Assembly (NCBI RefSeq): GCF_003605405.2
Contig: NZ_QYTW02000032.1
Span: forward strand, 9,072-63,739
Source of the DNA: Siminovitchia terrae
GTDB taxonomy: Bacteria > Bacillota > Bacilli > Bacillales > Bacillaceae_C
DNA length: 54,668 nt
Reading direction: 5' to 3'
In this document: one piece after another, positions 1-54,668 of the stretch
How the letters are laid out: every line of letters begins with the position of its first letter
How positions within the stretch are numbered: the stretch's first letter is position 1
Notes under the pieces: model-generated
Told to the model about the DNA's origin: nothing
Seen by the model: the letters and a program-made list of their open reading frames with translations, nothing else
Database searches by the model: none
Made by a program: the position numbers and the translations under genes

Positions 1-129
1 GGCCCAAGTTGTAAATCTAATCATTCATTTCTCCCATTACTCTCACAACATCCAGTATAATTTATTTTCTGATTTATCATATAGACTTAAGTTGTAATTT
101 TTCTTACTCCTTTGTATTTAGTTAGAGGA

Positions 130-530
130 GAAAGCCGCACACCTTTAGGCGATCAACACAAACTAAATTTTGACCTCATCATATTATGTGGAACGTCCCC
201 TTGCCTCAAACGGTGGCAGCAATTCGTATCTTCTTGAAGTAATGATGAAGGTAATACGAACATAGTTCCTGCCAGGAAGTTAGAAAAGTTTCCAATTGGA
301 ATACCGGCTTCGCTGCCGATCATTAAATAATCAAGAATATTTTTAATCAATTCAACTATTATTGCTGCAAGTGGACCAAACATCAACGCAGCGATCAATG
401 CAGGAATATCGCTGAAATCCACCGTAAGATATGCCGGAAACGGCGGGATCGGGAACTTAATGAGCATCAGTACAAAAGACAAGCTACTCAGTATCCCGAT
501 TGCTACAAATGATCTCGTATTAAAAGATTA
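130..530 (-). pseudogene. ribU: ribU/fmnP-like riboflavin ECF transporter remnant
   Basis: Reading leftward from about 525, the frame gives an N-terminal part typical of the RibU/FmnP S component of energy-coupling-factor riboflavin transporters: hydrophobic helix 1, then FPAYLTVDFSDIPALIAAL and a following membrane helix with ELIKNILDYL. An in-frame stop lies just upstream of the conserved start, so no normal N-terminus with start codon and ribosome site is visible. Past about position 250 the similarity jumps frame (KKIRIAAT in one frame, FHI further on) and meets stops. Normal family members are near 190 residues with five to six helices; here only the first half is recognisable. I infer a decayed gene. 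A short functional protein is unlikely. Confidence 0.72.
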
Positions 531-803
531 GTGTAAATCGTCGTTTTCTATAACGTAAAAATCTATACTTTCCTCCTGTTTCTGTTCCGTTACAGTAAGT
601 TTAGTAAGTGAAAGTAAAATCAAAGTAAACGCAATGAAAAATAACGGTAATTTTTTTAAATCAGAAGCAGCTATGATGAGGGATAAACAAAATAAAATTG
701 CAAAAACATAGATAATGAGATGGTATTGTAAAATTATAGGACTACTGCTTCGCATACATATTTGAGCAAAAAGAAAAGTGCCATCATAAATGAATCGCAT
801 CAT
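528..803 (-). CDS. small putative membrane protein
   Basis: This 91-residue frame begins ATGATG at 803 with a weak AAGGATG ribosome site upstream. It holds two hydrophobic stretches, roughly residues 24-46 and 50-68, separated by a short charged turn (SDLKK), and ends in an acidic tail rich in E and D. I do not recognise a family. It sits between two decayed genes, so it may itself be a remnant; the hydrophobic composition and plausible start are the only support for coding. Confidence 0.35.
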   Translation of the reverse strand: MMRFIYDGTFLFAQICMRSSSPIILQYHLIIYVFAILFCLSLIIAASDLKKLPLFFIAFTLILLSLTKLTVTEQKQEESIDFYVIENDDLH

Positions 804-839
804 CTTATGATGACATCCTTTAGCATTTATAACTTTTTC

Positions 840-1010
840 CTAAACGTAAAATTCAGTGTCATTATAGACATTGATCGTGTCAACAGCATGAGTCTTTGGA
901 GTATTTGTTGATGCTTGCTCATAAATCAAAGTATTTTTATCCACTGGAATAGTACTGTAACATCAGACTTTTGAGCGATCATTTCCAGATTTTCTTTATC
1001 TGTTTATATC
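840..1010 (-). pseudogene. frameshifted gene fragment, unknown family
   Basis: On the minus strand two adjoining frames give a coherent protein end: ENLEMIAQKSDVTV in one frame, then, after a one-base shift near 960, PVDKNTLIYEQAS followed by HAVDTINVYNDTEFYV and a TAG at 840-842. A TAA precedes the first part. I do not recognise the family. The smooth continuation across the shift suggests a decayed C-terminal fragment; chance frames are the alternative. Confidence 0.35.
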
Positions 1011-1080
1011 ATTCTTTGTTGTGAAGATAACTTTCAATTATTAACTCACGTATTGCTAATAAAGGGGGAATTGTATAAAA

Positions 1081-2295
1081 ATGAAAAAAAAGAATGTAAA
1101 AAATAGTTCTCCAATAAATGGCTATGTTAAACCTGGTTTTGAGAAAGTAAAAAATGAATTCGTTAAGAATTTTGACGAACGCGGAGAGCTTGGGGCAGCA
1201 TGTTCTATTTATTTGAAAGGAGAAAAAGTTGTAGATTTATGGGGCGGGGTTAAAGACCATCAGACAAAAGAACTTTGGGAAGAGGATACAATGGTAACGG
1301 TGTTCTCCTCTACAAAAGGGTTTTCGGCATTGGCAGTTGCTATCGCACATTCTAAAGGGTACTTTGATTTCGATGATAAAGTATCAACCTATTGGAAAGA
1401 GTTTGGACAAAATGGAAAAGAAAATATTACGATTAGACAATTGTTAAACCATCAAGCAGGATTAAGTACCATTAAAGATCTTCCCATATATAAAATTAGT
1501 GATTTTGATACGAGTAATATAATAGGAGAACTTGAAAAAAAGAAGCCCGTATGGGAACCAGGTTCAAGACATGGCTACCATTGTTGGACGATTGGCTGGT
1601 TTATAAGCGAGTTAATCAAAAGAACAGATCCCCACAATCGTTCGTTAAGCGACTTTTTTCGAGAAGAGGTTGCAGAACCACTAGAAGCAGAATTTTATAT
1701 TGGTTTACCTGAATATATAGATGACACTAGAGTATCAACTATTAAAGGTGTCAGTTCTGTGCTGGATTTGTTTAAAAGTTTTAGTACTTTTCCTATAAGT
1801 CTATTGTTTGCTTTTATGAATCCTAAATCACTAACAAGTAAAAGTATGGTTGATTCAAAAAATCTATTAGCACATTCCAACTTCAATACGAGAGAAATGC
1901 GTCAAATTGAATTTCCTTCAGGTAACGGTATAGGGTTAGTCCGAGATATGGCTAAGATATATAGTGAATTTGCCAATGGAGGAATCAACTTAAAACTGGA
2001 GTCCAATACGTTTGAAGAATTGAAGAAGAATCCCGAACCGACGAAAAATGGCTTTCAAGATGTAGTGCAAACTATTGAGACAGCGTTTCATTTAGGTTTT
2101 TTTAAACCACTAGAAACAGGTTCAAATTATGGTTCTCCCCAATGTTTTGGTCATCCAGGAGCTGGAGGATCATTTTGTTTTGCAGACCCTAAAAATAAAG
2201 TAGGGTTTGCTTATGCTATGACAAAAGTGGGAATGTATATGTTTGACGATCCAAGAGAAGTAGCGTTACGGAATGCTTTTTATGAGTGCTTGTAA
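1081..2295 (+). CDS. serine hydrolase, beta-lactamase/family VIII esterase type
   Basis: The 404-residue product has the class C beta-lactamase-like fold signature used by family VIII carboxylesterases: S76-S-T-K79 as the SxxK nucleophile and base, GYHCWTIGW near residue 165 as the tyrosine-containing second motif, and HPGAGGS near residue 360 as the third. No signal peptide is seen, so it probably acts in the cytoplasm on small esters; beta-lactam resistance is not implied. The ATG at 1081 follows an AAAGGGGGAA ribosome site. The gene stands alone, with decayed genes upstream and a repeat downstream. Family assignment is firm, substrate unknown. Confidence 0.88.
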   Translation: MKKKNVKNSSPINGYVKPGFEKVKNEFVKNFDERGELGAACSIYLKGEKVVDLWGGVKDHQTKELWEEDTMVTVFSSTKGFSALAVAIAHSKGYFDFDDKVSTYWKEFGQNGKENITIRQLLNHQAGLSTIKDLPIYKISDFDTSNIIGELEKKKPVWEPGSRHGYHCWTIGWFISELIKRTDPHNRSLSDFFREEVAEPLEAEFYIGLPEYIDDTRVSTIKGVSSVLDLFKSFSTFPISLLFAFMNPKSLTSKSMVDSKNLLAHSNFNTREMRQIEFPSGNGIGLVRDMAKIYSEFANGGINLKLESNTFEELKKNPEPTKNGFQDVVQTIETAFHLGFFKPLETGSNYGSPQCFGHPGAGGSFCFADPKNKVGFAYAMTKVGMYMFDDPREVALRNAFYECL

Positions 2296-2411
2296 GAGGT
2301 GTCTTCTTCAATTAAATGGTCAACTAGTAATATCCGGATACCTTATAAAACTAATTTTGCTAAGGAAACACTCAGTTCTTATTCACAATAGGTGAGAAAG
2401 AAAATTGGTTA

Positions 2412-2546
2412 ATGAAGCAGTCTATCAAAACACTTGCTAGTTTTGGAAAGACCGCAATGGTTAAGAAAGTAAGGCATAATGCACTACTAGAAAATCAAAA
2501 ATTATTCGATAAATTCCTTGATAAGTTATTGAATAAGGGAGTGTAA
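2412..2546 (+). other. short 44-codon frame, possible gene remnant
   Basis: An ATG-initiated 44-codon frame encodes a basic peptide (MKQSIKTLASFGKTAMVKK and so on, ending LLNKGV). The same frame stays open a little upstream (GEKENWL) but begins right after several stops, and there is no clear ribosome site. It could be the tail of a lost gene or a chance frame. I recognise no family. Confidence 0.2.
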
Positions 2547-2597
2547 GCTCAGAGTGCACACAGTTCTTGTTTCACAGTTTAGATTTTTAATTGGTTT

Positions 2598-2791
2598 AAC
2601 CTCATTCAGCAGAAGTCTCCCACTTCTGTAAGTGGTGAGATGAATGCCTATTGGAATTCCATTCAGTGGGGGTTCAAACCCCGGCTAAATAAAGTCAAAG
2701 CCTCCGGCGGATGCCACAGATTTTTCAGAGGAAATTGATCGAGCTTAAGCTCGATAAAATCTGGGCGCAAATACGCCAAGGCGCATTTGAT
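2598..2791 (+). repeat. 190-bp structured repeat, copy 1
   Basis: First of eight copies of the same interspersed repeat in this window. It opens with CTCATTCAGCAGAAGTCTCC, carries the CCACTT-CTGT-AAGTGG hairpin, a GGGGTT-CA-AACCCC hairpin inside an ATTCAG-type stem, an ATCGAGC/GCTCGAT hairpin (loop TTAA here) and a terminal CGCC-AA-GGCG hairpin ending in CATTTGAT. It lies upstream of the PucR-type regulator and is preceded by TTTAA. Confidence 0.9.
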
Positions 2792-2821
2792 TGCTTACGC
2801 CTAAATTCCTTGTTTTTTTGT

Positions 2822-2827
2822 TATAAT
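2822..2827 (+). promoter_or_regulatory. putative -10 box for the PucR-type regulator gene
   Basis: TATAAT at 2822-2827 lies 87 bases before the chosen start at 2915. No good -35 box is seen at the right distance; that region adjoins the 3' end of repeat copy 1, so insertion of the repeat may have reset the upstream part of this promoter. Confidence 0.35.
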
Positions 2828-2914
2828 CGGTCAATCTCTCTATCAGTGAATCTTCTTTTTATGTGGTGCACATGTTGTTATGATAATAGAAAGCAGGAGA
2901 GGGGAGTTAGAGCC

Positions 2915-5095
2915 ATGGCAGATGCCCAGAGAGAAACGGTTATCAGAAAAGTAGAGCAACATTTACGTAAGATGTCGCGCCAGTTGATTAAAATCGATAC
3001 AGAGGGACAAGCACTTCAGTATTTGAGTGATTCTTTTCGGAATAAGCTATATTGCGACTTCGTTGGTGTGGTGTTTGTTGAAGAGGACTTGTATGTTCCA
3101 AAAACGTGGAGTGGGAATGTCTTTGAAGTGAGAGATTCTTTTCCCATGCCTGTAGATCAATGCTCCAATCAATTGCTTGAACATAGTTTGACTGATAAAG
3201 AGGCTTGCACAATGGCCAGTGCTTGTCATCTTTTCTCTTTATTGAAAAAATCAGGTGTGAAAACATGGTTTACAGTACCGATTAAGGACGAGCTGCATAC
3301 GTTTGGTTTTTGCATGATCGGATTTTTGAGCTATGTTCCTCTTTTGGAAATGAGGAAGCATTTTGATGAATTTGGTCAAGATGTCGCTTTAGCTATTACT
3401 ATGACAAGAAATCGAAAAATGCAGTTGAAAGAGATAGAAGGCATTGAATGGATTACAAAAAACTTATCCATCGATTCGCCGTTCGAGGAAAAAATCGCAG
3501 AGATCACAACGCGTGCTGGTAAAGGTACGGATGCCGAATTTGCTTGTATCTACCTTTATAATGATCTGGATAATTGTTTTATTTTCCAGCCTCCAGCATA
3601 TGGACAAATGAAAAATATACAACAAATGAAAGTCCAACATAACTATTTTTTAAAAGAACATTTCCCGTTCTTGGAAAAAACAGGTGGAATGCAGTTAACA
3701 ATCCCGATATCCATGGATCTAAAAACAATCGGAGTCCTTCATGTTGAAAAGAAAAGGTCCGGGGTATTCAGTGAAGAAGATTTGCATGTACTTCGGCTGA
3801 TCAGTAATCATATAGCCACCATTTTGGAAAATGCACGGCTCTACAATAAGGAAAAGGAAAATCGTAACCGTTTGCATTTTTTACTTGAATACCAACAAGC
3901 ATTAGTAAAAGAAACAGTAAAGCATGAAGGATTTGACGGGATTACGTCAATGCTTGGTGAATTGTTTAATGAACCAATCGTCCTATTTGACCGTTTTATG
4001 CATCCTTTATCGTTTTCAATCAAGGAAAGCAAGGAAAGCCTCATTCCCCAATTGCGTGCTGAAGCTGAAAAGATGAAAAGAAAGAAAAAACCATATATCG
4101 TCCTTAAAGAATATGGACAAGCATATTCCATTTGGCCAATTAGCGGAGGCGATGATGTACTGGGTTATTTAGCTGTACGCATGTCAGGAAATGAATTGGA
4201 TGATTATGACCAAATCATGATAGAAATGGCCCGGAATATTTGTTCTATTCAATTTATTAAACAAAAATTGGTGCTGGATGCAACAGAACAAGCTAAAGAA
4301 AACTTTATTAGTAAGCTGCTAGTTGAAATGGTCGAGAATAAAGAGAGTATTCTCCAGTACGCCAATTTATTTATGTGGGATTTATTCAGACCACATAGGG
4401 TAGCGTTGTTATCTATTACATTGAAAGATGATGAGGTTGAAGGGTGTAATCTGTTGGAGCAACAAGCGAAAAAATCAGTAGTATGGGATTATATCAGGGT
4501 ATTAGTGGTAGAAAAAAATAAAGAAATTTTAGCTGCTACGTTTAAAGATCAGTATGTCCTCATTGTACCAGCTAATAAAGGGATGCAGGATTTCTGGACT
4601 AGATTTTACACAAGTATAAAAAAAGCGGTCAAAAGGAGCGGAATCAACTGTCATGTATTCATCGGAATTGGGGGAAAGGCAGACAATATTCAAGAGTATT
4701 ATGTAAGTAGCGAGCATGCAAGGCAGGCATTGAACATAGTGCAAAGCCGATTTAGAGATAAGGGATATGCTTTTTTTGAAGAACTGGGCTCTTACACGAT
4801 TTTGCATCACCTTGAACACACGAAGGCCATTCATTTGTTTATGGAGAATCAGCTGGGGCCGCTAGAGAAATATTCCGAAGGAAAGAGTATGGATCTTATT
4901 CACACCCTTAGAGTGTATTTGGTCAATAATGGAAATGCGAAAGCGACAGCTCAAGAATTATATATTCATAGAAGTTCTTTATTATATCGGTTGGAAAAAA
5001 TTGAATCTATATTAGAAGTTGATTTAAATGATCCAGAAGTAAGGTTTAACTTAATGATGGCATTTAAATTATATGATATGCGGGGACAGCTGTGA
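2915..5095 (+). CDS. PucR/CdaR-family transcriptional regulator with GAF domains
   Basis: The start at 2915 (MADAQRE) follows GAGAGGGG and gives 726 residues; the frame is open further upstream only because it runs through repeat copy 1. Two GAF-like sensor regions occupy about residues 20-180 and 190-345 (the second ends GVLHVEKKRSGVFSEEDLHVLRLI in pattern), then a mixed central region, and a C-terminal PucR helix-turn-helix near residues 660-720 (NAKATAQELYIHRSSLLYRLEKIE). Such proteins bind DNA as activators answering a small ligand. It lies directly upstream of the acyl-CoA catabolic genes in the same direction and is the likely activator of that set. The stop is inside a terminator hairpin. 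Confidence 0.85.
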   Translation: MADAQRETVIRKVEQHLRKMSRQLIKIDTEGQALQYLSDSFRNKLYCDFVGVVFVEEDLYVPKTWSGNVFEVRDSFPMPVDQCSNQLLEHSLTDKEACTMASACHLFSLLKKSGVKTWFTVPIKDELHTFGFCMIGFLSYVPLLEMRKHFDEFGQDVALAITMTRNRKMQLKEIEGIEWITKNLSIDSPFEEKIAEITTRAGKGTDAEFACIYLYNDLDNCFIFQPPAYGQMKNIQQMKVQHNYFLKEHFPFLEKTGGMQLTIPISMDLKTIGVLHVEKKRSGVFSEEDLHVLRLISNHIATILENARLYNKEKENRNRLHFLLEYQQALVKETVKHEGFDGITSMLGELFNEPIVLFDRFMHPLSFSIKESKESLIPQLRAEAEKMKRKKKPYIVLKEYGQAYSIWPISGGDDVLGYLAVRMSGNELDDYDQIMIEMARNICSIQFIKQKLVLDATEQAKENFISKLLVEMVENKESILQYANLFMWDLFRPHRVALLSITLKDDEVEGCNLLEQQAKKSVVWDYIRVLVVEKNKEILAATFKDQYVLIVPANKGMQDFWTRFYTSIKKAVKRSGINCHVFIGIGGKADNIQEYYVSSEHARQALNIVQSRFRDKGYAFFEELGSYTILHHLEHTKAIHLFMENQLGPLEKYSEGKSMDLIHTLRVYLVNNGNAKATAQELYIHRSSLLYRLEKIESILEVDLNDPEVRFNLMMAFKLYDMRGQL

Positions 5096-5111
5096 ACGAG
5101 CTGTCTTTTTT
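5085..5111 (+). terminator. rho-independent terminator after PucR-type gene
   Basis: GACAGCT, a seven-base loop, AGCTGTC and then six T residues. The left arm overlaps the last codons of the regulator, whose TGA is 5093-5095. Confidence 0.75.
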
Positions 5112-5143
5112 AAATAGTTTTGACGGTAAAATCGATTTCTTTT

Positions 5144-5187
5144 CCTACACTATGTAGGTACAACCTGGCGATTCCTCCTCTTATAAT
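5144..5187 (+). promoter_or_regulatory. candidate activator site and -10 box of the acyl-CoA catabolic genes
   Basis: CCTACA-CTA-TGTAGG (5144-5158) is a near-perfect inverted repeat. It ends 23 bases before TATAAT (5182-5187), with only a poor -35 between. This layout, an operator just upstream of a weak -35, suits an activator-dependent promoter, plausibly served by the PucR-type protein encoded just upstream. The regulator link is inference. Confidence 0.45.
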
Positions 5188-5219
5188 ATAATTAAAGGAT
5201 TTATAGAGGAGATGTGGAT

Positions 5220-6077
5220 ATGAGTATTCAAACAATTGGAGTGGTAGGGGCTGGCTCTATGGGAGCGGGGATTGCGAACCTGGCAGCTATGAATGGTTTT
5301 GACGTAATTTTGCGAGATATTGAAGATCGTTTCTTGGATGGAGCTTTATCTCGCATTGACAGATTTATGTCAAAAAGTGTGGAGCGAGGAAAATTAACGG
5401 AAGAACAAAAGCAAGCGGCACTTTCCCATATTAAAACGACGAAAAATCTGGAAGATTTCAAGGAAGCTGATGTCGTTATTGAGGCTGTTATTGAAGATAT
5501 GGAATTGAAAAAAGAAGTTTTCTCACAACTGGATGAAATTGTGAGAGAAGATGTTATTTTGGCAACAAATACTTCATCGATGTCAATCACTGAAATTGCT
5601 TCCGCAACAAAACGTCCGGAACGAGTGGCAGGTATGCACTTTTTCAACCCGGCACAGCTTATGAAACTGGTGGAAGTGGTCCGGGGATATGGAACAAGCG
5701 ATGAAACGGTCGAGGAATTGAAAGCGTTGTCTAGTCGTTTAAATAAGGAAGTAGTAGAGGTTAAAAAGGACTCACCTGGATTTATCGTTAACCGGATTAT
5801 GATTCCGCAGTTTATAGAAGCGATTCGTCTGTTGGAAGAAGATGTGGCTACTGCTGAGGACATTGATAAGGCTGTGAAATTCGGGCTGAACTATCCGATG
5901 GGACCGTTTGAGCTTCAGGATTATGCAGGAGTGGATATCGGCTTCTATGTAATGGAATATTTCGAGAAGGAATTCAATGATGCCCGATTTGCACCGCCAC
6001 TTTTAATGAAACAAATGATGAGGGCAGGAAGACATGGTAAGAAAACAGGAGCAGGGTTCTATAACTACGATAAATAA
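5220..6077 (+). CDS. hbd: 3-hydroxyacyl-CoA (3-hydroxybutyryl-CoA) dehydrogenase
   Basis: The 285-residue NAD-dependent enzyme oxidises 3-hydroxyacyl-CoA to 3-ketoacyl-CoA. G10-A-G-S-M-G15 forms the dinucleotide-binding GxGxxG loop, HFFNPAQLMKLVEVV from H140 is the catalytic histidine region, and NYPMGPFELQDYAG marks the C-terminal domain. Length matches the short Hbd/PaaH form without a fused hydratase. The ATG at 5220 is preferred to a GTG at 5214 because AGAGGAG ends eight bases before it. It is the first gene of the catabolic run. Repeat copy 2 begins within its TAA stop codon. Confidence 0.92.
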   Translation: MSIQTIGVVGAGSMGAGIANLAAMNGFDVILRDIEDRFLDGALSRIDRFMSKSVERGKLTEEQKQAALSHIKTTKNLEDFKEADVVIEAVIEDMELKKEVFSQLDEIVREDVILATNTSSMSITEIASATKRPERVAGMHFFNPAQLMKLVEVVRGYGTSDETVEELKALSSRLNKEVVEVKKDSPGFIVNRIMIPQFIEAIRLLEEDVATAEDIDKAVKFGLNYPMGPFELQDYAGVDIGFYVMEYFEKEFNDARFAPPLLMKQMMRAGRHGKKTGAGFYNYDK

Positions 6078-6265
6078 TTTCATTCAGCAAAAGTCTCCGA
6101 CTTCTGTAAGTGGAGAGATGAATGTATATTGATATTCCATTCAGTGGGGGTTCAAACCCCGGTTGAATAAAGTGAAAGCCTCTGGCGGATGCCTCAGACT
6201 TTTAGAGGATTTAACGAGCAAAGCTCGATAAAATCTGGGCGCAAATATGCCAAGGCGCATTTGAT
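6076..6265 (+). repeat. 190-bp structured repeat, copy 2
   Basis: Starts inside the hbd stop codon and ends seven bases or fewer before the ribosome site of the enoyl-CoA hydratase, so it fills the whole gap between two genes of one pathway. It shows CCGACTT instead of CCCACTT in the first hairpin (one mismatch) and AACGAGC-AAA-GCTCGAT in the third. Confidence 0.9.
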
Positions 6266-6278
6266 TGGAGGAAAAACG

Positions 6279-7058
6279 ATGAATGATGAATTTCTAATCA
6301 GTGAGATAGAAGACAATACAGCTATTATTACGATTAACCGGCCGCCGGTAAATCCGCTCAACTCACAGGTATTCAAAGAGCTTTCTGATGTATTTCGGGA
6401 ACTTGATGAAGATGATCGAGTAAAGGCAATCATTTTGACAGGAAGCGGCGAAAAAGCATTCGTTGCAGGAGCAGATATTAATGAAATGGCCGGATTGGAC
6501 CTTGTAGGTATTAATAAAATGAACAAGGTGTCCAGAAGTGTTTATACACAAATTGAGAACTCTACCAAGCCTGTTATTGCTGCAATCAACGGTTTGGCTC
6601 TTGGCGGCGGTTTTGAGCTGGCTTTGGCCTGTGACTTACGTATTTGCTCAGAAAAAGCAAAATTCGCTTTTCCAGAAGTCGGATTGGGGATCATTCCTGG
6701 AGGAGGTGGAACTCAACGACTTCAAAAAATAGTAGGCCAGGGAATAGCGAAAGAGCTTCTATATTTTGGAGAGATGTTTGATGCTTTTCGTGCCCAGGAA
6801 TTGCACATTGTAAACAAAGTTGTACCTGTTAATGAGGTATTATCCGCTGCGAAGGAATGGGCTGCCAAGCTTACACAGAAGCCTCCGATCGCATTGCAAA
6901 TGATGAAGGTTGCTGTGAATGCAGGAAGCAACACGGATATCGAAACAGGATTAACAATCGAAAGCTCTTGTTTCGGCAATGCTTTTTCAACAGAAGACCG
7001 TAAAGAAGGGCTGACGGCATTTGTAGAAAAAAGAAAGCCTATGTATTCAGGAAGATAG
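6279..7058 (+). CDS. enoyl-CoA hydratase/isomerase (crotonase family)
   Basis: The start at 6279 follows TTGGAGGAAAAACG and gives 259 residues, normal for crotonases; the longer frame is only read-through from repeat copy 2. Family signatures are clear: AFVAGADINEM (oxyanion-hole strand), GGGFELALACDL with Glu113, and FPEVGLGIIPGGGGTQRL with Glu133, so both catalytic glutamates of true hydratases are present. It should hydrate 2-enoyl-CoA to 3-hydroxyacyl-CoA, feeding the dehydrogenase encoded upstream. Its translation signal lies immediately downstream of the repeat, so folding of the repeat in mRNA could affect initiation. Confidence 0.92.
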   Translation: MNDEFLISEIEDNTAIITINRPPVNPLNSQVFKELSDVFRELDEDDRVKAIILTGSGEKAFVAGADINEMAGLDLVGINKMNKVSRSVYTQIENSTKPVIAAINGLALGGGFELALACDLRICSEKAKFAFPEVGLGIIPGGGGTQRLQKIVGQGIAKELLYFGEMFDAFRAQELHIVNKVVPVNEVLSAAKEWAAKLTQKPPIALQMMKVAVNAGSNTDIETGLTIESSCFGNAFSTEDRKEGLTAFVEKRKPMYSGR

Positions 7059-7066
7059 ACCATGTA

Positions 7067-7124
7067 AAAAAAGAAGTATCGAGATGTGCAGGAGGTCGAA
7101 GTCATCAGGGATACTTCTTTTTTA
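7067..7124 (+). terminator. rho-independent terminator after enoyl-CoA hydratase gene
   Basis: AAAAAAAGAAGTATC (7067-7081) pairs with GATACTTCTTTTTT (7111-7124) across a loop of about 29 bases. A/T runs on both sides would allow action on both strands. Confidence 0.7.
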
Positions 7125-7181
7125 ACAGAGTAAGAAAGCATAAAATCAGATGAAATATTTAGTTCGGATTAAGATTTTATA

Positions 7182-7306
7182 TGTCTAGCTACAGGCGCCT
7201 TCGGCTCGAGGTCACAAGTCAAATTGCTGTGGTGACTGAGGAACTGCCTCCTCGCAATTCGCCTTGTACTTGTCGCCTAAGGCTGCGCGCCTTTCGCTTT
7301 TCTTAA
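7182..7306 (+). repeat. second repeat family, copy A (AGCTACAGGCGCC type)
   Basis: Begins CTAGCTACAGGCGCCTTCGG, contains GAGGAACTGCCTCCTCG and CTTGTCGCCTAAGG, and ends GCGCCTTTCGCTTTTCTTA. Ends carry GGCGCC-like inverted segments. Related sequences lie at 13828, 13996, 28119 (reverse) and 38921 (reverse). It fills the gap before the acyl-CoA dehydrogenase gene. Confidence 0.6.
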
Positions 7307-7328
7307 TAGATTTTGAGGAGTTGAGAGA

Positions 7329-9032
7329 ATGGCAACCAAAAATGCAGAGATGAAGAATTTTTTAAATAAAACGATCCATTCTGATGACATTTTTACCCCG
7401 GAAGATTTTTCAGATGAACATAAAATGATTGCGGATATGACAGAGAAGTTCGTGATCAACGAGGTCATGCCGGCCCTTTCAAAAATAGAAAACCAGGAAT
7501 TTGATGAAACAATTCGTTTGATCAAAGAAGCGGGGGCGCTTGGTTTAATTGGTGCTGATATCCCTGAAGAAGATGGTGGATTAGACCTGGGAAAAGTCAG
7601 CGGGGCAATTATTGGAGAAAAAATGGCATTAGGACGTTCCTTTTCAATTACGTTTGGAGGACAAACCGGGATTGGTGCGTTGCCGATTGCTTATTTTGGA
7701 AGCCAAGCTCAAAAAGAAAAATATTTGCCCGACTTGCTTTCAGGAAATAAAATTGCTGCTTATGCACTGACAGAACCGTCAGCAGGTACAGATGCATTAG
7801 GCTTAAAAACAAGGGCTATCCTAGCGGATGATGGAAAGCATTACATATTAAATGGAGAGAAGCAATGGATTACCAATTCGGCTTTCGCCGACGTGTTTAT
7901 TGTCTATGCGAAAGTAGACAGCAAACAAATAACTGCTTTTATTGTGGAAAAAAACTCTGAAGGACTGTCAACGAGCCCCGAGGAGAACAAAATGGGTTTA
8001 AAAGGGTCCTCTACACGTTCGCTCATTTTAGATCAGGTAAAAGTACCGGTTGAAAATGTCATTGGTGAAATTGGCAGAGGGCATATTATTGCATTTAACG
8101 TATTAAATATTGGCCGTTATAAAATTTCCGCTTCAGCGCTTGGTTCGTCGAAAAGATCATTGGAGCTCGCGGTTAAATATGCAAATGAACGAAAGCAATT
8201 CGGACGGCCAATCTCAAGTTTTAATTTAATCAAACAAAAGCTGGCTGGTATGACCATCAAAACGTACGCCAATGAAAGTGCTGTATACAGAACAGCAGGG
8301 GCGATGCAAGATGGATTCGAGGAAATGAAAGATTCAGGTAAGGAATATGGAAAAACGATTGCCCGCTTTGCCGTTGAATGCTCCATTAATAAGGTGATGT
8401 CTACAGAAGCACTAGACTTTGTAGTTGATGAAGCCGTTCAAATTCATGGCGGATATGGCTATATGGCTGAATATGAAGTAGAGGCCATCTATCGCGATTC
8501 TCGGATAAACCGGATATTTGAAGGGACAAATGAAATCAATCGAATGATTATTGCATCCACAATATTAAAAAATGGAAAACAGCCACTGAAAAATAAACAA
8601 GTAAATGATGGCCCTTTGCAACGGGAAAAACAAACAATCCAGCTTATGAAAGAATACTTGGATTCAACTATTCAGGCTATTCACCAGGCAGGATTTGACG
8701 ATCTGAATGAGGAGCAGGAAGCAGCCGCTTTTTTGGCTGATCTTGCTATTGCTATTTACGCGAGCGAAAGTGCTGTCCTTCGTGCAGATAAGCTGCTTAC
8801 GAAATATAGTGATGATCGCAACGCGCAAATACTAGATTGCACAAAAGTATATGTTCATGAAACAGCTCAATGGTGTGCAATAAAAGGCTTGAATATTCTT
8901 AATCACTTAAACGATAATGAACAGTTTTCCCAGACCATTGGACGCCTGATCAGCAGCAGTCCGGATAATATGGTCGCAATCAAGCGTCGTATTGCAGATC
9001 GAATCATTACAGCGGAACGATACATGGTTTAA
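7329..9032 (+). CDS. acyl-CoA dehydrogenase, long form
   Basis: The 567-residue flavoenzyme introduces the 2,3 double bond into acyl-CoA and passes electrons to ETF. ALTEPSAGTDALG and QWITNSAFAD are the FAD/substrate signatures, ERKQFGRPISSFNLIKQKLA is the helical-domain signature, and YRDSRINRIFEGTNEINR carries the usual C-terminal motif. It is about 180 residues longer than single-domain enzymes, with a helical C-terminal extension as in Bacillus FadE-type proteins. ATG at 7329 follows TGAGGAG. Repeat copy 3 begins within the TAA stop. The expected electron acceptor gene etfB further down is broken. Confidence 0.9.
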   Translation: MATKNAEMKNFLNKTIHSDDIFTPEDFSDEHKMIADMTEKFVINEVMPALSKIENQEFDETIRLIKEAGALGLIGADIPEEDGGLDLGKVSGAIIGEKMALGRSFSITFGGQTGIGALPIAYFGSQAQKEKYLPDLLSGNKIAAYALTEPSAGTDALGLKTRAILADDGKHYILNGEKQWITNSAFADVFIVYAKVDSKQITAFIVEKNSEGLSTSPEENKMGLKGSSTRSLILDQVKVPVENVIGEIGRGHIIAFNVLNIGRYKISASALGSSKRSLELAVKYANERKQFGRPISSFNLIKQKLAGMTIKTYANESAVYRTAGAMQDGFEEMKDSGKEYGKTIARFAVECSINKVMSTEALDFVVDEAVQIHGGYGYMAEYEVEAIYRDSRINRIFEGTNEINRMIIASTILKNGKQPLKNKQVNDGPLQREKQTIQLMKEYLDSTIQAIHQAGFDDLNEEQEAAAFLADLAIAIYASESAVLRADKLLTKYSDDRNAQILDCTKVYVHETAQWCAIKGLNILNHLNDNEQFSQTIGRLISSSPDNMVAIKRRIADRIITAERYMV

Positions 9033-9216
9033 GTTCATTCAGCTGGAGTCTCCCACTTCTGTAAGTGGCGATGAATGCTTATTGGTATTCCATTCAGTGG
9101 GGGGCAAATCCCGACTGAATAAAGTGAAAGCCTCCGGTGGATGTTACAGAGTTTCAAAGGAAAATTATCGAGCGGAGCTCGATAAAAAATGGGCGCAAAT
9201 ACGCCAAGCGCATTTA
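9031..9216 (+). repeat. 190-bp structured repeat, copy 3
   Basis: Begins within the stop codon of the acyl-CoA dehydrogenase gene (GTTTAAG) and ends shortly before the ribosome site of the thiolase gene. It is the most diverged copy: small deletions near 9075 and 9208 and a 3' end reading CATTTATT instead of CATTTGAT. Confidence 0.88.
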
Positions 9217-9239
9217 TTCATGTGAAAGAGGTGTTAAGT

Positions 9240-10415
9240 ATGAGTCATATTGTCTTAGTAGAGGGAGCCCGTACACCTTTTGCAAAAATTTCGGGGTCTT
9301 TTCGAGATATTACAGCAACAAAATTGGGAGTGATGGCTTCAAAAGCGGCGATTAAAAAATCAGGAATTTCGCCTGAAGATATTGACCATGTCGTATTCGG
9401 CAATGTTCAGCAGTCAAGCAAGGATGCCCATATGCTTGCTAGACATGTCGGGCTGCAATCAGGTACTCGGCTTGAAGTCCCGGCTGTTACGATCAACCGT
9501 GTTTGCGGTACAGGCATTGAAACAATCCTAGCTGGAGCCAGATATATTTTAACAGGAGAGGCTAATGTTGTATTAGCTGGAGGAACAGAAAATATGAGTC
9601 AGGTGCCTCATGTAATCCGCGGAATGAGATGGGGGAGCCCGCTTGGTGCACCATTAGTGGAAGACTGGGTATTCGATGGTCTGTTAGATACAAATTGCGG
9701 ATACTCCATGGCGGAAACAGCGGAAAATGTTGCAGAAAAATATCGGATTTCCCGCAAAGAAATTGATACACATGCATTGACAAGTCATATGCGAGCCATC
9801 GCTGCAAGGGATAAAGGCTATTTTGATGAAGAGATTGTTCCTGTCACTGTAAAAGGTAGAAAAGGCGATGAGGTTGTGGATCAAGATCAGCACATCCGTA
9901 ATACGAGCATGGAACAATTAAGTAAGCTAGAAGCCCGCTTTGTCAAAAATGGAGTTGTGACTCCGGGGAATGCGAGCGGGATGGTGGATGGAGCCGCGGC
10001 AGTTATCATTACTTCAAGTGATTATGCAGAAAAGAACGGTTTACAGCCAATCGCGCGCCTCGTATCTTGGGATGTTGTCGGAGTAGAACCTAAATATATG
10101 GGGATTGGACCAGTACCAGCTATTCAAGGTGCTTTAAAGAAAGCGGACTTCCAGCTTAAAGATTTGGATTTAATTGAAATCAATGAAGCTTTTTCTGCTC
10201 AGTATTTAGCTTGTCAAAAGGAATTGGGATTTGACCCTGAGATAGGAAATGTAAACGGTGGTGCAGTTGCTTTAGGTCATCCGCTGGCGGCAAGCGGTAC
10301 AAGGATTTCTCACTCACTTGTGAAAGAATTAAAAAGACGCAACAATAAGTACGGGGCATCTGCTGTTTGTATTGGCGGGGGACAAGGAATCGCGGCCATT
10401 TGGGAAGCTTTATAA
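9240..10415 (+). CDS. thiolase (acetyl-CoA C-acyltransferase)
   Basis: The start at 9240 follows AAAGAGGTG and gives 391 residues, standard for thiolases. Catalytic Cys89 lies in NRVCGTGIET, His347 in ALGHPLAASGTR, and Cys377 in CIGGGQGIA, so the full active site is present. It cleaves 3-ketoacyl-CoA with CoA, the last step of the beta-oxidation-like set encoded around it. Running directly after the acyl-CoA dehydrogenase gene, with repeat copy 3 between them, it is probably cotranscribed. Confidence 0.92.
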   Translation: MSHIVLVEGARTPFAKISGSFRDITATKLGVMASKAAIKKSGISPEDIDHVVFGNVQQSSKDAHMLARHVGLQSGTRLEVPAVTINRVCGTGIETILAGARYILTGEANVVLAGGTENMSQVPHVIRGMRWGSPLGAPLVEDWVFDGLLDTNCGYSMAETAENVAEKYRISRKEIDTHALTSHMRAIAARDKGYFDEEIVPVTVKGRKGDEVVDQDQHIRNTSMEQLSKLEARFVKNGVVTPGNASGMVDGAAAVIITSSDYAEKNGLQPIARLVSWDVVGVEPKYMGIGPVPAIQGALKKADFQLKDLDLIEINEAFSAQYLACQKELGFDPEIGNVNGGAVALGHPLAASGTRISHSLVKELKRRNNKYGASAVCIGGGQGIAAIWEAL

Positions 10416-10443
10416 TTTAGTAGATTTTTGCATTCAAATTAAA

Positions 10444-10466
10444 GTTATCAGTCTAATAATGATAAC
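10444..10466 (+). promoter_or_regulatory. inverted repeat before acyl-CoA ligase gene
   Basis: GTTATCA and TGATAAC are separated by nine bases in the 131-base gap between the thiolase and ligase genes. It could be an operator or a weak terminator; no long T run follows. Confidence 0.3.
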
Positions 10467-10546
10467 AGTTTTACAGGTATAAAAAGGAATGAAAATGCCA
10501 TGATTCACTTTTGATAATGAGAGCGTTAACAAAAAGGGTGAAGAAG

Positions 10547-12103
10547 ATGAATAAGCTGCAAAGTACACTGAATGTCAGTAACACATTAAAATTGACTGCT
10601 AAACGATTTTTTGACAAAGAGGCAATCGTGGACGGAGCTAAAAGGATTACCTATGGTGCACTTGATCAGGATGTAACTAGTCTAGCGAGAGGTTTGGTCA
10701 GCTTAGGTGTAAAGAGCGGTGATCGTGTAGGGGTAGCATTAAAAAATTCCACCGAATTTATAACAGCGTTTTTTGCGATTGCCCGGGCGGGCGCTGTGCT
10801 TATTCCCCTTAATCCTTTCTTCAGTAAGGAAGAATGTTCCTACATTGTTCAACAAACTGGAGCCAAAGTGTTGTTCTGTGGTGAAAAAGGCTATTTTGTT
10901 GAGCTTCAGAAAGAAATAACAACATTGAATGAAATAATATCTGTCGGGTTTCAAGAGGAAGGGCTTGTTCAATATGATGAACTGTTAGCCAGACAGAATT
11001 TGGAAGCAGCCTTCCAAGTGGAACCTAAAGAAGACTTATTTGCGATTTTATTTACATCTGGAACAACCGGCCGTCCTAAAGGGGCAATGCTGACGCATGA
11101 AAATGTATTATTCAGCACCATGTCAGCTGCCAAAGTGATGGAGTGTACAGAAGAAGATATTTTTTTAATTCCTAACCCGCTTTTTCATATTTTTGGTATA
11201 ACGTTTATTCTTCGCTCCACTTTTTGCGGGGGAAAACTTGTGATGATGGAGAAATATTCAGTGACCAAAGCTTTGGAGTTAATCGAAGCAGAGAAAGTGA
11301 CTGTGCATCCTGGTGTTCCGACTATGTTTATTTTGGAGTTGAATTCCCCGGATTTTAAGAAATATGATTTAAGCTCTTTGCGCACAGGGGAAATGGCCGC
11401 TGCCCCTTGTCCAGTGGAGGTGGTGGAGAGAATCCGGAAAGAAATGAATTGTAATGTTCTCGTTGCATATGGCATGACAGAAACATCTGCAACTCTCACC
11501 ATTACGTCATTTGAAGATACCGATCAATTGCGTGCCGAAACGGTTGGACGTGCAATACCGGGTGTGGAATTAAAAATAGTTGATGAAAACAGAGCTGAAT
11601 GTCCGGTGGGAAAGGTTGGAGAACTTGCATGTCGAGGGCCGGGAGTGACAAAGGGATATGATAATATGCCGGAAGAAACAGCGACGGCTATTGATCATGA
11701 AGGCTGGTTTTATTCCGGAGATTTGGCTGCAATGGATGAGAAGGGGTACGTTCGGATTGTGGGTAGAAAAAAAGAAATGATTATTAAGGGCGGGTTTAAT
11801 ATTTACCCACGTGAAATAGAAGAAAGTCTCCACAAGCATCCAGATATTGTGGATGCGGCAGTCATTGGCCTGCCCGATGACATTTATGGTGAAGTGACGT
11901 GCGCTTGCGTTGTAGCGAAAGAGGGCGTGGATCTTGAGCAGGAGTCGCTCCAGGAATATATACAAGAAAGATTTGTGAAATATAAAGTTCCTGATAAGTT
12001 TATCATCATGGACAATTTGCCAGTCACAGCTTCAGGAAAAATAAGTAAATTAAAATTGACTGAAGAATTAAAAAAGAGGTTAAATTCACATGAACACAAT
12101 TGA
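10547..12103 (+). CDS. AMP-forming acyl-CoA ligase (class I adenylate-forming)
   Basis: The 518-residue enzyme activates a carboxylic acid to its CoA thioester through an acyl-adenylate. TSGTTGRPKG at 170-179 is the P-loop-like signature, YGMTET the adenine-binding motif, YSGDLA the A7 motif, and GRKKEMIIKGGFNIYPREIE the hinge; the A10 lysine lies in PVTASGKISK. The ATG at 10547 is preferred to one at 10511 by its spacing from GGGTGAAGAAG. Its stop overlaps the start of the MFS gene by 14 bases, so the two are translationally linked: import of an acid followed by CoA activation. Confidence 0.9.
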   Translation: MNKLQSTLNVSNTLKLTAKRFFDKEAIVDGAKRITYGALDQDVTSLARGLVSLGVKSGDRVGVALKNSTEFITAFFAIARAGAVLIPLNPFFSKEECSYIVQQTGAKVLFCGEKGYFVELQKEITTLNEIISVGFQEEGLVQYDELLARQNLEAAFQVEPKEDLFAILFTSGTTGRPKGAMLTHENVLFSTMSAAKVMECTEEDIFLIPNPLFHIFGITFILRSTFCGGKLVMMEKYSVTKALELIEAEKVTVHPGVPTMFILELNSPDFKKYDLSSLRTGEMAAAPCPVEVVERIRKEMNCNVLVAYGMTETSATLTITSFEDTDQLRAETVGRAIPGVELKIVDENRAECPVGKVGELACRGPGVTKGYDNMPEETATAIDHEGWFYSGDLAAMDEKGYVRIVGRKKEMIIKGGFNIYPREIEESLHKHPDIVDAAVIGLPDDIYGEVTCACVVAKEGVDLEQESLQEYIQERFVKYKVPDKFIIMDNLPVTASGKISKLKLTEELKKRLNSHEHN

Positions 12104-13445
12104 TGCTAATCAACTTTATGATAAAAGTAAGTTTAATCGCTTTCATTTTAAACTGTTGTTCTGGTGTTTTCTTATTATTTTGTTTGATGGATACGACACA
12201 GCTATTTACGGCGCGGTTGTTCCTGTTTTAATGGAGGAATGGGCACTTTCCCCAGTGCAGACGGGAGCCATTGGAAGTTATACAGTGATTGGAACGGTCG
12301 TGGGTGCGGTGGGAATGAGTATGGCCGCGGATCGGATAGGTCCGAAAAAAATTGTGATAAGCAGTGTAGTTATTTTCAGTTTTTTCACGTGTTTATCAGG
12401 CTTTGCAAACAGTCCGCTCTTATTTGCTGTTTTACGTGTTCTCGCAGGAGTGGGTCTTGGTGGAGTGATGCCGAATATCGTTGCTCTTTCAACAGAATTT
12501 GCACCGAAAAAAATTCGGAGCACGATGGTGGCGATGATATTTTGCGGTTATTCCGTCGGGTCAATGATTATTGCACTGTTGAGTAAATTTGTGATTGAGA
12601 CATATGGTTGGAAGCCTCTTTTTTGGTTGGCTGCAGTCCCACTTTTACTCGTTCCGTTTATGTTAAAGGCATTGCCAGAATCATTGCGTGTATTGGCGAA
12701 TCAGGGAAGAGACAGAGAAATATTGGCTATTATGAAGAAGGCTGTTCCGAATGAAAAATTCAGCGAAGCGACTAAATTTGCCTGTGCTGGCAGTGGAATG
12801 GAGAAAGCATCTATTAGAAAACTGATGAGCGAAAAAAGATCCCTGAGTTCGGTTATGTTTTGGGTCATTTCGTTCAGTTGTTTTCTGTTAATTTATGCGA
12901 TGAACACCTGGCTGACAAAGCTAATGCTTCAAGCCGGTTACGACCTTAGCTCAAGCCTGCTTTTCTTGGCACTCCTGAATGTAGGAGCTACGATCGGAAC
13001 GATTGTTATCGGTCCGTTGCTGGATAAATATGGAGCGAAAAAAGTACTTATCCCACTCTTCTTTGCAGGAGCCCTCTCACTCATATTTATTTCTGTAGCC
13101 CCGCATATTGTCATCGCGTATATTCTCGTTGGTATTATTGGAGCAGCTTCCATTGGAATTCATAATTTGCTTAATCCAGTTGTTTCTCAATATTATCCGC
13201 CGGAGGTTCGCTCAACGGCCCTTGGAATCATGATGGCCTTTGGAAGATTGGGTGGAATTATGTCGCCGACTCTCGTGGGTCTACTGATGTCGCAAAATTT
13301 AAGTGTTCAAGCAAACTTTACGGTGATCAGTCTCGCCTGCATAGTTGGAGCCATTGCTATTTTACTTGTTCAAGAGAAATATTCTTATCAATATACGGCT
13401 AAGGATGAGCAGAAGATTCCTTTATACAACAAACAATTGGGCTAA
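12090..13445 (+). CDS. MFS transporter, aromatic acid:H+ symporter (AAHS) type
   Basis: The 451-residue protein has about twelve membrane segments. DGYDTAIYGAVVPVLMEEW in helix 1 is the hallmark of the AAHS family (PcaK/BenK group), in which the Asp is needed for aromatic acid import. A GMSMAADRIGPKK loop between helices 2 and 3 is the MFS signature. It overlaps the acyl-CoA ligase gene and follows an AAAGAGG ribosome site. Family and context suggest uptake of an aryl or cyclic carboxylate that is then ligated to CoA and degraded by the encoded beta-oxidation-like enzymes. The exact acid is unknown. Confidence 0.85.
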   Translation: MNTIDANQLYDKSKFNRFHFKLLFWCFLIILFDGYDTAIYGAVVPVLMEEWALSPVQTGAIGSYTVIGTVVGAVGMSMAADRIGPKKIVISSVVIFSFFTCLSGFANSPLLFAVLRVLAGVGLGGVMPNIVALSTEFAPKKIRSTMVAMIFCGYSVGSMIIALLSKFVIETYGWKPLFWLAAVPLLLVPFMLKALPESLRVLANQGRDREILAIMKKAVPNEKFSEATKFACAGSGMEKASIRKLMSEKRSLSSVMFWVISFSCFLLIYAMNTWLTKLMLQAGYDLSSSLLFLALLNVGATIGTIVIGPLLDKYGAKKVLIPLFFAGALSLIFISVAPHIVIAYILVGIIGAASIGIHNLLNPVVSQYYPPEVRSTALGIMMAFGRLGGIMSPTLVGLLMSQNLSVQANFTVISLACIVGAIAILLVQEKYSYQYTAKDEQKIPLYNKQLG

Positions 13446-13486
13446 CAGAAAGAGTAAATTTATTTATGAATAGCGTGGAGGTACTT

Positions 13487-13776
13487 ATGAAAATATTTGT
13501 TCTATTGAAACGGACTTTTGATACAGAAGAAAAGATTATAGTATCGGGGAATGAAATTGATGATAGTAGTGCTGAGTTCATCATGAATCCATATGATGAA
13601 TATGCGGTCGAAGAGGCGATTGTTTTGCGTGACAAACACGGGGGAGAAGTCACGGTTGTGACTTAGGTGATGAAGAAGCAGAGAAAGAAATCCGGACAGC
13701 GCTGGCGATGGGGGAAGATCAAGCTGTGTTGATTGAGAACGAAGAGATTGAGGAAGAGCAGTTTGTAGGCCAATGA
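13487..13776 (+). pseudogene. etfB: truncated and frameshifted etfB (electron transfer flavoprotein beta)
   Basis: The first 59 codons (MKIFVLLKRTFDTEEKI, then NPYDEYAVEEAI) are typical of the ETF beta N-terminus with a good GGAGG site. At about 13664 the frame hits TAG; one base over, it continues as GDEEAEKEIRTALAMG and QAVLIENEEI, then stops at 13774-13776. Family length is near 257 residues, so about 160 C-terminal residues, including the AMP-binding region, are gone, and no etfA follows. The adjacent acyl-CoA dehydrogenase must therefore use an ETF encoded elsewhere. Frameshift plus truncation make a sequencing error an unlikely sole cause. Confidence 0.88.
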
Positions 13777-13827
13777 ACTTATCTGAAGGAAGGAAAATAA
13801 AGAAGAGGTACTGGTATAAAAGTTATA

Positions 13828-13940
13828 TATTCAGCTTTAGGCGCCATCGGCGAAGAATCAAGCCAAATTGAGGAGATGGGTGAAAAGCGTCACCTAAAAT
13901 TCGTTTTGTGCTTGTCGCCAATAGGGCGCCTTGTGTTTTT
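13828..13940 (+). repeat. second repeat family, copy B
   Basis: Begins TTCAGCTTTAGGCGCCATCGG and ends CTTGTCGCCAATAGGGCGCC followed by TTGTG and seven T. The terminal GGCGCC/GGCGCC pairing and T run could end transcription after the etfB remnant. Confidence 0.55.
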
Positions 13941-13995
13941 TTAAAAGAAAGTATAAGTTTTTTAGGTTTAACAATTTGAACAAAGTGGATTGTTG

Positions 13996-14212
13996 TCCAG
14001 CTACGACGTACAGGACGTACTAGTGCAAGCGAAGCGACAGGACGTCGCGTTCTGAGCCTGCCGACGTACAGGACGTACTAGTGCCGCCGGCGCCTAGCCC
14101 CGCAAGAGCCCCGCAAGGATCAAGTCGCTTCCCTGTGGTAGCTGAAGAACTGCCTCCTCGGGAATCATCTTGTTTGCCAGCGCTGAGCCAGGCGCTTGCG
14201 TTTTTCTTAATA
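13996..14212 (+). repeat. second repeat family, copy C, with internal 22-bp direct repeat
   Basis: Begins CCAGCTACGACGTACAGG and ends CAGGCGCTTGCGTTTTTCTTA. A 22-bp unit beginning GACGTACAGG occurs identically at 14005-14026 and 14063-14084. The block is visibly richer in G and C than its surroundings. It shares GAAGAACTGCCTCCTCG with copy A. The 539 bases between the etfB remnant and the ROK gene hold copies B and C and nothing else I recognise. Confidence 0.6.
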
Positions 14213-14315
14213 AAATACTTGAACACCTGCCTTCATTTATTTAGAATAAAGATGATACTTAATTCCAAAAAGGAATAAAGGGAAAATTGATAAAGATAAA
14301 TCAGGAGGATAAACA

Positions 14316-15527
14316 TTGCTGAAAAAATTCCTGGCTGACGATTCGAGAAAGAATTTGCTTTTAAAAGAAACATACAGACAAATTCATAAACGCAACTCCA
14401 TTTCAAAAGCGGAACTGATTGAGCTGCTGGGAGCAAGGCCAACCACGATGACGCGTACGATAGAAGAGCTTTTGGAAAATGGCTGGATTAAGGAGGGGGG
14501 AGTCGGCCCCTCGAGCGGAGGGCGGCCACCTATACTCTATGAAACAATGAAGGAATCGGCATGGATCATCGGTATCGATATTTCCCGGACTGCCGTAAGG
14601 GTTCTTCTGACAACGGTTGACTTTACCGTCATAGAACGGCATTTCATTTCCATGACAAATGCAAAGACACCTGATGTGGTTTTTGCTGAAATCAATCAAA
14701 TAATTGATTCGTGGCTGGCTCAATATCATATTTCCTTCAAGGATCTTCTCGGAATCGGTGTGGGGGCGGTAGGGCCTATCCATAGAGAAGAGGGAAAAAT
14801 GGTTAATCCTGAATCTTTCCTTTCAGCAGGGTGGAAAAATGTCGATATCCGAAAGGGACTTGAAAGCTTTCCTGTCCGTATTTTAGTTGATAATGGAGCG
14901 AATAGCGCGGCTGTGGCGGAATTTATCCAACATGACGAGGCGTTCCGTAATATTCTTTATTGTGTCCACGGATATGGAATCAGGGGCGGAGTCATGAATG
15001 ATGGAAGGATATTTTATGCAGGTCAGGGAGATACAAGCGCCCTCGGGCATGTCATCGTGCAGGCAAACGGTAAGGTCTGCATATGCGGAAGGGAAGGATG
15101 TCTAACAGCTTATGCTTCTTTTCCTGCGATGGTTGAAGAATACAAGAGGGCAAGCGGCGAAGAGACTTCCTTTGAGGACTTCTTGCTATTGTTGAAAAAA
15201 AATGACCCAGAAGCTGTTCGGATTGTTAAAAAAGGCGCTTTTTATTTTGGGATCGGCCTGGCGAATATGATCAATTCTCTTCGGCCGGAACTCGTTGTTC
15301 TCCACGGCAGCCTTGTGTATGGAATCCCCACTTTTTATGAAGAGGCGGTTGCCTCTGCAAAATCGCACATCTATATGCCAGAGATGTTTACCCCAATATT
15401 TAAAAAAGGTTCCTTAAAAGAAGAAGCTGTTGCGCTTGGAGCCGCAATGCAAGTATTTCAGTCATATTTTAACTTCATTCAGCAGAAATCTCCCACTTCT
15501 GTAAGTGGTGAGATGAATGCAAATTAG
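14316..15527 (+). CDS. ROK-family transcriptional regulator (NagC/XylR type)
   Basis: A TTG at 14316 is the start because AGGAGGA lies six bases before it. The 403-residue protein has an N-terminal winged helix (residues about 15-70, SISKAELIELLGARPTTMTRTIEELLENGW), then a ROK domain with GIDIS near 86, and the zinc site formed by His245 in LGH and Cys255, Cys257 and Cys262 in CICGREGC. Such proteins are usually sugar-responsive repressors. Residues 386-403 (NFIQQKSPTSVSGEMNAN) are encoded by repeat copy 4, so the native C-terminus has been replaced. Target genes are not evident; the chrA pair follows. Confidence 0.88.
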   Translation: MLKKFLADDSRKNLLLKETYRQIHKRNSISKAELIELLGARPTTMTRTIEELLENGWIKEGGVGPSSGGRPPILYETMKESAWIIGIDISRTAVRVLLTTVDFTVIERHFISMTNAKTPDVVFAEINQIIDSWLAQYHISFKDLLGIGVGAVGPIHREEGKMVNPESFLSAGWKNVDIRKGLESFPVRILVDNGANSAAVAEFIQHDEAFRNILYCVHGYGIRGGVMNDGRIFYAGQGDTSALGHVIVQANGKVCICGREGCLTAYASFPAMVEEYKRASGEETSFEDFLLLLKKNDPEAVRIVKKGAFYFGIGLANMINSLRPELVVLHGSLVYGIPTFYEEAVASAKSHIYMPEMFTPIFKKGSLKEEAVALGAAMQVFQSYFNFIQQKSPTSVSGEMNAN

Positions 15528-15662
15528 TATTCCATTCAGTGGGGGTTCAAACCCCGGCTGAATAAAGTCAAAGCCTCCGGCGGATGCCACAGATTTTCAG
15601 AGGAAATTTATCGAGCGAAGCTCGATAAAATCTGGGCGCAAATACGCCAAGGCGCATTTGAT
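15471..15662 (+). repeat. 190-bp structured repeat, copy 4
   Basis: Canonical copy, preceded by TTTAA, lying partly inside the ROK coding frame and supplying its last 18 codons and stop. It carries all the hairpins in consensus form (ATCGAGC-GAA-GCTCGAT, CGCC-AA-GGCG). Confidence 0.92.
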
Positions 15663-15722
15663 TGGACAATAGTTTCAATGCTTTATTCATAAAAGGAAAA
15701 AAGTGAAAGGAGCAACGGAGAA

Positions 15723-16319
15723 ATGAAAGCAAACAACAAGCATCTGCTCCTGCAATTGTTTTGGACCTTCATGAAAATCAGCCCTGTCACGTTTGGCGGC
15801 GGGTTTGTCATGATGCCTTTAATGAAAAAAGAAGTGGTCGATAAGAAGAAATGGATTCAAGATAAGGAGATCATCGATTCCTTTGCGCTTGCACAATCAG
15901 CTCCGGGATCGGTGGCAGTTAATTCGGCTGCTTTTGTCGGATATCGGATATCGGGAGTGAAGGGGGCACTCGCAGCAACAATTGGCATGATGATTCCGAC
16001 CTTCTTAATCGTCATCATTTTAAGCCTGTTATTCCTTACCGTCAGAAATAGCGATTATGTTGAGGCCGCATTTAAAGGGATTAGGCCTGCGGTCGTCGCC
16101 CTCATCGTATACGCCGCAATTACGACTGTACGCTCTTCCATACCGGATAAATCTACTTTAGCCTTAATGATCATAGCAGTCATACTGCTCATTTTCTTTC
16201 ATATGCATCCTGTCCTTTTAATCGCTGTAGGAATATTGAGTGGCATCGCCATTAAGAAAATGAAGCCATCAAAGAAGGAAAGAAGCGCATGCAGAAGAAA
16301 GGTTGAAGAAGGAAGGTAA
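15723..16319 (+). CDS. chrA: chromate transporter ChrA family, first half-size subunit
   Basis: A 198-residue membrane protein with the CHR domain: FWTFMKISPVTFGGGFVMMPLMKKE near the start, a QSAPGSVAVNSAAFVGYRISG loop, then four to five hydrophobic segments and a basic C-terminal tail. Half-size CHR proteins work as heteromeric pairs in Bacillus, with the two subunits in opposite membrane orientation; the second subunit follows. Family members export chromate or take up related anions. ATG at 15723 follows AAAGGAGCAACGGAGAA. Repeat copy 4 separates it from the ROK gene. Confidence 0.85.
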   Translation: MKANNKHLLLQLFWTFMKISPVTFGGGFVMMPLMKKEVVDKKKWIQDKEIIDSFALAQSAPGSVAVNSAAFVGYRISGVKGALAATIGMMIPTFLIVIILSLLFLTVRNSDYVEAAFKGIRPAVVALIVYAAITTVRSSIPDKSTLALMIIAVILLIFFHMHPVLLIAVGILSGIAIKKMKPSKKERSACRRKVEEGR

Positions 16320-16323
16320 AAAC

Positions 16324-16854
16324 ATGCTATTGGATATATTTCTCACATTCTTGTTGATCGGCTTTGTATCATTTGGCGGCGGCTATGCCATCATCCCGAT
16401 GATTGAATTAGAAGTCACCCGCCACGGCTGGATGACATCCCAGGAGTTGATCGATGTTATCGCAGTCGCCGGAATGTCACCTGGCCCGATTGCCACGAAC
16501 ACAGCCGTCTTTATTGGCTTCCATACAGCCGGATTGCCTGGAGCGATTACGGCGGCTGTTGCCATTACGATTCCTTCGGTTTTAATTGTATTAATCATAG
16601 CGGCCTTCTTTTACAAGTTAAATGAAATTACTGTGGTCCAATCTGCCTTTTATGGACTGCGTCCCGTCGTTACCGCGCTGATTATATTCGCGGCATACTC
16701 TTTCGCCTTGTCAAACGGCCTTTTTTCCATCTCGAAGGAAACTTTGATTGGAGGTCTCCTGTTTTTATTCTGTTTATTTGCCCTGATGAAATTTAAATGG
16801 CACCCTGCACTGATCATTCTCATAGCCGGTTTGGCAGGTATTGTCCTATATTGA
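16324..16854 (+). CDS. chrA: chromate transporter ChrA family, second half-size subunit
   Basis: The start at 16324 follows GAAGGAAGG, which overlaps the stop of the first subunit, giving 176 residues. It has FVSFGGGYAIIPMIELEV near the N-terminus and AVAGMSPGPIATNTAVFIGF as the conserved CHR loop, followed by hydrophobic helices to the end. Five-base spacing to the upstream gene implies coupled synthesis of the two half-transporters. An alternative upstream TTG at 16303 would add seven residues but has no better ribosome site. Confidence 0.87.
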   Translation: MLLDIFLTFLLIGFVSFGGGYAIIPMIELEVTRHGWMTSQELIDVIAVAGMSPGPIATNTAVFIGFHTAGLPGAITAAVAITIPSVLIVLIIAAFFYKLNEITVVQSAFYGLRPVVTALIIFAAYSFALSNGLFSISKETLIGGLLFLFCLFALMKFKWHPALIILIAGLAGIVLY

Positions 16855-16912
16855 ATCATCATTTTTCGTATTGCACCTTCCAGTATGCTGGGCTAATCTA
16901 GTATTATGGTCT

Positions 16913-18979
16913 ATGGTAATAAGTTGCAATATTTATAATGAATCCACTTTATTTAGAAGGGAATGGGGGGAAATTAGAAAAAAACAATTCAAAATCCCTT
17001 ATTTGCTTATGCTTTTTTTCTTTATTCTTGGAACTGTAGCACTAAATCCTTCTACAGTATTTGCAGGGAAAAAAACGTATAAGGTTGCTGGAGAATGGGC
17101 GCTCCCTCCTTTTTCCTATACGAAAGAAGATGGGATATTGGCTGGTATCAGCATTGATCTAATGGAAAAAATTTCGAAGGAAAATGAGTTCAACCTTGAA
17201 TATGTCTCGATGAGTATAGAAGAAGCGGAAAAATCACTTAAGGAAGGAAAAATTGATGCAATAGCTGGGGTTTCATATAATGCAGAAAAAGATAGTTGGT
17301 TTGATTTTTCCGACCCGTATTTTATGATGTCATACTCGTTGATAATTCCAAATGAGAAAAAAAAAAGCATCAAAAAAATTTCTGATATACGTGATCTCCA
17401 TATAGTGTTAGAGAATAATTCACCAGTCATTGGCACCTTGCAAAACATGAGAAATTCCAATTTGACAATAGTTACAAATGAATATGCCGGTCTCCTGATT
17501 TTGGTTAATGAAAAAGCAGATGTTTTTATAGGAAATAAATGGACTGCCAGTTTTTATCTGAAACATATTGAACAGGAGAATAATTTTGTCATTCTTGATG
17601 AAGTTATTGAACCCGCCGATTATTCAATAGCTGTAAAAAAAGGGAATGAAGAACTGCTTCGACAAATAAATCAATCTATTACCAACCTAAAAGCAAAAGG
17701 TGAATTAAATCCGTTAATTGACGAATGGATAAAACCAAAGCCTGAAGCGGAAATAACCAGGTTAAAAAATTTCATTTTTCTACTTTCATTAATATTATCA
17801 ATCGTTGCCCTAGTCCTTCTTATTATCTACATATGGAATCAGAGACTGAAAAAAGCTGTCAGTAAACAGACGTATGCACTAAGGGAGTTAAATAAGAATC
17901 TGAAAAATCAACAGCAGGAAATTGCTGATAGTAATGTTCTTAAAGATCAGATATTAAATAATATTGACACCGGCATTGTTACATTCGGACTTGATTTTAC
18001 AATTAAAAGTTTTAATACAAGAGCCTTGGACATACTTGGTCAGGTTGATGATGAATTGAACGAGATTAAAAATTTCACTTCACTTTTACAGAGGTTTTTC
18101 CGGAAATGTGATGACCAGGATACTCCGGAGGAAGATGCAGCCGATACGATTGAAGTAGAAATGGATGATGGACAAAGAAAGATCATATACTTCCGCATGC
18201 TTAGAATGTATGATTCTCACAAGGAACTGACTGGCTATATACTTGCATTAAATGATGAAACGGAAAAGAAGAAGCTTCAGCAAAAACTAATCACACAAGA
18301 GAAACTACATGCACTTGGACAATTGGTTGCTGGTGTTGCACATGAGATCCGCAATCCGCTAACAGCCATAAAAACGTTCATTGACATGCTCCCCAAGAAG
18401 TATGATCGTCCTGAATTTAGGAATCTGATTATTGAGCATTTGCCTGCGGAAGTGAGCAGGCTGAATTTGATAGTTACTGATCTCATTGAATATTCACGTC
18501 CGCGTCCGCCGAACAAACAACGTTACACGGCACCTGAACTTTCCTCATTGTTAGTGTTCCTTAAGGTTACAATTGATAAAAAACAAATACTTCTTGAAAA
18601 ATCCATAGACCAAGACCTTGTATTTTATATTGATCCTCAACAAATTCGCCAGGTGATTTTTAACTTAGTGTTAAATGCAATCGACGCAGTGGAAGATTCA
18701 TCAGAAAAAAAAATTCGGATTTTGATGGAAAAAGAGAATGGCAACTACGGAAGGATTATAATTGCGGACACAGGAAAAGGGATAGAAAAGGGTGAGTTAA
18801 CCCGTATTTTCGAACCCTTTTATACAAGTAAGGAAAAAGGAGGAGGTTTAGGCCTTACCTTATCCTACAATCTCATAAAAGAAAATAACGGGGATATTCA
18901 TGTAGAAAGCCAACCTAATCAGGGAACGGTATTCACTATCATATTACCATTGTACAAACCGGAGGAGATAAAAAAGTGA
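16913..18979 (+). CDS. sensor histidine kinase with extracytoplasmic SBP (bac_3) domain
   Basis: Order of parts: signal peptide ending near VFAG, a periplasmic-binding-protein type 3 domain (from KTYKVAGEWALPPFSY to DEWIKPKPEAE), one membrane helix (FIFLLSLILSIVALVLL), a PAS-like region, a HisKA helix with phospho-acceptor His477 (numbered from 16913) in AHEIRNPLTAI, and an HATPase with N-box NLVLNAIDAV, DTGKGI and GGGLGL. It should sense a small solute outside the cell and phosphorylate the response regulator whose gene overlaps by four bases. The true start is unclear: ATG at 16913 lacks a ribosome site, and homologous-looking sequence begins at an ATT (16973). Confidence 0.87.
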   Translation: MVISCNIYNESTLFRREWGEIRKKQFKIPYLLMLFFFILGTVALNPSTVFAGKKTYKVAGEWALPPFSYTKEDGILAGISIDLMEKISKENEFNLEYVSMSIEEAEKSLKEGKIDAIAGVSYNAEKDSWFDFSDPYFMMSYSLIIPNEKKKSIKKISDIRDLHIVLENNSPVIGTLQNMRNSNLTIVTNEYAGLLILVNEKADVFIGNKWTASFYLKHIEQENNFVILDEVIEPADYSIAVKKGNEELLRQINQSITNLKAKGELNPLIDEWIKPKPEAEITRLKNFIFLLSLILSIVALVLLIIYIWNQRLKKAVSKQTYALRELNKNLKNQQQEIADSNVLKDQILNNIDTGIVTFGLDFTIKSFNTRALDILGQVDDELNEIKNFTSLLQRFFRKCDDQDTPEEDAADTIEVEMDDGQRKIIYFRMLRMYDSHKELTGYILALNDETEKKKLQQKLITQEKLHALGQLVAGVAHEIRNPLTAIKTFIDMLPKKYDRPEFRNLIIEHLPAEVSRLNLIVTDLIEYSRPRPPNKQRYTAPELSSLLVFLKVTIDKKQILLEKSIDQDLVFYIDPQQIRQVIFNLVLNAIDAVEDSSEKKIRILMEKENGNYGRIIIADTGKGIEKGELTRIFEPFYTSKEKGGGLGLTLSYNLIKENNGDIHVESQPNQGTVFTIILPLYKPEEIKK

Positions 18980-20367
18980 AACCGCATGTTCTGGTCATAG
19001 ATGATGAGCAAGCCATTTGCGCATCCTTAACTTTTGCGCTTGAGGATGATTATTGCATTACAACCACCACTGATCCTAAGAAGGGTCTTCAATTGATTAA
19101 GAAAAAGCCTGTGGATATCGTCTTGCTGGATATGCGCATTGGGAGTGTAAATGGATTAGACGTTTTACTGAAAATAAAAAAAGAAACGCCATCACCCACT
19201 GTCATTATGATGACTGCGTATGCTTCTATAGAATCATCTATCGAAGCGATTAAGAGGGGGGCGTATTATTATATTGAAAAGCCTATCAATATGGAAGAGC
19301 TTCATCTTCTATTGATGAGAGCTGTTGAATTCACTCAAATGACCTCCAAGTTGGAGACGCTTCATGAAGAATTGGAGCAGAGGATAGGCTATGAGAATTT
19401 TCTTGGCAAGAGCAAACCGATGAATCATGTGTTCTCCATGATTAACCGTATAAAGAATATAGATTCAAATGTACTTATATTAGGTGAAAGTGGAACAGGG
19501 AAAGAACTGGTTGCTAGAAGTATTCATAACACTGGAAAAAGAAAAAATGCTCCTCTTGAAATCGTAAACTGTGCAGCAATACCGGAAACGTTACTTGAAT
19601 CGGAGCTGTTTGGATACGAAAAAGGGGCTTTTACCGGGGCCACAGAGAGGAAGGAAGGAAAATGGGTCGCCGCTAATGGTGGTACACTGTTTTTGGATGA
19701 AGTCAGTGAAATGCCACTTTCAATCCAAGCTAAACTGCTGCGTGTTTTACAGGAGCGTGAGGTTACGCCACTGGGATCGAATACAAAGATTTCACTTGAT
19801 GTACGAATCGTATGTGCTACGAATAAGAAACTTGAACAAATGGTCAAAGAAGGGAAATTCAGGGAAGATTTATATTTCAGGCTAAATGTAATACCTATTT
19901 TAATGCCGGCTCTTAGGGAAAGAAAAGAAGATTTGCCGCTATTGATCAACCATTTTATCGAAAAATATTGTCAGGAAATGAACCAGGATAAGAAATCGTT
20001 ATCTGCATCAGCCCGCCGGATTCTTCAAGAGTATAGTTACCCGGGAAATGTGCGTGAACTTGAGAACATAATAGAATATTCAGTTGCACTTTCTACAGGC
20101 GATGTGATTATGGATACAGATTTACCAATGAACGTACAGGAACAAAAACCGGCTTTGTTCTCAACTGAATTAGATGACAATGGAAATCTCCTTAAAATAC
20201 CTATTGGAGTTCCTATGTCGGAAGTTGAAAAACAAGTCATTGCTGCAACGCTTAATAAATTTGACTGGCATCGCAAAAAAACAGCCCATGCACTTAAGAT
20301 TTCTGAGCGTACTTTAAGAGATAAAATCAAATTGTATGGGATAGAAAAAAATAAAGCTGAAGTATAG
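18976..20367 (+). CDS. NtrC-type sigma-54-dependent response regulator
   Basis: A GTG start at 18976 overlaps the kinase stop (GTGA) and follows GGAGGAGAT. The 463-residue protein has a receiver domain with phospho-acceptor Asp52 in VLLDMRIG, an AAA+ domain with Walker A GESGTGKE at 170-177, the sigma-54-contacting GAFTGA at 217-222, and a Fis-type helix-turn-helix at the C-terminus (KKTAHALKISERTLRDKIK). It should activate the -24/-12 promoter at 20543-20558, directly downstream, and so control the TAXI/ABC operon in response to the kinase. Confidence 0.93.
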   Translation: MKPHVLVIDDEQAICASLTFALEDDYCITTTTDPKKGLQLIKKKPVDIVLLDMRIGSVNGLDVLLKIKKETPSPTVIMMTAYASIESSIEAIKRGAYYYIEKPINMEELHLLLMRAVEFTQMTSKLETLHEELEQRIGYENFLGKSKPMNHVFSMINRIKNIDSNVLILGESGTGKELVARSIHNTGKRKNAPLEIVNCAAIPETLLESELFGYEKGAFTGATERKEGKWVAANGGTLFLDEVSEMPLSIQAKLLRVLQEREVTPLGSNTKISLDVRIVCATNKKLEQMVKEGKFREDLYFRLNVIPILMPALRERKEDLPLLINHFIEKYCQEMNQDKKSLSASARRILQEYSYPGNVRELENIIEYSVALSTGDVIMDTDLPMNVQEQKPALFSTELDDNGNLLKIPIGVPMSEVEKQVIAATLNKFDWHRKKTAHALKISERTLRDKIKLYGIEKNKAEV

Positions 20368-20449
20368 GTAAAACAAATCTAGAGATGGAATTATGTACAG
20401 CGTGAAAAAATCGTCTAAAAGAAAGGGCTTGCTCATACGAAAAAACAAT

Positions 20450-20493
20450 AAAACGGCAAAATCCGCCGATAGAACGGCAGATTTTGCCGTTTT
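20450..20493 (+). terminator. strong hairpin terminator after the response regulator gene
   Basis: AAAACGGCAAAATC and GATTTTGCCGTTTT form a long stem with an inner GCCG/CGGC extension; A and T runs flank both sides. It isolates the two-component genes from the sigma-54-driven operon downstream. Confidence 0.8.
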
Positions 20494-20519
20494 ATTTATC
20501 GGATAAACTCGAAAAACAC

Positions 20520-20533
20520 TGTAAGTGCTTACA
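20520..20533 (+). promoter_or_regulatory. candidate response-regulator binding palindrome
   Basis: TGTAAG-TG-CTTACA is a perfect inverted repeat ten bases upstream of the -24 element. It could be the site of the NtrC-type regulator, although enhancer sites usually lie further away. Confidence 0.4.
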
Positions 20534-20542
20534 TTTGGTTAT

Positions 20543-20558
20543 TGGCATAGAAGTTGCA
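20543..20558 (+). promoter_or_regulatory. sigma-54 (-24/-12) promoter of the TAXI/ABC operon
   Basis: TGGCAT-AGAAG-TTGCA matches the RpoN consensus with correct GG-to-GC spacing. The next gene starts at 20588, 30 bases on, and a sigma-54 activator gene lies just upstream. Confidence 0.85.
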
Positions 20559-20587
20559 ATATATATTTTCAAGGAAGGAGATTTACA

Positions 20588-21595
20588 ATGGAAAAACGAC
20601 GACTCTTCACAGGAATCCTGTTTATATTCCTGATATTAGCAGGATGCACAGCTGTGAATGGGAAGCAGGAAATTCCTTCTCCTGCTGTAGCACATCCCCA
20701 ATCGGAACATAAATCTAAACAGGATATGGACGTACTAATCATAGCTACAGGAGATATGTCAGGTGTCTATTTTTCGCTTGGACAGGCAATCGCTGCCATG
20801 TATGAAAAATACGATGGTGTTGCTTGGGCCGCACAAGTTACAAATGCTTCTTTCCAAAATGTAGATCTGGTAAGCAAGAAAAAGGCAGATCTTGGCTTTG
20901 CTACTGTAGATGTGTTCAGTGAAATGGCAGAAGATGATTCTATTCCCAATATTAGGGTGCTTACCGAACTTTATTCTAATTATATTCAAATAGTTACCCT
21001 AGAACACAGCGGTATCAGTTCATTTAAAGATCTTGAAGGCAAGCGGATCGGTGTAGGACCGGATAAGAGCGGAACAAAATTGGCTGCAGAGCGGATCCTT
21101 TCAGCATTTGGCTTGGACGACAATAAAGTTGAGAAACATTTCCTCACATTTACGCAATCGGCTGATGCACTAAGGAATGGCACAATTGATGCTGCTTTTT
21201 TTTCCTCTGGCTTACCAAATCCGGAGATTGCATCCCTAGCTTCACAGATGCCAATAACACTTATACCTGTTCCTGAGGAAATCGTGTCGAAACTTAATAA
21301 AGAGCATGGTAATTATTCAGAAAATGTTATAGAGCCGGACATATATGAAGGCGTGAATGAAGGTATACAAACGGTCTCTGTAAAAAATGTTCTATTGACA
21401 CATAAAGATTTTCCGGAAAAAGAAGCGTATCAACTTGTAAATACCTTGTATAAGCATTTGTCTGAACTTCAAAAAATACACCCGGCTGCCCAAGATATTA
21501 TTGGGACAGAAGCGAAAATGGAAATACCCATCGACTTTCATCCAGGAGCAAAAAAGTTTTTTCAGAAAAGACAAATTCCTAACAATGAAAATTAA
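20588..21595 (+). CDS. TAXI-family TRAP solute-binding lipoprotein (normal domain order)
   Basis: The start at 20588 follows AAGGAGATTTACA. The 335-residue lipoprotein has signal peptide and lipobox LAGC with Cys20, then the TAXI fold in normal order: IIATGDMSGVYFSLGQ near 51, SFKDLEGKRIGVGPDKSGT near 145-163, and HPGAKKFF near the end. It is first in a sigma-54-driven operon with an ABC importer and has no TRAP permease beside it. It may present a ligand to the sensor kinase encoded upstream, or serve a permease elsewhere; both are inference. Family assignment is secure. Confidence 0.88.
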   Translation: MEKRRLFTGILFIFLILAGCTAVNGKQEIPSPAVAHPQSEHKSKQDMDVLIIATGDMSGVYFSLGQAIAAMYEKYDGVAWAAQVTNASFQNVDLVSKKKADLGFATVDVFSEMAEDDSIPNIRVLTELYSNYIQIVTLEHSGISSFKDLEGKRIGVGPDKSGTKLAAERILSAFGLDDNKVEKHFLTFTQSADALRNGTIDAAFFSSGLPNPEIASLASQMPITLIPVPEEIVSKLNKEHGNYSENVIEPDIYEGVNEGIQTVSVKNVLLTHKDFPEKEAYQLVNTLYKHLSELQKIHPAAQDIIGTEAKMEIPIDFHPGAKKFFQKRQIPNNEN

Positions 21596-21613
21596 TCAAG
21601 GAGGTAAATAAAT

Positions 21614-22711
21614 ATGAGAAGGATTTTTACTGTATTTATTGTTTTAATGTTAACAGCTCTTGCGGGCTGTGCTTCCGCACCTACTCCGCAAAAGCCCGGT
21701 GAAGGAAAGAAATCAGATAATGGCGGAGCTAAAGAATTAACCGTAGCAGGAAATGGTGGAGTTATAGAACGAACTGTACGGGATGTCATTGCACCAAAAT
21801 ATGAAAAAGAAACTGGTATTAAAATCAATTATGTAGCAGGACTTTCAGGAGAGATTTTATCCAAAGTAGAATTACAAAAAAATGCTCCTCAAATTGACAT
21901 TGCTATCTATGTACCAGTTGATGTTCAACGAGCAAGTGATAAAGGATTGACTGAAACGGTGGATGAGTCAAACGTACCTAATATGAAAAATATTAATCCC
22001 GATTTTATTGCTGTAGACAAAGTTGCCGCTCCGGTCTTTGGACTAGTCATCGCTCCAGCATATAATACAGAATCTTTTGAAAAAAATGGAATTAAACAAA
22101 TTGAATCATGGAATGATTTGATACGTCCTGAATATAAAGGTAAAACTGCATTTTCTGACATTAACAATGACTGGGGATTTAATACCCTCAATGCGTTGGC
22201 AATCGCAAATGGAGGCAGCACGGATAACATGGAACCTGGATTGGAGAAAGCAAAGGAGCTTGCTGGATATTCCAGCACTTTCTATAAAAACTCCACTCAA
22301 ATGATGCCGGCAATCCAGCAGGGCGCAGCTGATGTAACGGTAATGGGAAGTTATGCAATTGGAGAACTTGCCCTATCCGGAGTTCCTATCAAAATGACAG
22401 TACCAAAAGAAGGTGTGCCCCTTCAAGCTTTCAGTGCCTCTCTTGTAAAAAACACACCTCGTGAGAAAGAGGCAATTGACTTTATTAACTATTTAATCAG
22501 TGAGGAATCGCAAGAACTAATTTCTGACAAAGGGTTTTATCCGGTTGTTGATGGCATGAAAATTCCTGAAAAATATGAGGAATCTATTGGACTTAAAGAA
22601 ACAGATAAAACTTTTAAGCCTGATTTTGCCAAGTTTGCCGAAATTCGTGGTGAATGGACTGACAGATGGTCAAAAGAAGTAACTCCTCAACTCGGGAAGC
22701 TGCTTAAATAA
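21614..22711 (+). CDS. ABC importer extracellular solute-binding lipoprotein
   Basis: A 365-residue protein with signal peptide and lipobox ALAGC, then a type II binding-protein fold (AKELTVAGNGGVIERTV at the start, GLVIAPAYNTE in the hinge, GAADVTVMGSYAIGELALSGVPI in the second lobe). It resembles the PotD/Fe3+/phosphonate-type group. ATG at 21614 follows AAGGAGG. ATPase and two permease genes follow without gaps, forming a complete importer. Substrate cannot be told from sequence; organic acids, polyamines or phosphonates are family options. Confidence 0.87.
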   Translation: MRRIFTVFIVLMLTALAGCASAPTPQKPGEGKKSDNGGAKELTVAGNGGVIERTVRDVIAPKYEKETGIKINYVAGLSGEILSKVELQKNAPQIDIAIYVPVDVQRASDKGLTETVDESNVPNMKNINPDFIAVDKVAAPVFGLVIAPAYNTESFEKNGIKQIESWNDLIRPEYKGKTAFSDINNDWGFNTLNALAIANGGSTDNMEPGLEKAKELAGYSSTFYKNSTQMMPAIQQGAADVTVMGSYAIGELALSGVPIKMTVPKEGVPLQAFSASLVKNTPREKEAIDFINYLISEESQELISDKGFYPVVDGMKIPEKYEESIGLKETDKTFKPDFAKFAEIRGEWTDRWSKEVTPQLGKLLK

Positions 22712-22737
22712 ACATCGTAAGAAGGGAGCCTCAACCA

Positions 22738-23835
22738 ATGCAAACTATAAATGACGTAGAGATTAAAGGTGCTATAAAGCGATTTGGATCCAATACTGTA
22801 CTAGATGGTATTAATCTGGAAGTGAAAAAAGGAGAATTGCTTACGCTGCTTGGGCCTTCCGGCTGCGGAAAATCAACTACCTTAAATCTTATCGCCGGCT
22901 TTCTGGATGCGGATGAAGGTGATGTATATATTAAAGGGAACAAAGTGACTAATGTACCACCATATAAACGTGATTTAGGGATGGTGTTTCAAACATATTC
23001 ATTATTCCCGCATATGACTGTTTATGAAAATCTTGACTTTGGATTGAAGCTGCGCAAGGTTGCAAAGTCGGACAAGCAAAAGAAAATTTCGCGAGCTCTT
23101 GAACTTGTGAAAATGGCTGGCCTTGAAAATAGGTATCCCCGGGAGTTATCCGGGGGGCAGCGCCAGCGTGTAGCCATTGCTCGCGCACTTGTAGTAGAAC
23201 CTGAACTGCTTCTCCTCGATGAGCCTCTTTCCAATCTGGATGCCAAGTTGCGCCATGAACTACGTGCTGAAATTAAACGCCTCCAGAAGGAAATCGGAGT
23301 TACGACAATTTTTGTTACGCATGATCAGGAAGAAGCTCTCTCAATGTCAGACAGAGTGGTAGTCATGAATGCAGGAAGAATTGAGCAAATCAGTTCCCCA
23401 ACAGCGATTTATAACCACCCTGAAACAGAATTTGTATTCCAATTCATTGGGAAATCGAACAGCTTTGATGGCAAGGTCGCCTCAATAGACGGTCGGAAAA
23501 TCTCTGTGAAGGTGGGCGATGATATTACTCATGTAGATGTTGGGAATATCATGGGTACTGACAAGGACTGCAAACCAGGAGATGAGGTAAAGCTGTATAT
23601 TCGTCCAGAAAAGATGAAAATTGCTACAGCTCCAGATTCTTCACAATCATCCTTGGATTTTCATAAAGCAACAATTACTCAGATCAACTATCTGGGTACA
23701 ACTTGGGAAGTGGATGTGTTGCTCCATGGGAAGCCATTGCAGATCCTTACTCCTGCTTTTGATGCTACGAGACAGACAGGAAACGAGGTGTATGTCGGAT
23801 GGAGTCCCGCAAATATGATGTTACTGAAGAAGTAA
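22738..23835 (+). CDS. ABC importer ATPase, PotA type
   Basis: The 365-residue ATPase has Walker A GPSGCGKST, the Q-loop in VFQTYSLFPHMTV, ABC signature LSGGQRQRVAIARAL, Walker B LLLLDEPLSNLDAK and the H-loop in FVTHDQEEALS. A C-terminal TOBE-type domain (from about 240: SNSFDGKVASI, LYIRPEKMKI) is the regulatory region of the PotA/MalK branch. It drives transport by the permeases encoded next; its end overlaps the first permease gene by 37 bases. ATG at 22738 follows AAGGGAGCC. Confidence 0.93.
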   Translation: MQTINDVEIKGAIKRFGSNTVLDGINLEVKKGELLTLLGPSGCGKSTTLNLIAGFLDADEGDVYIKGNKVTNVPPYKRDLGMVFQTYSLFPHMTVYENLDFGLKLRKVAKSDKQKKISRALELVKMAGLENRYPRELSGGQRQRVAIARALVVEPELLLLDEPLSNLDAKLRHELRAEIKRLQKEIGVTTIFVTHDQEEALSMSDRVVVMNAGRIEQISSPTAIYNHPETEFVFQFIGKSNSFDGKVASIDGRKISVKVGDDITHVDVGNIMGTDKDCKPGDEVKLYIRPEKMKIATAPDSSQSSLDFHKATITQINYLGTTWEVDVLLHGKPLQILTPAFDATRQTGNEVYVGWSPANMMLLKK

Positions 23836-24737
23836 TGCAAGGACCGGTCAAACAACTAAAAACGGCTAAACGTAAAAAACGGAAGAGCTGGACTCCAGGG
23901 GTTCTCCTCCTATTGCCGATTCTTTTATTCATTTTTGGATTTTTTGTCGTACCTATGTTGTATATTCTTTATTTGAGTTTTATCACAACAGATGATATAG
24001 GCGGTGCAGGTGCGGCTTTCAGTCTGCAAAACTATGTGCAATTCTTTACGGATAGTTACTATTTGTCATCGCTATGGATAACGGTAAAAGTAAGCTTGTA
24101 CTCGGTTCTAGTATGCTTACTCCTTGGTTATCCTGTTGCATTGATGATGGCGAAAAGCTCTCCGCGGGTCCGCGGGTTCATCGCTTTGCTAGTAATCTCA
24201 CCGTTACTGGTCAGTATAGTGGTCCGGAACTTCGGCTGGTACCTTCTATTATTGCCCAATGGAACAATCAATGAAGCATTGATGGCATTAGGAATTATTG
24301 ATGCTCCGCTCAAACTCCTGTTTTCAGAGCTGGGGGTTGTTATTGGACTCTCTAATGCATATTTGCCCTTTATGGTTTTAGCGATTGCGACAAGCCTTTA
24401 TAATATTGATCCTTCATTGGACAAGGCGGGCTCTATCCTTGGAGCAAGTCCGCTTCGCCGCTTTTTTTCCATCAATCTGCCGCTAAGCCTTCCAGGCATC
24501 GTGTCGGGCTGCGTGCTTGTATTCAGCTTGTCCATGAGTGCATATGTAACTCCTGCTCTAATGGGTGGCGCAAACGTGCCTGTTATGCCGGTAGTTGCAT
24601 ATGACCAGATTAATAACTTGCTTCGTTGGACGTTCGGTTCTGCGATATCTTACGTGCTTTTGGCAACGACCCTTATTATAGTTACATTATTTTCACGTGG
24701 TTTTGAACTCAGTAAGTTCAGGGAGGTGTTCCGGTGA
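23799..24737 (+). CDS. ABC importer permease, PotB type
   Basis: A 312-residue membrane protein with six or so helices and the EAA loop (LDKAGSILGASPLRRFFSINLPLSLPGI) that docks onto the ATPase. A basic stretch (KRKKRKSW) precedes helix 1. The start at 23799 has GAGGTG upstream; the ATG at 23835, overlapping the ATPase stop as TAATG, is a good alternative that removes 12 residues. It pairs with the PotC-type permease whose gene overlaps its end. Confidence 0.9.
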   Translation: MESRKYDVTEEVMQGPVKQLKTAKRKKRKSWTPGVLLLLPILLFIFGFFVVPMLYILYLSFITTDDIGGAGAAFSLQNYVQFFTDSYYLSSLWITVKVSLYSVLVCLLLGYPVALMMAKSSPRVRGFIALLVISPLLVSIVVRNFGWYLLLLPNGTINEALMALGIIDAPLKLLFSELGVVIGLSNAYLPFMVLAIATSLYNIDPSLDKAGSILGASPLRRFFSINLPLSLPGIVSGCVLVFSLSMSAYVTPALMGGANVPVMPVVAYDQINNLLRWTFGSAISYVLLATTLIIVTLFSRGFELSKFREVFR

Positions 24738-25534
24738 TGGGGATGCTCGGAAAACTTCGCACAGGCGTGGCCGTTTTGGCGATTATTTATATACTGATAC
24801 CGCTGATTGTTGTTATACCTGCTTCCTTTACAAGCGCAAATTATCCAAGCTTTCCACCAGAGGGATTTTCATTCCAATGGTATACAAAGCTTTTGGAACG
24901 GCCGGAGTTTATTGAAGCGATGGTAAACAGTTTCCAGTTCGCCTTGTTGGCTGCCTTTTTTTCCGTTCTGTTCGGTACGCTCGGTGCTCTTGCTATTGCT
25001 AAGTATGAGATACCTGGAAAGGCTTATATTACAGCACTTCTGACCGCACCGTTAAGTGTACCCCAGCTCGTACTTGGGATAGCATTACTTATTTACTTTA
25101 CCCCGATGATGCTGGCAGGTACACCGACAGGGTTTTTGATTTCCCATATCATTATTTGTATCCCTTATGTCATCAGGCTTGTACTTACGGGTTTAAGTGG
25201 ATTCGAATACAATCTCGAACGTGCTGCGGCAATTTTGGGGGCGAATCCAGTAACTGTATTCTGGAGAATTACATTGCCGCTCATTCGTCCCGCGATTATT
25301 TCAGGAGGATTGTTTGCATTCCTTACATCATTTGATAACGTAACCGTATCTTTGTTCATGGTATCGTCTGATATGCGGACTTTGCCAATCGAAATCTTTT
25401 CACACATGCAAGATGCATATAATCCAATAGTAGCTTCCGTTTCCAGTGTAGTTATTTTCATCTCAGTAATTCTTATATTGATCATTGAAAAAATACACGG
25501 GGTTGGAAAGGTTTTCGGCGGTACGCAAACATAA
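24737..25534 (+). CDS. ABC importer permease, PotC type
   Basis: A 265-residue membrane protein with about six helices, PEGFSFQWYTKLLERPEFIEA after helix 1 as in PotC relatives, and an EAA loop LERAAAILGANPVTVFWRITLPLIRPAI. The ATG at 24737 (GTG at 24734 also possible) follows GGGAGGTG and overlaps the TGA of the first permease gene. It is last in the operon and is followed by a terminator. Confidence 0.9.
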   Translation: MGMLGKLRTGVAVLAIIYILIPLIVVIPASFTSANYPSFPPEGFSFQWYTKLLERPEFIEAMVNSFQFALLAAFFSVLFGTLGALAIAKYEIPGKAYITALLTAPLSVPQLVLGIALLIYFTPMMLAGTPTGFLISHIIICIPYVIRLVLTGLSGFEYNLERAAAILGANPVTVFWRITLPLIRPAIISGGLFAFLTSFDNVTVSLFMVSSDMRTLPIEIFSHMQDAYNPIVASVSSVVIFISVILILIIEKIHGVGKVFGGTQT

Positions 25535-25565
25535 TCACGATATTGCGCTTACGTTTTTAAAAACT

Positions 25566-25602
25566 GATCGGTTCTTCCTACTGTGGAAGAACCGATCTTT
25601 AT
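25566..25602 (+). terminator. terminator of the TAXI/ABC operon
   Basis: GATCGGTTCTTCC (25566-25578), six-base loop, GGAAGAACCGATC (25585-25597), then TTTATT. Confidence 0.85.
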
Positions 25603-25635
25603 TGTTAACAAAAAATGGGAAGGAGTTTTTAGTGA

Positions 25636-26415
25636 ATGGATCTGGGATTAAAGGGAAAAGTCGCCTTAATTACGGGGGCAAGTAAAGGAATCGGACTAGA
25701 AACTGCTATGCAATTAGCTTCTGAAGGTGCGAGAGTCACTATTTGTGCAAGAAATATAGAAGGCTTAGAGGCTGCAGCAAAACGTATTGCAAAGGAGACT
25801 GGAGCCGAAGTTTTACCAATTCAAGCTGATGTAACTATTGTAGAAGATTGCAAGCGGATAGTGGATAAAACAGTCGAGCATTTTGGGAAATTAGATATTT
25901 TGGTGAATAATGCTGGTACCTCCTCAGCAGTACCGTTTGAAAAGGTGGAACCTGAGTTATGGCAGTATGACCTTGACTTAAAACTATTTGGTGCAATTCA
26001 CTGCTCCCGAAGTGCTGTCCCATATTTGAAAGAAACAGGGGGATCCATCGTTAATGTAACAGCCTCTATTGCGAAAACTCCACCTGCTTCTTCTTTGCCG
26101 ACCAGCGTGAGCCGGGCTGCAGGCATGGCGCTTACGAAAGCCATGAGTAAAGACCTTGGGCCAGATAACGTTAGGGTAAACACTGTATGTATCGGCTTAA
26201 TTAGAAGTGAGCAGATAGAAAAAAGGTGGAGACGAGAAGCCCCTGAACTTACATGGGAACAGTATGAAAGAGACCCGCGCCACCAAATCCCTCTTGGGAG
26301 GATAGGAGACACCAAAGAGGCTGCAAAAGTTATTGTATTTCTAATTTCAGATGCTGCTTCATATGTGACGGGAACGTCCATTAACATCGATGGCGGAAAA
26401 TCGGGAGTTCTATAA
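25636..26415 (+). CDS. short-chain dehydrogenase/reductase with altered YxxxK motif
   Basis: The 259-residue Rossmann protein has TGASKGIG for cofactor binding, NNAGTSSAV, and the C-terminal SDAASYVTGTSINIDGG typical of classical SDRs. In place of the catalytic Tyr-x-x-x-Lys the sequence aligns as Thr-Ser-Val-Ser-Arg (LPTSVSRAAGMALTKAM), while the upstream Ser in NVTASIA is kept. It may use a different mechanism, or a related SDR branch may have this variant normally. ATG at 25636 follows AAGGAG at a somewhat long distance. It stands alone between two terminators. Confidence 0.85.
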   Translation: MDLGLKGKVALITGASKGIGLETAMQLASEGARVTICARNIEGLEAAAKRIAKETGAEVLPIQADVTIVEDCKRIVDKTVEHFGKLDILVNNAGTSSAVPFEKVEPELWQYDLDLKLFGAIHCSRSAVPYLKETGGSIVNVTASIAKTPPASSLPTSVSRAAGMALTKAMSKDLGPDNVRVNTVCIGLIRSEQIEKRWRREAPELTWEQYERDPRHQIPLGRIGDTKEAAKVIVFLISDAASYVTGTSINIDGGKSGVL

Positions 26416-26532
26416 GGATTTACGCTGAAAAGTGGAAATTAAGAGTTTCATTGATTGATAAAGAGGAGGGAGCTGGTAGTCCCTTTTTAAATATCTGTTA
26501 ATATTTGCATTTATTAATAATATATTCTAGTT

Positions 26533-26587
26533 GCAGGCGGTTTGAAAGAGCGTATCTTTTGATCGCCTGTTTTTTTGGAAAATGAAT
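26533..26587 (+). terminator. terminator after SDR gene
   Basis: GCAGGCG and CGCCTG enclose an inner AAAGA/TCTTT stem; seven T residues follow. Confidence 0.7.
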
Positions 26588-26598
26588 CGATTACTTTT

Positions 26599-26789
26599 AA
26601 CTTCATTTAGCAGAAGTCTCCCACTTCTGTAAGTGGTGAGATGAATGCATATTGGCATTCCATTCAGTGGAGGTTCAAACCCCGGCTGAATAAAGTTAAA
26701 GCCTCCGGCTGATGCCACAGATTTTCAGAGGAATTTATCGAGCGGAGCTTGATAAAATCTGGGCGCAAATACGCCAAGGCGCATTTGAT
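26599..26789 (+). repeat. 190-bp structured repeat, copy 5
   Basis: Preceded by TTTTAA. Its ATCGAGC-GGA-GCTTGAT hairpin has a C-to-T change that keeps a G-U pair in plus-strand RNA. It stands in the noncoding gap between the SDR and permuted TAXI genes. The rest of this gap (26790-27086) holds only a TCTGGC/GCCAGA hairpin near 26812-26843 and the promoter below. Confidence 0.9.
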
Positions 26790-26940
26790 AAAGTTTTTCT
26801 ATTGCCCGGTTTCTGGCGGAGGGGCTAGCGTTGCCAGAGTCACAGGATGTGTCGATTTAGAAAAGTCAGCACTTGCTGTCCTCCTCTTTTATATCTAAAA
26901 CTGAACCACTAAAATATAATTCAACTTTCAGAATATTGTA

Positions 26941-26969
26941 TTGAAGTGTGAATATAATTTTGATATACT
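26941..26969 (+). promoter_or_regulatory. sigma-A promoter of the TAXI/TRAP genes
   Basis: TTGAAG, 17 bases, TATACT. It lies 118 bases before the lipoprotein start at 27087. Confidence 0.55.
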
Positions 26970-27086
26970 GAAAGATGTCAGCGATATGTCTCCCAGATAA
27001 TGTATTTTCGTATTTTATACATAAATGAATGAAAGCGGTGTCAATGTTAGCAGAAATATATAAATTTGTATGAAAGGGGAAAATGG

Positions 27087-28115
27087 ATGTTTACTAAAAA
27101 AAGAATTTCGTTTATTGCAGTACTATTCATGATATCCGCATTGCTTGCAGCGTGCAGCAGTGGATCAAGCGGAGGTGGAGGCGGAGGAAGCAAAAAGAAA
27201 GTAGCAATCGGGCCGCCTGCCAGTGAAACGAATTCTGTTTCAAAACTGATTATGGAAGCTTACGGTATTGAAGAAGGAGATTATGAGGCCTATCAGGAAG
27301 CCTTTGGAGATGCGGCTGATGGAGTCCAGGATGGGAATATTGAAGTATCAATAGGAATCCTTGGTTTACCAGCCGGAAGCATCGAAAGCCTGCAAGCTTC
27401 AGCCGGCGATGTTAAAATGCTTGGGCTTTCTGATGAGGCAATCAAGCATATTGAGGAGAAAAGCGGATACAAGCGACACACTATTCCGAAAGACACGTAT
27501 GATTTTCTTGATGCAGATGTCGAGACAGTAACTGCTTATGCTGTTTTAATGGGGAGCACGGATACGATTGATGAAGAACTTGGATACGAGCTTGCCAAAA
27601 TCATGGTGGAAAATGCGAGTGAAAATACGCATGATCAGGCAAAACAGATGACGCTTGAAAATGCATTGAATGGGGCGGAAGGGCTTCCTATCCATCCAGG
27701 TGCTAAGAAATATTATGAAGAACAAGGATTGACAATTGATAATCCTGTGGCTGAACTTAAGGCTGATAAGAAAGATAGAAAGAGTGAGTTGATTCTCGGT
27801 ACGGGAAGCCAGGGTGGAACTTATTATCCGCTTGGGGGAGAAATGGCTAATATTTGGAATAAACATATCGATGGTGTTAACGTAACGAACACAGAAACAG
27901 GTGCTTCCATTGAAAACCTTGCGAGTATCCGTGATGGCAACATGGATTTAGGCATGACTGTCCACGTACCGGCACTGTCTGCTATTGAAGGTAAGGGGGA
28001 CTTTGAAGGGGCAAAAGTAGAGAATGCTGCTTTCATCGGTCATATTTATCCTGAAGTCGTCCAGATTGTCACGCGTGAAAAAACAGGAATCAAGAGCTTG
28101 GAGGATCTAAAATAA
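27087..28115 (+). CDS. circularly permuted TAXI-family TRAP solute-binding lipoprotein
   Basis: The start at 27087 follows GAAAGGGGAAAATGG. The 342-residue lipoprotein has lipobox LAAC (Cys23) and a Gly/Ser linker to residue 35. What follows is the TAXI fold in swapped order: residues 36-215 run from KKKVAIGPPASET to HPGAKKYYEEQGL, normally the C-terminal part; a charged linker 216-233 follows; residues 234-342 run from ELILGTGSQGGTYYPLGG to GIKSLEDLK, normally the N-terminal part. The protein ends exactly at the hinge where its first part begins, so nothing is missing or doubled. It precedes the fused TRAP permease and should bind its substrate. A rearranged pseudogene is less likely given the intact frame. 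Confidence 0.85.
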   Translation: MFTKKRISFIAVLFMISALLAACSSGSSGGGGGGSKKKVAIGPPASETNSVSKLIMEAYGIEEGDYEAYQEAFGDAADGVQDGNIEVSIGILGLPAGSIESLQASAGDVKMLGLSDEAIKHIEEKSGYKRHTIPKDTYDFLDADVETVTAYAVLMGSTDTIDEELGYELAKIMVENASENTHDQAKQMTLENALNGAEGLPIHPGAKKYYEEQGLTIDNPVAELKADKKDRKSELILGTGSQGGTYYPLGGEMANIWNKHIDGVNVTNTETGASIENLASIRDGNMDLGMTVHVPALSAIEGKGDFEGAKVENAAFIGHIYPEVVQIVTREKTGIKSLEDLK

Positions 28116-28118
28116 AGA

Positions 28119-28210
28119 AAGGCGCCAGTCGTAGGCGCAAGCACAAGACGAATGTGACGAGGGAGTTCTAATACTGCGATAGCAATCGGGCTTGTATCAT
28201 CGAACCGATG
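28119..28210 (-). repeat. second repeat family, copy D (reverse orientation)
   Basis: GGCGCCAGTCGTAGGCGCAAG, CACAAGACGAA and GAGGGAGTTC match the reverse complement of copy A in order. It begins four bases after the stop of the permuted TAXI gene. Confidence 0.5.
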
Positions 28211-28248
28211 GTAGAACCTGACATACCTTATCACAAAAAAAGCGATGG

Positions 28249-28285
28249 AAAAGGGATGATTGTACATACCGTCATCCCTTTTTTC
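28249..28285 (+). terminator. hairpin between TAXI lipoprotein and TRAP permease genes
   Basis: AAAAGGGATGA and TCATCCCTTTTTT with a 12-base loop. It lies between two genes of one importer and probably lowers permease expression relative to the binding protein. Confidence 0.7.
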
Positions 28286-28353
28286 ACTTTGGAAAGGCTG
28301 ATGAAAAAAAGCTGTTAGCGTTTTTCGCAATAAACTTGGAGTGAGGTGTCTTT

Positions 28354-30312
28354 ATGAAAGAGAAAGAACATCTGGATGCCCAGGAAATACTTGAGAAATA
28401 TGATAGGGAGAATCAGTTCAGGGCTTCAATTGGTAAATGGGCATGGATTGTTACGCTTCTAGGAGTTTCTTTGACGGTGTTCCATCTATACACTGGTTAT
28501 TTTGGAACACTGCCTTCCCAAAAACAGGGTGCGATCCATTTGGGCACAGCTCTTGGAATTATCTATTTACTTTTTCCTGCTAAAAAAGGAATGCACAAGG
28601 TACAAAAGAAAGTTCCTTGGTATGATGTCGTGTTGGCGTTCACTGCCATGTACGTCACTTACCATAAAATCTTCTTCTTTGACTCAATTTTAAAAAGCAG
28701 GATCTCTGGATATAGTACGATTGATATTATTATATCCATTATAGGGATTCTCCTCGTTTTGGAAGCGACTCGCAGAACGGTAGGGGTACCTATTGTTGTT
28801 GTGGCGAGCATCACTATTTTATACGCCATTTTCGGAAAGCACATTCCGACAACCATCTTGTCGCATCCCGGATTCTCGGTGGACAGGATTGCCCCAAATC
28901 TTTGGTATCAGGAGAGTGGTGTTTTTGGAACACCTGTCCAAATCTCGGCCAAATTTATTTTTCTCTTTCTGTTTTTTGGTGTTATGCTTGTCCACACGAA
29001 AATCGGCCAGTTTTTCAATGATTTGGCATTTTCGCTGACGGGACGTTTTACGGGAGGGACAGCAAAGACGGCTGTTGTTGCCAGTGCTCTCCAAGGTATG
29101 GTTTCCGGAAGTTCTGTCGGGAATACGGTAGCTTCTGGATCTTTTACAATCCCCATGATGAAAAAATCAGGGTTTACCCCCGAGTTTGCAGGGGCAACAG
29201 AGGCTTCAGCATCAACGGGCGGACAGATTATGCCGCCAATTATGGGAGCTGCCGCCTTTATCATGATGGAATACCTTGGTGTACCCTATTCCACGATCAT
29301 GCTTGCTGCTATGATTCCGGCTGTTCTGTACTTTACAGGCATTTTTATTGGAACCCATTTCGAAGCGAAAAGATTAAAGATTTTTGGTTTGCCGAAATCA
29401 CAGCTCCCAGTATTCAAAGATTTAATGATAAAAAACGGTTTTATGCTTTTACCGGTTGTTGTCATGATCGGTACGATCCTCTCGGGATTTACCCCACAAA
29501 GGGCAGCGCTTTTAGGGATTGGAGCAGTTTTTATCGTAAGCTTGGTCAGGAAAGATACAAGGCTTTCCATTCGGAAAATCTTTGAAGTGCTTGAACAGGG
29601 TGCCAGGGTAGCGCTGCCGGTTATTGCAGCTGTAGCAACTGCAGGAATCATTGCCGGGGTTGTCAGTATGACGGGACTTGGCGCCAAATTTGCTTCGGGA
29701 ATCATCGCTCTATCAAGCGGGCATTTAATTTTGGCTCTTTTCTTTACAATGATTGCTTGCATCATCCTTGGAATGGGGCTTCCAACAACGGCGAATTATG
29801 TTGTTACGGCAACGGTCGCGGCACCAGCTCTTATCAATGAGTTCGGTTTGGCGCCGATTGCGGTCCACATGTTTGTATTCTACTTCGGAATTGTAGCGGA
29901 CATCACTCCTCCAGTCTGCTTGGCTGCTTATGCGGGTGCGGGCATTGCGAGGGCCAACCCATTCAAAACAGGTGTCATTGCGGTAAAGCTTGCCATAGCA
30001 GCTTTTATCGTTCCGTACATTTTTATTTACAATCCAATTTTGGTTTTGGTGGATGTAACCCCTTTGGCACTTATATTTGCCATCGTTACTTCGCTGATCG
30101 GCATGGCGGGCATCAGCAGTGCAGTCGTCGGATTTTACGCTCGGAATTCATTTATATGGGAGAGACTTGCCCTTTTTGCTGGCGGACTCATGATGATCTT
30201 CCCAGAAACAATCAGCGACTTTGTTGGCGCAGCTATCCTATTGGGTATTTGGTTTATCCAAAAACAACGTAAGGATGACAGCGGGCAGATTAAACCACAA
30301 ATTTCAATGTGA
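28354..30312 (+). CDS. TRAP transporter fused permease (4TM + 12TM, TAXI-associated)
   Basis: The 652-residue membrane protein fuses the small and large TRAP subunits, the form that works with TAXI binding proteins. An N-terminal four-helix region (to about residue 130) is followed by the large subunit with GMVSGSSVGNTVASGSFTIPMMKKSGF, the EASASTGGQIMPPIMGAAAFIM motif, and IILGMGLPTTANYVVTATVAAPAL in the second repeat. It imports substrate with a sodium or proton gradient. ATG at 28354 follows GGAGTGAGGTG. Its partner is the permuted lipoprotein gene just upstream, across a repeat and a hairpin. Confidence 0.93.
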   Translation: MKEKEHLDAQEILEKYDRENQFRASIGKWAWIVTLLGVSLTVFHLYTGYFGTLPSQKQGAIHLGTALGIIYLLFPAKKGMHKVQKKVPWYDVVLAFTAMYVTYHKIFFFDSILKSRISGYSTIDIIISIIGILLVLEATRRTVGVPIVVVASITILYAIFGKHIPTTILSHPGFSVDRIAPNLWYQESGVFGTPVQISAKFIFLFLFFGVMLVHTKIGQFFNDLAFSLTGRFTGGTAKTAVVASALQGMVSGSSVGNTVASGSFTIPMMKKSGFTPEFAGATEASASTGGQIMPPIMGAAAFIMMEYLGVPYSTIMLAAMIPAVLYFTGIFIGTHFEAKRLKIFGLPKSQLPVFKDLMIKNGFMLLPVVVMIGTILSGFTPQRAALLGIGAVFIVSLVRKDTRLSIRKIFEVLEQGARVALPVIAAVATAGIIAGVVSMTGLGAKFASGIIALSSGHLILALFFTMIACIILGMGLPTTANYVVTATVAAPALINEFGLAPIAVHMFVFYFGIVADITPPVCLAAYAGAGIARANPFKTGVIAVKLAIAAFIVPYIFIYNPILVLVDVTPLALIFAIVTSLIGMAGISSAVVGFYARNSFIWERLALFAGGLMMIFPETISDFVGAAILLGIWFIQKQRKDDSGQIKPQISM

Positions 30313-30320
30313 TTTTTATC

Positions 30321-30362
30321 AAGAATCCTCTATTCGCTTTATGTGTAATAGAGGGTTCTTTG
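30321..30362 (+). terminator. terminator after TRAP permease gene
   Basis: AAGAATCCTCTATT and AATAGAGGGTTCTT with one mismatch and a 12-base loop, then TTGATTTG. Confidence 0.7.
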
Positions 30363-30474
30363 ATTTGTATAACCCTTTTCCTTTTTGCAATCAAAATAAA
30401 ATAGACATTTGCACGATACTTAAATGACTAAATAGACCTAATTGAGGGTTTCCAGAACGTAAACTTTAATTTTC

Positions 30475-30547
30475 ACTATTGAAAACCGTTTTGCAATAAT
30501 GCAAAATAAATAATATATCAATCATCTTTGAAACTATTGAAAACGTT
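30475..30547 (+). promoter_or_regulatory. candidate enhancer region of the sigma-54 promoter at 30581
   Basis: ACTATTGAAAACCGTT (30475-30490) recurs as ACTATTGAAAACGTT (30533-30547), 58 bases apart, with the palindrome TTTTGCA-ATAA-TGCAAAA (30489-30506) between. The positions, about 35 to 105 bases upstream of the promoter, suit binding of the sigma-54 activator encoded downstream. Confidence 0.5.
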
Positions 30548-30580
30548 GTCTTTGTCGAAAAAAAGATGATTCTGATGAAT

Positions 30581-30596
30581 TGGCATGCATCTTGCA
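30581..30596 (+). promoter_or_regulatory. sigma-54 (-24/-12) promoter upstream of activator/pxpBC genes
   Basis: TGGCAT-GCATC-TTGCA has consensus bases and correct spacing. The first gene starts at 30661 and itself encodes a sigma-54 activator, implying autoactivation. Confidence 0.82.
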
Positions 30597-30660
30597 ATAT
30601 TGAAAAGATATAAAGCATGCCGTCACTTTTAAAAGAATGCGAAGAATCGGAGGAACATAC

Positions 30661-32718
30661 ATGCACTGGGATTGGAAAGGTGTACTGCAGCCTATCAGGC
30701 TTTTCGTTAATTCTGGTATGACGGTTCAACATGTTTTTGCACTTCTGAAAGAAGAAGAAGCAGAAATTGGTTTTGTTTTAGAGGATGAAGAGATTATTGG
30801 TTATGTGACTCCTTTGTCTCTACTAAACCAGATGATGGAAGAAAGAGGGGGGCCTGCCTGCAAAATCAAACCGGAAAAGGACTTTTTGTTCGTTCGGGAA
30901 GAGGCTGCCGCTAAGCACATTCATAATTGCTATTTGGTCATAGGCGCCGATGTTGTCAATCGGCCAACCGGCTATATGATCATGGATCATTTAAATCGCT
31001 ACTTAAGCGAAGTTCAATTGAAAAACTTCAACGATGCACTGAACAATGCCGAAATGGGCATCGTCACAATGGATGCATCTTTCCATGTCATTTTCATGAA
31101 TGAAAAAGCGGAACAGATCCTAGGGATGAAGAGGTCGGTCATCCAAGGGCGCGATTATCGAAAGTTGATTCGGATGGATACATCCTTTGATGAAGTGTTG
31201 GAAGGCCAAAAATGGTTTGGGGTAGAAAATACGTTTAATTTCAAAGCCATTTCCGGACAATTTTCTCCTATCTATGAAAGCGGTAAAATTATCGGCATCA
31301 TTCACAACTTCTATCTAAAGGATCAACTGGAAGAAGCGGTGCATGAAATTGATTTTGTTAGGGAGATGAATGAAGATCTCCAGACGATTTATTCGCTGTC
31401 CAATGAGCAAATTTTGGTCGCGAATTCTAATGGAATCATCACTAAAGTTGCAGGGGCCTATTTTAGTAGTTTTTGGGGGGATATTGACCAGAGCGAGTTG
31501 ATAGGGGAAAGTGCAGCGTATTTAGAAAAAAGAGGTATTTTCACTCCCGATATCATTTCTGCCTGCATTGAAAAGAACAGCCGGGTCATGTTGACGCAGA
31601 AGGGGAAAAACGGCACAGTCCTTTCGACAGCTACTCCTGTGATGGAAGATGGCAAGATTAAAAGAGTCATTGTTCTATCCAAGGATATTTCTTCGGAGGA
31701 AAAATCTTTCATTAAGTCAGAGGGTGCTGCTGAGTTTCACAGTGAACCTGTCATTTATCGCTCCTCTGAGATGGCTGCTCTTATGGAAGAGGTGAAATCG
31801 GTTGCACCACTTGATTCTACTGTCTTGATTTCAGGCGAATCGGGAGTAGGGAAAGAAGTCATTGCACGAAGAATTCATCAATTGAGCAATCGGTCGTCTG
31901 GTTCGTTTGTGGCCATTAATTGTGGGGCGATTCCTGAACATTTGATTGAAAGCGAATTATTCGGCCATGAGAAGGGAGCCTTTACAGGCGCTGAATCTAA
32001 AAGAGTTGGGCTTTTTGAGCAAGGCCATGAAGGGACGGTTTTTTTAGACGAAGTTTCTGAACTCCCCTATTCCATGCAAGTGAAGCTACTGCGCGTATTG
32101 CAGGAGAGGGAGGTTATACGTGTCGGCTCGACAGTTCCAATAAAAATTAATGTAAGGGTTCTAGCAGCATCAAATAAGAATTTGCGTCAAATGGTTCAGA
32201 AAAAGGAGTTTCGTGAGGATTTGTATTATCGTCTTCATGTTGTTCCAATCCAAATACCTGCACTAAGAAATAGAAAGGAAGATGTCTCTCCTTTGGCTGT
32301 AAATTTTTTGGAAGAATTGAATGAGCAAAATGGGCGGGAAAAGAAAATCTCGACGAATGCTTTAAATCTTCTAGAGAGCTACCAGTGGCCAGGAAACATT
32401 AGAGAACTCCGGAATGTTATTGAAAGATTGATTGTCGTTTCCAAAGGGGAAGAAATCTCTGAAAAGGATGTTTACCGCGTGCTGTGGGAAACAGACTCCA
32501 ATGAACAGGGCTTTCTGACAATCAAAGGCATCATTCCATTGAAAAAAGCAGTCGAAGAGACGGAAAAGCAGCTAATCGAGCTGGCTGTAGAAAAATATGG
32601 TACAGCTACGGATGCGGCAAAAGCACTTGAAGTCAGCATATCGACTGTCAGCAGGCGGATGAAAAGGTTTAATGGTGATCAAGTACCGGGAGGTGCGGCT
32701 CATGATTTTCTTTTCTGA
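30661..32718 (+). CDS. sigma-54-dependent transcriptional activator with PAS sensors
   Basis: The start at 30661 follows CGGAGGAACATAC and gives 685 residues. An N-terminal region of about 115 residues resembles a CBS-like pair, followed by two PAS-type segments (near 120-230 and 240-350), an AAA+ domain with Walker A GESGVGKE at 392-399 and GAFTGA at 439-444, and a Fis-type helix-turn-helix (TATDAAKALEVSISTVSRRMKRF). There is no receiver domain, so a bound small molecule probably signals directly. Its end overlaps pxpB by 17 bases, so it is cotranscribed with the enzymes it likely controls. Confidence 0.92.
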   Translation: MHWDWKGVLQPIRLFVNSGMTVQHVFALLKEEEAEIGFVLEDEEIIGYVTPLSLLNQMMEERGGPACKIKPEKDFLFVREEAAAKHIHNCYLVIGADVVNRPTGYMIMDHLNRYLSEVQLKNFNDALNNAEMGIVTMDASFHVIFMNEKAEQILGMKRSVIQGRDYRKLIRMDTSFDEVLEGQKWFGVENTFNFKAISGQFSPIYESGKIIGIIHNFYLKDQLEEAVHEIDFVREMNEDLQTIYSLSNEQILVANSNGIITKVAGAYFSSFWGDIDQSELIGESAAYLEKRGIFTPDIISACIEKNSRVMLTQKGKNGTVLSTATPVMEDGKIKRVIVLSKDISSEEKSFIKSEGAAEFHSEPVIYRSSEMAALMEEVKSVAPLDSTVLISGESGVGKEVIARRIHQLSNRSSGSFVAINCGAIPEHLIESELFGHEKGAFTGAESKRVGLFEQGHEGTVFLDEVSELPYSMQVKLLRVLQEREVIRVGSTVPIKINVRVLAASNKNLRQMVQKKEFREDLYYRLHVVPIQIPALRNRKEDVSPLAVNFLEELNEQNGREKKISTNALNLLESYQWPGNIRELRNVIERLIVVSKGEEISEKDVYRVLWETDSNEQGFLTIKGIIPLKKAVEETEKQLIELAVEKYGTATDAAKALEVSISTVSRRMKRFNGDQVPGGAAHDFLF

Positions 32719-33592
32719 GACAAAGTTCAACTTTTGTGGAGATGAGTATATTTTTGCCGAAATTTCCCGGGAAATGAAGATTGAAAGTACTTTAAAGGCC
32801 CTTTCCATTACAAAAGAATTAAGCAAACGCAATATTCCCGGCATCACTGAAATTTATCCGAATAATACTTCCTATCTTGTAAGATATGATCCGAATATCA
32901 TTTCACCGCATCATTTACTAGATTATTTGCGTGATGTAGATAGGATGAAGAACGAACAAGAAAGTTTAAAAGTAGATGCTAAAATCATTGAAATCCCCAT
33001 TTTATATGATGATGTGGAAACTAGAAAGGTTTCTCTTCAGTATTCCCAGCATCATGGGGAGAGTGAGGAATCAAATTTTGATTATGTCATGAAGCTAGGT
33101 GGCTTTAAAAGTAAGGAAGAAGTCATCAAGCGTCACTCCGATCCTCTTTATTTGGTGACAGCGATCGGCTTTAAGCCAGGAACTGCTTGGTGCTTTCCTT
33201 TAACAGTTTCAAAGGATGAAATGATCGAGGTCCCCAAATATAAAAGTCCCAGACCTTTCACACCTGAAAGAGCAGTTGGGTTGGGAGGAGTATTTTCAGT
33301 CGTCTATCCATCTGACTCTCCGGGAAGCTATCAGTTGATTGGCAGGTCCGCCGTACCTGTGTACGATGTCTATCAAAGGCTTGCTCCGTTCAGGGAAAGC
33401 TTTGTTCTCGCCAAGCCTGGAGACTTATGGAAATACAGGCCTGTTTCAAAAGCGGAATATCAAAATATTCGAGAAGAGGTCATCAACGGAACGTATGAAT
33501 ATAAAATGAAGCCTGTCTCCTTTTCCGCTGCGAAATATGATGAGCTGGGAGTAGAGTATATAGAACAACTGAAAGAGGAGTTTGACCGATGA
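32702..33592 (+). CDS. pxpB: 5-oxoprolinase subunit B-like protein (PxpB/KipI family)
   Basis: The start at 32702 (GGGAGGTGCGGCTC before it) gives 296 residues, longer than the usual 220-245. GFKPGTAWCFPL, RPFTPERAVGLGG and YPSDSPGSYQLIGR follow the KipI/allophanate-hydrolase-subunit-1 pattern, though GFxPGFxY is altered to GTAW. With PxpC this family forms the two-part partner that splits cyclic amides such as 5-oxoproline. The gene overlaps the PxpC gene by four bases (ATGA). No PxpA (LamB/YcsF) gene is visible, so the reaction may differ from bacterial 5-oxoprolinase. Confidence 0.8.
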   Translation: MIFFSETKFNFCGDEYIFAEISREMKIESTLKALSITKELSKRNIPGITEIYPNNTSYLVRYDPNIISPHHLLDYLRDVDRMKNEQESLKVDAKIIEIPILYDDVETRKVSLQYSQHHGESEESNFDYVMKLGGFKSKEEVIKRHSDPLYLVTAIGFKPGTAWCFPLTVSKDEMIEVPKYKSPRPFTPERAVGLGGVFSVVYPSDSPGSYQLIGRSAVPVYDVYQRLAPFRESFVLAKPGDLWKYRPVSKAEYQNIREEVINGTYEYKMKPVSFSAAKYDELGVEYIEQLKEEFDR

Positions 33593-34560
33593 TAGAGTTG
33601 ATTCAACCAGGTATTCGTACAACAATCCAAGATATGGGAAGGACAGGGTACTTTCATCAGGGAGTCCCGCCAGCTGGGGCTGCAGATAAATTCTCCTTCA
33701 TGTTCGGGAACCTGCTTTTAGGCAATCCGCGCCATGTTGCGGCTCTTGAAATGATGGTCAAGGGGACGACGATCGAATTTAATAAAAAAACAACTGCGAT
33801 TATTACAGGGGCTCCGGTACAAGTACTTTTAAATGGCGATGAGCAGCCAATGTGGACAGTATTTGAAGTTCAAAAAGGGGATGTACTGGAAATTGGTCAC
33901 ATCCAAAAAGGATTATTCAGCTATTTGTGTGTGTCTGGAGGATTTGATGTTCCAGAAGTGCTGGGAAGCAAGTCGACTTGTCTTGCTAGTGTTTTTCCTG
34001 GAATCACTGGAAGACTATTGCTGGCGGGAGATAAGATCCCACTTTCCGAACCGCTGCCCGGAGCTGCTCAGCATATAGGAAAAGAACTAATCCGTGAAGC
34101 TATTCCGGAGTTTGGAAAAACGGAAACAGCACATGTTGTTTTAGGCATTACCTGTGACTTAATCCGCGATGAGGGGCTTGTATCCTTTTTAAACAGCCAC
34201 TGGGTCATCCAACCACAATCGAATCGGACTGCGTGCAGGGCAAAAGGCGGCCACATCAGTTACTCAGAAATTGATTTGCCATTTGGCTCTGGAGGAACGC
34301 CAGGAAATATTGTTGATATCCCCTATCCCATCGGCGCTGTCATCGTGCCGAATGAGGAAGAGATTATCATTTTATTGAATGATGGTACTGGCGGCGGTGG
34401 CTTCGTAACAATTGGAACAGTCATCTGGCCGGATATTAGTAAATTGTCTCAAATGAGACCGATGACAAAAGTTAAATTTCAGGCTATCACAGTAGATCAG
34501 GCTATTTCGATCAGACGGGAGAAAGAAAGACTGATAGAAAAAGTACAAGCAAGCATCTGA
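33589..34560 (+). CDS. pxpC: 5-oxoprolinase subunit C-like protein (PxpC/KipA family)
   Basis: The 323-residue protein begins MIELIQPGIRTTIQDMGR and contains GYFHQGVPPAGAADKFSF and the late GSGGTPGNIVDIPYPIGAVIVPNEE, all standard in the KipA/allophanate-hydrolase-subunit-2 (biotin-dependent carboxyltransferase-like) family. It partners the protein encoded by the overlapping gene upstream. The 102 bases downstream carry no terminator that I can see, so hyuA and hyuB may be read through from here. Confidence 0.87.
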   Translation: MIELIQPGIRTTIQDMGRTGYFHQGVPPAGAADKFSFMFGNLLLGNPRHVAALEMMVKGTTIEFNKKTTAIITGAPVQVLLNGDEQPMWTVFEVQKGDVLEIGHIQKGLFSYLCVSGGFDVPEVLGSKSTCLASVFPGITGRLLLAGDKIPLSEPLPGAAQHIGKELIREAIPEFGKTETAHVVLGITCDLIRDEGLVSFLNSHWVIQPQSNRTACRAKGGHISYSEIDLPFGSGGTPGNIVDIPYPIGAVIVPNEEEIIILLNDGTGGGGFVTIGTVIWPDISKLSQMRPMTKVKFQAITVDQAISIRREKERLIEKVQASI

Positions 34561-34662
34561 GAATAAAAGAACTTAAAGGTGGTGATGCCCTCAAGAGGGG
34601 AGAGAAATCTATTGAAGAGTGATTTTCAGAAATGATCATTGATTAATAATGGAGGCGAAAAT

Positions 34663-36711
34663 ATGAGTAAAATGACAAAAACAGGCTACCATGTTGCAGT
34701 TGATGTTGGTGGAACTTTCACAGATGTGTTTGTTTTTGATGAAAATACTGGAGAAATGTACGTAACGAAAACTTCTTCCACGCCGTCAAATCCTGAAAAA
34801 GGGATATTAAACGGTATTTTAAAGGCCGAATTGACTGGCGATAAAATAAAAATGTTCTCGCATGGAACAACAGTTGGAACGAACGCGTTGATTGAGCGCA
34901 AGCTTCCAAAAGCTGCCCTTGTAACTACAAAAGGATTCCGTGATGTACCGGAAATCCGCCGTGGAACAAAGCTTGATCTATGGGATGCATACAACGATGT
35001 GGCAGAGCCATATATCAAGAGAAGAGACCGTTTTGAGCTTGATGAGCGGGTTGGATTTGATGGTGAAATGCTGAAAGAAGTGAATGAAGAAGAAATCCGC
35101 GAGCTTGCCAGAATTTTAAAAAGACGGGATGTAGAAGCGGTTGCCATCTGCTTTATGAATGCTTATGTAAATGCAGAAAATGAGAAAAAGACAAAAGAAA
35201 TTTTGCAAGCAGAGCTTCCTGAAGCATATATTTGTACTTCTTCGGATACACTTCCAGAAATTTTTGAGCATGAGCGTATGAGTACGACGATTGTAAACGC
35301 TGTACTTGGACCGACTATCAGCAAGTATATTAATACTTTGGAAGAGAACATGAAAGATCTTGGATATGATGGCGACATTATCGTTCTCCATTCTGGAGGC
35401 GGCGTTATGACTTCCCAAACGGTTCCTAAATATGCGGCTCGACTTGCTAGCTCTGGAATTGCCGCTGGTGCGATCGCAAGCAAGCATATCGCCAATATGT
35501 GCGGGTTTAAAAATGCCATCGGCCTTGACATGGGTGGGACAAGTACAGACATTTCCCTTATGTATGACAATGAACTGCGGATTACAAAAGACTGGTATAT
35601 CGAGTACGGTTATCCGATCGGTTTCCCAAGCATCGAAATTTTAACGATTGGTGCAGGTGGAGGAAGTATTTCCTGGATTGATGACGGGGGTTCTTTACGC
35701 AATGGTCCTCATAGCGCAGGAGCGGTTCCTGGACCAGCATGCTACGGTCAAGGAGGAACTGAGCCGACAAACACGGATGCGAACCTTGTGCTCGGACGTT
35801 TGAATACGAAGCTGATTGACGGACAAATGGAACTGGATAAGGATTTGTCTCAAAAAGCAATTGAAGAACGAGTGGCTGAACCGTTGGGGTACAACGTCTA
35901 CGGTGCTGCGAACGCAATGATTCAAGTGGCTAATGCAAACATGTGCGATGCGCTCAACTTGATTTCTGTACGACGCGGCTATGATCCTCGTGATTTTGCA
36001 CTAGTTGCATTTGGTGGAGCAGGTGCACTTCACGGAGCAGATCTTGCAAGGGAAATGGAGATACCGACAGTGATCGTTCCAGCCCACCCGGGGGTTGCTG
36101 CAGCGATGGGTTGTCTGCTTGTTGACGTCCGTCATGACATTACTCAAACATATTTTGCAAATGCCGCTGAGGTAACGAAAGAAGAACTGGAAGCTGAATT
36201 CATTGAAATGGAAATAGAAGCGACTGAGCTGTTGGTTGAAGAAGGTATTGAAGCGGAACAAATGCACTTGATTCGCTACATTGATATGCGCTATGTCGGG
36301 CAATGGAGAACATTATCTGTCACAATTGACCGTCCAATCACGTCTTTGGATGAGGCGATTGAAAGATTCCATCTTGAGCATGAACGCGAGTTCGCATTTG
36401 CCGACAGGGACAAAGGAATTGAAATTTATGGCATGCGCGTAGAAGCGATTGGTGCAGTCAATAAGCCGGTATTTACAAAAGAAGAGCCTCAAGGCACCTT
36501 GGAAGAAGCTGTCAAAGAAACACGTCGTGTGTACTTTGAAGAGGCTGGAGGATTAGTTGATTCAAAAATCTATGACCGCACGAAAATCCCTGTATTGTCA
36601 GAATTCAATGGACCGGCTGTTATCGAACAGCTTGACTCAACAATTGTTGTACCGCCTGACTATTCAGTCAAAATTGATGAATACCGCAATATCATCATGA
36701 GCCGTATTTAA
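34663..36711 (+). CDS. hyuA: hydantoinase/oxoprolinase subunit A
   Basis: The start at 34663 follows AATGGAGGCGAAAAT and gives 682 residues, normal for HyuA. VAVDVGGTFTDVFVFD at the N-terminus is the ATP-binding signature, GLDMGGTSTDISL the second phosphate loop of the actin-like fold, and GAGGGSISWIDDGGSLRNGPHSAGA the conserved metal/substrate region. Together with HyuB it hydrolyses a cyclic amide (hydantoin or 5-oxoproline type) using ATP, or it may carboxylate a ketone as in acetone-carboxylase relatives. Repeat copy 6 follows 17 bases after the stop and separates it from hyuB. Confidence 0.9.
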   Translation: MSKMTKTGYHVAVDVGGTFTDVFVFDENTGEMYVTKTSSTPSNPEKGILNGILKAELTGDKIKMFSHGTTVGTNALIERKLPKAALVTTKGFRDVPEIRRGTKLDLWDAYNDVAEPYIKRRDRFELDERVGFDGEMLKEVNEEEIRELARILKRRDVEAVAICFMNAYVNAENEKKTKEILQAELPEAYICTSSDTLPEIFEHERMSTTIVNAVLGPTISKYINTLEENMKDLGYDGDIIVLHSGGGVMTSQTVPKYAARLASSGIAAGAIASKHIANMCGFKNAIGLDMGGTSTDISLMYDNELRITKDWYIEYGYPIGFPSIEILTIGAGGGSISWIDDGGSLRNGPHSAGAVPGPACYGQGGTEPTNTDANLVLGRLNTKLIDGQMELDKDLSQKAIEERVAEPLGYNVYGAANAMIQVANANMCDALNLISVRRGYDPRDFALVAFGGAGALHGADLAREMEIPTVIVPAHPGVAAAMGCLLVDVRHDITQTYFANAAEVTKEELEAEFIEMEIEATELLVEEGIEAEQMHLIRYIDMRYVGQWRTLSVTIDRPITSLDEAIERFHLEHEREFAFADRDKGIEIYGMRVEAIGAVNKPVFTKEEPQGTLEEAVKETRRVYFEEAGGLVDSKIYDRTKIPVLSEFNGPAVIEQLDSTIVVPPDYSVKIDEYRNIIMSRI

Positions 36712-36728
36712 TAGAGCAAGGGTTATTT

Positions 36729-36919
36729 AACTTCATTCGCGGAAATCTCCCACTTCTGTAAGTGGTGGGATGAATGTATATTAGTATTCCATTCAGTGGG
36801 AGTTCAAACCCCGGCTGAATAAAGTCAAAGCCTCCGGCGGATGCCATAGATTTGCATAGGAGGTTTATCGAGTGAAGCTCGATAAAATCTGGGCGTAAAT
36901 ACGCCAAGGTGCATTTGAT
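36729..36919 (+). repeat. 190-bp structured repeat, copy 6
   Basis: Lies between hyuA and hyuB. ATCGAGT-GAA-GCTCGAT and CGCC-AA-GGTG both replace a G-C or A-U-type pair by G-U in plus-strand RNA. Preceded by ATTTAA. Confidence 0.9.
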
Positions 36920-36945
36920 AATAAAGCTGTGAAAAAAGGGGAGAT

Positions 36946-38907
36946 ATGATGTTTAATGTCGATACAAAACTCGATCCGGTAACATTTGAAGTCTTAAAAA
37001 ACGGATTTGTGAATCTTGTTGACCAAATGTCTGAGCAAGTATTGCGTACATGTTATTCATTCGTAATTTATAATCGTGATTTCAGCTCAGCGCTATGTGA
37101 TGCCAAAGGAAATACGATTATGCAGGGGACGCAGGATATTTCCGTTCACGTAGGAACGCTTCATTTGACAGCAAAAGCAGTCATTGAAGATTTCGGTGAT
37201 GATATTCATCCTGGAGATGTTTTTATTGTAAATGACCCGTACCGTGGAGGAACACACTTTAACGATACGCGGATTATCCGTCCTGTATTTTACAATGGAG
37301 AATTGATTTCATTCATGCAGGTAAACGGCCACTGGGCCGATATGGGAGGATCTACTCCTGGTTCCTTTGATGTCAATGCTAAAACACATTATGGAGAAGG
37401 TATGCGGATTCCGCCGCTTCGGATTTGGAGCAAAGGGGAGTACTTGGAAGATGTCGCTAACGTGCTTGTCGCTAACATGCGTGTTCCTGAAGAGCGATTA
37501 GGGGACCTTCGCTCGCAGGCGGAAGCGACCAAAACAGGCGAAAGACAACTAATTACTTTTATTGAAAAGTATGGACTTGATACAGTATTAACCGCGTTTG
37601 AAGAAGTACAAAACTATGTGGAACGCCTCGCGCGTGCAAGAGTAAAGGAACTTCCTGACGGCGTATGGGAAACGACAGACTTTATTGATATGGATCCTGA
37701 AATAGGAGACGGTCTGATCCCAATCAAAGTGAAAATGACGATTAAAGACGATGAGATCTTTTATGATCTGTCTGGCTCTCACGAGTATATTGGCTGCTTC
37801 TTGAACTCTGCTTTCGGTTCATCGTTGTCTGCAGCCTATGCGGGAACAAAAACGTTCTTCCCTGACATTCCACTGAACTCCGGTTTTTACAGGGCTGTAC
37901 ATGTGGAACTTCCGGAAAACTCGGTAGTAAACGCTCCATGGCCAGTAGCTGTGACAGGTTTCTGTTCAGGAGCTTATGAAAAGATTATGAATGCCTGCTT
38001 CGAATTGTGGTCAAACATCATGCCGGAACGCGCTTTAGCTTGTTCCTTCAACTTGGAGTACCTTCTTATTGGGGGAGACGACAAGCGGGAAGGCTATGAT
38101 AGCTACTTCATGTGGTACGACTGGATGGCGGGCGGACATGGAGGCCGCAGCATAAAAGATGGTGCTAACGCAACTTCTCCAGTATTCGGAGTAGGTCTCA
38201 GCATTCAGCCTTGTGAGGGACAGGAGCGACTTTCTCCAGTTGTTACGACAAAACATGAGATTGTTACTGACTCTGGCGGTCCTGGTCAATTCCGCGGCGG
38301 CTGCGGAGTCGAAAAGGGCGGAATCCTTACAGAGGCTCATGACGCTGTTATGTCTTACTGCTGCGATAGATCTCGTTCTGTTACATGGGGAATTTTTGGA
38401 GGGCTTCCTTCTACACCACATGGCGTTGAACTTCAAAGAAGCGGACAAGAATCAGAATTCCTTGGAACAATTTTCTCCAATGTAAAAGTTGGTAAAGGTG
38501 ATTACTTCACACGTCCATCTGCAGGGGGAGGCGGGCTCGGCGATCCGCTTGAAAGAGACCCAAAAGCTGTACTTGAAGACGTTATTGACGAATATGTATC
38601 CATTGAACGTGCAGAAAAGGATTACGGAGTCGTCATCAAAGAGATTGACCGTGAAATCGACCTTTTTGAAATTGATGAGGAAGCAACAGAGAACGCTCGT
38701 GAGTTGATCCGTTTGAACCGTCAAAAATGGCTTGAAGAAGCTCCTGAAGCTGTCATGGAAAAATTCCGTAATGGGGAAGTTGATCTACTTGACCTCATTC
38801 GTCGCTATGGAATCATTATTGATCAGCAATCAGGTGAATACCTGCCAAAAACAACAGAGCAAAATAGGGAAGCGATGAGAAAGCGTACTTTAGAGTATTG
38901 GAAGTAA
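36946..38907 (+). CDS. hyuB: hydantoinase/oxoprolinase subunit B
   Basis: The 653-residue protein begins with the HyuB pattern DPVTFEVLKNGFVNLVDQMSE and contains DISVHVGTL, GDVFIVNDPYRGGTHFNDTRI and GQFRGGCGVEKGG, diagnostic of the hydantoinase B family. It is the partner of HyuA; length is slightly above the usual 550-600 with an acidic C-terminal tail. The ATG at 36946 follows AAAGGGGAGAT. It ends the plus-strand module and is followed by a second-family repeat and a hairpin. Confidence 0.92.
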   Translation: MMFNVDTKLDPVTFEVLKNGFVNLVDQMSEQVLRTCYSFVIYNRDFSSALCDAKGNTIMQGTQDISVHVGTLHLTAKAVIEDFGDDIHPGDVFIVNDPYRGGTHFNDTRIIRPVFYNGELISFMQVNGHWADMGGSTPGSFDVNAKTHYGEGMRIPPLRIWSKGEYLEDVANVLVANMRVPEERLGDLRSQAEATKTGERQLITFIEKYGLDTVLTAFEEVQNYVERLARARVKELPDGVWETTDFIDMDPEIGDGLIPIKVKMTIKDDEIFYDLSGSHEYIGCFLNSAFGSSLSAAYAGTKTFFPDIPLNSGFYRAVHVELPENSVVNAPWPVAVTGFCSGAYEKIMNACFELWSNIMPERALACSFNLEYLLIGGDDKREGYDSYFMWYDWMAGGHGGRSIKDGANATSPVFGVGLSIQPCEGQERLSPVVTTKHEIVTDSGGPGQFRGGCGVEKGGILTEAHDAVMSYCCDRSRSVTWGIFGGLPSTPHGVELQRSGQESEFLGTIFSNVKVGKGDYFTRPSAGGGGLGDPLERDPKAVLEDVIDEYVSIERAEKDYGVVIKEIDREIDLFEIDEEATENARELIRLNRQKWLEEAPEAVMEKFRNGEVDLLDLIRRYGIIIDQQSGEYLPKTTEQNREAMRKRTLEYWK

Positions 38908-38920
38908 TAATTGTAAAAGC

Positions 38921-39016
38921 GCCCTAAGTCCGCAAAGCACAAGACGATTCTGAGAGATAAGTTCTTCAGCTGCAACAGAAAATCGACTGTGGCGTCAAGA
39001 GAATGGGCGCTGAAGT
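38921..39016 (-). repeat. second repeat family, copy E (reverse orientation)
   Basis: AAGCGCCCTAAGTCCGC, GCACAAGACGA and AAGTTCTTCAGCTGC follow the reverse complement of copies A to C; ends in GGGCGCTGAAG. Confidence 0.5.
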
Positions 39017-39033
39017 GTTACACAATAGAAATG

Positions 39034-39061
39034 GAGAGCTGCCCTGCGTGGGCAGCTCTCC
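39034..39061 (+). terminator. hairpin after hyuB
   Basis: GGAGAGCTGCCC and GGGCAGCTCTCC enclose a four-base loop; the following T run is poor (TTCAATTTG). Confidence 0.65.
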
Positions 39062-39149
39062 TTCAATTTGTCCGCTGAAAAAGTGTGATTATAGATTGTA
39101 GGAAGGGGAAGTCCTTAAAGTAAATTAGTCGGGGTTTGCGAAAAAACCC

Positions 39150-39315
39150 GAACTGTCCAATTGAACCGAAATGATGTCTGGGTAAGTGGGGATACTATCC
39201 GAGCAAGAGAGGATACTATCGAAAAAAGCAGAATACTGTCCAGAATCGATAAAATACTGCCCAGTTTGGCCGAGATACTATCCGAAAAAGCAAAATACTA
39301 TCCAAGTAAGGAAAA
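39150..39315 (+). repeat. tandem array of 20-21 bp degenerate units
   Basis: The core ATACTATCC (or ATACTGTCC, ATACTGCCC) starts at 39192, 39213, 39233, 39254, 39275 and 39295, spaced 21, 20, 21, 21 and 20; weaker units start at 39151 and 39171. Flanks within units vary (often GAAAAAGCA). It lies between the converging hyuB and aminotransferase genes. The short coding frames across it arise from the repeat and are not genes. Confidence 0.75.
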
Positions 39316-39370
39316 ACAAAAAAGGCGTAGATTACTGCAAAAATGTTATGCAGCAAAAGATCTTTAAAAT

Positions 39371-39404
39371 AAAAAGAAGCGATCCGCTCGGATCGCTTCT
39401 TTTT
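39371..39404. terminator. bidirectional terminator between hyuB region and aminotransferase gene
   Basis: A 16-base-pair stem centred on GCGATCCG-CT-CGGATCGC with AAAAAGAA and TTCTTTTT outside. It works for the minus-strand aminotransferase gene and would also stop plus-strand readthrough. Confidence 0.88.
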
Positions 39405-39410
39405 ATATAA

Positions 39411-40733
39411 TTAAAGTGATTTTTGAGCTTCTAATACAGCTTCTTTGAAGATGCTTGCAAATTCGTTTACATCTTCTTCAGTCATGCAGAGTGGAGGAGC
39501 GTAAACGATAGAGTCTTTTTCCCAGTAAACAACGTTACGTAGGATTAGTCCGCGCTCTCTAGCTGCCAATACAACTTTAGTAGAGATTTTTTCAGCAAAG
39601 CGCTCGCCAGTTTCTTGGTCTTTAACAAGCTCGATTGCACCAAGAAGGCCAAGGTGACGAACTTCACCAACGATGTCAGTTTCTTTTTGAAGCTCTTCTA
39701 GTTTGCTTGCAAGAAGGTCACCCATTTTTTGGGAGTTCTCAACCATGTTTTCATTTTCCATGATTTCGATGTTTTTCAAGCCTACTGCACATGCAGTTGG
39801 ATGTCCGCTGTAAGTAAATCCGTGCATTAACACGCCGCTAGAAAGTTCGATCAACTCTTTGTGAAGTTTCTCGCGCAATACGACTGCACCCAATTGTACA
39901 TATCCGCTGGAAATACCTTTTGCAAGAAGCAACACGTCAGGAACAATGTCATAGTGTTCAACAGCGAACATTTTTCCTGTACGGCCGAATCCGCAGATTA
40001 CTTCGTCAGCGATGAAAAGGATGTCATTCTCGTCACAGATTTGGCGGATTTCTTTGAGGTAGCCTTCTTTAGGGAAGTTAACTCCACCGGCACCTTGAAT
40101 TGGTTCAGTCAAGAATGCTGCAATTGTGTCTGCGCCTTCTTCTTTAATTAGTTGTCTGAAAGCTTCTGGAGAATCAGGGTCAACGTGAATGAATCCTGGT
40201 GCCAAAGAAGTTGTGAAATCATGGAATGATTCGATTCCTGTAGCACTTGTAGATCCGGAAGCTACTCCGTGATAAGCTCTTTTACGAGCAACAATTTTAG
40301 TTTTTTCAGGTTTGCCTTTTACTTTCCAGTAGTGGCGTACAAGCTTGTATGCTGAATCGTTTGATTCAGAACCACCAGAAGTGAAGAATACACCATTTAG
40401 GTCGCCAGGTGTCATTTCAGCAATTTTAGCAGCGAGACGAATAGCAGGTTCATTACTGAAACCAGAAAAGCTATTAGAGTAAGCGCATTTTTCAAGTTGC
40501 TCTTTTGCTACTTCAGCAAGTTCTTTTCTTCCATATCCAATATTTACGTTCCATAAGGAAGACATACCTTCAAGGTATTTTTTACCATTAATGTCATAGC
40601 AATGAACGCCCTCAGCTTTATCAAAAATAATAGCTGGTCCGTTTGCCTGTTGGTCTTGTAATGAAGATGTTGGGTGAATGAAATACTTCTTGTCCAATTC
40701 AACCAATTCTTGTCTCAATGTTTCGTTGCTCAT
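39411..40733 (-). CDS. class III aminotransferase (PLP-dependent)
   Basis: The 440-residue enzyme has FFTSGGSESNDSAYKLVRHY for cofactor phosphate binding, ADEVICGFGRTGKMFA with the PLP-stacking Asp, and LLAKGISSGYVQLGAV with the Schiff-base Lys. These are features of omega-amino acid/pyruvate aminotransferases (fold type I, class III); beta-alanine, putrescine or similar amines are likely donors. ATG follows AAAGGAGCG. It lies after the APC permease gene on the same strand with a 234-base gap, so it probably has its own promoter; the AT-rich TATAAT near 40788-40793 (minus) is a candidate -10. Confidence 0.9.
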   Translation of the reverse strand: MSNETLRQELVELDKKYFIHPTSSLQDQQANGPAIIFDKAEGVHCYDINGKKYLEGMSSLWNVNIGYGRKELAEVAKEQLEKCAYSNSFSGFSNEPAIRLAAKIAEMTPGDLNGVFFTSGGSESNDSAYKLVRHYWKVKGKPEKTKIVARKRAYHGVASGSTSATGIESFHDFTTSLAPGFIHVDPDSPEAFRQLIKEEGADTIAAFLTEPIQGAGGVNFPKEGYLKEIRQICDENDILFIADEVICGFGRTGKMFAVEHYDIVPDVLLLAKGISSGYVQLGAVVLREKLHKELIELSSGVLMHGFTYSGHPTACAVGLKNIEIMENENMVENSQKMGDLLASKLEELQKETDIVGEVRHLGLLGAIELVKDQETGERFAEKISTKVVLAARERGLILRNVVYWEKDSIVYAPPLCMTEEDVNEFASIFKEAVLEAQKSL

Positions 40734-40915
40734 TAGAATCGCTCCTTTTCAAAGTTGTTACTATGAAAGTGCTCTGCACAATTATATATTATAGCCCTTT
40801 ACTTTGGTAAAAGAAAGGGGAATTCACTCTTTTTTTCTAAAAATCCTCTAAATTCCCTAAAAATTTCTTAAAAAACGGTGTTTTGCTCATGACAGGGGCA
40901 GAATAATCCCGATAG

Positions 40916-40941
40916 TTTGCGAAAACTTCCGTTATCGCAAA
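40916..40941 (-). terminator. possible terminator after APC permease gene
   Basis: TTTGCGA and TCGCAAA flank 12 bases; on the minus strand the arm is preceded by a T run but followed by a poor one. The assignment is weak. Confidence 0.4.
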
Positions 40942-40967
40942 AATTCTACTTCCTAACTTAAGCGGTT

Positions 40968-42308
40968 CTACGATGATTCTGCAGCACCCAGGTGAAGCTC
41001 TGGAGGCCGCTGTTTAAATCCTTTGGTCAAGAAGAAGAGATAAATGAGACCAAGGGCGAACCAAATGCTGCCTAAAACCTTTGAATGGATGTCCAGATTA
41101 AGGAGCAGCCATAGGTCAAGTATTGCACCGATACTTGGCAGGATTAAATATAAGATGGTCCCTTTGAAAGACCGTTCTTTCTTCCGGATGAAATAATAGG
41201 CGATAACGGCTATGTTGACGCTGATAAAGGCGATGAAAGCCCCAAAGTTGATGAATGAAGCAACAAGCGTCAGGCTTAAAAAGAGAGAAAGCAAAGATAC
41301 CACGCTGATTAAAAGAATATTGTTAATTGGTGTCTGGTATTTATAATGAAGCTTTCCGAAAAATTTTGGAAGCTGGCCGTCACGTCCCATCGCAAACAAT
41401 ACACGTGATGCGCTTGCCTGGGAAGACATGGCAGATCCGAAAACAGTGACGAAATATACTGCCAGGAACATGGATGCTAAAGTTTTTCCACCTACAGATG
41501 TAATGATTTCATGAGAAGCTGCGTCAGCATTTGTAAATGTTGTATAGTCGGGCCACACATTATGGGCAAAATATGAAACGGTCATGAAGATAGCGCCGCC
41601 TACAAGGGTAATGATAATAACAGCTCTTGGGATCGTCTTCTTCGGATTGATTGTTTCCTCTGCAAAAGCTGTGGCCGAATCAAATCCAAGAAAAGAGAAA
41701 CAGAGGAGAGCCGCTCCTGCAACAACGTACGAGAAAGACTCTTCAGGGTTGTAAAATGGTTCGAGATTAAAAATTGTACCTGTACCCGCTCCTCCTAATA
41801 TATCTTTGGCGGACAACCCGATAAAAATGAGTATAAATAATAAAGAGAAAAGACTGATAAAAGCGTTTGCCACGGTAGCAAGCTTGATTCCCTTGACATT
41901 GACAATCGTAACGAGTAAAAGCATTCCCAAAATCCAGACATAGCTTGGTACAGCTGGAAAGGCTGCTGAGAAAAAGATTCCAAACAGCAAGTAGTTGACC
42001 ATTGGAATAAAGAGATAATCCATCAATACAGCCCAGCCAACCATAAAACCGACGTATGGACTGATGGATTTTTGTGTATAAGCGTATGCGGAACCTGCTG
42101 ATGGTACAGCTTTAGCCATTTGCCCATAGCTGTAGGCTGTAAAGAGCATGACAATCAATGCCAGCAAATAAGATCCCGAAACCATCCCGTGAGATATTTC
42201 AGCCGCTACACCATAAGTGCTGAATACGGTTGCAAGAGCCATAAAGGAAAAACCGAAAAGGACAACCGGTATCAGGGTAAGCGAGCGGTTCATTTTTTCT
42301 TGTTGCAT
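40968..42308 (-). CDS. APC-superfamily amino acid permease
   Basis: The start at 42308 is set by AGGAGG six bases upstream and gives 446 residues; the longer frame adds an unlikely leader. About twelve membrane segments are seen, with SGSYLLALIVMLFTAYSYGQMAKAVPSAGSAYAYTQK near helices 2-3 and GFDSATAFAEET in the middle, typical of the amino acid/polyamine/organocation permeases (YfnA/EutP group). It lies 79 bases after an amidohydrolase gene and is likely in the same transcript from the sigma-54 promoter at 44059-44074. Confidence 0.9.
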   Translation of the reverse strand: MQQEKMNRSLTLIPVVLFGFSFMALATVFSTYGVAAEISHGMVSGSYLLALIVMLFTAYSYGQMAKAVPSAGSAYAYTQKSISPYVGFMVGWAVLMDYLFIPMVNYLLFGIFFSAAFPAVPSYVWILGMLLLVTIVNVKGIKLATVANAFISLFSLLFILIFIGLSAKDILGGAGTGTIFNLEPFYNPEESFSYVVAGAALLCFSFLGFDSATAFAEETINPKKTIPRAVIIITLVGGAIFMTVSYFAHNVWPDYTTFTNADAASHEIITSVGGKTLASMFLAVYFVTVFGSAMSSQASASRVLFAMGRDGQLPKFFGKLHYKYQTPINNILLISVVSLLSLFLSLTLVASFINFGAFIAFISVNIAVIAYYFIRKKERSFKGTILYLILPSIGAILDLWLLLNLDIHSKVLGSIWFALGLIYLFFLTKGFKQRPPELHLGAAESS

Positions 42309-42387
42309 GCAAATCCTCCTTTTTAAAAAAGCTGTAAGCAAATACTATTTGATGAACGAGGGGAGTCCTCAACAGGGACTCCAGCTC

Positions 42388-44013
42388 TTATGAGGATACG
42401 GTTTCAGACGATTGTTCATAAACGACTTGACCATCAACGATTGTCAACTCGACTTTGGCGTCTAAAATTTCCTTCTCTGGAACACTGAATAAGTTTCTAT
42501 CGAGAACTACGACATCTGCTAGTTTTCCTTTTTCTAGTGTTCCGATTTCGTTTTCGCGGAATACACTGTAGGCTGAGCCGTATGTGTAAGCTCTTAGTGC
42601 CTGTGCAAGTGAAATTTTCTCCTGCTCATTCCAAGTTTCTTCCAATGTATAGTCCTTTCGGGTGACCGCGTGATAGAGGCCAAGCATTGGATTCAATGGA
42701 ATGATCGGATAGTCACTGCTGTAAGGCATGATATTACCTTCATTAAAGAAAGTCGCATTGGGATATAGATAAGGAAATTTTTCCTCAGTTACACGCTCTG
42801 TATGACTTTCCCTTGGCATTAACGCCATATGATAAGGCTGGACAGAAGGCATGACTCCTAATTCCTTAAATCTTGGAATATCGTCGGGAGAAATGACTTC
42901 GATATGTTCAAGCGTATGGCGAGAATCACGCTTTCCGTTTTCATTCTGGGCGCTTTCATATAAATCAAGACCTAGTCTTACAGCTCCATCACCAATTGTA
43001 TGGAACTTGATTTGGTAACCTTCTTTATCCGCTGCCGTCACCCATTCTTGGAGCTGTTCTTTTGAAAAGCCAGTTTCTCCGTTTGTTTCAGGCTTATCTT
43101 TATACGGATCCAGCATATAAGCCGTGTACCCGGTTACAACCCCATCAATGAATTGTTTTAGCCCGGACATTTTCAGTCTAGGAGATGTGAAAGTCTCTTT
43201 GAATTCTTTGGCTTTTTCCAGATTGCCATTTAATGGCGGATACAAATGGATTCTTACGGTCAATTGATCCTTCTCATCAAACTCCTTGTAAACAGAATAC
43301 CCTTCCAATTGTTCATGGGCACGACTCATATAAAGGTCATTCACTGAAGTCACGCCGAGGCTTGTTGCGTGATCCAAGAACAACTGGAGCATTTCTCTTC
43401 TTTGTTCATTGGAAAAATCATAGGCGTATTTTCCGACAAGGGACATGGCGGATTCAATGAGGATTCCTGTAGGCTCTCCGTCTTCATCCTTATAGATGAT
43501 CCCATAGTCCGGATTGGCGGTATCCTTTGTAATACCTGCAATTTCAATCGCTTTTGAATTGACCCATCCATAGTGACCTTCTGCTTGAATGAGAAATACT
43601 GGACGATCGGGAAGATATTGATCAAGCAGGTAGCGGTCGGGGAAATCCTTGTCGTCCCAGGCTGTGGAATCCCAGCCAGTCCCAATAATCCACTCTGCAT
43701 CGGGGTGTTTATCTGCATACGCTTTCACCTTCTCCGCAGCATCTTCTGCTGAAACAGCTTCGCTTAAAGGAACGGCGTAATGGTTAAAAAGACTGCCGGC
43801 CATGACGTGGATGTGGGAATCGAAAAATCCAGGTATGACCAGCTTGTCTTTCGCGTTAACGATGCGGGTTTCCTCTCCAACATATTTTTCCAACGCATCA
43901 TGTGTATCAACGTCAATGATTTTATTGTCTTTGATTACGATGGTCAATGGCTCAGGGTGATCCTTTAGACCTGTAAAAACAGAATCGCTTTGAATGATAA
44001 TATCCGCTTTCAT
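42388..44013 (-). CDS. amidohydrolase, YtcJ type (metal-dependent)
   Basis: The start at 44013 (MKADIIIQ) follows AGAGGTGTAAAA and gives 541 residues. The amidohydrolase signature DSHIHVMAG near residue 70 gives the metal-binding HxH, HTLEHIEVISPDDI the later His ligands, and SSDYPIIPLNP the catalytic Asp region. YtcJ-type enzymes act on N-acyl or N-formyl amides. No signal peptide is seen. It is first in a transcript led by a good sigma-54 promoter and is followed by the APC permease gene. A second, different member of the family lies at 47353-48957. Confidence 0.88.
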   Translation of the reverse strand: MKADIIIQSDSVFTGLKDHPEPLTIVIKDNKIIDVDTHDALEKYVGEETRIVNAKDKLVIPGFFDSHIHVMAGSLFNHYAVPLSEAVSAEDAAEKVKAYADKHPDAEWIIGTGWDSTAWDDKDFPDRYLLDQYLPDRPVFLIQAEGHYGWVNSKAIEIAGITKDTANPDYGIIYKDEDGEPTGILIESAMSLVGKYAYDFSNEQRREMLQLFLDHATSLGVTSVNDLYMSRAHEQLEGYSVYKEFDEKDQLTVRIHLYPPLNGNLEKAKEFKETFTSPRLKMSGLKQFIDGVVTGYTAYMLDPYKDKPETNGETGFSKEQLQEWVTAADKEGYQIKFHTIGDGAVRLGLDLYESAQNENGKRDSRHTLEHIEVISPDDIPRFKELGVMPSVQPYHMALMPRESHTERVTEEKFPYLYPNATFFNEGNIMPYSSDYPIIPLNPMLGLYHAVTRKDYTLEETWNEQEKISLAQALRAYTYGSAYSVFRENEIGTLEKGKLADVVVLDRNLFSVPEKEILDAKVELTIVDGQVVYEQSSETVSS

Positions 44014-44058
44014 TTTTACACCTCTCATGTTGTAAAACTTTACAGTCTAATTTATCAT

Positions 44059-44074
44059 TGCAAAAAATATGCCA
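44059..44074 (-). promoter_or_regulatory. sigma-54 (-24/-12) promoter of the amidohydrolase/APC genes
   Basis: On the minus strand TGGCAT-ATTTT-TTGCA with consensus spacing, about 46 bases before the chosen start at 44013. Upstream, GCATAA-TT-TTATGC (44173-44186) is a perfect palindrome that could be an activator site. Confidence 0.8.
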
Positions 44075-44211
44075 TGTTTTTTTATTTGGGAAACATCGAG
44101 GAAACACTATGAAAACTCTCAACTTTTATGAGAAGCAGTATCTCGTTTTAAAAATCCGATTTGCTTATTGTTGCATAATTTTATGCGAATATGAATAGTG
44201 GAAGTTTATCT

Positions 44212-44404
44212 AACTTCATTCAGCAGAAATCTCCCACTTCTGTAAGTGGTGAGATGAATCTTATTGGTATTCCATTCATTGGGGGGGGGCAAACCCCGGC
44301 TGAATAAAGTCAAAGCCTCCGGCGGATGCCACAGATTTTCAGAGGAAATTTATCGAGCGAAGCTCGATAAAATCTGGGCGCAAATACGCCAAGGCGCATT
44401 TGAT
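44212..44404 (+). repeat. 190-bp structured repeat, copy 7
   Basis: Consensus copy preceded by TCTAAC, in plus orientation although both neighbouring genes are on the minus strand. The stretch 44405-44572 beyond it holds nothing I recognise. Confidence 0.92.
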
Positions 44405-44572
44405 CTTGTATGCGGTCTGATCGAAACCCATATAAATACAATGATTTCAGCCGGATTCAGTTATCAGTTTGAAGTAAATAATTATCGAAGTTAAAAACAA
44501 AGGGGAGGAAGGAGACGATATGTGGGGCTTATAGAAGTGGGCGTCCATGTAGTCCAATGGCCTGATAGACGA

Positions 44573-44610
44573 AAAGCGCTAACCCGAGAGCATCACTTGG
44601 GCTGCGCTTT
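44573..44610 (-). terminator. possible terminator of the MFS gene
   Basis: AAAGCGC ... CCC pairs with GGG ... GCGCTTT around the MFS stop codon, with TTTTC following on the minus strand. Confidence 0.5.
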
Positions 44611-45786
44611 TGAGGGTAATTTATTTTGTTCTTTGGTTCCCCATAAAAAGGATAAAATCATTGCGATGGCTCCAGATATGCCTGATAAATAAAACGCCCC
44701 GCTGATTCCTATATATGAATTTAATATTCCTCCCAAAAAGGGGCCGACAAACATGCCCAGTGCGTATAGTGCTTGGTATACTCCCATAGCAGTGGCTCTT
44801 TTTTGTGAGGGGATTTTTTCAATGGCGAATGCCAATAAAACAGGGTATAAAATACCTAATGAGAAACCATTGAGACCTTGCAAAAGATAAAATGGCAGCT
44901 TGTTTGTCACAAAGGGTGTGAGAAAAGTAAAACAAGCGACTAAACTAAAAGCAAATTGCAAAGTTCTCCATTGACCCAAAATAGGAACAAATAATTTTCC
45001 GCTCAGTATTGCCGAGATAGCATGGGGGATCATAAATGCAATGACAACCATACTAATTTCATGAGTCTGAAATCCAATTTTTAAAGCATATGCAGGTGTG
45101 AAACCGAACATGGTGGTGAAGAGAATCCCGTGAGCGACGATCGAAAGTATTGAAACTTTCAATAAAGTGGAATCCGTGATAACAGATAATAAATCTTTCA
45201 ATTTTAAAGGCTGACTATTAAGGCTTTCTTGAGAATCATTAATAAAAAAGGAAAGCCCGACTCCAACTGTACATATGATTGCCCCAGTCCAAAAGGGGGT
45301 TTTCCATCCCCAGTGATCCACTAGATAGCCACTGAGAAACATGCCTGAAAATTGAGCTAAAACGATGATGAATGAAATCATTCCCATTGCACGATGGATA
45401 TGTTTGTCGGAAAAATAACCAGCATAAAGGACTGTGAAAATTACCCATGTTGCGGCAGCTAAACCGGCCATTGACCTCGCAGCTAATATCCAAGCTAAAT
45501 GATCTGTAATAGCAAAAACAAAGCAACTTAACGCGCAAATCACCATTCCTGCAATCACTAGCGGCTTTCTCTTTTTAATAAGATCAGAAAAGATCCCGAT
45601 AGGCATTCGGAATACTAATTGCATGATTCCATAGCTGCCCAATACCAAACCGACAAAGGTGTATTTCCCTCCAGAAGATTCAATGTACGGAGCCAAAACA
45701 GGAACGTAGATAAATTGTGAAACCCAAAAAATAAAGGAAACGATTAAAAAAATATAACGATCCTTAACCGTGGGAATAGCTTTCAA
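44593..45786 (-). CDS. MFS transporter
   Basis: A TTG at 45786 is the start because AGGAGG lies eight bases before it; the product has 397 residues and about twelve membrane helices. GIFSDLIKKRKPLVIAG between helices 2 and 3 is the MFS signature, with GYLVDHWGWKTPFWTGA in helices 5-6. The family cannot be narrowed to a substrate. It follows the symporter gene after a strong terminator, so it may rely on readthrough or a separate promoter I could not see. A nutrient or product transporter for the adjacent amide catabolic genes is plausible. Confidence 0.88.
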   Translation of the reverse strand: MKAIPTVKDRYIFLIVSFIFWVSQFIYVPVLAPYIESSGGKYTFVGLVLGSYGIMQLVFRMPIGIFSDLIKKRKPLVIAGMVICALSCFVFAITDHLAWILAARSMAGLAAATWVIFTVLYAGYFSDKHIHRAMGMISFIIVLAQFSGMFLSGYLVDHWGWKTPFWTGAIICTVGVGLSFFINDSQESLNSQPLKLKDLLSVITDSTLLKVSILSIVAHGILFTTMFGFTPAYALKIGFQTHEISMVVIAFMIPHAISAILSGKLFVPILGQWRTLQFAFSLVACFTFLTPFVTNKLPFYLLQGLNGFSLGILYPVLLAFAIEKIPSQKRATAMGVYQALYALGMFVGPFLGGILNSYIGISGAFYLSGISGAIAMILSFLWGTKEQNKLPSKAQPK

Positions 45787-45830
45787 TCAGCTCGCCTCCT
45801 GAGAAAGTATTCTCGTGAACTGCCAAAAAA

Positions 45831-45860
45831 GTAAGAAAGGGCATAAGCACCCTTTCTTAC
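45831..45860 (-). terminator. terminator after the sodium symporter gene
   Basis: GTAAGAAAGGG and CCCTTTCTTAC with an eight-base loop, then TTTTTT on the minus strand. Confidence 0.85.
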
Positions 45861-45880
45861 CAGTTATTTAAGCCGAAAAG

Positions 45881-47323
45881 CTAGATTGCCTCTTCTTCGT
45901 GGTGTACGTTCACTCCGTTTGACTTGGTCAGTAGAGAAATAACAATAACTAACACAGTAGATATCGGCAACCCTATAAAGACGGGATGGATACCAAATGG
46001 ATGTCCTGCCATTTGCCAAACGACAGCTATAATTAGCCCAATCCACATTGCCCATGTACCGCCAGCTTTAGTTGTTCCTTTCCAAAATAGTCCAAAAATA
46101 ACTGGTGCCAGCAAAGAGGAGACTAACATTGCTGTCCCTGTAACCCATAAGTTGACAAGCTGGGGAATATATAATGCCAGCAGTATGGAAAAGATTGAGA
46201 CGAGCATGACTGAAACACGGCTATAAAACAACAGTTTTTTATCGTCTTGGCTTTTAAGACGCGGTTTAATGATATCGTTTACAATGGAGGAAGCTCCTGC
46301 CATGAAAAATGAGTCAGCTGTTGAAATAACTGTAGCCAATAAAGCAATAATCATAACGACAACCATTGGGAAATTGAAAACATTTCCGATGATTTCATAA
46401 TAACTTAATGTCGGGTTTATTTCGCCCATCTGTAAACCGTATTTGCCTGCTACACCGATTGTAATGACAAAGAATCCAGTTAAAAATGCTAATATAATGG
46501 AAATCCAGTATCCCCTTGAAGCTGTTTTGATGTCCTTGGCAGCCCAAAAGCGTTGCCACAGATCCTGTCTGACAAACTGATAGGCACCAATGGTTAATAA
46601 ATAGACGAAAACTTGAGTGGAAGAAATACTAAAAATACTTAAGTTGGCCCCTTCATTCATTGCAAGGGCATTTTCTGTAATATTCCCCCATCCACCGGAT
46701 GCAATAATCACAACAACAAACAATGTGAAAATACCGATAGTCTGAATTGTACCGTGGAAAGCGTCCTGCCAAATGACGGATTTCATTCCGCCAAAATACG
46801 TTTTCAACGTCAGCATCACCCAGCTGATGATAATGCCTGTTGTGATACTCATTCCGATAGTCAGATTCAAAATCGTTGCGATGGCAACAAATTGCATGCC
46901 TGTTATTGCGCTGTAGGCGATTAAAATACTAATTACTGTTGGAAAGCGAGCACCCTCACCGAAGCGCAATGTTGTAAAATCGGCAATGGTCACCATGTCA
47001 TATTTTTCACCATATTGACGGATCTTTTTTACAAAGAAAAACATTAAAATGATACCAGCGAAAAGTGTTCCGAAGTTCAGCCAATGCTGGCCCATACCAA
47101 AGCTATAGCCATTTTCCATATACCCAAGCAAAGTCGACCCGCCGACAGCTGTGCCGACGAATGTCAGAATTAATGGGAAAATGGATACGGATCTTCCAGC
47201 TACATTATAATCATCATAGGTTTTAATGCTTCGCTGATTGATATAAAGGGAAACTCCAAATAGAAATAGGAAATAGACAATGACAAGTCCACCTAAGATC
47301 ATTTGTTCTTGCGAATTATACAT
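45881..47323 (-). CDS. sodium:solute symporter family protein
   Basis: The 480-residue protein has about 13 membrane segments. TFVGTAVGGSTLLGYMENGYSFGMGQHW near the N-terminus, RQDLWQRFWAAKDIKTASRG in the middle and LLATVISTADSFFMAGASSIVNDI later are typical of the SSS family, with the sodium-site Ser/Thr pair in the last. ATG follows AGGAGGACTTAAT. It is the third gene of a transcript with an M20 amidase and an amidohydrolase, and probably imports their substrate with sodium. Confidence 0.9.
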   Translation of the reverse strand: MYNSQEQMILGGLVIVYFLFLFGVSLYINQRSIKTYDDYNVAGRSVSIFPLILTFVGTAVGGSTLLGYMENGYSFGMGQHWLNFGTLFAGIILMFFFVKKIRQYGEKYDMVTIADFTTLRFGEGARFPTVISILIAYSAITGMQFVAIATILNLTIGMSITTGIIISWVMLTLKTYFGGMKSVIWQDAFHGTIQTIGIFTLFVVVIIASGGWGNITENALAMNEGANLSIFSISSTQVFVYLLTIGAYQFVRQDLWQRFWAAKDIKTASRGYWISIILAFLTGFFVITIGVAGKYGLQMGEINPTLSYYEIIGNVFNFPMVVVMIIALLATVISTADSFFMAGASSIVNDIIKPRLKSQDDKKLLFYSRVSVMLVSIFSILLALYIPQLVNLWVTGTAMLVSSLLAPVIFGLFWKGTTKAGGTWAMWIGLIIAVVWQMAGHPFGIHPVFIGLPISTVLVIVISLLTKSNGVNVHHEEEAI

Positions 47324-47352
47324 ATTAAGTCCTCCTTGTTGCGGCGATATTT

Positions 47353-48957
47353 TTAAGTGCTGCTATAGACGATTTTTCCTTCGACAATGGTTTGGATTAC
47401 TTGAATGTCTTTTATAGATTCTGGATCTGCTTTAAATGGGTCTTTGTCCAGTACGATGAGATCCGCATATTTCCCAATGGCAAGCGAACCGATGATGTCT
47501 TCATCAAAACCTGAATAGGCAGCGTCAATTGTGTAAGCTTTAATGGCATCCTCTACGGCAATGGCTTCGGTTGTTCCGAGTTGCTGGCCGCTCATTGTTT
47601 TGCGGACGACAGCCGAATAGATGCCGAACAACGGATTTCCATCACAAACCGGTAAATCTGAATTTCCAGGGGCAATGATCCCATGTTTTTTAAAAGAAGC
47701 ATGCGGGAATACTCTCTCTGCCCGTTCTTGTCCCAAGTTTGCTAAATAACTGTCTCCAATGGAGTAAATAAATCCTATAGATGATGCGGCGATAATTCCG
47801 TATTCTGCTATTTTCTTTAAATGTTCATCAGTAGGCAAGGTGCAATGTTCAATTCTGTTCCGCATCCTCTGGTTTTCTTCGGGAGTGGTCGCATTTGAAA
47901 TCGCCTGAAGAGCCATTTCGATTGCCCGCTCGCCGATTCCGTGAATGGAGACTCGCAAATTATGTTTAATAGATTCAGATACAAGGTCGTTTAAATGATC
48001 CTGCTGCATGTATAAAATCCCGTCGTTAATCCCATCGTCTTCATAAGGGGTAGCAAGTGCAGCCGTCTTTCCGCCGACACTTCCGTCGAGCATGTACTTT
48101 AAGCCTTGAATATTCAAACGGTCATTACCGAAATGGCTTTCGATTCCAAGTTTCAAGGTTTCCTCTTGGACACCGGTCCATCCCATCAAGTCAATGGCCC
48201 ATAGCCAAAGGCGGGCTTTCAATCGGAAACTTTCTTCCTTTTGAAGCTGCTGGTAAACGATCATGTCATTTTTAGTTACTGCCATTTCATGAGCAGTGGT
48301 GATTCCCCACTGGAAAAATTGTTCCTGTGCCTGCAACATTGCTTCCTTTAATTGTTCGATAGAAAAAGCTGGAACAGAGAACTCGTGCATAGCGTTTTCC
48401 TGAATGAGACCACTTGGCTTCCCGGTTTTGGGATCAATATGAAAGTGGCCGCCTTCAGGGTCTTTTGGAATTTCGGGAAGACCGCTTACTTTAAAAGCCA
48501 TACTATTTGCAACAGCGTTGTGTACACACGTTCTTTTTAAGAATACAGGGTGGTCTGGTGCGGCTTCATTCAACTCATCTATTGTCGGGAAGCGTTTTTC
48601 TTTGATCTTGCTGTCATCCCAGCCCATACCAATAATCCATTCGCCTTTTGGTGTGACCTTCGCTTTTTCCCTTACAGCATTCAGAATACTATCGATATCG
48701 GGTGTTGCTTCTGCTCTCAAGTCAAGCTGGAGCATATTTGCAGCGTAATTTAATGGATGGCCGTGACTTTCAATAAAACCTGGCAATACCGTTTTTCCAT
48801 CTATATCTACTAGTTTTGTTGAAGGACCTTTTAATTGCTCTGTATCCTTGTCAAAAGCAATAATCTTTCCATTTTTTACGGCCACTCTACTTGCAGTAGG
48901 GTGGGTATCATCCATTGTATAAATGTCAGCGTTGTAGAAAATAACATCAGCGAACAT
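47353..48957 (-). CDS. amidohydrolase, YtcJ type (metal-dependent), second member
   Basis: The 534-residue enzyme carries the HxH metal motif as ESHGHPLNYA near residue 65, later histidines in HGIGERAIEMAL and NRIEHCTLP, and GNSDLPVCDGNPLFG at the catalytic Asp. It is clearly of the same family as the 42388-44013 protein but differs throughout, so it is not a recent duplicate and probably has another substrate. ATG follows AGAGGAGGTTATATC. It sits between the M20 amidase and symporter genes with short gaps, one transcript from the promoter at 50320-50335. Confidence 0.88.
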   Translation of the reverse strand: MFADVIFYNADIYTMDDTHPTASRVAVKNGKIIAFDKDTEQLKGPSTKLVDIDGKTVLPGFIESHGHPLNYAANMLQLDLRAEATPDIDSILNAVREKAKVTPKGEWIIGMGWDDSKIKEKRFPTIDELNEAAPDHPVFLKRTCVHNAVANSMAFKVSGLPEIPKDPEGGHFHIDPKTGKPSGLIQENAMHEFSVPAFSIEQLKEAMLQAQEQFFQWGITTAHEMAVTKNDMIVYQQLQKEESFRLKARLWLWAIDLMGWTGVQEETLKLGIESHFGNDRLNIQGLKYMLDGSVGGKTAALATPYEDDGINDGILYMQQDHLNDLVSESIKHNLRVSIHGIGERAIEMALQAISNATTPEENQRMRNRIEHCTLPTDEHLKKIAEYGIIAASSIGFIYSIGDSYLANLGQERAERVFPHASFKKHGIIAPGNSDLPVCDGNPLFGIYSAVVRKTMSGQQLGTTEAIAVEDAIKAYTIDAAYSGFDEDIIGSLAIGKYADLIVLDKDPFKADPESIKDIQVIQTIVEGKIVYSST

Positions 48958-48989
48958 TTGATATAACCTCCTCTTGATGTACCGCTTTC

Positions 48990-50243
48990 TTATTTAAAAG
49001 AAGCGTTGCTGTTTGCTAATTGATAGACTGTCTTCAGAAGCAGGTTTGCCCCTTTTTCTATGGCTTCTGCCTCGGTGAATTCCTCTTGGCAGTGGCTTTT
49101 TCCTGCAACACTCGGAACAAATATCATGGCTGTTGGAGTGATTAGATTCATATATTTTGCATCATGGCCGGCTCCACTTATCATTTTTTGACTGCTGTAT
49201 CCGAGTTTTTTAACATTTTCAGTAATAATATTCACTAAGTTTCCGGAAAATTGTGTTGCAGAGCTTTCCCAGATCTTATCGATTTTCACTGCTACTTGTT
49301 CAGCTGCAGCAGAAACACTGATTTTTTCTATCAACGATTGCGTCAATTTTTCTTTTATCACATCGTCTGAATGCCGGATATCAACAGAGAAGATTACTTC
49401 CCCAGGCACGCAGTTGATCGAATTCGGTTTCACAGCCAATCTGCCAACTGTTGCAGTCGCTTCTTCGTCTAGATTTACGATTGTTTCTCTAATTACTTGT
49501 ATGATTTTAGAAGCAGCATAAAGGGCGTCTTTGCGCATGTTCATCGGTGTTGGACCTGCATGGTCTGATTGTCCGGTTAAAATTACTTCCAGCCAGTCCA
49601 TTCCTTGTATGCCTGTTACAACACCGATATCTAGGTTTTTATGTTCTAAGACCGGTCCTTGTTCGATATGAAGCTCAAGATAACAGTGACAGTTTTGAAT
49701 GCGGTTTCTTTTTGAACCGTGATAGCCAATTCGTTTTAATTCATTCAAGAAGGTTTTACCTTCCCGGTCTTTCCGGCTGTAAACAAACTCTTGGTCAAAA
49801 TGACCTGCAAGCCCTCCGGCCCCCAAAATTGGCGGCTCAAATCTTGAGCCTTCTTCATTTGTAAAGTTAATAACCTCGATAGGCCTTTCTGTCTGAATGC
49901 CCATATTATTTAAAGTGGTTAACACTTCGAGACCAACAAGTACGCCAAGGATTCCGTCGTAACGACCCCCTTCGGGTTGAGTATCGAGATGCGATCCTAT
50001 AAGAATGGGCGCTGCCTGGGGATTCTTACCTTCTTTTCTGCCATAAATGTTACCGAAATCGTCTACGCGTACCTCCAGCTCAGTGTCTGATAGCCATTGA
50101 ATAAATAAATCCCGCATTTTTTTATCATCATCAGTAAGAGCAAGACGACAAATCCCTCCACGGGAAAGCTTCCCTATAGTGGCGCTTTCATTTATCGTTT
50201 TCATGAGCCGCTTTATATTAATCGTGGGTGTTTGTTCAATCAT
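48990..50243 (-). CDS. M20-family amidase (N-carbamoyl-L-amino acid hydrolase/allantoate type)
   Basis: The 417-residue zinc enzyme has IGSHLDTQPEGGRYDGILGV (metal His and Asp), FTNEEGSRF (bridging Glu), ELHIEQGPVLEHKN (metal His), QSDHAGPTPMNMR (dimer-domain His) and SGAGHDAKYM (last ligand). This is the AllC/HyuC/UreidoA group that splits carbamoyl or ureido groups from amino acids. It leads a three-gene transcript after a consensus sigma-54 promoter and is divergent from the activator gene. Together with HyuAB nearby it suggests hydantoin or ureide breakdown. Confidence 0.92.
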   Translation of the reverse strand: MIEQTPTINIKRLMKTINESATIGKLSRGGICRLALTDDDKKMRDLFIQWLSDTELEVRVDDFGNIYGRKEGKNPQAAPILIGSHLDTQPEGGRYDGILGVLVGLEVLTTLNNMGIQTERPIEVINFTNEEGSRFEPPILGAGGLAGHFDQEFVYSRKDREGKTFLNELKRIGYHGSKRNRIQNCHCYLELHIEQGPVLEHKNLDIGVVTGIQGMDWLEVILTGQSDHAGPTPMNMRKDALYAASKIIQVIRETIVNLDEEATATVGRLAVKPNSINCVPGEVIFSVDIRHSDDVIKEKLTQSLIEKISVSAAAEQVAVKIDKIWESSATQFSGNLVNIITENVKKLGYSSQKMISGAGHDAKYMNLITPTAMIFVPSVAGKSHCQEEFTEAEAIEKGANLLLKTVYQLANSNASFK

Positions 50244-50319
50244 TTTGTGACCCTCCTTTCTTAAAATTACATCTTAGCGCTAGCATTCTTGATCTTGCGT
50301 CCTTGCTTAATAAAGTAAT

Positions 50320-50335
50320 AGCAATTTACGTGCCA
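50320..50335 (-). promoter_or_regulatory. sigma-54 (-24/-12) promoter of the M20 amidase operon
   Basis: On the minus strand TGGCACG-TAAA-TTGCT is a full match to the RpoN consensus, 77 bases before the amidase start at 50243. Confidence 0.9.
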
Positions 50336-50411
50336 AGTTTTGTGGACTATTTATATCCCAAAATGCCATTTTTGTCTGATTTTGACGAACAAAGTAAGGA
50401 TATTAGTAACA

Positions 50412-50503
50412 AAAATGACTCAAGTAATGACACTTTGAGTTGAAAATGAATCAAAATGACTTTTGAAACAAAGAAAATATCATTTTTGAATCGAAAATGA
50501 TTC
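50412..50503 (-). promoter_or_regulatory. candidate enhancer array for the promoter at 50320
   Basis: AAAATGANTC occurs at 50412-50421, 50443-50452 and 50494-50503, with a related AAAATGACTT at 50453-50462, and ACTCAA/TTGAGT forms an inverted repeat at 50418-50440. The array is 77-170 bases upstream of the -24 element, between the promoter and the divergent activator gene: the standard place for activator sites. Confidence 0.55.
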
Positions 50504-50552
50504 GGAAATCGTGTATCCTAATACTGTAGGTAAATTCGAAAGGGTGGTTTGA

Positions 50553-51959
50553 TTGGGAAAAGTTAGAGAAATTTTGGAGCATCCGTATTTTAAGAAAATT
50601 CTTAATGCCCTTTCTGACGGAGTGTTAATTTCTGATGGGGAAGGGCGGGTATTATGGTTGAATACCGCCTGTGCGAATTTTTCAAACAAGCCCAAGTCAT
50701 TTTTGATCGGAAAAAGTGTTTATTTATTGGAAGAAATGGGAGTATTTAAACCATCAGTCACAAAAATGGTGATAGAAAAGCAAGCATTAGTCAGCACAGT
50801 GCAAACCTCAAAGGGGAAGGATCTCAGATTTATTGTCACCGGATATCCCATCAAGGATGAAGAAGGGAAAATTGATTGCATCATCGCTCAAACTAAAGAT
50901 ATTACCGAAATTGTTCATACGACGACTGAATTGGAAGAAACTCAATTATTGTTAAAGAGATACAGCCAGGAGATCATGCGGATTAATTATGAGAAACAAG
51001 CAGATTCTTATTATTTCACCAGCCAAAGTCCCGCTTATCTTTCGCTGTTGCAAACGATTGATAAGATAGCTCCGGCGGAATCGACAGTTCTGTTAAGTGG
51101 CGAGACAGGAGTCGGGAAAAACGTCATAGCCCAGCAGATTCATGGGTTAAGCGATCGGGGGAACGAGCCGTTTGTTGAAATCAACTGTGGAGCGATACCG
51201 GAATCCTTGATCGAATCTGAATTATTTGGCTATGTGAAAGGTGCTTTTACCGGAGCAAATAAAGGGGGAAAAGCCGGACTAATCAAAATGGCAGATGGGG
51301 GTACATTGTTCCTTGATGAAATCGGCGAATTGCCTATTCATTTGCAAGCGAAGTTATTGCAGTTTTTACAGCAGAGAAAATTTCTTCCTGTCGGTTCGAC
51401 AGAGTATCAAACAGCCGATGTAAGAGTCCTTGCCGCTACGAATTTAGATTTAATGGAAGAAGTGAAGAAAGGAAACTTTCGGTCTGATTTATTTTACAGA
51501 CTGAATGTTCTACCAGTCCGAATTCCTTCGTTAAAGGAAAGGAAAGAGGATATTATTGGTTTAGTTCAATACAACCTGGAGAAATACAATAAGAAACATA
51601 AACGGAACTGCCGCCTTTCTGCGGATGTAATGGATATTTTTCAACATTGTGATTGGCCGGGAAATATAAGGGAGTTGGAAAACTTAATAGAAAGGCTAGT
51701 CATTATCGCACCTGAACACGAAATCCAAGTGAAAGATCTGCCTGCACATATGAGGGAGAAGGAAGTGAATGCTTTTGATCTTTCAAGTTTTAATAGGGGA
51801 GATTCATTGAACGAAGTATTGGAATCAGTTGAAAAGAGTATCATTTCCAAGGCATATGCCCAATTTAAAACGACGAGGAAAACTGCAGAAGAGCTGGGAG
51901 TCTCTCAATCTTTGCTGATGAGGCGCTTGAAAAAATACAATTTGACAAATGAAAGCTGA
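50553..51959 (+). CDS. sigma-54-dependent transcriptional activator with PAS domain
   Basis: A TTG start at 50553 is preceded by AAAGGGTGG; the product has 468 residues. An N-terminal PAS-type sensor covers about residues 10-125 (ILNALSDGVLISDGEGRVLW), followed by an AAA+ domain with Walker A GETGVGKN and GAFTGA in YVKGAFTGANKG, and a Fis-type helix-turn-helix (KTAEELGVSQSLLMRRLKKY). It is divergent from the M20 amidase operon and probably activates its -24/-12 promoter. Repeat copy 8 lies after the stop. Confidence 0.92.
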   Translation: MGKVREILEHPYFKKILNALSDGVLISDGEGRVLWLNTACANFSNKPKSFLIGKSVYLLEEMGVFKPSVTKMVIEKQALVSTVQTSKGKDLRFIVTGYPIKDEEGKIDCIIAQTKDITEIVHTTTELEETQLLLKRYSQEIMRINYEKQADSYYFTSQSPAYLSLLQTIDKIAPAESTVLLSGETGVGKNVIAQQIHGLSDRGNEPFVEINCGAIPESLIESELFGYVKGAFTGANKGGKAGLIKMADGGTLFLDEIGELPIHLQAKLLQFLQQRKFLPVGSTEYQTADVRVLAATNLDLMEEVKKGNFRSDLFYRLNVLPVRIPSLKERKEDIIGLVQYNLEKYNKKHKRNCRLSADVMDIFQHCDWPGNIRELENLIERLVIIAPEHEIQVKDLPAHMREKEVNAFDLSSFNRGDSLNEVLESVEKSIISKAYAQFKTTRKTAEELGVSQSLLMRRLKKYNLTNES

Positions 51960-51993
51960 AGGAGATGGCTCGCTGTGGGGAGCCTCTCCTTTT

Positions 51994-52185
51994 AACTTCA
52001 TTCAACAGAAATTTCCCACTTCTGTAAGTGGTGAGATGAATGCGTATTGGTATTCCATTCAGTGGGGTTTCAAACCCCGGCTGAATAAAGTTAAAGCCTC
52101 CGGCGGATGCCACAGATTTTCAGAGGAAATTTATCGAGCGGAGCTCGATAAAGTCTGGGCGCAAATACGCCAAGGCGAATTTGAT
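51994..52185 (+). repeat. 190-bp structured repeat, copy 8
   Basis: Fills the gap between two converging genes: it begins 34 bases after the activator stop and its last base is the last base of the MerR stop codon (minus strand). Preceded by TTTTAA. The first loop reads AATTTCCC and the last hairpin GGCGAATTTGAT. Confidence 0.92.
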
Positions 52186-53012
52186 TATTCAATCAACACC
52201 TGAATTTCAGCCAGAAACTCCTCCTGGTTCTTTGAGATGAACTCATCGATAATTGTACGAATAATAAAATCGCCTTTAATCTTGTAATCGTTCTCTTTGA
52301 TAAAATCGTTCAGAACATGAAAATAGGCCGGTGCATCGCTATGTCCCCCGCGAAAGAAAATGCAGGCATATGTTCCTTGAGGGAGGATAGCAAAATCTAT
52401 TTCTTCTATTAATTTACTTCTTTCCACTTCTTCTAAAATAAGAAAAATCGAGCTGTATTCCAAAAAGCTTTCGCGCTGGAAGTTATTTTCCGAAATAGTG
52501 AGCCCCACTTTGCCAATGAAGATGGATGCCAGATGGTGGTATTGCTGCTTTAACTTGCGAAGCGATAGTTCAAGCTCGAAGAAAGAAGAAATGGTTTCCT
52601 TGAGCTGGATGATTTTTCTTTCAGGTATCGTTTTGATGAAAGGAACGTTGATGTCTTCGATATATTTTGCTGTCTTGAATTCGTCAATTCGTGCTTCTAA
52701 CTTCTTTTTGGCCATTTCCAGCTCTTGGATCTTTTGCTCTGTGATCCTTTTATGCTCCTGCAGTGTATCGATCAGCTCGTTGATATCGCGGTTGGATGTC
52801 TGCTTTTTTATATCAGCGAGTGGCACGCCAAGCACTTTTAAATAATTGATGATATCGAGCAATTTAAATTGCTCGATGGAATAATACCGATAGCCATTTT
52901 CCGGATTCACTTCAATCGGCTTGAACAAGTCTATTTCATCGTAATATCTTAATGTTTTAACCGGAATATTGTGGAGCTTTGACATCTGTCCAATTGAAAA
53001 TTTATTCTTCAT
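52185..53012 (-). CDS. MerR-family regulator (BmrR-like, with effector-binding domain)
   Basis: The 275-residue protein has the MerR winged helix at the N-terminus (FSIGQMSKLHNIPVKTLRYYDEIDLFKPIEV), YRYYSIEQFKLLDIINYLK, a coiled-coil of about residues 75-115 (ITEQKIQELEMAKKKLEARIDEFK), and a C-terminal half similar in pattern to GyrI-like drug-binding domains. ATG follows AAGGTGGTGAAAT. The gene for a GyrI-like protein lies 35 bases upstream in the same transcript; the shared promoter holds a palindrome in its spacer, the usual MerR binding place. Confidence 0.88.
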   Translation of the reverse strand: MKNKFSIGQMSKLHNIPVKTLRYYDEIDLFKPIEVNPENGYRYYSIEQFKLLDIINYLKVLGVPLADIKKQTSNRDINELIDTLQEHKRITEQKIQELEMAKKKLEARIDEFKTAKYIEDINVPFIKTIPERKIIQLKETISSFFELELSLRKLKQQYHHLASIFIGKVGLTISENNFQRESFLEYSSIFLILEEVERSKLIEEIDFAILPQGTYACIFFRGGHSDAPAYFHVLNDFIKENDYKIKGDFIIRTIIDEFISKNQEEFLAEIQVLIE

Positions 53013-53047
53013 ATTTCACCACCTTAATTATAATAAGAAGAAAAACG

Positions 53048-53440
53048 TTATTCTACTGCGATATGTATCTCAATCTCTCCATTAGGGAGGTATTTTTCAA
53101 AATCAACTGTATAAGCCCGGTTTAGTGTGCCTGATTCTTCCAGATTCCAAATGTTGCTCCAGGCCTTAAAAACTCCCTGGTCATCAGTCGAATCCACTTT
53201 AAAAATTTCATGTTTTTCTGTAGTTATCTCGATAGGCGTTCCTCCATTTTTTTCAGTGGCAACGCCTATCGAGTAATCTCCTTTATAGTCGCTTTCGTAA
53301 TCATAATAAACGCCATATACATTGCCCTCATAGTTTGTAAGGCTTTTTGAGGCGCTTTCCCACATGTTTTTTATTTTGTCCATCACATGCTTGTCATTAA
53401 AATTATTTGTTCTGATGCTGGTTATAATTGATAATTGCAC
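53048..53440 (-). CDS. GyrI-like/effector-binding domain protein
   Basis: A GTG at 53440 is preferred: AGGGAG lies nine bases before it. The 130-residue protein (VQLSIITSIRTNNF and on) contains VYGVYYDYESDYKGDYSIGVATE, IEITTEKHEIFKVDS, AWSNIWN and a final FEKYLPNGEIEIHIAVE, the pattern of stand-alone GyrI/AraC effector-binding domains (about 150 residues). Such proteins bind small hydrophobic molecules. It is first in the MerR transcript and may bind the same ligand as the regulator. Confidence 0.75.
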   Translation of the reverse strand: MQLSIITSIRTNNFNDKHVMDKIKNMWESASKSLTNYEGNVYGVYYDYESDYKGDYSIGVATEKNGGTPIEITTEKHEIFKVDSTDDQGVFKAWSNIWNLEESGTLNRAYTVDFEKYLPNGEIEIHIAVE

Positions 53441-53469
53441 GCTTATCAACTCCCTAATATTTTTAATAT

Positions 53470-53498
53470 ATTATAGAACAAATGTTTGTTTTAAGCAA
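53470..53498 (-). promoter_or_regulatory. promoter with palindromic operator of the merR transcript
   Basis: On the minus strand TTGCTT, 17 bases, TATAAT. The spacer contains the inverted repeat AACAAA-CA-TTTGTT (53477-53490), where MerR-type proteins bind, suggesting autoregulation. Confidence 0.65.
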
Positions 53499-53515
53499 AA
53501 CCTTTTCCAATAAGA

Positions 53516-53549
53516 AAAGAATGCATCAAACCATTCTGATGCATTCTTT
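53516..53549. terminator. terminator after hpaD-like gene
   Basis: AAAGAATGCATCA and TGATGCATTCTTT with an eight-base loop and T-rich flanks on the minus strand. Confidence 0.82.
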
Positions 53550-53556
53550 AACCCTC

Positions 53557-54543
53557 CTAAACTTTTTCTTTTTTTCTAAACGGGACGATTGGAAGTAGTT
53601 CGCCAGTATGGATGTCCTCAACGGGAACGGCTTCCTCAACCCAGCTTTTCGGCGGCATGGCGCCCCAGAAAGTCGCACGTTGAGGGTCAGCGAGATCCCA
53701 TTTGATTGGTTCCCAGTCCGGGTCGTTTGTAAAATAGTCTCCAGTGTATAATTCCATGCGGTTTCCATCGGGATCTCTCAAATAAACGAAGAACGCATTG
53801 GACGTTCCATGTCTGCCAGGAGAGCGTTCGATGTTGGCGTAATAGCCCAGTGAAGCAAGGTGGTCGCATGCATCTAAAATGGATTTCGCGTCATCCATCC
53901 AGAACCCAGTATGATGAAAGCGAGGTCCTGTTTCGCTTATCAGCGCAAGGTCATGCACACTCGGTTTTCTGTGCATCCATGCGGCCCAAATATTTTCTTC
54001 CTCGCTCTCTACTTTTACAGTGTACTCAGAAGTTCTGAAACCTAAATGGTTGCTGTACCAAGCGTATAATTCATCTATATTTGTAATGAGGCAGTTGGCA
54101 TGGTCAATTCTTTTGATTTTTACATTTCCTTGCAAGTGATATTTCTGCAACATTCTGTCGGCTTTTTCCATTTCGTAGAAAAATTCGACAGGAATACCGC
54201 CTGGATCTTGAATTCGCAGCGCGCGGCCCTGGCCTTTTTCCTCGCCGGCCGCCACCCAGCGCTTATTTACTCCAAGTCCAGCGAATAGTTCATCCAGCGT
54301 ATCCAGGTCACTGTCAGCGCTTACACGATAGGCGATATGCTTCAAGCTTGCCTGCTCGCCCTTTGTCAAAACGAGGCAATGGTGGTTGGCGTCTTCCAAT
54401 GCTCTTAAATAAATATGATTGTCATCTGACTCTGTTTCAATGAAGCCCAACCCATCACAATAAAAGTGGCGGGCACGATCCAAATCAGTAACTGTTACTT
54501 CAGCATGATGTAAACGGACAATATCAAAGTTTTTGTTTGGCAT
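53557..54543 (-). CDS. hpaD: extradiol ring-cleavage dioxygenase, 3,4-dihydroxyphenylacetate 2,3-dioxygenase type
   Basis: The start at 54543 (MPNKNFDIVRLHH) is nine bases after GGAGG and gives 328 residues. Two VOC-type halves are present: an N-terminal one without metal ligands and a C-terminal one with the facial triad, His in RIDHANCLI, His in RFHHTGFW and Glu in NRMELYTGDYF. The N-terminal DIVRLHHAEVTVTDLDRARHFY and overall length fit the HpaD/homoprotocatechuate group, which opens the ring of 3,4-dihydroxyphenylacetate using Mn or Fe and oxygen. Its upstream neighbour is outside the window, so other hpa genes cannot be seen. Assignment to the subfamily is likely, not certain. Confidence 0.82.
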   Translation of the reverse strand: MPNKNFDIVRLHHAEVTVTDLDRARHFYCDGLGFIETESDDNHIYLRALEDANHHCLVLTKGEQASLKHIAYRVSADSDLDTLDELFAGLGVNKRWVAAGEEKGQGRALRIQDPGGIPVEFFYEMEKADRMLQKYHLQGNVKIKRIDHANCLITNIDELYAWYSNHLGFRTSEYTVKVESEEENIWAAWMHRKPSVHDLALISETGPRFHHTGFWMDDAKSILDACDHLASLGYYANIERSPGRHGTSNAFFVYLRDPDGNRMELYTGDYFTNDPDWEPIKWDLADPQRATFWGAMPPKSWVEEAVPVEDIHTGELLPIVPFRKKEKV

Positions 54544-54573
54544 AACCATCATCCTCCGATCTTTTGACATTAG

Positions 54574-54602
54574 TTTAAAGTCTACAGTAACTGGAGAGTC
54601 AA
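54574..54602 (-). promoter_or_regulatory. sigma-A promoter of the hpaD-like gene
   Basis: On the minus strand TTGACT, 17 bases, TTTAAA, about 31 bases before the start at 54543. Confidence 0.5.
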
Positions 54603-54631
54603 TGAGATTATTTAAATTTTATCATTTCCTG

Positions 54632-54668
54632 ACAGAAGACTCCCACTTCAAGGAATATAAAGGGCGGA
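54632..54668 (+). repeat. partial repeat related to the 190-bp family, cut by window end
   Basis: GACAGAAGACTCCCACTTC matches the family's CAGCAGAAGTCTCCCACTTC at most positions, but then reads AAGGAATATAAAGGGCGGA instead of the expected loop and arm. It is either a diverged copy or a sister family sharing the left end. Confidence 0.4.

Follow-up and report, generated by a model that had tools for sequence, protein, structure and literature searches.

The gene at 27087-28115 of the window (the whole stretch of 54,668 nucleotides that was analysed) almost certainly encodes a TAXI protein that is circularly permuted by nature and conserved in that form: the usual C-terminal part of the chain comes first and the usual N-terminal part last. 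The best explanation overall, which we hold with high confidence, is that the product is a lipid-anchored binding protein of a TAXI-TRAP system whose gene has been naturally circularly permuted. Sequence, phylogeny, conservation across assemblies, a confident AlphaFold2 model and gene order all support a permuted TAXI gene in front of a fused TRAP permease. The features concerned are the following:

27087-28115, + strand: permuted TAXI open reading frame, ATG at 27087 and TAA at 28115, 342 aa (translation)
27087..27152, + strand: lipoprotein signal peptide, aa 1-22, ...ISALLAAC (translation; lipobox pattern)
27153..27191, + strand: lipid-anchor Cys23 and Gly/Ser tether, aa 23-35 (translation)
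27192..27731, + strand: canonical TAXI C-terminal segment, now first, aa 36-215, comprising most of lobe 2, hinge strand 2 and the remainder of lobe 1 (profile and PDB-sequence matches, rotation)
27519..27557, + strand: hinge strand 2, aa 145-157 (DSSP on the AlphaFold2 model), taken to correspond to VcGluP 255-267 of PMC11574862
27732..27785, + strand: new linker between the old C- and N-termini, aa 216-233 (HMM gap, pLDDT, rotation optimum)
27786..28112, + strand: canonical TAXI N-terminal segment, now last, aa 234-342, comprising the start of lobe 1, hinge strand 1 and the first helix of lobe 2 and ending at the stop (profile and PDB matches, rotation)
28026..28076, + strand: hinge strand 1, aa 314-330 (DSSP on the AlphaFold2 model), taken to correspond to VcGluP 116-131 of the same source
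28249..28282, + strand: inverted repeat with a T run behind it, in the gap that separates the binding-protein gene from the permease gene (16-nt arms, 88% complementary)
28354..30312, + strand: fused TRAP permease, 652 aa (TIGR02123 TRAP_fused, 4.2e-218; DctM PF06808)

Translation and profiles agree on the architecture that the preliminary description had read from the letters alone, namely a lipoprotein signal, a Gly/Ser linker, the C part, a linker at 216-233 and the N part. The gene had also been placed in front of a TRAP permease, and the TIGR02123 match at 28354-30312 bears this out. The inverted repeat and T run that lie between the two genes are a possible attenuator or terminator, which could reduce permease expression relative to the binding protein; the consensus scan listing does not contain them.

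Order of the two segments

Pfam NMT1_3 (PF16868; 2e-63, 215 bits, cut-off 27) and NCBIfam TRAP_TAXI (TIGR02122; 4.2e-67, 226 bits, cut-off 84.35) match both lobes of the protein significantly, each in two stretches. The better stretch, residues 36/37-214, corresponds to the C-terminal end of the profiles (111-289 of 289 and 142-320 of 320, respectively), and the second, covering profile positions 1-115, was found downstream in the same genome region by a genome profile search. Since the two stretches jointly still pass the family cut-off, profile annotation can hide a permutation of a TAXI protein. All seven PDB TAXI sequences found with the family profile gave a two-stretch match, as did six of the seven with the single query, 9ibp being matched in one stretch. 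Alignments of four PDB chains place query residues 235-342 on the N-terminal part of the chain and 37-215 on the C-terminal part.

Rotation in silico points the same way. Residues 36-342 were cut every 6 residues, the ends were rejoined, and a profile built from 20 TAXI proteins of normal order was used to score the products. The top single match rises from 231.2 bits for the best native segment to 404.9 bits over the full length, with the optimum for a cut at residues 216-234, i.e., at the linker, and a peak of the scan at this place excludes chance. Both segments are complete, each is present once, the old termini are joined and the new termini lie elsewhere, which is the arrangement of a circular permutation. 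That neither part is duplicated had been claimed before and extends to the relatives, as none of 147 TAXI ORFs carries one part twice above 25 bits. Because the N-terminal segment does not precede the C-terminal one, we file the protein as a permuted variant and not as a canonical member of the family. A lipobox (...LAAC) at Cys23, recognized by a simple pattern, marks it as an exported protein, and it is encoded with a TRAP membrane component. The second TAXI protein of the window, at 20588-21595, has the normal order by the Pfam and NCBIfam profiles, as the preliminary description had stated.

Occurrence in other genomes

A scan of one genome per species, using patterns derived from the query, gave 73 related loci. 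Among the TAXI ORFs on the first 78 loci, a set in which the normal-order genes of the own genome are doubled (L002/L003, L004/L005) and the window gene (L001) is repeated as L006, 61 of 81 are permuted and 20 of 81 have the normal order; because patterns taken from the query, together with relatives, served to find the loci, these counts favour close relatives. Homologues with the same order, for which a search had been proposed, are thus present in many genera of two phyla, the own gene included in the 61. The linker between the HMM-matched parts measures 16-19 aa in 61/61, the proteins stop 0-2 residues past the N part, and the lipobox pattern is matched in every one of them. A profile search of 40 genomes returned the swapped match in seven, which are all six genomes of the genus (the own genome and five others) and one other of the family.

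An assembly or sequencing join error could have swapped the halves of an ordinary TAXI gene, and the source genome is indeed a draft of 68 contigs. Against such an error stand the same order and the same short range of linker lengths in 61 ORFs of many genera and two phyla, a copy that is 100% identical (L006), the swapped match in six of six genus genomes, and a permuted gene (L068, NZ_CP048812.1) on a record titled complete genome. Since the permuted order prevails among the TAXI ORFs, recurs in separate assemblies and is found on a complete chromosome, we reject an artefact of assembly, whose probability we consider negligible. It is also extremely unlikely that the gene is a decaying or non-functional product of rearrangement. 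Only the unusual order, and a copy (L017) without a neighbouring permease, would suggest decay; dN/dS is 0.015-0.066 in 14 of 14 hand-chosen pairs, by which a pseudogene is rejected, and the open frames, the lipobox in all 61 ORFs and the permease partner in 60 of the 61 speak for a gene in use.

Limited genome searches revealed no independent permutation elsewhere. They covered four overlapping genome sets with at most five candidates scored per genome, and permutants cut elsewhere would escape them. Among 398 Bacilli genomes (E ≤ 1e-30), 88 had any match and eight a full-length collinear one, own genome included. At E ≤ 1e-50, the one full-length collinear match among 369 genomes from the class to which L044's genome belongs is that of the centre genome, L044's own; the 398 from its phylum (E ≤ 1e-35) gave two, the centre included. 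In the own phylum, 398 genomes searched at E ≤ 1e-45 yielded one permuted match, from the own genome, and one in normal order. A plasmid search matched 337 records, all below 60% identity.

Origin and spread of the permutation

For the trees, both parts were restored to canonical order, and duplicates among the rotated sequences were dropped, which reduced 108 ORFs to 101 rows and 147 to 132. The IQ-TREE analysis of 101 rows groups the 60 distinct permuted sequences into one clade (100/97) among 41 normal-order ones. They remain one clade (SH-aLRT 99) in the tree of 132 rows (66 permuted, 66 normal), where the nearest normal-order rows are L117-L120, L125 and L146 (97). Both support values indicate descent from normal-order proteins of the same family, of which the unpermuted relatives are up to 60.6% identical. 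The root is the midpoint, and for both trees the program warned of long branches meeting among outgroup rows. Given the tree so rooted and the generality of the normal order in the family, we take normal order to be ancestral; by these trees, the permutation appears to have arisen once from normal-order TAXI proteins. The normal-order TAXI protein of the window is distant from the permuted clade, its copy L004 falling in another clade.

The gene might alternatively be a chimera of two TAXI paralogues, with the C part from one and the N part from the other, and not a permutation of one ancestor. There are several TAXI genes per genome, and in L007, L008 and L010 the permuted pair is preceded, just upstream, by a TAXI gene of normal order and a TRAP permease that goes with it (43% identical to the permease of the window). 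The N-part tree, in addition, supports the permuted clade weakly (0.50). Separate trees of the two parts, which cover the first sample, nevertheless put the permuted group beside nearly the same normal-order rows, 10 for the N part and nine for the C part, L072 differing. The chimera is disfavoured on these grounds, and we judge it quite unlikely.

The textbook way to a circular permutation is a tandem duplication after which the outer halves are lost. It is likely to have been the route taken by the single ancestral gene here, as the preliminary description had supposed. No N-C-N-C duplication intermediate occurs among the 147 TAXI ORFs (same-gene repeats included). We considered, and rejected, a remnant of the lost C-half of the second copy 3′ of the stop: a 12-nt exact repeat is all that links 27202 and 28180, and, being a short two-copy match, it is treated as chance. 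Elsewhere in its own genome, the 3′ intergenic stretch has no more than three matches, all short.

Within the permuted clade, Bacillaceae sequences enclose a smaller clade (100/100) of 24 proteins, of which 23 come from Halomonadaceae and the remaining one from a Pseudomonas record. Such nesting suggests horizontal transfer, and the permuted gene was probably passed later from Bacillaceae to Halomonadaceae. The permuted TAXI proteins, then, make up an entire conserved clade, to which the trees assign a single origin and which has members in Bacillota and Pseudomonadota.

Cut site and predicted structure

PMC11574862 gives residues 116-131 and 255-267 as the hinge strands of VcGluP, 29-115 and 268-328 as its domain 1 and 132-254 as its domain 2; the ends that correspond to the old N- and C-termini both lie on lobe 1 of this solved relative. 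With VcGluP numbering taken as chain position + 28, read by hand from the alignments, the break maps between residues 144 and 146, in domain 2. The preliminary description had put the break after the hinge, and it does lie past the first hinge strand; it sits, however, about 12 residues beyond that strand, inside lobe 2, rather than at the hinge proper. A break at this place in lobe 2, just past hinge strand 1, means that both hinge strands survive and that the anchor shifts from lobe 1 to lobe 2.

Structure prediction, which had been suggested as a check, gave a confident AlphaFold2 model (pLDDT 88.3, pTM 0.80) from an input alignment of 27 homologues that are 63-97% identical to the query; the spatial pairing of the two parts rests on this confidence and on secondary structure. 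Residues 145-157 and 314-330 form long strands in the model, in the places expected for the two antiparallel hinge strands that connect the two alpha/beta lobes of a TAXI protein, and the linker-bearing blocks of 10 residues within 211-240 reach pLDDT 91-97. A model of a normal-order relative, L066 (pLDDT 84.1, pTM 0.76), has 21 secondary-structure elements in common with it, in rotated order, according to lists compared by hand. The same L066 model served as the control in Foldseek, a sequential aligner that is blind to permutation. Ranks 1-7 of its search are seven TAXI chains, aligned over 299-306 columns with a TM by target of 0.77-0.91, whereas the best 50 matches listed for the permuted model include as TAXI proteins only two VCA0144 chains (197-207 columns), its full-length matches among these 50 being other binding proteins or fold relatives, mostly at 6-13 Å rmsd. 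The contrast between the two predicted structures is what a permutation would produce.

Permease partner and proposed mechanism

A TRAP permease lies 4-367 bp downstream in 60/61 permuted loci, in a count restricted to BLAST matches that cover at least 40% of the query. It also follows 15/15 hand-chosen normal-order rows, with 38-59% identity to the permease of the window. At the remaining permuted locus, L017 (5580-8570), the gene is followed by a GGDEF-EAL protein and no permease is adjacent; the same genome has a second permuted gene, L142, that adjoins one. The permuted protein very probably works as the binding component of the TRAP importer beside it. The neighbourhood could also be read as that of a sensor or receptor which happens to lie near the permease and is no component of the transporter, as gene cluster 7 lies upstream in six loci and its one scanned representative is a chemotaxis receptor. 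The regular succession of permuted gene and fused permease argues against this, and we regard it as very unlikely.

As a transporter component, the protein is best explained in the following way. By the sequence, the old termini are joined by the linker of 16-19 residues, and both lobes and both hinge strands are complete; by the trees, an ancestral normal-order TAXI gene, whose kin likewise precede TRAP permeases from one lineage with that of the permuted genes, was permuted once. The permuted protein would still close on its ligand like a Venus flytrap and would hand it to the adjacent fused TRAP permease. The main mechanical effect would be that the anchor pulls lobe 2 via an always-short tether, not lobe 1 via a usually long one.

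In 61/61 permuted ORFs, 4-16 aa (median 6) separate the Cys from the first matched residue; among normal-order ORFs, this spacing is 7-61 aa (median 25), measured in the 45 of 47 with a pattern-found lipobox. Five of the six nearest normal-order relatives have a tether of 25-37 aa, and that of the sixth, L146, which the pattern missed, is about 8 by eye; three further normal-order proteins (L069, L071, L103) have tethers of 7-9 aa. The short tether is universal in the permuted clade, yet it also occurs outside it. Because the permutation happened once, it amounts to one event and not 61. The N-terminus leads into domain 1 in VcGluP and into domain 2 in the permuted protein.

We hypothesize, tentatively, that the permutation is adaptive: an anchor on lobe 2 with a leash of ~6 residues might keep the binding protein near the membrane in a fixed orientation, and the protein would act as a semi-permanent lid on its own permease rather than as a freely moving carrier. 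L146 and the three other normal-order relatives with short tethers make this less likely, and we find it rather doubtful. The permuted clade and its unpermuted relatives offer a direct test of whether the position or length of the tether affects the docking of TRAP binding proteins.

Candidate ligand

The glutamate contacts of VcGluP, taken from PMC11574862, were mapped by hand through sequence alignments. Those kept are S40, Y45, Y46, S75, E125 and G203 (S241, Y246, Y247, S274, E323 and G93 in the permuted protein), and those changed are V44, Q93, H123, G156, D157, Y200 and M201 (T245, V292, Y321, E47, T48, G90 and I91). Most nearer normal-order relatives share the compared residues with the permuted protein, except at G156, which is Gly in the relatives. 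It is reasonable to assume, from this sharing, that the ligand class probably survived the permutation.

The Halomonadaceae clade is more suggestive as to the ligand. Genes for HglS, a 2-oxoadipate dioxygenase/decarboxylase (13 loci), and/or a 2-aminoadipate transaminase (13 loci) lie in the fetched flank of 19 of its 24 loci and of 0/36 other clustered loci. For every neighbour cluster (HglS, transaminase, LysR, chemotaxis receptor), the name was taken from a single member, and L001 was left out of the clustering; the HglS and transaminase representatives score 739 and 736 bits against cut-offs of 550 and 650. Glutamate, the known TAXI ligand, is shorter than 2-aminoadipate by one carbon. This kinship and the aminoadipate-type neighbourhoods make 2-aminoadipate the leading candidate in the Halomonadaceae clade, where we consider a ligand of this type plausible, at slightly less than an even chance; for the window protein, we consider it less probable than that. 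We found no literature on 2-aminoadipate with a TRAP transporter, and the neighbourhood supplies a candidate that can be tested.

None of the eight neighbours scanned in the window is an aminoadipate-type gene. Downstream genes of the window encode a sigma-54-type regulator, a 5-oxoprolinase/urea amidolyase family protein and two proteins like caprolactamase subunits, which score below the cut-offs, and they give no firm indication of a ligand. More generally, the candidate ligand is probably an acidic amino acid, e.g., 2-aminoadipate or a close relative of glutamate.

Relation to known binding proteins

The permuted protein resembles canonical TAXI proteins (VcGluP, 8S4J; Thermus thermophilus, 1US4/8U79; VCA0144, 9IBP) in the strong match of both segments, in its secondary-structure elements, in being a lipoprotein and in the adjacent fused TRAP permease. 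It differs from them by the swapped order, the 16-19 aa linker and an anchor that holds lobe 2 by a short tether. The TAXI protein at 20588-21595 shares its family and genome but has the normal order and is distant in the tree.

The nearest precedent is TpMglB-2 (Tp0684), which PMC4990184 describes as a ‘Type Ic’ circularly permuted sugar-binding lipoprotein. An N-terminal piece of its N lobe has moved to the C-terminus, ligand binding is retained, and the authors suggest a link between permutation and tethering. Both are natural permuted and tethered solute-binding proteins; TpMglB-2 belongs to Type I/Cluster B, works with an ABC transporter, is broken in the N lobe and has an extra (fourth) hinge crossing, whereas the permuted TAXI protein has a TRAP partner, is broken in lobe 2 and keeps both hinge strands. 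The latter, a TAXI protein with a TRAP permease, does not belong to Type Ic/Cluster Bc, which has the Type I fold and ABC sugar transporters; VcGluP is placed in Cluster F in PMC11574862. If the adaptive reading of the short tether were true, tethered binding proteins would have undergone permutation on at least two independent occasions, with one mechanical reason behind both.

Another TAXI lipoprotein of unusual architecture is BP0403 (TAXI-GltS), in which, according to PMC12344293, extra N-terminal and helical domains precede a TAXI domain of standard SBP architecture and the partner is GltS, not TRAP. Permutation is not mentioned in the portions of PMC11574862 and PMC12344293 that were at hand. 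The preliminary description knew of no permuted TAXI protein, and we found neither one nor a permuted TRAP protein in the literature searched, outside whose scope lay most subscription papers and all bioRxiv preprints. TpMglB-2 is the sole natural permuted binding protein identified in that literature and belongs to a different fold class and transporter type. The permuted TAXI protein accordingly offers a naturally permuted binding-protein scaffold.

Other features of the window

A repeat of ~195 bp has eight copies in the window, at 26595-26789 and at about 2595, 6075, 9028, 15467, 36726, 44211 and 51989, which are 86-100% identical to the copy at 26595. It occurs at no fewer than 41 places of its own genome with 93-100% identity (40 of 604 first-look candidates were scored), and more diverged matches exist in L008 (74%) and L155 (71%). 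No Rfam family reaches threshold on the repeat, which looks like a high-copy non-autonomous element. The Rfam scan gave nothing at the permuted TAXI locus; at 14007-14072 (- strand) it matched Bacillaceae-1 RNA (RF01690) with 36.2 bits, the gathering score being 35.

The region at 16841-21595 holds, by eye, a sensor kinase with a sensor region of the solute-binding type and an NtrC-like regulator directly before the TAXI gene at 20588-21595. This gene has no TRAP permease beside it and is followed, also by eye, by an apparent ABC importer; its product may serve the kinase as a sensor.
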